The notes under the pieces: model-generated
Databases searched by the model: none
Seen by the model: only the letters and a program-made list of their open reading frames with translations
Told to the model about the DNA's origin: nothing
Virus record (IMG/VR): IMGVR_UViG_3300030104_000402
Span: 1 to 28,329 of that record
Length of the DNA: 28,329 nucleotides
Direction: 5' to 3' (one strand)
Source of the DNA: a virus
Shown here: positions 1-28,329 of the stretch, piece by piece
Numbering within the stretch: the first letter of the stretch is position 1
Layout: the number at the start of each line of letters is the position of its first letter
Translations under genes and position numbers: made by a program

Positions 1-47
1 TAAAAGGAGATATAAGTGAAAGTTTAAATAAAACAATAGTAAAATAA
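1..47 (+). CDS. 3' end of gp10-like tail gene (partial, repeated)
   Basis: This is the tail end of the gene at 27743-28276, repeated here because the contig ends overlap. The frame reads through to the TAA at 45-47, which overlaps the ATG of the next gene at 47 in a TAATG junction. It is not a separate gene. Confidence 0.9.
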   Translation, partial: KGDISESLNKTIVK

Positions 48-100
48 TGGCAGTATCACAAATAGAACAAGAACCAAAATTTAATAATTTACCAGTAGGA
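1..100. repeat. Contig-end overlap, left copy
   Basis: Bases 3-100 are identical to 28232-28329, and base 1 also matches 28230. Base 2 is A here and G at 28231. The copy covers the last codons of the gp10-like gene and the first codons of the next tail gene. This is what an assembler leaves when a circular or circularly permuted genome is written as a line. A true short direct terminal repeat is the less likely alternative, because the reading frames run straight through the join. Confidence 0.95.
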
Positions 101-1462
101 CAACCAATAGTATTTGTAATATCAAACAATGATGCTGTAACAAATCAAAGTAATGTAAAATTTACAGCTAAGGTGTTTATATCAGCAGCAGGACCCCCAT
201 CATTTTCAAATATAAATAAATTAATAGGAACATTTAAAACAACTCCAAATGATGCAGGTGTTGGAATTTTTGATTTTAGAAGTGTGGTTGAAAATTATGT
301 TAGTGCAGATAATTATTCTAGTGATAATGCAAAAGTTCAGGGAGCATTACCTACTTCAACAAATTTATTAGATAAGTGGCCAATACATATTATAGATGAA
401 TATTCTAAATCGGTTGATTCTTGTCGTTTTTTAAAAGTACAGTTTGGAGTAGAATATTTAGATACATCACAAACTCCACCATTTGTGCAAGAAGATGTAA
501 CAACGTTAGTAAATTCTAGTAATTTTAAAATTATAAATGGATATTTGAAACCTGATGATAAATTAGATGAAGATAATACGTCATTTGGATATAATCTTGT
601 AAATCAATTTGGATTAGCAACTTCAAGTTCATCTTTTTTATCAAATATGCCTACAACATTATATTCAAATTTATATGATTGGGGGGTTTTTGCTTTATAT
701 ACACCTAGTGGAACAGCAGGGGGCTTTACACACGTAGAATTTAAATATAATTGGAATGATGGTACTACATCATCAGAAGATTTAGATAGAAACTATGGAA
801 ATGGAGCATATTCTTCTTGGGGGTTAGATGCTTCTAATCATATATTATATTTTGGAGCATTTCCTGCTAACATACAATCTTGGTCAGGTGTTCTTACATC
901 TAAAATAACGGCAGGTAAAGTAAAAGGAGGTTCAATAGAAATAACAGTAATGAATGGTGTGGCAGTTAGAAGTAAGACATATACAATTCATATAAATTGT
1001 GATGAACCAAAAGGATATGAACCAATAAGGTTATGTTGGTTAAACCAATGGGGTGGATGGGATTATTGGACATTCACAAAAAAATCTGTTACATCATACA
1101 GTCAAACCCCTACAACTTGGACTTCTTTGCAAGGTAGTTGGAATCATAGTTATTATTCACCTTTTTATAAAGGAGGGAAAAGAAATTTAACAATGAACAC
1201 CAAAGAAAAAATACAAGTAAATACAGATTTTATTGGTGAAGAATATAATGTAATGTTTGAAGAAATGTTAAATAGTCCAGAGGTTTATGAATTAACACCT
1301 AAAAATCCTTCAACTTTTATCAAAACTAAAACAAATTATATTGTACAACCTGTAATATTGTTAAATAATACATTTGTTAAAAAAACTAGAGCAAATGACA
1401 AGCTAATTCAATATAGTTTTGAAATAGAAAAATCAAGAACCTTAAAAACACAAACTATTTAA
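47..1462 (+). CDS. Tail tip/baseplate structural protein, 471 aa
   Basis: This is a large virion protein without a catalytic motif that I can see. The middle is rich in Trp, Tyr, Ser and Thr, as in beta-sandwich virion proteins, and contains an LCWLNQWGGWDYWTF stretch at about residues 330-344. A more charged C-terminal part holds the segments NSPEVYEL and ANDKLIQYSFEIEKS. I recall this combination from tail proteins of Bacteroidota phages, but could not check it by search. It starts at a TAATG junction with the gp10-like gene (across the contig join) and ends at a TAATG junction with the 895 aa protein, so the three are probably translationally coupled. By place it could be a distal tail or baseplate component. 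The exact role is unknown. Confidence 0.6.
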   Translation: MAVSQIEQEPKFNNLPVGQPIVFVISNNDAVTNQSNVKFTAKVFISAAGPPSFSNINKLIGTFKTTPNDAGVGIFDFRSVVENYVSADNYSSDNAKVQGALPTSTNLLDKWPIHIIDEYSKSVDSCRFLKVQFGVEYLDTSQTPPFVQEDVTTLVNSSNFKIINGYLKPDDKLDEDNTSFGYNLVNQFGLATSSSSFLSNMPTTLYSNLYDWGVFALYTPSGTAGGFTHVEFKYNWNDGTTSSEDLDRNYGNGAYSSWGLDASNHILYFGAFPANIQSWSGVLTSKITAGKVKGGSIEITVMNGVAVRSKTYTIHINCDEPKGYEPIRLCWLNQWGGWDYWTFTKKSVTSYSQTPTTWTSLQGSWNHSYYSPFYKGGKRNLTMNTKEKIQVNTDFIGEEYNVMFEEMLNSPEVYELTPKNPSTFIKTKTNYIVQPVILLNNTFVKKTRANDKLIQYSFEIEKSRTLKTQTI

Positions 1463-4149
1463 TGTCAGTTCAGTTAGTAATATATCCACAAACATCAGGG
1501 AAACAAAGAAATATAGATTTTAACCCTAACTATGAACTAGCAGTAGATGGACAAACATTTACAACAGTTAATGGTTCAACCAATATTCCATCAACTTCTT
1601 TAATTTCAATGCTCTCATTATATCCAACTTATGATATACCAATTAATACTTGGGCTAGATATTCATCTGGAGCAACTCCAAATGTTACGATGTCGGATGG
1701 AAATTTAGAATGTTCAACAGTTGATAATGGTATTACACAAACTATTACACAGCTTAGTATTGGTTCAAGTTATGATATAGAAATAGATGTGATACAGGGT
1801 AGTTGGGGGGTACATCTTATGAGATATACAGGAGAAGGAACACCAAGTTTAGTTACACCATTTCCTGATGGATATACAACATCAGAAATAGGAACAAATA
1901 TATTTACTTTTACAGCAGAAGAAACAAACTTTACTGAAGGAACATCAATTGTTATATTTGTAAATTGTACAACAGCAAATTCAAAAATAGGTTCTATTTC
2001 TGTTAAAGGTAGCACAACACAAGGAACAAGGATACAATTCCAAGAAAAAATAATTGCTGATTTATATGAAGAAGAAAGCATCCCTCTAACATTAAGCATT
2101 GACAATTTTACTAATGCAGCAGAACAGACACAATCTTATTCAAAAGCATTTGACTTACCAGGAACAAAAAAGAATAATTTAATATTTAACAGCTTATATG
2201 AAATAACTAGACAATGGGATTTTATTACCTTTAATACACATATGAAAACAAGATGTGAAATTAAAGAAGATGGATTTTTAATATTTGAAGGATATTTGAG
2301 AATGTTAGATGTTAAAGATAATAATGGTGAAATAAGTTATAGTGTGAATGTTTATTCTGAAGTAATAACTATTGCTGATATATTAAAAGAAAGAACATTC
2401 AAGGATTTGGATTTGGTAGAATTAACACACGAATACAATAAGACACAAATTAAAAATAGTTGGAATGATTCAGGAACAGGTATTACTTGGGATTATCCTG
2501 GAACATCAGGGTTTAGAGATTTTGATACTTTAAAATACCCGTTTGTAGATTGGGCACATCAATACACTACTGATATAAGTGGGAATCCAATATTACCAAG
2601 TCTTGAGTCTGTATTTAGACCTTGGATTCAGATAAAGTATTTAATAGATAGGATTTTTCAATCTGTTAATGATTTCCAATACACAAGTACATTTTTAAAT
2701 ACTGATGACTTTAAGAAACTTTATATGGATTTTAATTGGGGTACAGGTGATGGTCCTGCCAATTTAGATAATACATTGGGCTGTAATTTTACTGGCTCAG
2801 GTGGGGCTTGGTATGCAGGGAATGGAACTTGGACTCCTTTACTTTTAAACACCCCTGCACAAGAATTAGAAGATAATGGATATAATGATGCACTAACATC
2901 AGGAGAATTTACAGCTACATATGATAATACACATTATACAATCAATTATACTTGGAGATTAGAAAATGTAGCTAGTGCAGGAGATATAGATTTTAGATGG
3001 TTATTGACAAGAGCAAGTGGTACGACTGAAGAAATATTATTAGAAAATAATGTTAATGTACCTCAAGGGTATTTTGATATTTCAGCTAATTATATTTTTA
3101 TATTGGATGCAGGTGATAAGTTAGTACCACAATTTAAATCTAATGTAACAGCAAATTTAGCTGAACTTTTTAACATACAATCTGTAAGTGTACAAATAAC
3201 AGTACAAAGCACAACAGAAGCTACAATGTTACAAAATTTAAGAGGTGAAACAAACCAATGGGAATTTTTAAAAGGCATTTTCACAATGTTTAATTTAGTA
3301 TCAATGCCTGACAAAGATAATCCGTATAATATTATCATAGAACCTTATGAAGATATATTTTATTCAAATCAAGCAGGAACAACTTTACAAGAAAGAAACA
3401 TCAATCACGACTGGACAGAAAAAGTCGATATAAGTCAAATGAGTTTAAATCCTTTACCTGATTTAAAATCAAAAACAATATTTAAATATGTAGATGATGA
3501 TGATGATTATTTGTTTAGAACTTATAAAAATGCAACAGGTGGTTACTCATATGGAAGTAAAGTTTTTGAAGTACCACAACCAAATGTCTTTGATGGAGTT
3601 GAAGAAATAGTAGCATCACCATTTGCTGCAACTTTATCTAAAATATTAGACCCAATGTACCCACAATTGATTGTTCCTTCTATTTATTCATATAATCCTG
3701 ATGATGGTTCTAGTGAAAGTTTTGAAAATAAACCAAGAATATGCTATAATAATGGTAAAGTAACAATGACAAATAGAACATATCATATTCCTGCACAAGC
3801 AGGATTATCAAGTGAGAATCAACCAGAATATTTGCAATTTAGTCATTTGACAGAAATTCCATCAACCACAAATAGTAAAGATTTTAATTTTGGTGAATGT
3901 CAGTATTTGCTTGGAATGGGTGATACAGTAGTAGATAATTTATTTAATTCATATTGGGCTAAATATATATTTGATTTATATGACCCTGATACAAGAATAA
4001 TGACATTAAAAGTATTTTTGACAGCAGCAGATTTATCTTTATTTCAATTTAATGAAACAGTATTTATTAAAAATAGAGAATTTAGAGTCAATAAAATAGA
4101 CTATCAACCAGGACAATTATCAACAGTAGAATTTATATTAATACCATAA
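1462..4149 (+). CDS. Large tail tip/baseplate hub-like protein, 895 aa
   Basis: This is the largest protein in the genome. Residues of about 60-180 form a beta-rich segment (SYDIEIDV ... EIGTNIFTFTA ... IVIFVN) that resembles a carbohydrate-binding jelly-roll module. Residues of about 205-310 carry IPLTLSIDNFTNAAEQ, QSYSKAFDLPGTKKNN and DGFLIFEGYLRMLDV, a pattern I associate with hub or Tal-like tail proteins of Bacteroidota phages. The long remainder is beta-rich. It lies between another tail protein and the fibre-like protein with TAATG couplings at both ends. It most likely forms the tail tip and contacts the cell surface. The binding role is inferred from the N-terminal module and is not proven. 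Confidence 0.6.
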   Translation: MSVQLVIYPQTSGKQRNIDFNPNYELAVDGQTFTTVNGSTNIPSTSLISMLSLYPTYDIPINTWARYSSGATPNVTMSDGNLECSTVDNGITQTITQLSIGSSYDIEIDVIQGSWGVHLMRYTGEGTPSLVTPFPDGYTTSEIGTNIFTFTAEETNFTEGTSIVIFVNCTTANSKIGSISVKGSTTQGTRIQFQEKIIADLYEEESIPLTLSIDNFTNAAEQTQSYSKAFDLPGTKKNNLIFNSLYEITRQWDFITFNTHMKTRCEIKEDGFLIFEGYLRMLDVKDNNGEISYSVNVYSEVITIADILKERTFKDLDLVELTHEYNKTQIKNSWNDSGTGITWDYPGTSGFRDFDTLKYPFVDWAHQYTTDISGNPILPSLESVFRPWIQIKYLIDRIFQSVNDFQYTSTFLNTDDFKKLYMDFNWGTGDGPANLDNTLGCNFTGSGGAWYAGNGTWTPLLLNTPAQELEDNGYNDALTSGEFTATYDNTHYTINYTWRLENVASAGDIDFRWLLTRASGTTEEILLENNVNVPQGYFDISANYIFILDAGDKLVPQFKSNVTANLAELFNIQSVSVQITVQSTTEATMLQNLRGETNQWEFLKGIFTMFNLVSMPDKDNPYNIIIEPYEDIFYSNQAGTTLQERNINHDWTEKVDISQMSLNPLPDLKSKTIFKYVDDDDDYLFRTYKNATGGYSYGSKVFEVPQPNVFDGVEEIVASPFAATLSKILDPMYPQLIVPSIYSYNPDDGSSESFENKPRICYNNGKVTMTNRTYHIPAQAGLSSENQPEYLQFSHLTEIPSTTNSKDFNFGECQYLLGMGDTVVDNLFNSYWAKYIFDLYDPDTRIMTLKVFLTAADLSLFQFNETVFIKNREFRVNKIDYQPGQLSTVEFILIP

Positions 4150-5003
4150 TGACAACAATACCATACAAAAAAGGATATAAAGTAAAACCAAGTGCCATTT
4201 CTTCTGTTGGTAGAGTAACATTTACTGATGGAACAAATGATATTATTCCAAACCAGAAACAATGTGAAGCATATGGATATACATACGACAAATCAACAGC
4301 AACTTGTAGAGCATTTAGATATAATGCACCATTAATTAAAAGAACAAACATTACATCTAATAATACTCAAGGAGATGGAAATATTACAGAAGCAGGTTCT
4401 GTAAATACTTATGTAATGGGTGAATCTAATATTATAAAAAGAGGTTCAAGAAATAATTCTGTTGTAGGTACAAAAAATCAGATTGAAACTGAAGTTTTAA
4501 ATTCAATAGCTATTGGTAGGGGAGCAAAAGCAATAATGGATAACACTATTGTTTTAGGTGGAAATAGTAGAGATGATAGGCCAGGTACTAGACAAAGTTG
4601 GACAATAATGTATGGTGGGCAAACAACTGACAATTCAACTATTGATATTTTTCCAAATAATACAGCATTAACTTTTTTCCAACCACTAGCAAATAGGGTT
4701 TATTACTTTCAATCAGAAACATTAGCAGTTAGGTCAGGAGGTTCAAGTGGCTCAGGAGCAGTTGGTGATTTTAAGTCTTGGGTAGAACGTGGGGTGGTAA
4801 AATGTAATGGAACAGGAACATTAAGTATAGATAGGTCAAGAACAAGTCCTGCTGATAGTGGAACAACAGGAGGGTGGAGTCCTATTAATGCAGTAGATGG
4901 TTCTAATTTTAGACAAACAGTAAAAGGAGCAAGTAATATGAATATAGAATGGGTAAGTACAATAAGATTTATGGAATTATGGGCAGGAGTTTCATTACCT
5001 TAA
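4149..5003 (+). CDS. Tail fibre-like protein with YadA-like repeats
   Basis: The 284 aa product has a segment at about residues 80-140 of short repeats of the NSVVG, NSIAIGRGAKA and NTIVLGG type. These are typical of the left-handed beta-roll heads of trimeric adhesins (YadA/Hia) and are reused in phage fibres. The C-terminal 90 residues are rich in Gly and Ser with WVERGVV and WVSTIRFMELW, and may be the knob. The start overlaps the previous stop (TAATG). Its place behind the hub-like gene supports a receptor-binding or fibre role. Trimerisation is inferred from the repeat type only. Confidence 0.6.
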   Translation: MTTIPYKKGYKVKPSAISSVGRVTFTDGTNDIIPNQKQCEAYGYTYDKSTATCRAFRYNAPLIKRTNITSNNTQGDGNITEAGSVNTYVMGESNIIKRGSRNNSVVGTKNQIETEVLNSIAIGRGAKAIMDNTIVLGGNSRDDRPGTRQSWTIMYGGQTTDNSTIDIFPNNTALTFFQPLANRVYYFQSETLAVRSGGSSGSGAVGDFKSWVERGVVKCNGTGTLSIDRSRTSPADSGTTGGWSPINAVDGSNFRQTVKGASNMNIEWVSTIRFMELWAGVSLP

Positions 5004-5015
5004 AAATATAAAAAT

Positions 5016-6503
5016 ATGGCAAATAAATCAGATACATATACATTTAATGTAAAATCAGACATAGGCAAAACAACAAAAGATGCTAGTTCTTTAGCTAGTG
5101 AATTTAAAATTATGGGTGTTTCTTTAAATTCTGTAAAAGCAGGATTGACACAAGTAGGTACAACTGCAAAAGCATCATTTGCTACTATGAAAGCAGGAAT
5201 CATGTCAACAGGAATAGGGGCATTAGTAATTGCAGTTGGTTCATTAGTGACATATTTTACAAATACTAAAAGAGGTGCAGACCAATTAGATAGAGCATTT
5301 ACAGCTATGGGAGCAACAGTAGATGTTCTAACAGATAGGTTAAGTAAAGTAGGTGAAGCTATTAGTTTTGTATTTTCAGGAGAATTTAAAAAAGCAGGAG
5401 AAGCATTGAAAGGAACTTTTTCAGGAATAGCAGATGAAGTAGAAAGAGAAGTATCAGCAATGGTAGAATTGAAAAAAAGAACTCAAGAATTAAGGGATGC
5501 TGATATGGAGTTTATGGTTCAAAAAGCACAAACAAGACAAGAGATAGAAAAAGCAAGATTGATTGCAGAAGATGAAACAAAGTCAGCAGCTGAAAGATTA
5601 GACAATCTAAAAAAAGCATTAGAGTTAGAAGCTGAAACAACACAACAAGAATTAGAACTTGCAAGAGAAAGAATGAAAATTCAAGAAGAAGAAATGGCAT
5701 TGAGTGAAAACTCTGCTGAAGATGAGCAAGAATTAGCAAGATTAAAAACAGAAATTATTGAAAAAGAAACTGCATCTATAAAAATGCGAAGAAGGGTTGT
5801 TACTGAAGTCAATGCATTAGAGAGGGAAATACAAGCAGAAGAAAAAGCAAGAGCAAAAGAAAAACAAGACATATTAGATGCAGAAATTGCTGCACAGATA
5901 AAAGCTAATGATGAATGGAATAAATTACAAGAAGAAAAATATAAGAAAGAAGTTGAATTAGCAAAAAAAGCAGCAGAAGAAAAACTAAAAGAAGAAGAAG
6001 AAGCAGCAAAGAAGGAAGAAGAAATAGCTCAACAAGTGGCCGATGCTAAAAAAGGATTACAAGAACAAGGATTTGCATTTGCTAAATCATTAGCAGGAGA
6101 AGGAACAAATATGGCTAAAGGAATAGCATTAGCACAAGCTACAATTTCAGGAATTGAAGGAGTTCAGAATGCTTATACTACTGCACAAAAATCACCATAT
6201 ACTGCTTTATTTCCTGGCTACCCATTAGTTCAAGCAGGATTAGCAGCAGCATTTTCAGCAGCACAAATTCAAAAAATATTAAGTGCAGATACTAATGTTG
6301 ATGGTGGTGGGGGTGGTTCAAGTAGTTTAACTTCATCTATAGGTGGAGCAACAGGGGGAACACCTGCACCACAAATGTTATCAGGAGCAGCAGATTTAAC
6401 AGGATTATCTGCACCTGAACCTGTAAGAGCATACGTTGTTACTGATGAAATGACTAATAGTCAAGACCAATTAGCTAACATAAGACGAAGAGCAACAATT
6501 TAA
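5016..6503 (+). CDS. Tail tape measure protein (short)
   Basis: The 495 aa product has the build of a tape measure. There is a hydrophobic helix at about residues 61-81 (GIGALVIAVGSLVTYF), then a long, highly charged coiled coil from about 150 to 350 rich in Glu, Lys and Ala, then a second hydrophobic stretch at about 355-425 ending AGLAAAFSAAQIQKIL, and a Gly/Ser-rich tail. In siphophages this protein fills the tube and sets tail length. At about 1.5 angstrom per residue it predicts a short tail of roughly 70-75 nm. It follows the fibre gene, whereas the usual siphophage order puts the tape measure before the tail tip genes. Confidence 0.8.
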   Translation: MANKSDTYTFNVKSDIGKTTKDASSLASEFKIMGVSLNSVKAGLTQVGTTAKASFATMKAGIMSTGIGALVIAVGSLVTYFTNTKRGADQLDRAFTAMGATVDVLTDRLSKVGEAISFVFSGEFKKAGEALKGTFSGIADEVEREVSAMVELKKRTQELRDADMEFMVQKAQTRQEIEKARLIAEDETKSAAERLDNLKKALELEAETTQQELELARERMKIQEEEMALSENSAEDEQELARLKTEIIEKETASIKMRRRVVTEVNALEREIQAEEKARAKEKQDILDAEIAAQIKANDEWNKLQEEKYKKEVELAKKAAEEKLKEEEEAAKKEEEIAQQVADAKKGLQEQGFAFAKSLAGEGTNMAKGIALAQATISGIEGVQNAYTTAQKSPYTALFPGYPLVQAGLAAAFSAAQIQKILSADTNVDGGGGGSSSLTSSIGGATGGTPAPQMLSGAADLTGLSAPEPVRAYVVTDEMTNSQDQLANIRRRATI

Positions 6504-6526
6504 AAATCAAATAAATATTAATTAAA

Positions 6527-6539
6527 TCTATTATATAAT
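6527..6539 (+). promoter_or_regulatory. 13-base motif, copy 1, directly before ATG
   Basis: TCTATTATATAAT is followed with no gap by the ATG of the protease gene. The last ten bases form a perfect palindrome. The same sequence occurs at 9680 and 25898, and with one changed base at 7267, each time just before a virion gene that follows a non-coding gap. Confidence 0.6.
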
Positions 6540-7259
6540 ATGCCTTGTAAGAAATGTAAAGATGGAAAAGTAAAATGGGGGAATACAGGTGAATGTAAAT
6601 ATGACACTATTGCTGAATGTGAAGAAGCAAATAAAGATTATTACGAAAACCTAAAAACTACCTCAATAAAAGAATTAATCATTGCAAATGAAAATGAAGA
6701 ATTAGCTATTGATGCTATTTCTTTAGTATCATCACCTGCTATTGAACAAGACTTTGTATTTTTTGGTAAAGAAAAAAACAATTTAACTTTAGCAAAGGTA
6801 GATGAAGAAAAAAGGATGTTAGTTAGTCCTGCTCTTATACCTAATAAACAAATATTTAGATATGACCCTAATACTGACTCAGAATACTATGTTTACTTTA
6901 GTCCTGAAACAGTAAGAAAAGCAAGTGAATTATATTTAAAACATAATAATCATCATAAAGCTACTTATGAACATCAAGACAGAGTTAGTGGAGTTCTTAC
7001 AGTTGAATCTTGGATTAAAGAAGGTGATATGGATAAATCTAAATTATATGGTTATGACCTACCTAATGGAACTTGGTTTGTTAAAATGAAAATAAACAAT
7101 GATGAATTATGGTCAAGAATTAAGGATGGCGAGTTGAAGGGCTTGTCAATAGAAGGGTACTTTACAGATAAGATGGAAAAAATGGCTGAAAAAGAACCAA
7201 CTGATGAAGAAATATTATCTGCACTTAATGAAATAATAAACGAAAATCAAATAAATTAA
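6540..7259 (+). CDS. Prohead protease, XkdF-like
   Basis: The 239 aa product matches the layout of XkdF-type phage serine proteases. It has an AISLVSSPAIEQDF segment, a central TYEHQD with a candidate catalytic His at 145, and ELWSRIKDGELKGLSIEGYF with a candidate nucleophile Ser at 203. The N-terminus carries a small Cys-rich module (C3, C6, C19, C27) that could bind zinc. I recall this module from Bacteroidota phage head proteins. The gene precedes the scaffold and capsid genes, as expected for a maturation protease that cleaves the scaffold. The assignment of the two catalytic residues is inferred from position. Confidence 0.75.
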   Translation: MPCKKCKDGKVKWGNTGECKYDTIAECEEANKDYYENLKTTSIKELIIANENEELAIDAISLVSSPAIEQDFVFFGKEKNNLTLAKVDEEKRMLVSPALIPNKQIFRYDPNTDSEYYVYFSPETVRKASELYLKHNNHHKATYEHQDRVSGVLTVESWIKEGDMDKSKLYGYDLPNGTWFVKMKINNDELWSRIKDGELKGLSIEGYFTDKMEKMAEKEPTDEEILSALNEIINENQIN

Positions 7260-7266
7260 TAACAAT

Positions 7267-7279
7267 TCTATTATATAAA
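7267..7279 (+). promoter_or_regulatory. 13-base motif, copy 2 (one change)
   Basis: TCTATTATATAAA differs from the other three copies only in the last base. It ends ten bases before the ATG of the scaffold gene at 7290. It is the only copy that is not directly against its start codon. Confidence 0.5.
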
Positions 7280-7289
7280 AAAAGAAACT

Positions 7290-7994
7290 ATGGACATTAA
7301 AGAAAAAATTTTAATTGCACTTGGTCTTAATAAAGAAGAAGAAGTGAAATTAGGTTGGCAATCAAAATCAGAAGATGGAACAATATTTGTTTCAACTGCT
7401 GAAGAATTAGAAGCAGGTGTAGATATTAGCGTTCTCACGGAAGATGGAACGACAATTTTGCTTCCTGTTGGAACTTACAAAACAGATACAGGGGTATCTT
7501 TTAGAGTAGAAACTGAAGGTATAGTTGCTGAAGTTATTGAGTCAGAAACTGAAGAAGAAATTGAAGCATCTGAAGAAGTTAAAGAAGAATTAACTGAAGA
7601 AGATGACAAAGACAATTATGATGAAGAAGCTGATGTTGCTGATTGGCAGGGGATGGAAAAAAGAATTGAAAACCTTGAAATAGCTGTTGCAAAATTAAAA
7701 GAAGCAAAAGAAGGTGGTGATGATGAAGTTGAAGAAATGTCAGATGAAAATACTGAAGAAGTAACTGATAAACCTAAGACTATCAAAAAAACAGAAACAG
7801 TAGAATTTTCTGCAGAAGAAGAAATTGAAAAATTAAAAGCAGAGAATGAAGCATTAAAAATAGAATTAGCAAAATCACCTGCTGAAAAACCTATTGTAAC
7901 AAAAGTAGCAAATAACAATACTTTGCCTACTCCAGATTTTTCAAAAATGAGTAAAAGAGATAAAGTGTTATACAATATAACATTAAATAAATAA
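7290..7994 (+). CDS. Capsid scaffold protein
   Basis: The 234 aa product is very acidic and of low complexity. A short N-terminal domain has small beta segments (VKLGWQSKSEDGTIFVS). A Glu/Asp-rich middle follows at about residues 85-160, then a coiled coil at about 175-195 (EEIEKLKAENEALKIELA), then a basic C-terminal tip KMSKRDKVLYNITLNK. Scaffolds typically combine acidic, helical bodies with a basic capsid-binding end. The place between protease and major capsid protein supports the role. Confidence 0.7.
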   Translation: MDIKEKILIALGLNKEEEVKLGWQSKSEDGTIFVSTAEELEAGVDISVLTEDGTTILLPVGTYKTDTGVSFRVETEGIVAEVIESETEEEIEASEEVKEELTEEDDKDNYDEEADVADWQGMEKRIENLEIAVAKLKEAKEGGDDEVEEMSDENTEEVTDKPKTIKKTETVEFSAEEEIEKLKAENEALKIELAKSPAEKPIVTKVANNNTLPTPDFSKMSKRDKVLYNITLNK

Positions 7995-8026
7995 ATAAAT
8001 AATTAATAACAAAAAAATAAAAAATT

Positions 8027-8935
8027 ATGGCGTTTGGAATAACAAGTAATTATGCTGGGAAAGCAGCAGGATTTTACGTGAATGCAGCTTTAAACGAAGC
8101 AAAGTCATTAGAATTTATGACTAAAATTGAAAACATTAAATATAAGTCTAATATCCAAAAATATGCAGGAGGTTCTTTAATTGTAGATGCAGGTTGTGGT
8201 TTTTCAACAGGCGGAAATTTAACAGGTACTGAAGCAGTATTAGAACCTTCAAATTTAATGATAAATTTACAAATATGCAAAAATGAATTTTTAGATTCAT
8301 TTGAAGCATTACAAATGAGAGCAGGAGCAGGAGCAAACCCACCTGCATCTTTTGAAGATTATGTAATGTCTTACATTGGTGAGTTCATTGCAGATGGTGT
8401 TGAAGGTATGGTATGGGCAGGTTCTGGAACAAATGCTTGTTTAGGATTTAACTATGCTAGTACTGGTATATTAAATGCAAATCCAGATGTAGATGATTTA
8501 GATAATCCAGGGGGAGCAGGAGTTGCTTACGATACTGATGACATTTTAACAGCATTAGGAAATACTCTTGATGGTGTTTCTACTTCAGTATATAACAAAG
8601 AAGATTTACATTTATATATTTCTACAGGAACTTGGAGATTATATGTTCAAAAATTAGCATCTTTATCATCAGTACCATTCGCAAATATGAATGATGATTG
8701 GACTAAGCAATTTAATGGAGTTAAATTAGCAGTTTGCCCAGGAATGCTAGATGACCAAATAGTAGCAGCAAGAAGTTCAAACATGTTCTTTGGAACAGAC
8801 CTACTTTCGGATATGACTAGAATACAAATTTTAGACATGTCTAACGTAGACGGAAGTGACGAATTGAGATTAGTAGCTAGATTTTCAGCAGGTGTTCAAA
8901 CAGCATTTGGTGGAGATGTAGTTTATATGCAGTAA
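8027..8935 (+). CDS. Major capsid protein
   Basis: The 302 aa product directly follows the protease and scaffold genes. The sequence has a helical N-terminal region (KAAGFYVNAALNEAKSLEF), a central SFEDYVMSYIGEFIADGVEGMVWAG segment that looks like the spine helix, and a C-terminal beta-rich region ending in AFGGDVVYMQ. This fits an HK97-fold capsid protein of modest size. No separate N-terminal delta domain is evident, in keeping with a free scaffold. The A-rich leader before the ATG has no Shine-Dalgarno sequence. A hairpin follows the stop codon. Confidence 0.75.
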   Translation: MAFGITSNYAGKAAGFYVNAALNEAKSLEFMTKIENIKYKSNIQKYAGGSLIVDAGCGFSTGGNLTGTEAVLEPSNLMINLQICKNEFLDSFEALQMRAGAGANPPASFEDYVMSYIGEFIADGVEGMVWAGSGTNACLGFNYASTGILNANPDVDDLDNPGGAGVAYDTDDILTALGNTLDGVSTSVYNKEDLHLYISTGTWRLYVQKLASLSSVPFANMNDDWTKQFNGVKLAVCPGMLDDQIVAARSSNMFFGTDLLSDMTRIQILDMSNVDGSDELRLVARFSAGVQTAFGGDVVYMQ

Positions 8936-8950
8936 AATAAATTAATAGAA

Positions 8951-8972
8951 GCAGGGGTGTAAAAACTCCTGC
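8951..8972 (+). terminator. Hairpin after the capsid gene
   Basis: GCAGGGGT pairs with ACTCCTGC over eight base pairs (one G-U) around the loop GTAAAA. Only a weak ATCTTT follows, so it may attenuate or protect the capsid mRNA 3' end and not stop transcription fully. The hairpin at 15838 has nearly the same core. Confidence 0.65.
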
Positions 8973-8999
8973 ATCTTTAACCCTTAAAAATTAAAAATT

Positions 9000-9587
9000 A
9001 TGGCATGTACAGCATTAAGCAGAGCAAGAGTATTAGACTGCTCAAGAACAGCAGGGGGGATTAAATATGTTTATTTTTCAGTATTTTCAAATTTTGCAAG
9101 AGAAGATTGGGCAGTAGATAGTACTAATGCAATGGAAATTGATACTATTGACTTTCAAACTTCAAACATTTATAGATATGCATTTCCAGTAGGCTCAGCA
9201 TCTTTTACGGACACAATAACTGCATCAGATGAAAATGGAACAATATCATATACTCCTACATTAAATCTTGTATTATCAAGAATTAACAAAGAAGACCAAA
9301 ACGAAATAAAATTATTATGTCAATCCCGAGTTCGTGTATTTATTCAATTACAAGAAGAATTATCAACAGGAACTAATGTTATTTTAGCAGCAGGAATGAT
9401 TAATGGGATGTCTGTAACTACAGGTAGTATTGATTCAGGTCAAGCACTTGGAGATAAAAATGGTTACACATTAACACTTACAGGACAAGAACCAACTCCT
9501 TCTTATTTATTAGAAGATTACACATTATCAACAGGACCTTTCAGTAATACAGGGTTTGAAAATGAAACTCTGGTAATTTCTAATTAA
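9000..9587 (+). CDS. Probable major tail tube protein
   Basis: The 195 aa product is beta-rich, with segments such as AFPVGSASFTDTITASDENG and GDKNGYTLTLTGQEPTPSYLL. Late segments of the GYTLTLTGQE kind are typical of tube subunits of Bacteroidota siphophages as I recall them. Size and place after the capsid gene fit, and it is closed by a strong terminator, which suits a highly expressed virion protein. A head decoration protein is the main alternative. Confidence 0.6.
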   Translation: MACTALSRARVLDCSRTAGGIKYVYFSVFSNFAREDWAVDSTNAMEIDTIDFQTSNIYRYAFPVGSASFTDTITASDENGTISYTPTLNLVLSRINKEDQNEIKLLCQSRVRVFIQLQEELSTGTNVILAAGMINGMSVTTGSIDSGQALGDKNGYTLTLTGQEPTPSYLLEDYTLSTGPFSNTGFENETLVISN

Positions 9588-9624
9588 TAAAATTTTTAGT
9601 AGTTTTCATATATATTCTTAGATT

Positions 9625-9652
9625 AGAGTGGCTTTGTCCACTCTTTTCTTTT
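9625..9652 (+). terminator. Rho-independent terminator
   Basis: AGAGTGG and CCACTCT form a perfect seven-base-pair stem around a CTTTGT loop, followed by TTTCTTTT. It closes the transcript of the head and tail tube genes. Genes downstream must then be read by read-through or from a new promoter between 9653 and 9692. Confidence 0.85.
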
Positions 9653-9679
9653 AAATAAGGCAAATAAATCTGTTCTTTT

Positions 9680-9692
9680 TCTATTATATAAT
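9680..9692 (+). promoter_or_regulatory. 13-base motif, copy 3, directly before ATG
   Basis: TCTATTATATAAT touches the ATG at 9693 and lies 28 bases after a strong terminator. This position is where a new transcript would have to start or a processed mRNA would begin. Confidence 0.6.
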
Positions 9693-10175
9693 ATGATACA
9701 AGCAATAACCGAAACAAATTTAACTGCTTATGTACAAACATTAGATAATAAAATTACTACATTAGCTGATACTCAAATTAGGTATTTATGGAAGTTTACT
9801 AATAAAATGAGTAAAAAAAACCATTATAATTATGCTAGAACAGAAACTATTACAGAAAGGTTTACGAAATCTATTTTTTCTTTTAGTCCAACAAGAGATA
9901 TTTATACTGGCTGGATAAACTTTATACCATCAGGACATTATACTTATGAAGTCTATGAAGTAGCTTGGGATGGTACAGTAACTGTTTCAGAAGGTTATGC
10001 TCCTAAAAATGAAAATGATGTTTTGTTTCCACCTGCGTCTGACAAAGGAGTAGTACAAGGGCTTGTAACAAAAGGAATTATGTATGTCGCAGATAAATCA
10101 GGAACTGCACAAGTACAATATACACAACATCCTGAACCTAGTGGCACAAATTATATATATTACGGTCAAGAATAA
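9693..10175 (+). CDS. Virion-associated protein, 160 aa, unknown role
   Basis: I do not recognise a named family. The product has an N-terminal helical part (LDNKITTLADTQIRYLWKF) and a beta-rich middle with GWINFIPSGHYTYEVYEVAWDG. I recall similar Tyr-rich segments from small structural proteins of Bacteroidota phages. It is the first gene after the terminator at 9625 and starts a row of three accessory virion genes before the portal. It could be a head decoration, head fibre or tail accessory protein. Confidence 0.5.
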   Translation: MIQAITETNLTAYVQTLDNKITTLADTQIRYLWKFTNKMSKKNHYNYARTETITERFTKSIFSFSPTRDIYTGWINFIPSGHYTYEVYEVAWDGTVTVSEGYAPKNENDVLFPPASDKGVVQGLVTKGIMYVADKSGTAQVQYTQHPEPSGTNYIYYGQE

Positions 10176-10192
10176 AAATAAAAAAATAAAAT

Positions 10193-10477
10193 ATGGCAAT
10201 AGATAACGTACAAGAATTATTAGAAGAACAATTAGGAAAAAGAAAATTTGATGTGGTAACAACAACAGCAATGACAAGTAAAAACTATTATTGCATTCAT
10301 TTTTTAGCTGATTCAGCAGTAACGACATTAACTTGTCCTGAAGCACAAAGTGGTACAGGTTCAACTCCTTCAAGTTTAGAAAGAACATACACAGCAGGAA
10401 CTACATTGTTTTTAAATGTTACAGAAATTGATATGAGTAGTGGTTTAGCAATATGCTACTACGAACAAAATTACTAA
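10193..10477 (+). CDS. Small virion-associated protein, 94 aa
   Basis: No family is recognised. After a short charged helix (NVQELLEEQLGKRKF) the rest is Thr/Ser-rich and probably all beta, with TTLTCPEA and YTAGTTLFLNVTEIDM. It ends one base before the lectin-like gene, so the two are very likely co-translated. The short helix followed by a beta domain would suit a small fibre or decoration subunit, with the helix as anchor. That is an inference. Confidence 0.5.
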   Translation: MAIDNVQELLEEQLGKRKFDVVTTTAMTSKNYYCIHFLADSAVTTLTCPEAQSGTGSTPSSLERTYTAGTTLFLNVTEIDMSSGLAICYYEQNY

Positions 10478-10478
10478 T

Positions 10479-11183
10479 ATGAAATTAGGATTAAGTCTTG
10501 GATTAGAAGATAATGCAACAGCATTAACTTGGGAACCAACTGATGAATCTTCTTGTTTAGGTTGGTATAAATATGGAGCAGGATTTACTTTAGTAAGTGA
10601 TGCTGTATCTGTATGGAATGACCAATCTTCTGCTAGTAATGATGCAACACAAACAGATGCTGCAAATAGACCTGATTGGAATAAAAATGCAGTAGAATTT
10701 GATGGAGATACAGGTGGAGACCCAGACCACTTAGATATTCCACAAGTAACTTTAACAGGAGATTTAACAGTTGCTGTTTCAATAGATTTAAATGCAATGG
10801 GTGGTGTTTTGTTAGGAGATAATGATGCTTCAAATACTGAATTTATTCGTTTTACAGCTACAACAGAATTAAGAGTAAGAAACCAGGGAAATACTGCTAT
10901 TAATCTTGATTTAACAAATGAATCTTTTAATAATAGAGGATATTTAGTTGTAAGTCGTAGTACAGTGGGTGGAGTAGCAAATACTTGGCAAATGTGGTGG
11001 AATGGAGTAAAACAAACATCAACAGCAGTTATGAATGATACTTGTTTATATGATGTAATAGGAGTAAGAAAACCAGACAACAATGCTTTAGATGGTAATA
11101 TCTATGAATTACAAATTTTTAATTCAGCTAGTGATGCTTTAACTGATAACATCAATCTAAGATTAGGAACTTTACCATTATAA
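10479..11183 (+). CDS. Concanavalin A/LamG-like lectin virion protein
   Basis: The 234 aa product has the signature of LamG/ConA-like lectin domains. AVSVWNDQSSASNDATQ is followed by RPDWNKNAVEFDG and, near the end, YLVVSRSTVGG, WWNGVKQ and GNIYELQIFN, the usual order of strands in this fold. Such domains bind glycans, and on phage particles they serve attachment to cell-surface or environmental polysaccharide. No signal peptide is present, so it is probably part of the virion. It is preceded by two small virion-like genes and followed by the portal gene after ten bases. Confidence 0.65.
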   Translation: MKLGLSLGLEDNATALTWEPTDESSCLGWYKYGAGFTLVSDAVSVWNDQSSASNDATQTDAANRPDWNKNAVEFDGDTGGDPDHLDIPQVTLTGDLTVAVSIDLNAMGGVLLGDNDASNTEFIRFTATTELRVRNQGNTAINLDLTNESFNNRGYLVVSRSTVGGVANTWQMWWNGVKQTSTAVMNDTCLYDVIGVRKPDNNALDGNIYELQIFNSASDALTDNINLRLGTLPL

Positions 11184-11193
11184 AAAATAAAAT

Positions 11194-13233
11194 ATGAAAG
11201 ACAATATCATTAACATTAATTTAGAAACATCAACTGCTCCTGTTATTCAGGAAGTAAGGGGAAGGGATTGGATAGAATATGGAGATGCAAATGGTGAATG
11301 GAGAAATTTATATCCTCAATTTTTAGTAGATTTATATTATTCAAGTTCAATTTCAGCAGCAATAATAAATGCAACAGCAGAGATGATAGCAGGTGAAAAC
11401 CTAGTAATTGAAGATGATGATAATAGAAATTTAGAAGCAAGAGTTAAATTGCAGAACTTTATGGATAGAGCAAATGGAAGTGAAAGTTTGCACGAAGTTT
11501 TAAAAAAAGTTGCTTTTGATTTTAAATTACAAGGAGCATTTGCCTTAAATATTGTATGGAGTAAAGACAGGACTCAAATCGCTGAAATATATCACGTAGG
11601 AGTGGAAAAAGTTAGATGTTGTAAACCTGATGAATTTGGAAAGACTAAAGGGTATTATATTAGTGCAGATTGGTCAAATACTAGACAAAACAAACCTTAT
11701 TATGTTCCTGCTTTTAATACTAATGATAGAACCTCAGCAAATCAAATATTATACTCAGGATTATATTCTCCTAATATGAACTCTTATTACACACCTGATT
11801 ACGTTTCTTGTAATAATTGGGCATTAATAGATGCTCGTGTTTCTGAATACCATCTAAACAATATATCTAATGGCTTTGCAGGGAGTTTTATGATTAGTTT
11901 TGCTAACGGGGTACCAACTCAAGAAGAAAGACTAAAAATAGAACAAAGTCTTACAGATAAATTCTGTTCAGAAACCAATGCAGGGAAGTTTGTACTCACA
12001 TTTTCAGACGATAAAACAAGAACTCCTGAAATAACTCCAATAAGTACAAGTGACTTAGATAAAAGCTATTTAGCATTACAAGAATTACTTACACAGAACA
12101 TACTTTCAGGACATAGATGTACTTCACCTATGCTGATGGGAATAAAGTCCGATACAGGGCTTGGAAATAATGCTGACGAGCTTAATTCAGCTGCAAACTT
12201 TTATCTTAATACGGTTGTTAAACCATACCAAGACCAAATCGTTAAACAACTTAGAAAAATCTTTCAAGTTAATGATATGGATATGCCTGTTAATTTTGTT
12301 CAATTAAAACCAATTACAGTTAAATTTACAAGTGAAGATTTAAAATCTGTAATGACTCAAGATGAAATAAGAGAAGAACTTGGATTAGAACCATTGGAAA
12401 CAAAAGTAGATGTAGATTTAAGTAAAATCGGTATGATTGATGGAGAACCTGTTTTTAGCACAATAGAAGAAGCTGAAGCACACGCAAAGACTTTAGGGTG
12501 TGAAGGGTATCACGAACACGAATATGAAGGGAAAACAGCTTATATGGCTTGTAAAGACCATTCAGAAGCTACTGAATTAAATGATTGTGATTGTAAAAAA
12601 ACAAATCTTAAAGTTGAAAAAACAGAATTGGAAAGTTTTATTGAAGATTTTGGGGAAGACATTCCTGAAGATTGGGAAATGGTAGATGAAGAAATAGTAG
12701 ATGGGGAGCATCAAGATTTTGACTTTGAAAAAGAACTTAATGATTTAGCTAATGAAAGACTAGAATTAGTATCAACAGGAACAGCTAGACCAAATGCTAG
12801 AAGTAGTCAAGATGGAACAAATAAATCTGATAATGATTTTTACAAAGTTAGATATGTTTATACTAAAGATAATTTTTTAAGTCAAAAGGGTGAAACAAGA
12901 GATTTTTGTAGATTAATGACTTCTGCCAATAAAGTTTATAGGAAAGAGGATATTTTGCAAATGACAAATAGAGCAGTAAACCCAGGATGGGGACCTAGAG
13001 GAGCAAATACTTATTCTATATGGTTATACAAGGGGGGAGGTAACTGTCACCATTTTTGGTTGCGTAGAATTTACAAAACTTCTTTAAGAGGAGCAAAAAG
13101 TAATATAAAACCAAGTCAAGCAATATCATATACTAAAGCATTATCAGAAGGATTTACAGCAGAAAAAAATGACAATTTAGTAGCAAGACCACCAAAAAGA
13201 ATGAAGAACCAAGGATTTTTAGAACCAAGATAA
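11194..13233 (+). CDS. Portal protein fused to a MuF-like domain
   Basis: The 679 aa product is longer than common portals (about 400-550 aa). Residues 1-405 look like a portal: an early SAAIINATAEMIAGENLVI, then CTSPMLMGIKSDTGLGNNADELN, then a run of helices. Residues 415-465 form a His/Cys-rich insert (IEEAEAHAKTLGCEGYHEHE, C453, H456). Residues 548-632 (FYKVRYVYTKDN, RDFCRLMTSANKVYRKEDI, VNPGWGPRG, NCHHFWLRR) resemble MuF-type minor head domains. The portal forms the DNA gate of the head, and the C-terminal domain may be carried inside the capsid. Portal identity is fairly sure; the domain borders are approximate. Confidence 0.75.
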   Translation: MKDNIININLETSTAPVIQEVRGRDWIEYGDANGEWRNLYPQFLVDLYYSSSISAAIINATAEMIAGENLVIEDDDNRNLEARVKLQNFMDRANGSESLHEVLKKVAFDFKLQGAFALNIVWSKDRTQIAEIYHVGVEKVRCCKPDEFGKTKGYYISADWSNTRQNKPYYVPAFNTNDRTSANQILYSGLYSPNMNSYYTPDYVSCNNWALIDARVSEYHLNNISNGFAGSFMISFANGVPTQEERLKIEQSLTDKFCSETNAGKFVLTFSDDKTRTPEITPISTSDLDKSYLALQELLTQNILSGHRCTSPMLMGIKSDTGLGNNADELNSAANFYLNTVVKPYQDQIVKQLRKIFQVNDMDMPVNFVQLKPITVKFTSEDLKSVMTQDEIREELGLEPLETKVDVDLSKIGMIDGEPVFSTIEEAEAHAKTLGCEGYHEHEYEGKTAYMACKDHSEATELNDCDCKKTNLKVEKTELESFIEDFGEDIPEDWEMVDEEIVDGEHQDFDFEKELNDLANERLELVSTGTARPNARSSQDGTNKSDNDFYKVRYVYTKDNFLSQKGETRDFCRLMTSANKVYRKEDILQMTNRAVNPGWGPRGANTYSIWLYKGGGNCHHFWLRRIYKTSLRGAKSNIKPSQAISYTKALSEGFTAEKNDNLVARPPKRMKNQGFLEPR

Positions 13234-13235
13234 CT

Positions 13236-13808
13236 ATGGCATACGTATTATTTATATCAGAACAGAAACTTAAAGACTCAACTGCAATAAATTTAAATGT
13301 AGATGTTAACCTATTATTACCTTATGTAAGACAGGCACAGAAACTTTATGTAGAACCTAAATTAGGAACAGATTTATACGAAGCATTAAAAACTAAAATT
13401 TCTGGAAGTACATTAACAGGTGCATATGAAACTTTAGTAGATGATTATATTGGCGATATGCTACCAAATTGGGCATTTTATCACGCTATTCCATTTTTAA
13501 GATTTAAGATAGAAAATGGAAATATTTACTCTAAAACTTCAGAAACAGGAACAGCATTAACAACTGAAGAAGCACAACATCTTAGAGAAGAAGTTAGAAA
13601 CACAGCAGAATATTATACCGAAAGAATGATTGAATACGTAACTAATAATACATCTAGCTTTCCTGAATACAATACAAATAGTGGTGCAGACATTTCTCCT
13701 GATACAAATGCTTACTATGCAGGAATGAACTTAGAAAAACCAATACAAGATAAGACAAAAATAAGTATAAAAAGCTTTTTAAAAGCTGGTGAAGGTGGTG
13801 GATGCTAA
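13236..13808 (+). CDS. Head-tail connector, DUF6712-like
   Basis: The 190 aa product follows the portal by two bases and resembles DUF6712 proteins. LFISEQKLKDSTAINLNV is followed by a helix (LLLPYVRQAQKLYVEPKLGT) and a region with DDYIGDMLPNWAFYHAIPF. The mostly helical fold and place suggest a head completion or connector protein that sits under the portal. The stop overlaps the ATG of a micro-ORF (TAATG). Confidence 0.65.
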   Translation: MAYVLFISEQKLKDSTAINLNVDVNLLLPYVRQAQKLYVEPKLGTDLYEALKTKISGSTLTGAYETLVDDYIGDMLPNWAFYHAIPFLRFKIENGNIYSKTSETGTALTTEEAQHLREEVRNTAEYYTERMIEYVTNNTSSFPEYNTNSGADISPDTNAYYAGMNLEKPIQDKTKISIKSFLKAGEGGGC

Positions 13809-13930
13809 TGAAGAAACATTACAAACCTAAAATAAAAAATGTAACGAAATTAAAATCCTACTTGGATAAAAAAACAAATATGATAAAAAATGACAGACCT
13901 AAAAGATACAATACAAGTAGGAATAGCTAA
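13808..13930 (+). CDS. Small basic protein, 40 aa
   Basis: The frame starts at a TAATG junction with the connector gene and encodes a 40 aa product with about a third Lys or Arg (MKKHYKPKIKNVTKLKSYLD at the start). I do not recognise it. Its last 41 bases overlap the holin-like gene at 13890. Start coupling and the lack of another gene in this gap argue for translation. A chance ORF of this length is possible in such AT-rich DNA. Confidence 0.4.
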   Translation: MKKHYKPKIKNVTKLKSYLDKKTNMIKNDRPKRYNTSRNS

Positions 13931-14054
13931 TGGCTCTGCTATTGGAGTATCATTAGTAGAAGCAAATGAAATATTAACTTTTATTTCATTATTACTAGCA
14001 ATAGCATTTACAATTTATAAATTTTTTATCTATGAAACGAAGAAAACTAAATAG
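13890..14054 (+). CDS. Single-TM holin-like protein, 54 aa
   Basis: The 54 aa product has a short polar N-terminus, one clear membrane helix at about residues 28-46 (LTFISLLLAIAFTIYKFF) and a basic tail YETKKTK. This is the layout of small holin-like proteins. It sits just before a DUF5675 protein and another small membrane protein, which supports a lysis role. The start is an ATG inside the preceding micro-ORF. No catalytic or binding motif is present, so function is inferred from build and place. Confidence 0.6.
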   Translation: MTDLKDTIQVGIANGSAIGVSLVEANEILTFISLLLAIAFTIYKFFIYETKKTK

Positions 14055-14160
14055 TAAGAACCCTAAATACTTAAAAAATAATGAAAAACCTCGTGAATTT
14101 CGTAAAGAGTTGGTTCAAGAAGTTAAGGGGTGTAAAATCTACAAAGTCTATTACCTCTAA
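14032..14160 (+). CDS. Small basic protein, 42 aa, overlapping ORF
   Basis: This frame overlaps the end of the holin-like gene by 23 bases and the start of the DUF5675 gene by 80 bases. The product is basic in its first half (MKRRKLNSKNPKYLKNNEKP). A spanin or regulator is conceivable, but no membrane segment or lipobox is visible. It may be only a chance frame; if real it is a nested lysis gene. The alternative is that only the 14081 frame is translated. Confidence 0.25.
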   Translation: MKRRKLNSKNPKYLKNNEKPREFRKELVQEVKGCKIYKVYYL

Positions 14161-14572
14161 CTCAAACAATATAAACTTATTAATTCTTAGAGATACATTT
14201 ACAGATGAATCCACAATAGGTGAATTGTTTATCAATGGTGAAAGGTTTTGTGATACTTTAGAACTACCATATAGAAATAATCAAAGAAGCATATCTTGTA
14301 TTCCAATAGGAGAATATAAGGTAAGATTAAGATTACCAAGAGAAAGTGCAACCAGGCATTATATACATTTATTAGTAAAAGACGTAAAAGATAGGTCACA
14401 TATATTATTTCATAGAGGCAATACAGCTAAAGATACAAAGGGTTGCATCCTAGTAGGTCAAGGAAGTCAACAAGACATTGTTTACAATTCAACTTTAGCT
14501 ATGGATTTATTAATCAAAGAAATAATTAACTTGGGTGGCAAGAATATAAATTTAATAATCAAAAAAAAATAA
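14081..14572 (+). CDS. DUF5675 protein, candidate lysis enzyme
   Basis: The 163 aa product carries the DUF5675 pattern: LRDTFTDESTIGELFINGE, then IPIGEYKVRLRLPRES, then HILFHRGNTAKDTKGCILVG, with H111 and C122 as the outstanding residues. The HRGN ... TKGC arrangement recalls L,D-transpeptidase-like folds that act on peptidoglycan, so a role in cell-wall degradation or remodelling during lysis is plausible. The first 30 residues are basic and amphipathic, absent from the core, and could bind membrane. It lies between two small membrane proteins. No signal peptide is seen. The enzymatic role is inferred. Confidence 0.6.
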   Translation: MKNLVNFVKSWFKKLRGVKSTKSITSNSNNINLLILRDTFTDESTIGELFINGERFCDTLELPYRNNQRSISCIPIGEYKVRLRLPRESATRHYIHLLVKDVKDRSHILFHRGNTAKDTKGCILVGQGSQQDIVYNSTLAMDLLIKEIINLGGKNINLIIKKK

Positions 14573-14574
14573 TT

Positions 14575-14763
14575 ATGAAAAATTACATTATTTCACAACT
14601 TTTAACTTCTAAGAAGGTGTGGCTAGGAATCAGTTCAATTTTAATTCCAATGATAGCTACTTGGTTAGGAGTTGATGAAGAATCAGTATCTAAAATTTGG
14701 TGGAGTTTAATCGCAATGTTAGGTGGACAATCATTAGCAGATTTTGGAAAATCAAACAAATAG
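14575..14763 (+). CDS. Holin-like membrane protein, 62 aa
   Basis: The 62 aa product has two hydrophobic stretches, at about residues 15-31 (VWLGISSILIPMIATWL) and 41-52 (IWWSLIAMLGGQ), joined by an acidic turn, and a charged C-terminus DFGKSNK. It follows the DUF5675 gene by two bases. The second small membrane protein of the block may be the true holin, or work with the 54 aa protein as holin and antiholin. Its last 20 bases overlap the metallophosphatase. Confidence 0.6.
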   Translation: MKNYIISQLLTSKKVWLGISSILIPMIATWLGVDEESVSKIWWSLIAMLGGQSLADFGKSNK

Positions 14764-15469
14764 ATATAGATTAAAACCACACGAGATTGTGGCTTTACAA
14801 AAAATGCGAGAAGCTGACACTAGGAATATCCTAGTTGTTGGCGACTTGCACGAACCATTTTGCCTTGATGGTTACTTAGAATTTTGCATTGAGCAATATG
14901 AAACTTATAATTGTAACCACGTTATTTTCATAGGCGATATTTTAGATAACCACGCATTCAGTTACCACGAACCAGACCCTGATGGAATGTCAGCAGGTAA
15001 TGAATTAAAAAAATCCATTAAAAAAATTTCCAAATGGTATAGTGCATTTCCTAACGCTGATGTATGTATTGGAAACCACGATAGAATGTGTTCTAGGAAA
15101 AGATTCACAGCAGGAATACCAAATGCTTGGATAAAAACCTATAATGAAGTATTAAGAACTCCTAAATGGAATTGGGTAGAATCAATAGTATATGATGAAG
15201 TTCTTTATGAACACGGAGAAGGTGGACAAGCACAAACAAAAGCAAAAAACAATTTAATGTCTAGTGTATGTGGACATACTCATACAGAAGCATATTGTAA
15301 GTGGTTTGTAGGAAAAAGATATAAAATCTTTGCAATGCAAGTGGGTTGTGGTGTGGATTCAACCACTTATGCAGCAGCATATGCAAAAAACTTTAAAAAA
15401 CAAGCAATAGGATGCTCTGTTGTCCTTAATAATGGTACATTACCTATAAATCTTTTAATGCCTTTATAA
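14744..15469 (+). CDS. Calcineurin-like metallophosphatase
   Basis: The 241 aa product has all motifs of the metallophosphoesterase fold in order: GDLHEPF (D34, H36), GDILDNH (D65), GNHDR (N111, H112, D113), H157 in EHGEGG, and GHTHTE (H178, H180). It should bind two metal ions and hydrolyse a phosphoester; the substrate could be nucleic acid, nucleotide or protein phosphate. The frame opens after a TAG at 14735. A TTG at 14744 gives a plausible N-terminus (RYRLKPHEIVALQKMRE), while the first ATG is at 14804 and would lose 20 residues but no motif. I prefer TTG with overlap of the holin-like gene. Confidence 0.8.
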   Translation: MENQTNRYRLKPHEIVALQKMREADTRNILVVGDLHEPFCLDGYLEFCIEQYETYNCNHVIFIGDILDNHAFSYHEPDPDGMSAGNELKKSIKKISKWYSAFPNADVCIGNHDRMCSRKRFTAGIPNAWIKTYNEVLRTPKWNWVESIVYDEVLYEHGEGGQAQTKAKNNLMSSVCGHTHTEAYCKWFVGKRYKIFAMQVGCGVDSTTYAAAYAKNFKKQAIGCSVVLNNGTLPINLLMPL

Positions 15470-15546
15470 TGAAGCTAAAAGACTCTACAAAGCTAACTAT
15501 CCTTTATTTTATAATAATAATAATAGTTTTATTTCTTTCTATATAA
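15469..15546 (+). CDS. Membrane micro-protein, 25 aa
   Basis: A TAATG junction with the metallophosphatase opens a frame of 25 codons. The product has a polar start (MKLKDSTKLT) and then a fully hydrophobic stretch ILYFIIIIIVLFLSI long enough to span a membrane. The exact stop/start overlap and the non-random composition argue for translation. An auxiliary lysis peptide is possible given the place. The row of ATA codons could also come by chance from an AT-rich repeat. Confidence 0.4.
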   Translation: MKLKDSTKLTILYFIIIIIVLFLSI

Positions 15547-15572
15547 TTTAATTCTTATCTAGTAAAAACACT

Positions 15573-15593
15573 ATTAACACCTTAATTGTTAAT
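15573..15593. promoter_or_regulatory. Inverted repeat, possible operator or origin element
   Basis: ATTAACA and TGTTAAT are perfect seven-base arms around CCTTAAT. The repeat sits about 50-70 bases upstream of the early promoter box, in the longest non-coding and very AT-rich gap of the genome. There is no U-run that would make it a terminator for the genes before it. Confidence 0.45.
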
Positions 15594-15643
15594 AACTTTA
15601 TTAATATTTATGTAAATAATTATATTAATTAAAGAATTTGTTG

Positions 15644-15651
15644 TATATTTG
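15644..15651 (+). promoter_or_regulatory. Early promoter, Bacteroidota -7 box
   Basis: TATATTTG matches the Bacteroidota -7 consensus TAnnTTTG exactly. A good -33 TTTG at the usual distance is not visible, only AT-rich DNA. The expected start is near 15658, giving a leader of about 20 bases to the ATG at 15677. It would drive the early gene row. Confidence 0.65.
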
Positions 15652-15663
15652 CACTATAATTAA

Positions 15664-15688
15664 TAAAACAATTAAAATGAAAACAACT
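15664..15688 (+). repeat. 25-base leader/start repeat, copy 1
   Basis: The 25 bases around the ATG at 15677 (beginning TAAAACAATTAAAATG) are repeated exactly at 15859-15883 around the ATG at 15872. The repeat spans the leader and the first four codons (MKTT) of both genes. Confidence 0.85.
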
Positions 15689-15829
15689 GAAAACTTAATA
15701 AAAAAAGTAGAAGAAAGATTAAATGTTAAATTTGATTGGGGAAACCCAAGACATAGAACAAGATTAAAATTTAAAATAGATAGAGAGTTAGAAAAATTAA
15801 ATCAAATAGAAAAAATATTTAATAAATAA
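15677..15829 (+). CDS. Early small protein, 50 aa
   Basis: This is the first gene after the early promoter. The product is basic and probably helical (LIKKVEERLNVKFDWGNPRH then a Lys/Arg-rich helix). I do not recognise it. I chose the ATG at 15677. An in-frame TTG at 15638 would lie upstream of the transcription start and within the promoter. A very early, short, basic protein may act on host functions, but nothing in the sequence shows which. Confidence 0.6.
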   Translation: MKTTENLIKKVEERLNVKFDWGNPRHRTRLKFKIDRELEKLNQIEKIFNK

Positions 15830-15837
15830 ATTAATCA

Positions 15838-15857
15838 GGGGGGTATAAAAACCCCCC
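15838..15857 (+). terminator. Hairpin between the first two early genes
   Basis: GGGGGGT and ACCCCCC form a perfect seven-base-pair stem around ATAAAA. There is no U-run, so it may be an attenuator or mRNA stabiliser. Its core is nearly the same as that of the hairpin at 8951. Confidence 0.65.
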
Positions 15858-15858
15858 A

Positions 15859-15883
15859 TAAAACAATTAAAATGAAAACAACT
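15859..15883 (+). repeat. 25-base leader/start repeat, copy 2
   Basis: This is the exact second copy of 15664-15688, again around an ATG. It probably gives both early genes the same translation start context. Confidence 0.85.
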
Positions 15884-16126
15884 TATAAAATGAAAGAAGC
15901 AACAAACAAAGAAGAAGCAATTATATCTATATTAGATGTTATAGAAGAAAACCCTGTATGGCTTAATAAAATAACAAATAGCTTATTTATATTAGTTAAA
16001 ACTATTGAACCAAAACACAAAAGATTCTTGTTAGAAAAATCAATAGATGAGCAGGTAATAGATTTATTTGTAAAAATGAAACAAGAATACTATAACTTTA
16101 AAGATAATACACAATGGAATTACTAA
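15872..16126 (+). CDS. Early hypothetical protein, 84 aa
   Basis: I do not recognise this product. It appears all-helical, with EEAIISILDVIEENPVWLNK and KRFLLEKSIDEQVIDLFVKM segments and no motif. The start is fixed by the 25-base repeat. Its end overlaps the next gene by 13 bases. It belongs to a row of overlapping early genes that may adapt the host to infection. Confidence 0.6.
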   Translation: MKTTYKMKEATNKEEAIISILDVIEENPVWLNKITNSLFILVKTIEPKHKRFLLEKSIDEQVIDLFVKMKQEYYNFKDNTQWNY

Positions 16127-16401
16127 TTTGCGAGGACTACTATTTTTATAATAATGGAATGTTTTACAAGACAATAAGAACATTATCATCATCAGGTTGG
16201 TGTACTGATATATCTAAAGTTGAACCAAAGATTAGAGTATTTGGTACAAGAGAACAAATAGACAAAGCAATTGATGAATATTCGGAAATGACAGATTTAA
16301 ATGTAGATGAAGTGTTTGATTATGAAAATGAAGAAAAGCTAAAAGAATATAAAGAGAGATACAATAAGATAAAAACTGATAAAGCATTAATCATAATATG
16401 A
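16114..16401 (+). CDS. Early hypothetical protein, 95 aa
   Basis: No family is recognised. The N-terminal half contains strands and aromatic residues (CEDYYFYNNGMFYKTIRTL) and the C-terminal half an acidic and basic helix (ENEEKLKEYKERYNKI). It overlaps the previous gene by 13 bases and the next by four (ATGA), so it is translated as part of a tight operon. Function is unknown. Confidence 0.6.
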   Translation: MELLICEDYYFYNNGMFYKTIRTLSSSGWCTDISKVEPKIRVFGTREQIDKAIDEYSEMTDLNVDEVFDYENEEKLKEYKERYNKIKTDKALIII

Positions 16402-16616
16402 AAATAAAAAAAATAAAAAATATAGAAAAACATAAGTGGCTTCATAATATCAATACTTTCCACGCATATAAAAATGAAATATGTTTAAGAGGAACAGATG
16501 AAGATGGAAAAGATTTAACACTTTGGATTGATAGCTACGATTTTTTAAATTGGATAGATAAAGAGCAAATAGAATATATAAAAGAACAATTAATTAAACA
16601 CATAAATACAAAATGA
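16398..16616 (+). CDS. Early hypothetical protein, 72 aa
   Basis: The short product is rich in Lys and Ile, with a central FHAYKNEICLRGTDEDGKDL, probably a beta hairpin, and a helical end. It has ATGA overlaps with both neighbours. I cannot assign it. The close packing makes expression likely. Confidence 0.6.
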   Translation: MKIKKIKNIEKHKWLHNINTFHAYKNEICLRGTDEDGKDLTLWIDSYDFLNWIDKEQIEYIKEQLIKHINTK

Positions 16617-17002
16617 AATATTTAAGCGATTATATGGAAGCTAAACAAACAGCTTTATTTAAAAAAACAGGAACATTTTTTGCCTTTAGTCAAGAACAAT
16701 TTGAAGAAAAAAGAAAAGAAGGTGTCAAATATGTAAATATGGGGCAGGGAATGTTAAGTCCTGATGAACATTACAAAGAAGTAATGGATGAATTAGAAAA
16801 TATATATAAGGATTCTATAAAACAAGATATTAAAGAAAATGGAAAAGAAAAAATCATATTAAGAGAATTATACAATCACGAAGCATTTTATGTTGGTTCA
16901 ATAAAAGATACTATACATAAACTAGAAGATTATCCATTTTCAGAAGATGACATATCGAATGTTTATCAAAAAAATTATGCAGAAGCAACAAAAGATTGGT
17001 AA
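16613..17002 (+). CDS. Conserved phage protein, DUF7659-like, 129 aa
   Basis: The product begins KYLSDYMEAKQTALFKKTG and has AFSQEQFEEKRKEGVKYVNM and RELYNHEAFYVGSI segments. I recall this pattern from many Bacteroidota phages and associate it with a domain of unknown function (DUF7659), without being able to check. It is soluble and mixed alpha/beta. It ends the early row and is followed by a 38-base AT-rich gap before the annealing protein. Role unknown. Confidence 0.55.
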   Translation: MKYLSDYMEAKQTALFKKTGTFFAFSQEQFEEKRKEGVKYVNMGQGMLSPDEHYKEVMDELENIYKDSIKQDIKENGKEKIILRELYNHEAFYVGSIKDTIHKLEDYPFSEDDISNVYQKNYAEATKDW

Positions 17003-17040
17003 AAATTTATTATTTTTAACATAATTATTAACTAAATTAA

Positions 17041-17667
17041 ATGAATATGAAAACGATAAACATACACGGTAAAGAATATGTAGAAGTAAATGAAAGGATA
17101 ATTTACTTTAGAAAACACTACAAAGATTGGAGTTTGATATCTGACTTTGTTGAATTATCTGAAAATAAATGTGTAATAAAAGCAGAAGTTAAAAACAAAG
17201 ATGGTCGAGTTATTGCTGATGGAATTGCAGAAGAAATAAAAGGAAGTAGTTATATTAACAAAACATCTTTTATTGAAAATTGTCAAACTTCTGCTTGGGG
17301 TAGGGCATTGGGTAATTTAGGTATTGGTATTGATACTTCAATAGCAAGTGCATTTGAAGTTAATAATGCTATAAAACAACAAGAAACAAAACCTAAAACA
17401 AAAGAAAAGCTAAATAATGACAAGTACCAAGCTATGATAGTTGCTATTGGTGATGGTAAAATAGAGATTGTTCAAGAAAGAATGAAAAACTATAAACTTA
17501 CTAAAAAGCAAAAGACAACCCTTGATAAATTAATTAAAGAACAAATAGAAGAAATTAATAAAACAGGTAAGCAAGAAAAAAAAGAAGAAGCAAGATTTAA
17601 TTCAATAACAGAAATAAATGAAGGCCTTGCAGCTACAATTAGAGAATATCACGATTTGAATCAATAA
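17041..17667 (+). CDS. Single-strand annealing protein-like (ERF/Rad52-like)
   Basis: The 208 aa product has a core at about residues 8-112 with EYVEVNERIIYFRKHYKDWS, strands with CVIKAEVKNKDG, and the strong segment ENCQTSAWGRALGNLGIGID. The TSAxGRALxxxGxG motif is typical of phage single-strand annealing proteins of the Sak/ERF kind. The rest is a charged helical tail. It would anneal single strands in recombination and replication, together with the SSB encoded next. Two ATGs (17041 and 17047) are possible. Assignment rests on the motif and the neighbour. Confidence 0.6.
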   Translation: MNMKTINIHGKEYVEVNERIIYFRKHYKDWSLISDFVELSENKCVIKAEVKNKDGRVIADGIAEEIKGSSYINKTSFIENCQTSAWGRALGNLGIGIDTSIASAFEVNNAIKQQETKPKTKEKLNNDKYQAMIVAIGDGKIEIVQERMKNYKLTKKQKTTLDKLIKEQIEEINKTGKQEKKEEARFNSITEINEGLAATIREYHDLNQ

Positions 17668-17672
17668 ATAGT

Positions 17673-17843
17673 ATGGGATTGAAAGAGGTTAGTAATTTAA
17701 TTTTAATAACTGAGCAGTTATACTTTGTGAACTATTACAACTCCTCTTTCAATTCTTTTTTAATAACAATATGGATAGGGTGGCTTAACAAATTGGATAA
17801 AACCTACGGTAAATTAGCTACTCTATCTTTTTTTAATAATTAA
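17673..17843 (+). CDS. 56 aa ORF across two structured elements (doubtful)
   Basis: An open frame from ATG 17673 to TAA 17841 fills almost the whole gap before the SSB gene. The product has hydrophobic and aromatic stretches (FLITIWIGWLNKL) but no known motif. The same bases contain two perfect or near-perfect long stems with U-runs, which a protein-coding constraint would not explain. Either the ORF is chance or the region has a double use. Confidence 0.25.
   Translation: MGLKEVSNLILITEQLYFVNYYNSSFNSFLITIWIGWLNKLDKTYGKLATLSFFNN
17675..17761 (+). ncRNA. Structured element 1: long stem-loop with U-run
   Basis: ATTGAAAGAGG (17678-17688) pairs perfectly with CCTCTTTCAAT (17743-17753), and further pairs extend the foot. 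Inside lie GTAAT/ATTAC (17692-17696 with 17734-17738) and the palindromic ATAACTG/CAGTTAT (17706-17721). Six T follow the closing stem. This looks like a small RNA of about 85 bases or an elaborate terminator. It does not fit a tRNA. Confidence 0.5.
17774..17834 (+). ncRNA. Structured element 2: long stem-loop with U-run
   Basis: GATAGGGTGGCT (17774-17785) pairs with AGCTACTCTATC (17816-17827) over twelve positions with two G-U pairs, around a loop of 30 bases that contains ACCTACGGT. Seven T follow. Its layout repeats that of element 1, and both are followed by AATAA. It may be a terminator that separates the annealing protein and SSB genes, or the second of two small RNAs. Confidence 0.5.
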
Positions 17844-17857
17844 ATAAATAAATAGAT

Positions 17858-18202
17858 ATGGAAATTTCAGGAACAATTAAAAAAATTTTACCACTAAAAA
17901 GTGGAACAAGTGAAGCAGGTTATGAATGGAAAAAAAGAGATGTAGTTATTACACAATTTCATCCAGACCCAAAATATGTTAAAGATGTATGTGTTACTGC
18001 TTTTGGAGATAAAGCATTAGAATCACTTAGTAGGTTTAATGAAGGTGATACTGTTGATATAAAAGTTAATGCAGAGAGCAGAGAATTTAATGGTAAATTC
18101 TACACTAATCTTAATGGACATTGGTGGGCAAATAAAAATTCACATAATGAAGAATCAGTTGATTTGGTTACATCTGATGATGATAAAGATTTACCATTTT
18201 AA
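17858..18202 (+). CDS. Single-stranded DNA-binding protein, DUF3127-like
   Basis: The 114 aa product begins with an OB-fold-like run (EISGTIKKILPLKSGTS, then KKRDVVITQ) and has FNEGDTVDIKVNAESREFNG and FYTNLNGHWW. It ends in an acidic tip, SDDDKDLPF, like the C-terminal tip of bacterial SSB that recruits partner proteins. This matches the DUF3127 family of Bacteroidota. It protects single strands during replication and probably loads or helps the annealing protein upstream. Confidence 0.8.
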   Translation: MEISGTIKKILPLKSGTSEAGYEWKKRDVVITQFHPDPKYVKDVCVTAFGDKALESLSRFNEGDTVDIKVNAESREFNGKFYTNLNGHWWANKNSHNEESVDLVTSDDDKDLPF

Positions 18203-18204
18203 TT

Positions 18205-18714
18205 ATGACAGAAGAATTAAACTTTAAAGCAATTTGTGATATGGCAATTAATATTTGTAATGTATCAGAAGACGATTTGTTTTCAAAAACTAGAAAGCGT
18301 AACATACAATCTATCAGAGCAGCTATTTCATATATCGCAACAACAGAAGAAAAAATATCAAGAAATGTTATTGCTAAAATATTAAACAGAGATAGAGCAT
18401 CTACATATCATTATGAAAAAAAACACAAAAATGATTATTTTACATCAAGACTTTATAGAAATACATTTAATAAAATATATAAAGCATATAAAGATATTGA
18501 TGAATCAAAAAAAGTATTTATTGATAAAGATTATATGAAATCATTTCTATTAAAAAGAGGAGTTAAAGAAAAATTAAATGCCGAAGTAAAATTAGAAATT
18601 AGAAGTGGTAATGTAAAATGTTTTATTAAAACAGACTACTTTGATTTTTCTAACCAAGTGGAAATCATTACTTTAGCACTTAAAAATTATCATCATACAA
18701 TAAAAATAAAATAA
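18205..18714 (+). CDS. DnaA domain IV-like DNA-binding protein
   Basis: The 169 aa product has, at about residues 7-75, a segment that follows domain IV of DnaA: ICDMAINICNVSEDDLFSKTRKRNIQSIRAA, then ISRNVIAKILNRDRASTYHYEKK, equivalent to the DHSTVLHA signature helix. The AAA+ ATPase domain of DnaA is missing. The rest is unassigned. It could bind the phage origin and recruit host replication proteins, or act as a regulator on DnaA boxes. It follows the SSB gene by two bases and ends one base into the next gene (TAATG). Confidence 0.65.
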   Translation: MTEELNFKAICDMAINICNVSEDDLFSKTRKRNIQSIRAAISYIATTEEKISRNVIAKILNRDRASTYHYEKKHKNDYFTSRLYRNTFNKIYKAYKDIDESKKVFIDKDYMKSFLLKRGVKEKLNAEVKLEIRSGNVKCFIKTDYFDFSNQVEIITLALKNYHHTIKIK

Positions 18715-19340
18715 TGGAAAAACCTAGTTATTATGCAACATTAACAGCTGAAGTTAGATATGATAAAAATTTAACAGCAAATGCAAAATTATTATATGCC
18801 GAAATTACAGCATTATGTAATATGAATGGTCAATGTTTTGCTACTAATAAATATTTTGCTAATTTATATGGTAAAAGTAAAGTAAGTATTTCTAAATGGA
18901 TAAGTGAATTAATTTCTAAAGGATATATTATATCTTCTTATACTTATAAAATAGATAGTAAAGAAATAGATAAGAGGTATTTAAGTATTGTTAAAGGGGG
19001 TATTAAAGAAAATATAAATAGGTCTATAAAAGAAAAGTTTAAAGATAATACTATAAATAATAATACTAATATTACATATAGTAATAAAAGAGATATAAGT
19101 ATTTTAAAATTAGAAGTTGCAGCATTTGACACAACTGATAAACATAAAGAAGATTTTTTAGAATATTGGTTAGAAACAAATACAAGAGGTAAAACAAAAT
19201 TTCAAATGCAAAAAACTTGGAGTACAAATAGAAGATTAAAAACTTGGATAAGAAATTATAATAATTGGTGGCAAAAGAATAATTCATCTAAAGTTGAAAA
19301 TCAATTAAATGAATATATTAAAGGAAAACAATATTTATGA
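18714..19340 (+). CDS. Replication initiator-like HTH protein
   Basis: The 208 aa product opens with PSYYATLTAEVRYDKNLTANAKLLYAEI and KSKVSISKWISELISKGYI, a winged helix of the HTH_36 type seen in phage replisome organisers. The middle is an Asn/Lys-rich linker. The C-terminal part (FLEYWLETNTRGKTKFQMQK, RLKTWIRNYNNWW) resembles the end of DnaD-like or primosome-loading proteins. It probably binds the origin and brings in the host helicase. No helicase or polymerase gene is in the genome, so host recruitment is needed. Confidence 0.65.
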   Translation: MEKPSYYATLTAEVRYDKNLTANAKLLYAEITALCNMNGQCFATNKYFANLYGKSKVSISKWISELISKGYIISSYTYKIDSKEIDKRYLSIVKGGIKENINRSIKEKFKDNTINNNTNITYSNKRDISILKLEVAAFDTTDKHKEDFLEYWLETNTRGKTKFQMQKTWSTNRRLKTWIRNYNNWWQKNNSSKVENQLNEYIKGKQYL

Positions 19341-19612
19341 TAGATAAAATAAAAAAAGGAGAATTAGTTTTTTGTAATATTGGAATACAATATAAAAGAA
19401 AAAATTCAAAATTTAATAAAATATTTTATAAATTTTTTAATGAATTTATATTTTCTAGACCTTATGATTGTGAAAATTTTCCAAATTTAGATATTAATAA
19501 ATATAAAATGTTAATAAATAAAATAGATAAAAAAAATGCTTATTTTATAGATAATGTAAAAATTGTAAATTTAAAAATAATTACAAAAACAGGTTATATT
19601 AATAAATATTAA
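19337..19612 (+). CDS. Hypothetical protein, 91 aa, very AT-rich
   Basis: The frame overlaps the previous stop (ATGA). The product is rich in Lys, Ile, Asn and Phe, with KKGELVFCNIGIQYKRKNSK near the start and possible strands later. No family is recognised. The base composition is more AT-rich than the neighbours. It may be a recent or weakly constrained gene. Confidence 0.55.
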   Translation: MIDKIKKGELVFCNIGIQYKRKNSKFNKIFYKFFNEFIFSRPYDCENFPNLDINKYKMLINKIDKKNAYFIDNVKIVNLKIITKTGYINKY

Positions 19613-19615
19613 AAA

Positions 19616-19948
19616 ATGAAAGAAAAATGTTATGATTTAATTGCTAAAACTTCTATTGAACTAGGATTAAAAACAGATGGAAAAACAATGGCATCTTTAG
19701 CTAAAATATTAGCAGAAGACTTACAACAAGAAAAAAGATTCAAAAATCTTACTTTTGACCAAATAAGTGATGCATTCAGACAAGGGGTTCGTTTTGGAAA
19801 TTTTGAACCATTTTTAAATATTAGAACATTTTACAGATGGATAATTGAACATAAAAAAGTAATAAATGATGCAACCTATCAAGTAACGACACTAGGGAAA
19901 AACCCACAAGAAGTACCATTTTACCAATCAAAAAAATTATTAAAATGA
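19616..19948 (+). CDS. Conserved phage protein, replication block, 110 aa
   Basis: The mostly helical product has MASLAKILAEDLQQEKRF, LTFDQISDAFRQGVRFG and FLNIRTFYRWIIEHKKV. I recall this order from replication blocks of Bacteroidota phages, where its job is not known to me; a helicase loader or a DNA-binding accessory would fit. It starts three bases after the previous stop and overlaps the next gene by four (ATGA). Confidence 0.5.
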   Translation: MKEKCYDLIAKTSIELGLKTDGKTMASLAKILAEDLQQEKRFKNLTFDQISDAFRQGVRFGNFEPFLNIRTFYRWIIEHKKVINDATYQVTTLGKNPQEVPFYQSKKLLK

Positions 19949-20235
19949 AAAAAATTACAATTAAGTCACACGAAGTAAAATCACAAGCTGATGCAGTTTT
20001 ATGGCATCTAAAAAAATATGGAAGCATAACAAGTTATGAAGCAATAAAAGAATATGGAGCAACAAGATTGTCAGCTATTATTTTCAATCATAGAAAAAAA
20101 GGATATTATATAGATAGCAAGCCATTAGTTAAAAAAACAAGATTCGGAAGAACAACTACAATAGCTAAATATTTATACACTCCTACTAGAGGTTTAAATA
20201 AGCATTTAAATATGTATTGTGAAGTCGATAACTAA
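19945..20235 (+). CDS. Winged HTH DNA-binding protein (HTH_39-like)
   Basis: The 96 aa product has a compact helix-turn-helix at about residues 13-60: DAVLWHLKKYGSITSYEAIK then GATRLSAIIFNHRKKGYYI, the pattern of the HTH_39 family. A basic tail with KKTRFGRTTTIAKY may form the wing. It is probably a transcription or replication regulator of the phage. It overlaps the NinG gene by 17 bases. Confidence 0.65.
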   Translation: MKKITIKSHEVKSQADAVLWHLKKYGSITSYEAIKEYGATRLSAIIFNHRKKGYYIDSKPLVKKTRFGRTTTIAKYLYTPTRGLNKHLNMYCEVDN

Positions 20236-20623
20236 ACTAAAAAAAGAATTAGACAAATGGTTTAGTCTTTACATAAGACTTAGAGAATCAACTGATGAAG
20301 GAGTATGTCAATGCTTTACTTGTGATAAAATATCTAATTACAAAAAAATGCAATGTGGTCATTTTCAAAGCAGAAGACATATGTCAACTAGATGGAATGA
20401 ACAGAATTGTCAAGTACAATGTGTTGGTTGCAATATGTTTAAACAAGGGGAGCAATGGAAGTTTGGATTGAGGATAGATTATAAATATGGAGAAGGAACT
20501 TCAGAAGAACTACAAGTATTAGCAAATACTATACATAAGAAAGCTAGATGGGAATATGAAGATGATATTAGTTATTACAAGAACATTGTTAATAACTTAA
20601 AAATAGAAAAAGGCATCAAATAA
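20219..20623 (+). CDS. ninG: NinG/Rap-like recombination nuclease
   Basis: The 134 aa product has the NinG pattern: CFTC (C32, C35), MQCGHFQSRRHMSTRWNEQN (C46, H48, H54) and CQVQCVGCNMFKQG (C64, C68, C71). This Cys/His set suggests an HNH-like, zinc-stabilised nuclease, known in lambda as Rap, which acts on Holliday and other recombination junctions. The start is GTG inside the previous gene; the first ATG in frame would cut into the first Cys pair. It fits with the annealing protein and SSB as a recombination set. Confidence 0.75.
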   Translation: MKSITKLKKELDKWFSLYIRLRESTDEGVCQCFTCDKISNYKKMQCGHFQSRRHMSTRWNEQNCQVQCVGCNMFKQGEQWKFGLRIDYKYGEGTSEELQVLANTIHKKARWEYEDDISYYKNIVNNLKIEKGIK

Positions 20624-20624
20624 A

Positions 20625-20647
20625 ATATTCTTTTATTTTTGGAATAT
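20625..20647 (+). promoter_or_regulatory. Hairpin and -7-like box at the 20646 start
   Basis: ATATTC and GAATAT pair across 11 bases and include the first two bases of the next ATG. The loop holds TATTTTTG (20634-20641), an exact TAnnTTTG match, but no -33 box is visible. It may modulate translation of the next gene or be a weak internal promoter. Confidence 0.3.
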
Positions 20648-21002
20648 GCACACTCCAATTTATGCAAGTCAAGAACATCAAACATTAATTGAAGTATATA
20701 TTAATACTTGTAAAGATTTTTGTAAAGATGTAAGTTCTAAGAGTAGATACAACAATTATTTAGATGTTATAGAAACCATAATAGAATATCATAATAACTA
20801 TGGCTCAGGGGTAAAAGAAAATAACTATTATGATTGGTTGATGATTATTCCAATAAATTTATCAGTTGCTACTAATGGTTATTTTGCTGCATTAGAAACA
20901 AAGAGAAATGCATCAGTAATAAGAAGTTATAAAGTTATATTAGAACAAATGTTGGTGGATGTCGTAACTAAGATAGATGATTTTGAAATAAAAAATGACT
21001 GA
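20646..21002 (+). CDS. Hypothetical protein, 118 aa
   Basis: The helical product has TLIEVYINTCKDFCKDVSSK, ETIIEYHNNYGSG and a hydrophobic WLMIIPINLSVA stretch. No motif is recognised. It overlaps the sigma-like gene by eight bases, which suggests coupled expression and perhaps a partner role. Confidence 0.55.
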   Translation: MHTPIYASQEHQTLIEVYINTCKDFCKDVSSKSRYNNYLDVIETIIEYHNNYGSGVKENNYYDWLMIIPINLSVATNGYFAALETKRNASVIRSYKVILEQMLVDVVTKIDDFEIKND

Positions 21003-21567
21003 CATTTACATAAAAATTTCTGAATTGACTGATAAATTTAGGGAAATGTGTTATGGAATTAGTAATGATGAAAACAGGATAAATGAAGCTGTACAAGAAT
21101 TAATGTTGTATTTTTTACAAATGAATCCTGATACATTAAAAAGAATATATCAAAAAGATGGAAAACAAGGAATATTAAAATATGGAGCAGTAGTTCTTAA
21201 AAGAGCATTAACAAGTCCAAGAAGTCCATTTTATTATAAGTATGAAAAATATTATACAAATATTGTTGACATCAATACTGGTAGTAGGAATTCTGTTACT
21301 CAACTTGATTATAGTTGTGATAGCAATTACTATAAAACTTTATCAAATATGCCTAATAAAACTGAAACAAATCAATGGGAAAAATTAGAACAAATTGATT
21401 TGGTATTAGATGAACTCAATTGGTATGATAGAGAATTGTTTAAACTATATTATTATGAAGGAAACACATTAGATGGTTTAGCAGCAAAAACTAGAATTAG
21501 TAGAAATAGTATATTTAGTACAATAGATAAGGTGAGAGATATTTTAAAAAAAGAATTAAATGACTAA
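20995..21567 (+). CDS. Sigma-70-like factor
   Basis: The 190 aa product ends in a region 4-like helix-turn-helix at about residues 133-188: LVLDELNWYDRELFKLYYYEG, then DGLAAKTRISRNSIFSTIDK. The N-terminal part (INEAVQELMLYFLQMNPDTL, YGAVVLKRAL) is helical and could stand for region 2. Such divergent sigma-like proteins are common in Bacteroidota phages. It could direct host RNA polymerase to late promoters, possibly linked with the 13-base motif found before four virion genes. The role is inferred. Confidence 0.65.
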   Translation: MTDIYIKISELTDKFREMCYGISNDENRINEAVQELMLYFLQMNPDTLKRIYQKDGKQGILKYGAVVLKRALTSPRSPFYYKYEKYYTNIVDINTGSRNSVTQLDYSCDSNYYKTLSNMPNKTETNQWEKLEQIDLVLDELNWYDRELFKLYYYEGNTLDGLAAKTRISRNSIFSTIDKVRDILKKELND

Positions 21568-21970
21568 ATGGTTTGCAACATCTGAAGTATATAATGAAAG
21601 AATGCAAATATGCAAAGAATGCAATTATTACTTTAAATTAACAGGTAATTGCAAAGTTTGTGGATGTTTTATGAAAATTAAATCACGAATTGGTTCAATG
21701 TCTTGTCCTAAAGGTAAATGGGGAAAAACATCAGATAAAATCAAAACACCAGAAAACTTACCACAAGAAATCATAGATGAAATTATAAATCTTTATCCTG
21801 ATATTAAAGGTAATAGAGCAAAAAACCACGAAGTTAAATTTAAAATGATAGATTTGTACAATACAATTCACCGAACACATCACGAAAGAAATGTCAGCTG
21901 CAGTAGTTGTTTAAGCACAATATTCAAATCAATGTATAAATTATATAATAAATACAAACCTAATGAGTAA
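21560..21970 (+). CDS. Zinc-ribbon protein, 136 aa
   Basis: The product has C18xxC21, C31xxC34, C36 and C49 within MQICKECNYYFKLTGNCKVC and SCPKGKWG, which should form one or two zinc sites. A second part near the C-terminus has CSSC (C114, C117) and a helix IFKSMYKLYNKYK. Proteins with the ...CGCFMKIK...CPKGKW pattern are common in Bacteroidota phages, without a known role. It overlaps both neighbours by eight bases. DNA or RNA binding is possible. Confidence 0.6.
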   Translation: MTKWFATSEVYNERMQICKECNYYFKLTGNCKVCGCFMKIKSRIGSMSCPKGKWGKTSDKIKTPENLPQEIIDEIINLYPDIKGNRAKNHEVKFKMIDLYNTIHRTHHERNVSCSSCLSTIFKSMYKLYNKYKPNE

Positions 21971-22226
21971 AAAAATAGATTACAAAAAAGAACCTCAACC
22001 AAGTTATTATTCTGGAAAACTTTATGGTTATTCAGTAAAAGATATAGTTGATGATTTTCAACTTAATGCTTGGACATCACAAGCTGTACAATATATATTA
22101 AGAGCAGGAAAAAAAGAAGGTAATGCACCTGAGCAAGATATACGAAAAGCAATAAATGTATTGCATTTTGAATTAGATAGATTATATAAAAAAAGTAAAA
22201 CATTAACAGGAGGATTAGCAAAATGA
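21963..22226 (+). CDS. DUF3310 protein
   Basis: The 87 aa product follows the DUF3310 pattern: PSYYSGKLYGYSVKDIVDDF, then AVQYILRAGKKEG, then DIRKAINVLHFELDRL. This small helical family is common in phages and is sometimes fused to nucleotide-metabolism enzymes; its biochemical activity is not established. Both ends overlap neighbours, so it is part of the same operon. Confidence 0.75.
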   Translation: MSKKIDYKKEPQPSYYSGKLYGYSVKDIVDDFQLNAWTSQAVQYILRAGKKEGNAPEQDIRKAINVLHFELDRLYKKSKTLTGGLAK

Positions 22227-22480
22227 CAATATACAAATGTGAATGTGGTAAAGAAGAAAAAGAAATAGGAAAAGCTACTATTGTATTGAGAGATGGTAAA
22301 TGGGTATGTAAAGAAGCTGAATGTAGTTGTGGAAAATATATGGATAGCGAACCTGAAGATGGAATACCACAATTAAAAAGAACTGAAGCATCACTAAGTA
22401 AAAAAAAAACAAGAGATTATGTGTGGGATAGAACAAAAGAAAGATTAGTAGGGGAAAGAGGAATAAATGATGAATTTTAA
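22223..22480 (+). CDS. Small zinc-finger protein, 85 aa
   Basis: The product has CECG near the start and WVCKEAECSCGKYM in the middle, four to six Cys that can bind one zinc. The C-terminal half (GIPQLKRTEASLSKKK, WDRTKERLVGERGINDEF) is a pattern I recall from Bacteroidota phages. It starts by ATGA overlap with DUF3310. Function is unknown; nucleic acid binding is likely. Confidence 0.6.
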   Translation: MTIYKCECGKEEKEIGKATIVLRDGKWVCKEAECSCGKYMDSEPEDGIPQLKRTEASLSKKKTRDYVWDRTKERLVGERGINDEF

Positions 22481-22694
22481 AAAAATGAAAAGAAGGTCAA
22501 GAACATACTTGAAAAGTCAAAGAAATAAAGCAATAAAATATTATTTCTTAAATCCTGATACTACTCTAAAATGTTTAGCAGAAAAATTTAGAGTAAATCA
22601 AGATAAATTAAGCAAAGATATAAGCGAAAAATTAGAACAACGATTTAAAAATAGTATAGCAAAAAAACATATGCAAAATGAAACAAAAAATTAA
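22467..22694 (+). CDS. Small HTH protein, 75 aa
   Basis: The product is very basic and contains a helix-turn-helix-like stretch at about residues 24-52 (YFLNPDTTLKCLAEKFRVNQ, DKLSKDI). It overlaps its neighbours by 14 and 17 bases. It is probably a DNA-binding regulator. A second start, ATG at 22470, is in frame and would remove only the first residue. Confidence 0.55.
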   Translation: MMNFKKMKRRSRTYLKSQRNKAIKYYFLNPDTTLKCLAEKFRVNQDKLSKDISEKLEQRFKNSIAKKHMQNETKN

Positions 22695-23196
22695 ACTTTA
22701 TAAAATAAAGGGCAATCCAAAAAACCCTAGAATTATTAAAGATGATAAATTTAAAAAATTAGTTAAGTCAATTAAAGAATTTCCAGAAATGTTAGAAAAA
22801 AGACCTATTGTAGTTGATGAAAATTTAATGGTGTTGGGTGGTAATATGAGATTAAGAGCAAGTAAAGATGCAGGACTTAAAGAAGTGTGGATTGATATAG
22901 CAGAAGGATGGACTCAAGAACAAAAAGATGAATTTGTAGTGAAAGATAATGTTAATTTTGGAGAATGGGAATGGGATATATTAGCTAATGAATGGGATAG
23001 TGTACAGCTTGCTGAATGGGGGTTAGATGTATGGCAAAATGAAGATGATGAACAAAATAATGATGTTAAAGATATATCTGATAATATATCTGAAGAATTT
23101 AGAGTTGAAATAGAATTAAATTCAGAAAGAGAACAAGAACAATTATATAATGAACTAACTAAAAAAGGATACAAATGCCGAATTTTGACATTTTAA
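22678..23196 (+). CDS. ParB-like nuclease-domain protein
   Basis: The 172 aa product has the N-terminal domain of the ParB/KorB fold: NPKNPRII, then FKKLVKSIKEFPEM, RPIVVDENLMVLGGNMRLRA with the box at 54-61, and EQKDEFVVKDNVNFGEW. Unlike chromosomal ParB it lacks the HTH and dimer domains. In phages such stand-alone proteins often lie beside DNA-modifying enzymes. It overlaps the ABC-GNAT gene by 22 bases, so the two are probably made together. CTP or DNA binding is possible but not shown. Confidence 0.75.
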   Translation: MKQKIKLYKIKGNPKNPRIIKDDKFKKLVKSIKEFPEMLEKRPIVVDENLMVLGGNMRLRASKDAGLKEVWIDIAEGWTQEQKDEFVVKDNVNFGEWEWDILANEWDSVQLAEWGLDVWQNEDDEQNNDVKDISDNISEEFRVEIELNSEREQEQLYNELTKKGYKCRILTF

Positions 23197-24254
23197 GAGA
23201 GAGTAAACCAAAAAAATCATTTCGTGTTTCTGCAGTAATGGGTAAATTTGATTTACAAACAGAACACATAAAAGAACATTTTAAAGGAAATATAGATTTA
23301 CCAACTCATTGGAAAATTGGATTAATAGTAGGAAATAGTGGTACTGGAAAAACAACAATAGCAAAAGAATTATTTAAAGATGCATATGTGACTAATTTTA
23401 ATTACAAAGCAGAAACTATTTTAGATGATATGCCAGAAAATGCATCAGTAGATGATATAACTAAAATATTTAATAGTGTTGGGTTTAGTTCACCACCAAG
23501 TTGGTTAAAACCTTATTCTGTACTTTCTAATGGACAAAAGATGAGAGTTGATTTGGCCAATGCTCTTTTAAAAGATGACAAACTTATAGTATTTGATGAA
23601 TTTACGTCAGTAGTTGACCGTAATGTTGCTAAAATAGGTTCATATGCTATGCAAAAAGCAATAAGAAAATCAGACAAACAATTTATAGCAGTAACTTGTC
23701 ATCACGATGTACAAGATTGGTTGTTGCCAGATTGGATATTCAATACTGATAGTATGACCTTTCAAATACTTGAAGGGCAAAAAAAAAATAGACCAAAAGT
23801 TAAATTTGAAATATTCAAAACAAGAGACAAGTCAGTATGGAGAATATTTGCTAAACACCACTATTTAAGTCATACTCATAATAATGCAGCACATACATAT
23901 GTTGCATATATTAATGAACAAATAGCAGGTTTTATAAGTATATTACATTTACCAAATAAAAAACCTAATTTAAAAAAAGTTCATAGATTAGTAATATTAC
24001 CAGACTTTCAAGGAATAGGAATAGGAGGAAGATTATTAGATTTTATAGCTAAAAAATATACAAAAGAAAATTATATTTTTGGAATAACTACTTCAGCACC
24101 AAGTTTAATTTTTTCATTAAAAAGAAATAAAAACTGGAAATGTTATTTTTTTGGTAGAAATACAGGAAAACAAAAAATGGTAGAATTTAACAAAACAAGT
24201 ACAAAAAATAGAATAACAGCAGCATTTAGATATATACAAAATGGAACAAAATAG
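23175..24254 (+). CDS. ABC-type ATPase fused to a GNAT domain
   Basis: The 359 aa product joins two parts. Residues 1-205 are an ABC-type ATPase: Walker A GNSGTGKT (53-60), signature LSNGQKMR (117-124), Walker B LIVFDEF (137-143), D-loop and a switch His in CHHD (175-178). No membrane segment is present. Residues 212-359 are a GNAT fold: AKHHYLS (226-232), VHRLVILPDFQG and the acyl-CoA loop QGIGIGG (279-285), then ITTSAPSLI. Phage Mu Mom is a GNAT-fold enzyme that modifies adenine in DNA; a similar role here is inferred from the HY motif, the ATPase and the ParB and terminase neighbours. Protein or small-molecule acylation is the alternative. Confidence 0.8.
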   Translation: MPNFDILRESKPKKSFRVSAVMGKFDLQTEHIKEHFKGNIDLPTHWKIGLIVGNSGTGKTTIAKELFKDAYVTNFNYKAETILDDMPENASVDDITKIFNSVGFSSPPSWLKPYSVLSNGQKMRVDLANALLKDDKLIVFDEFTSVVDRNVAKIGSYAMQKAIRKSDKQFIAVTCHHDVQDWLLPDWIFNTDSMTFQILEGQKKNRPKVKFEIFKTRDKSVWRIFAKHHYLSHTHNNAAHTYVAYINEQIAGFISILHLPNKKPNLKKVHRLVILPDFQGIGIGGRLLDFIAKKYTKENYIFGITTSAPSLIFSLKRNKNWKCYFFGRNTGKQKMVEFNKTSTKNRITAAFRYIQNGTK

Positions 24255-24594
24255 AACACAAATAGCAAAAAAAAGAATGTTAGAAGCACTAGAAAAAAGT
24301 CTAGGAGTTGTAACAACAGCATTGAAGGCAACAGAATTGTCGAGAACAAACTATTATAAATGGCTCAAAGAAGATGAAGAATTTGCAGCTAAAGTTCAAG
24401 AAATAGAAAACATATCAAAAGACTTTGTTAAGTCTAAATATTACGAATGCGTAAAAGATAAAGTACCATCAGTAGTAATACACGCTGCAAAAACAAAATT
24501 AGGATGGAACGAAACTAATAATATAGATATAACATCAGGTAATAAACCAATTAATATGCCTGTAATAAAATTTGTAGAAACTGATACTGAATAA
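24241..24594 (+). CDS. Terminase small subunit-like HTH protein
   Basis: The 117 aa product has a homeodomain-like helix-turn-helix: RMLEALEKSLGVVTTALKAT, then LSRTNYYKWLKEDEEFAAKV, typical of small terminase or phBC6A51-type proteins. The middle (FVKSKYYECVKDKVPSVVIH, AAKTKLGWNE) is a common continuation. It directly precedes the large terminase. It would recognise the packaging site on phage DNA. Confidence 0.75.
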   Translation: MEQNRTQIAKKRMLEALEKSLGVVTTALKATELSRTNYYKWLKEDEEFAAKVQEIENISKDFVKSKYYECVKDKVPSVVIHAAKTKLGWNETNNIDITSGNKPINMPVIKFVETDTE

Positions 24595-25783
24595 GAAATA
24601 TAATGCTTTATTTAATTCCGATGCTAGGTACTTTATAATCACAGGAGGTAGAGGTTCAGGAAAATCTTTTGCTGTTACTGTATTTTTAACACTACTTACA
24701 ATGTCAGCAGGAATTAGAATATTATTTACAAGATTTACAATGGTGTCTGCACACTTATCTATTATTCCAGAATTTTTAGAAAAAATAACATTATTAGGAT
24801 TTGAAGATATTTTTGATGTTAACAAAGCAGAAGTATTAAATACAAGCAATCAATCCGATATATTATTTAGAGGAATAAAAACATCATCAGGTAATCAAAC
24901 AGCAAGATTAAAGTCTTTACAAGGAATAAGCTGCTGGGTATTGGATGAAGCTGAAGAACTTATTGATGAAGATATATTTGACACTATTGATTTAAGTATA
25001 AGGGAGAAGGGAGTACAAAACAGAGTTATTTTAATTCTTAATCCAACAACAAAAGAACATTGGATATATAATAGATTTTTTCAAGACAAAGGCGTAGAAG
25101 CAGGTTTTAATGGCGTTAAAGACAATATATGTTACATCCATAGTACATACCTAGATAATAAAGATAATCTCTCTAAAAGCTTCCTAGAACGTGTAGAGGG
25201 GTTAAAACATATTAACTTTAAAAAGTACCAACACAAAATATTAGGTGGTTGGTTAGATAAAGCAGAGGGAGTTGTATTTGAGAATTGGAAGTTTGGAGAA
25301 TTTAATCCTGATGATTTACAAACATCTTGTGGAATGGACTTCGGTTTCAGTATTGACCCTGATAGCTTGATAGAAGTAGCAATAGATAAAAAGCATAAAA
25401 AAATATATGTAAAAGAATATATCTATCAAAATGGTTTAAAATCACACGAATTAGCAAAAATAGTTTTAGATAAAGTAGATAATAAATTAATAATAGCAGA
25501 TAGTGCAGAACCAAGACTAATAGAAGATTTAAGACATTTAGGGGTAAACATTAAACCTGTAAAAAAAGGTACTATTGAAAGTGGAATAACCAGGATGCAA
25601 GATTATGAATTAATTGTAGAACCTGAATCAAATAATATAGCTAAAGAATTAAACAATTATGTTTATGCAGATAAAGGAAGTAAGTTATATGTTGATTCTT
25701 ATAATCACGCTATTGATGCAATAAGATATAATGTAACATATCATTTAGATAATCCAAATGCAGGAAAATATTATGTACAGTAA
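24587..25783 (+). CDS. Terminase large subunit, non-ATG start
   Basis: The product powers DNA packaging and cuts DNA. In the frame from CTG 24587 (398 aa) it has Walker A GGRGSGKS (20-27), Walker B WVLDEAEE (117-124), coupling motif ILNPT (150-154), and nuclease Asp residues at GMDFGF (D251), IADSAE (D305) and HAIDAIRY (D377). The first ATG, 24701, lies after the Walker A motif and would destroy the ATPase. The frame opens after a TAG at 24575; CTG at 24581 or 24587 are the only usual near-cognate starts before the conserved part. The start overlaps the small subunit by eight bases. Confidence 0.9.
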   Translation: MNKKYNALFNSDARYFIITGGRGSGKSFAVTVFLTLLTMSAGIRILFTRFTMVSAHLSIIPEFLEKITLLGFEDIFDVNKAEVLNTSNQSDILFRGIKTSSGNQTARLKSLQGISCWVLDEAEELIDEDIFDTIDLSIREKGVQNRVILILNPTTKEHWIYNRFFQDKGVEAGFNGVKDNICYIHSTYLDNKDNLSKSFLERVEGLKHINFKKYQHKILGGWLDKAEGVVFENWKFGEFNPDDLQTSCGMDFGFSIDPDSLIEVAIDKKHKKIYVKEYIYQNGLKSHELAKIVLDKVDNKLIIADSAEPRLIEDLRHLGVNIKPVKKGTIESGITRMQDYELIVEPESNNIAKELNNYVYADKGSKLYVDSYNHAIDAIRYNVTYHLDNPNAGKYYVQ

Positions 25784-25841
25784 ACCCCCCAAGAGAATAA
25801 TAAAAACGACAAAGAGAAGACTAAAAAAGGGGATTTACTGA
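25773..25841 (+). CDS. Basic micro-ORF, 22 aa (doubtful)
   Basis: An ATG eight bases before the terminase stop opens 22 codons for a very basic peptide (PPKRIIKTTKRRLKKG). The same bases form a long-range stem at 25778-25840, so the sequence may be kept for RNA structure. It may be chance. Confidence 0.2.
   Translation: MYSKPPKRIIKTTKRRLKKGIY
25778..25840 (+). promoter_or_regulatory. Long-range stem after the terminase gene
   Basis: CAGTAAACCCC (25778-25788) pairs with GGGGATTTACTG (25829-25840) over eleven pairs with one bulged A, around a 40-base A-rich loop. It includes the terminase stop codon. No U-run follows, so simple termination is unlikely; RNA processing or a packaging-site role can be considered. 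Confidence 0.4.
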
Positions 25842-25854
25842 CTAAACTAATAAA

Positions 25855-25929
25855 ATGAAGCAGCAAATATACAATAATAAACTAAAAAACAACTTTTTCT
25901 ATTATATAATATATGAAAATAAAAATTAA
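25855..25929 (+). CDS. Micro-ORF, 24 aa (doubtful)
   Basis: A 24-codon frame runs through the fourth copy of the 13-base motif and into the next gene. The product is Asn, Lys and Tyr rich, as expected of random AT-rich sequence. Listed because it would be translated if the leader is on the transcript. Confidence 0.12.
   Translation: MKQQIYNNKLKNNFFYYIIYENKN
25898..25910 (+). promoter_or_regulatory. 13-base motif, copy 4, two bases before ATG
   Basis: TCTATTATATAAT ends two bases before the ATG of the tail chaperone gene at 25913. The gene opens the tail block after the terminase gene and a 129-base gap. Confidence 0.6.
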
Positions 25930-26557
25930 GAAGGGAAAAAAAGTAAAAAATTTTAAATTAATTGAGAAATGGTCAGATGTAACTTTAGAAAAATGGCTGA
26001 AATTAATTCAATTTAAAAATAAAAATAAAAGTAAAGAGGCATTAGATACAATAGCTTTATTGTCTGACATTCCAAAACAATTAGTAAATCAATTGGAATT
26101 AAAAGATATAGCAGTTATAATGAATCAAATTGCTAAATTACAACAAGAAAAAAATAGTTCTTTAAAAAGGATAATTGAAATAGATGGAAAAGAATATGGA
26201 TTCCATCCTGATTTGGATAGCATTACATTAGGTGAGTATGCAGATATTGAAACATTTGTAAAAGATGATATTGAAAAACATTTACCAGAAGTAATGGCAG
26301 TATTATATAGACCAATAAAAGAAAAAGGAGAAAATGGAGTTTATACCATTGAAGCATATGATGGTAATATTAGAATTAGGACAGAAATAATGAAGAAAAT
26401 GTCATCAGAGCAAGTGCAAAGTGCACTGGTTTTTTTTTGGAATTTCGGGAAAGAATTGTCCAAGACTTTGCCATCATTTTTGATGCAGAAGCTAAAGGAA
26501 ATGAAGATGCAATTGCAACCAAAGGGTTTGCAGAAAAATGGGGATGGTTTGGAGTAA
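25913..26557 (+). CDS. Tail assembly chaperone, short form (gpG-like)
   Basis: The 214 aa product is mostly helical with EKWSDVTLEKWLKLIQF, GKEYGFHPDLDSITLGEYAD and VMAVLYRPIKEKGENG. The C-terminal tail after FFWNFGKEL is Lys/Gln-rich. The overlap with another frame by 121 bases at its 3' end and the T9 run at 26430 follow the gpG/gpGT logic of siphophage tail assembly, where a fraction of ribosomes slip into the second frame. It would bind the tape measure and help tube assembly. Here it directly follows the terminase, not the tube gene. Confidence 0.6.
   Translation: MKIKIKKGKKVKNFKLIEKWSDVTLEKWLKLIQFKNKNKSKEALDTIALLSDIPKQLVNQLELKDIAVIMNQIAKLQQEKNSSLKRIIEIDGKEYGFHPDLDSITLGEYADIETFVKDDIEKHLPEVMAVLYRPIKEKGENGVYTIEAYDGNIRIRTEIMKKMSSEQVQSALVFFWNFGKELSKTLPSFLMQKLKEMKMQLQPKGLQKNGDGLE
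26430..26438 (+). promoter_or_regulatory. T9 slippery site for -1 frameshift
   Basis: Nine T in a row lie in the reading GTT-TTT-TTT-TGG of the chaperone gene. The T-TTT-TTT heptamer allows both tRNAs to slip back one base, into the frame that continues to 26688. The second frame is open from 26380, so slippage works only between 26380 and 26557, where this run is the only strong candidate. Confidence 0.7.
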
Positions 26558-26688
26558 TGTATAGATTAGCAGGAGGGGAAATAATAAATTTAGAAACAAT
26601 AACAAGACTAAATCTTTTAGAGTGTTTGACTTGGTTAAGTTATGAAACAGATTTAAACTTACAAAATAAAGTAAAATATGGCAGTTAG
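26437..26688 (+). CDS. Tail chaperone extension by -1 frameshift (gpT-like)
   Basis: This frame holds the C-terminal extension of the chaperone: residues such as EKWGWFGVMYRLAGGE and LNLLECLTWLSYETDLN fit the end of tail chaperones in Bacteroidota phages as I recall them. It has no ATG start; the TTG at 26437 is inside the slippery run. A fused product would have 175 residues of the first frame plus 83 of this one, 258 aa in all. Independent translation from TTG is unlikely. It ends inside the next gene's start. Confidence 0.6.
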   Translation: MEFRERIVQDFAIIFDAEAKGNEDAIATKGFAEKWGWFGVMYRLAGGEIINLETITRLNLLECLTWLSYETDLNLQNKVKYGS

Positions 26689-27226
26689 TAACAAAACATA
26701 TAGAAATGTAATTAATACATTATGTGAAATTGCAGAAGATTATCATCAAATTTCTTCAGTATCAGTTGGAGATATTTATGATATTAACTTAGAAAAACTA
26801 GAAAAATTTCCATTAATGCATATTAATCCTGTAAATGTAGAAACAGGAGATGCAACTTTAACTTACAATTTTCAAATATTCATTATGGATATGGTAACAG
26901 AAAAAGATAATTGGCAAACAAAACAACAAAGAGATGTATCAAAACTCATTCAATCCAAAAGCAATGAGCAAGATGTTTACAATCAAACTTTACATATTGG
27001 AATTGATATAATAGGAATTTTAAGGCACAGTTCTAAAATGTCAGCATATGGAACAACTGATATTAATGCCCCAATATATCATACAGAAGGACAATATACA
27101 TTAGAACCATTTGCAGAAAGATTTGACAATCTTTGTTGTGGGTGGGTATTTAATTTAAATGTAGAAGTATTGAATGACTTTCAGACTTGTGACATTCCTG
27201 CTGATACGAGAGGAATAGGAAGATGA
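26678..27226 (+). CDS. Tail terminator/completion protein
   Basis: The 182 aa product has the feel of tail terminators: VINTLCEIAEDYHQISSVSV, GDIYDINLEKLEKFPLMHIN, then a strand FQIFIMDMVTEKDN and a helix HIGIDIIGILRHSS. It overlaps the chaperone extension by 11 bases. In siphophages this protein caps the tube at the correct length and joins it to the head. The assignment is by pattern and place between the chaperone and gp10-like genes. Confidence 0.6.
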   Translation: MAVSNKTYRNVINTLCEIAEDYHQISSVSVGDIYDINLEKLEKFPLMHINPVNVETGDATLTYNFQIFIMDMVTEKDNWQTKQQRDVSKLIQSKSNEQDVYNQTLHIGIDIIGILRHSSKMSAYGTTDINAPIYHTEGQYTLEPFAERFDNLCCGWVFNLNVEVLNDFQTCDIPADTRGIGR

Positions 27227-27291
27227 TAAAATTTAAAATAGGAAAATATATAATAGAAATAGGATTTTTTAAAATAACAATAAAATTATAA
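27223..27291 (+). CDS. Micro-ORF, 22 aa, fills the gap exactly
   Basis: An ATGA overlap with the tail terminator opens 22 codons that end two bases before the next ATG. The product MIKFKIGKYIIEIGFFKITI... alternates hydrophobic and charged residues as a beta hairpin would. Coupling at both ends argues for translation. It could also be an untranslated spacer. Confidence 0.35.
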   Translation: MIKFKIGKYIIEIGFFKITIKL

Positions 27292-27293
27292 AT

Positions 27294-27743
27294 ATGGCAG
27301 ATTTAGTAACAACAATAAGTGAAAGCGTAACATTAAATGGTGCAGTAAGAGGTACAAGTAATTCAGTAACCACAACAGGCATTGTAGATGTAATGGAACG
27401 TATTGTCACTTGTGCACACTCAAACACAACAACAATAGCAATTTTTAATTCAACACCACACGGAGCAGCAGGTGCATTAGACTTAGAAAATGCTAAATAT
27501 ATTCGTGTAACAAATTTAGATGATTCAGAAGTTATGGACTTAGCAGTTGTAACAGAAAATACAAATTATCAAGTAGTAATAACAGCAGGAAACTCGCATA
27601 TATTATGCCAAGCAGATACAGCAGCAATAGGGGAAGAAGATACAACTCCAGCTTTTGGAACTTTAGAAGATGTTACAAGTTTACAAATAAGACCTAGAGG
27701 AACAGAAGATATTCAAGTAGAATTGTTTGTTGGATTAGTGTAA
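27294..27743 (+). CDS. Virion structural protein, 149 aa
   Basis: The product is beta-rich and acidic, with VTTTGIVDVMERIVTCAHSN, AKYIRVTNLDDSEVMDL and SLQIRPRGTEDIQVELFVG. I do not know the family; the look is that of a small tail or head surface protein. It sits between the tail terminator and gp10-like genes with a TAATG junction to the latter. A tail or connector part is most likely. Confidence 0.5.
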   Translation: MADLVTTISESVTLNGAVRGTSNSVTTTGIVDVMERIVTCAHSNTTTIAIFNSTPHGAAGALDLENAKYIRVTNLDDSEVMDLAVVTENTNYQVVITAGNSHILCQADTAAIGEEDTTPAFGTLEDVTSLQIRPRGTEDIQVELFVGLV

Positions 27744-28276
27744 TGAAAACAGATAACATAGAAAGATTTTTAAAAAGTTTTGGTAAGTATATTATCAAGC
27801 AATCAAGAACAAATCTAACTAAAGGTAAAAAAAATGTAACTAAAGATTTGTATGATTCTTTAAATTTCAAAATAATTACTGATAACAAAGGATTTACTAT
27901 TGAATTTTCTATGGCTGAATATGGAACATTTGTAGACAAAGGTGTTTCAGGAAATCAAAACAAAAGACAATATAAGGATTATATGGGAAAAAAAGTGCCT
28001 AGTCCTTATAAATATACAACAAGACAACCACCTTCAGGAATTTTAGAAAAATGGATAAGTGCAAGAGGTTTAAAAGGTAGAGATGCCAGAGGAAGATATA
28101 TTACAAACAAATCATTTGCATTTTTAATAGCAAGAAGCATTAAAGCAAAAGGAATTAAAGGTATTAGCTTTTTTCAAAGACCAATGGAATTAGGATTAAA
28201 AAGATTTGGGAGTGATTTATTAAATGCTTTGAAAGGAGATATAAGTGAAAGTTTAAATAAAACAATAGTAAAATAA
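27743..28276 (+). CDS. HK97 gp10-like tail completion protein
   Basis: The 177 aa product follows gp10-like proteins: an N-terminal helix (IERFLKSFGKYIIKQSRTNL), KKNVTKDLYDSLNFKII, a strand pair, MAEYGTFVDKGVSG with the usual Y-G-xx-x-D-x-G, and a C-terminal FLIARSIKAKGIKGISFF with final helix. This protein helps head-tail joining in HK97-type phages. The 3' end falls in the contig overlap. It is coupled to the next tail gene by TAATG. Confidence 0.75.
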   Translation: MKTDNIERFLKSFGKYIIKQSRTNLTKGKKNVTKDLYDSLNFKIITDNKGFTIEFSMAEYGTFVDKGVSGNQNKRQYKDYMGKKVPSPYKYTTRQPPSGILEKWISARGLKGRDARGRYITNKSFAFLIARSIKAKGIKGISFFQRPMELGLKRFGSDLLNALKGDISESLNKTIVK

Positions 28277-28329
28277 TGGCAGTATCACAAATAGAACAAG
28301 AACCAAAATTTAATAATTTACCAGTAGGA
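28230..28329. repeat. Contig-end overlap, right copy
   Basis: This is the second copy of the sequence at the window start. The offset between copies is 28,229 bases, which gives the unit length of the circle. The single mismatch (28231 G versus position 2 A) is in the third position of a Leu codon of the gp10-like gene, TTG versus TTA, so it looks like a real population variant and not an error. Confidence 0.95.
28276..28329 (+). CDS. 5' end of the 471 aa tail gene (partial, repeated)
   Basis: The first 18 codons of the gene at 47-1462 recur here because the contig ends overlap. On the circle it is one gene, in a TAATG junction with the gp10-like gene. Confidence 0.9.
   Translation, partial: MAVSQIEQEPKFNNLPVG

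What the first reader, a model, noticed from the sequence alone, without database searches (positions are those of the whole stretch)
22678..24254. ParB-like protein plus ABC-ATPase-GNAT fusion beside terminase: candidate DNA-modification cassette
Seen: a ParB-fold protein overlaps by 22 bases a gene that fuses a complete soluble ABC ATPase (Walker A, LSNGQ signature, Walker B, switch His) to a GNAT domain with a KHHYLS motif and a QGIGIGG acyl-CoA loop; terminase follows. Known: the Mu Mom protein is a GNAT-fold enzyme that modifies adenine in DNA and protects it from restriction. I also recall, without being able to check, ParB-like and ABC-type ATPase genes near phage base-modification enzymes. 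Inference: ParB and the ATPase could recognise or remodel phage DNA while the GNAT part modifies it just before packaging. The fusion of motor and transferase in one chain is unusual.
Basis: partly seen in the sequence, partly recalled or inferred. Interest (0 to 1): 0.8.

Follow-up and report, generated by a model that had tools for sequence, protein, structure and literature searches.

The report
Swappable phage DNA-modification cassette with ParB adaptor
This phage carries a two-gene cassette, a ParB-like protein and an ATPase fused to an acyl-transfer enzyme, that sits where sister phages carry known DNA-modifying enzymes (Mom, TET, glycosyltransferases, methyltransferases), so it very probably chemically disguises the phage DNA from bacterial defences.

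Summary
Observation confirmed. A ParB_N protein (22678-23196) overlaps by 22 nt an ABC-ATPase-GNAT fusion (23175-24254; family phrog_11143, function unknown) just before the terminase genes. The overlap recurs in 74 of 75 close homologues.

The DNA-modification reading is well supported, though not via membership of the Mom family (Pfam and profile tests negative). (1) In the window's sister phages, DNA homology stops at about 23,050, inside ParB, and resumes at about 24,238, the TerS start. The exchanged stretch holds methyltransferases, Mom, TAGT glycosyltransferase plus epimerase, or Tet_JBP plus TAGT. (2) In Porphyromonas Mu-like phages a Mom gene and an ABC-GNAT(+formyltransferase) module replace each other in an otherwise near-identical genome. 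(3) In 69 of 80 Mu-like loci ABC-GNAT follows Com, the translational activator of mom.

New detail: ParB's first ~125 residues are shared by all these effectors. Its ~40-residue tail changes with the effector, and Mu-like phages keep only that tail as a microprotein. A formyltransferase often follows.

Prior art: Aravind's group had already predicted acyl base modification by a GNAT-ABC pair (PMC7824862). Chemistry, target base and the roles of ParB and ATP are inferred. No wet-lab data were found.

The parts
22678..23049 (+). ParB_N module (residues 1-124), the shared part: 64-86% identical to ParBs in sister phages that carry other DNA-modification effectors
23050..23196 (+). Effector-specific C-terminal tail of the ParB protein (VEIELNSEREQEQLYNELTKKGYKCRILTF); occurs alone as a 47-118 aa ORF (mostly 50-65 aa) in Mu-like phages
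23175..23789 (+). ABC ATPase domain (about residues 1-205): Walker A GNSGTGKT, LSNGQ signature, DE Walker B, switch His176
23808..24251 (+). GNAT acyltransferase domain (residues 212-359) with HHYLS motif and QGIGIGG acyl-CoA loop; separate gene in Lactobacillales phages
23050..24238 (+). Exchangeable cassette: DNA homology to sister phages is lost between these points and replaced there by MTase, Mom, TAGT/epimerase or TET/TAGT genes
24241..24594 (+). Terminase small subunit-like gene, overlapping the end of ABC-GNAT; right border of the cassette
24578..25783 (+). Terminase large subunit; the open frame with Walker A (GGRGSGKS) reaches upstream of the listed ATG at 24701 with no ATG/GTG/TTG start

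Best explanation
The cassette is a phage DNA-modification (anti-restriction) module that works like Mom but with a different enzyme. Shown by comparison: the ABC-GNAT gene occupies the same exchangeable genome slots, and in Mu-like phages the same com-controlled operon position, as proven or well-predicted DNA modifiers. Shown: ParB has two parts, a common ParB_N module and a tail that goes with the effector; the tail goes with ABC-GNAT in the groups studied and survives alone in Mu-like phages. Inferred: the tail docks ABC-GNAT; ParB_N brings the complex onto phage DNA or licenses it there; ATP-driven closure of an ABC dimer clamps or distorts the duplex and exposes a base; the GNAT domain transfers an acyl group from an acyl-CoA-type donor onto an exocyclic amine; a tailoring enzyme (formyltransferase in Mu-like and Gordonia-type phages, none in this window) may add a further group or supply the donor. 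The result would be DNA resistant to host restriction before packaging. I give about 0.85 to modification of phage DNA and about 0.3 to each finer mechanistic step.
For: Slot exchange in sister phages: homology ends at 23,036-23,059 and resumes at 24,226-24,240 in nine of the eleven relatives compared, which carry N6/N4 MTase fusions, TAGT+epimerase, Mom or Tet_JBP+TAGT in between. About 30 of 49 assessable sister loci carry such a gene. All sister-slot phages tested that way share the window's capsid family. Porphyromonas phage008a vs 012a: 95.5% over 14.7 kb and 88% over 3.1 kb, then ABC-GNAT+formyltransferase versus Mom (PF25680, 5.9e-56), then a shared 93-bp right end. Com (PF10122) upstream in 69 of 80 Mu-like loci, overlapping the tail ORF as com overlaps mom in Mu. 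A tail HMM built only from Mu-like microproteins finds 159 of 177 full ParBs beside ABC-GNAT and 0 of 14 ParBs beside other effectors. Streptococcal ParB_N (residues 1-121, 74% identical) is fused to an N6/N4 MTase in Javan178, again before terminase. Catalytic motifs conserved.
Against: No biochemical or sequencing evidence of a modified base was found. GNAT vs Mom profile comparison is not significant and no Mom domain is hit. Some large phages (PX29, VmeM-32, pT24) and P12024S carry ABC-GNAT without a detectable ParB or tail, so ParB is not universal; PX29 also has a Mom elsewhere. A slot for anti-restriction genes could also hold a protein-directed anti-defence enzyme. DNA binding by ParB_N or ABC is not shown: no HTH domain was detected.
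Confidence: 0.85

Rival explanations
1. ABC-GNAT is an anti-defence or host-takeover enzyme that acylates a host protein (as phage Rac acetyltransferase does to RNA polymerase) and only shares an anti-restriction slot with DNA modifiers.
For: The GNAT fold is closest to generic small-molecule and protein acetyltransferases (1y9k, Naa50, RimI); profile hits in PDB are Naa50 and diamine acetyltransferases at weak E.
Against: Nearly all annotated alternatives in the slot are DNA-modifying enzyme types; the gene is under Com in Mu-like phages; it pairs with a ParB_N that is fused to DNA methyltransferases in sister phages; late/packaging-side position rather than early.
Confidence: 0.08
2. ParB plus ABC-GNAT is a DNA segregation or packaging factor (ParB/SMC-like), with GNAT as a regulator, and no base is modified.
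For: ParB_N and an ABC ATPase recall ParB-SMC; position next to terminase in the window and several other groups.
Against: In Mu-like phages the module lies at the right end, away from terminase, and lacks ParB_N entirely; sister phages replace it with MTases, Mom or TET without losing the terminase; about a third of sister loci have no such gene in the slot.
Confidence: 0.04
3. A finer variant of the best explanation: the acyl step is only part of a longer hypermodification. GNAT attaches an aminoacyl (for example glycyl or beta-alanyl) group that is then N-formylated, or the PF00551 enzyme makes formyl-CoA as the GNAT's donor.
For: PF00551 gene directly downstream in 33 of 45 Gordonia-like and 20 of 40 assessable Mu-like loci, HPSLLP motif invariant in the consensus of 68 genes, absent from 79 Mom loci of which 56 have at least 700 nt downstream; a PanD aspartate decarboxylase (2e-33, makes beta-alanine) follows ABC-GNAT in Jace.
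Against: The Asn of the usual formyltransferase N-x-H motif is replaced (GYHPSLLP), so activity is uncertain; no such gene follows ABC-GNAT in window-like or Pmp13-like loci, so it cannot be needed everywhere.
Confidence: 0.3

Closest known systems
Mom of phage Mu (com-mom operon; PF25680), N6-carbamoylmethyladenine
   Same: GNAT-superfamily enzyme; right-end position in Mu-like phages, preceded by Com; direct replacement of one by the other in Porphyromonas phages and in the window's own slot.
   Different: Not in the Mom Pfam family, hhalign not significant; canonical acyl-CoA loop; fused or paired with an ABC ATPase; ParB or ParB-tail partner; often a formyltransferase.
GNAT coupled to ABC ATPase, predicted by Iyer/Aravind and colleagues to acylate a DNA base (stated in PMC7824862, example Tenacibaculum phage pT24)
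   Same: Same family: pT24 is hit by the window protein at E=1e-40. The general functional prediction is theirs.
   Different: The passages I could read do not mention ParB tails, Com linkage, Mom exchange or formyltransferase; their 2013 paper is not in the library, so I cannot exclude that it notes some of this.
Phage ParB_N-DNA methyltransferase fusions
   Same: Same ParB_N module (78-82% identical over residues 1-125) in the same slot.
   Different: Methyltransferase is fused directly instead of being a separate protein reached through a tail.
TmcA/NAT10 RNA cytidine acetyltransferase (from general knowledge)
   Same: ATPase joined to a GNAT that acetylates a nucleic-acid base.
   Different: DEAD-like helicase rather than ABC ATPase; acts on RNA; profile match here only E=0.11 over the CoA loop.

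Membership tests
Mom protein family (PF25680) | Significant match to the Mom profile | tested here: not met
   No PF25680 among listed hits of the window protein; hhalign against 29 Mom proteins: probability 1.8%, E=0.027 over 51 columns
Mom protein family (PF25680) | Invariant HYS motif | tested here: inconclusive
   hhalign lines window KHHYLS up with Mom HHYS; the alignment as a whole is not significant
Mom protein family (PF25680) | Operon with Com at the right end of Mu-like phages | tested here: met
   Met by Mu-like members (69 of 80 with Com; right end); not by the window phage itself, which has another genome plan
Mom protein family (PF25680) | Produces N6-carbamoylmethyladenine in DNA | not testable with these tools
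   Needs nucleoside mass spectrometry
ABC-GNAT family phrog_11143 | Full-length profile match with both domains and motifs | tested here: met
   E=1.6e-97 over residues 6-356; motifs
ABC ATPase superfamily | Walker A, LSxG signature, Walker B Glu, switch His | tested here: met
   Invariant or over 90% in 43 diverse members
ParB/Srx superfamily, ParB_N | ParB_N profile match with GxxRxxA-type motif | tested here: met
   E=1.7e-5, 1 bit below the Pfam cut-off; PHROG ParB families down to 9e-23; GGNMRLRAS present
Chromosome/plasmid partition ParB | Central HTH domain and ParA partner | tested here: not met
   172 aa: ParB_N plus a short tail, no HTH domain hit; no ParA noted in the window ORF lists, not searched for specifically

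The most novel reading that the evidence does not exclude
ParB_N is a general adaptor platform for phage DNA modification: one module guides or licenses many unrelated modification enzymes (methyltransferases, Mom, TET/TAGT, TAGT/epimerase, ABC-GNAT) through interchangeable, effector-specific tails. With ABC-GNAT it forms an ATP-driven base acyltransferase that, with the formyltransferase in some phages, makes a DNA base not yet described.
Probability: 0.35. Interest if true: 0.85.

Novelty: new variant of a known kind. Interest (0 to 1): 0.68.

Why it matters
Phage DNA modifications underlie escape from restriction and supply new enzymes for biotechnology. This cassette probably makes an unknown acylated base, is widespread (76 tblastn phage records, hundreds of viral contigs), and sits in a slot where nature has already done the swap experiments. 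The ParB tail rule gives a direct way to predict which unknown genes are DNA-modification effectors, and a direct test of what phage ParB proteins do, an open question stated in a recent paper (PMC12783734). ABC-GNAT phages already in culture make the chemistry testable.

Tried and rejected
(1) Membership of the Mom family: tested with Pfam and hhalign, rejected. (2) Identifying the acyl group or target from fold: GNAT model vs PDB gives only generic GNATs; profile vs PDB likewise. BFVD returns family members (Leptospira LE4 366 aa; probably the Enterococcus 9184 entry) and then generic GNATs. (3) ABC transporter function: no permease noted beside the cassette; 'ABC transporter' and 'siderophore' annotations in phage records look like name transfer. 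(4) PADLOC defence assignment: only the ABC core matches mad3 (9.8e-11 over 74 residues), not a system call. (5) Whole-genome context of the host: the window is a viral record only. (6) PF09299 as a Mu marker: nothing rang even in controls, so Gam was used (9 of 20); not all of the Komp-like group are proven Mu-type transposable phages. (7) Some FORMYL HMM hits inside ABC-GNAT frames were artefacts and were removed by requiring start position and length. (8) Published restriction or nucleoside data for LE3/LE4: none in the paper.

Full report
WHAT IS THERE. The window is a 28.3-kb viral record, 29% GC. The two ORFs are as described. ParB_N is recognised (1.7e-5); the second protein has ABC_tran (1.1e-9) and Acetyltransf_1 (9.9e-10) and belongs as a whole to phrog_11143, function unknown (1.6e-97). 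TerS-like and TerL genes follow. AlphaFold2 from a 43-member alignment gives mean pLDDT 89.7 for the full chain and 88.4 for the GNAT domain alone. Catalytic motifs of both halves are kept in almost all of 247 full-length relatives, so both activities are probably real.

DISTRIBUTION. tblastn finds 76 phage records in phages of Firmicutes, Bacteroidota, Actinobacteria, Spirochaetes and Proteobacteria (some of the weakest, under 26% identity, match only the ABC half). Viral contigs gave four groups: window-like, Gordonia-like, Komp/Mu-like and Pmp13-like. The ParB gene (or its tail alone) lies immediately upstream in 75 of 75, 35 of 40, 75 of 80 and 44 of 44 assessable loci; the 22-nt overlap is almost invariant in the window-like group. 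In Streptococcus, Lactococcus and Oenococcus phages ABC and GNAT are separate ORFs (in P335 and Vinitor-27 overlapping by 4 nt): natural fission, consistent with one working complex.

THE SLOT. Eighty sister phages were fetched by their TerL (83-92% identity). None showed ABC-GNAT; in 49 with enough upstream sequence, about 30 carry other modification genes there. Pfam on representatives: N6_N4_Mtase fused to ParB_N, stand-alone N6_N4 and C5 MTases, Mom (1.4e-37, 1.3e-48, 8.8e-35), TAGT (3.2e-41) with NAD epimerase, and Tet_JBP (2.9e-9) with TAGT. DNA alignment shows sharp borders: homology is lost at 23,036-23,059 and regained at 24,226-24,240. These relatives share the window's putative capsid family, as do the ABC-GNAT carriers. 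The nearest ABC-GNAT copies are 92-94% identical while the same phages' capsid protein is only 54-55% identical, and L006 has a different terminase, so the cassette moves between phages.

THE MOM POSITION. In Porphyromonas phage008a a short ORF, ABC-GNAT and a formyltransferase gene are the last genes at the right end, in a phage annotated with transposase, MuB-like and Gam-like proteins. Phage012a is 95.5% identical over 14.7 kb and 88% over a further 3.1 kb, then has a Mom gene instead (PF25680 5.9e-56), then the same 93-bp end. In 69 of 80 Komp/Mu-like loci the gene before is Com. Com overlaps the small tail ORF (median about 44 nt) as com overlaps mom in Mu. Of 79 Mom loci none has ABC-GNAT or the formyltransferase nearby. 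That Com activates mom translation is established knowledge; that it does the same here is inference.

THE PARB TAIL. In the sister slot, the first 125 residues of ParB are 64-86% identical to the window's whatever the effector, but residues 126-172 are only 15-32% identical. Each effector type has its own tail. In the Mu-like group only the tail remains: 79 of 80 loci, 47-118 aa ORFs, mostly 50-65 aa. A profile built only from those microproteins recognises 159 of 177 full ParBs next to ABC-GNAT in the other groups, none of 14 slot ParBs paired with other effectors, and nothing in the Mom loci. Streptococcal phages show the same exchange: Javan178 has a ParB_N 74% identical to that of MismyG but fused to an MTase. 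I infer that the tail is the contact with ABC-GNAT and ParB_N a shared DNA-side adaptor; neither contact is shown.

TAILORING GENES. PF00551 formyltransferase-like genes follow directly in 33 of 45 Gordonia-like and 20 of 40 assessable Mu-like loci; HPSLLP is invariant but the usual Asn two residues before His is replaced. ASCH genes follow in Streptococcus and Oenococcus phages and PanD in Jace. ASCH has been proposed as a modified-base reader, and YqfB as an N4-acetylcytidine amidohydrolase (both from memory). None of these is in the window.

WHAT IT IS NOT. Not a Mom-family member by profile tests. Not a partition ParB (no HTH). Not a transporter.

PRIOR WORK. PMC7824862 says a GNAT coupled with an ABC ATPase was previously predicted to acylate a DNA base, naming pT24; pT24 is in this family. 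PMC12783734 notes ParBc domains fused to DNA methyltransferases with unknown function. My searches found no experimental report on ABC-GNAT. The library lacks most subscription papers and Iyer 2013.

VERDICT.

Noticed in passing
L441:2998-4086 (Streptococcus phage Javan576): ParB_N fused to DUF4417 (PF14386, 9.8e-71) shortly before the terminase genes, where relatives have ParB-MTase or ParB + ABC-GNAT. DUF4417 may therefore be an unrecognised DNA-modification effector; phage MM1 has a similarly named gene.
   Followed up: partly
L092:4870-4998 (Porphyromonas phage008a): The gene annotated 'acr candidate' is the ParB-tail microprotein that precedes ABC-GNAT, which argues against reading it as an anti-CRISPR.
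   Followed up: yes
L309:2892-5334: Another variant of the window's slot: glycosyltransferase group 1, a 292-aa protein without Pfam hit, and a divergent ParB_N. The unknown protein may be a new modification enzyme.
   Followed up: partly
L351:3506-5539: Compact ParB + TAGT + Tet_JBP cassette in the window's slot, i.e. a predicted oxidation and glycosylation system in a close relative.
   Followed up: partly
L442:2974-4914 (Dulem virus 36): ParB followed by a weak TRM methyltransferase-like protein and a radical SAM protein; possibly another ParB-linked modification set.
   Followed up: no
window 24578-24701: The TerL frame, including its Walker A, is open upstream of the first ATG with no ATG/GTG/TTG; a CTG start overlapping the TerS stop is likely. 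Sister phages look alike here.
   Followed up: partly
window 20995-21567: Weak sigma-70 region 4-like protein (6e-4) upstream of the packaging genes, with relatives in window-like loci; possible late-gene regulator.
   Followed up: no
L094:6101-6526 (phage Jace): Aspartate decarboxylase PanD (2e-33) directly after ABC-GNAT, possibly supplying beta-alanine or CoA.
   Followed up: no
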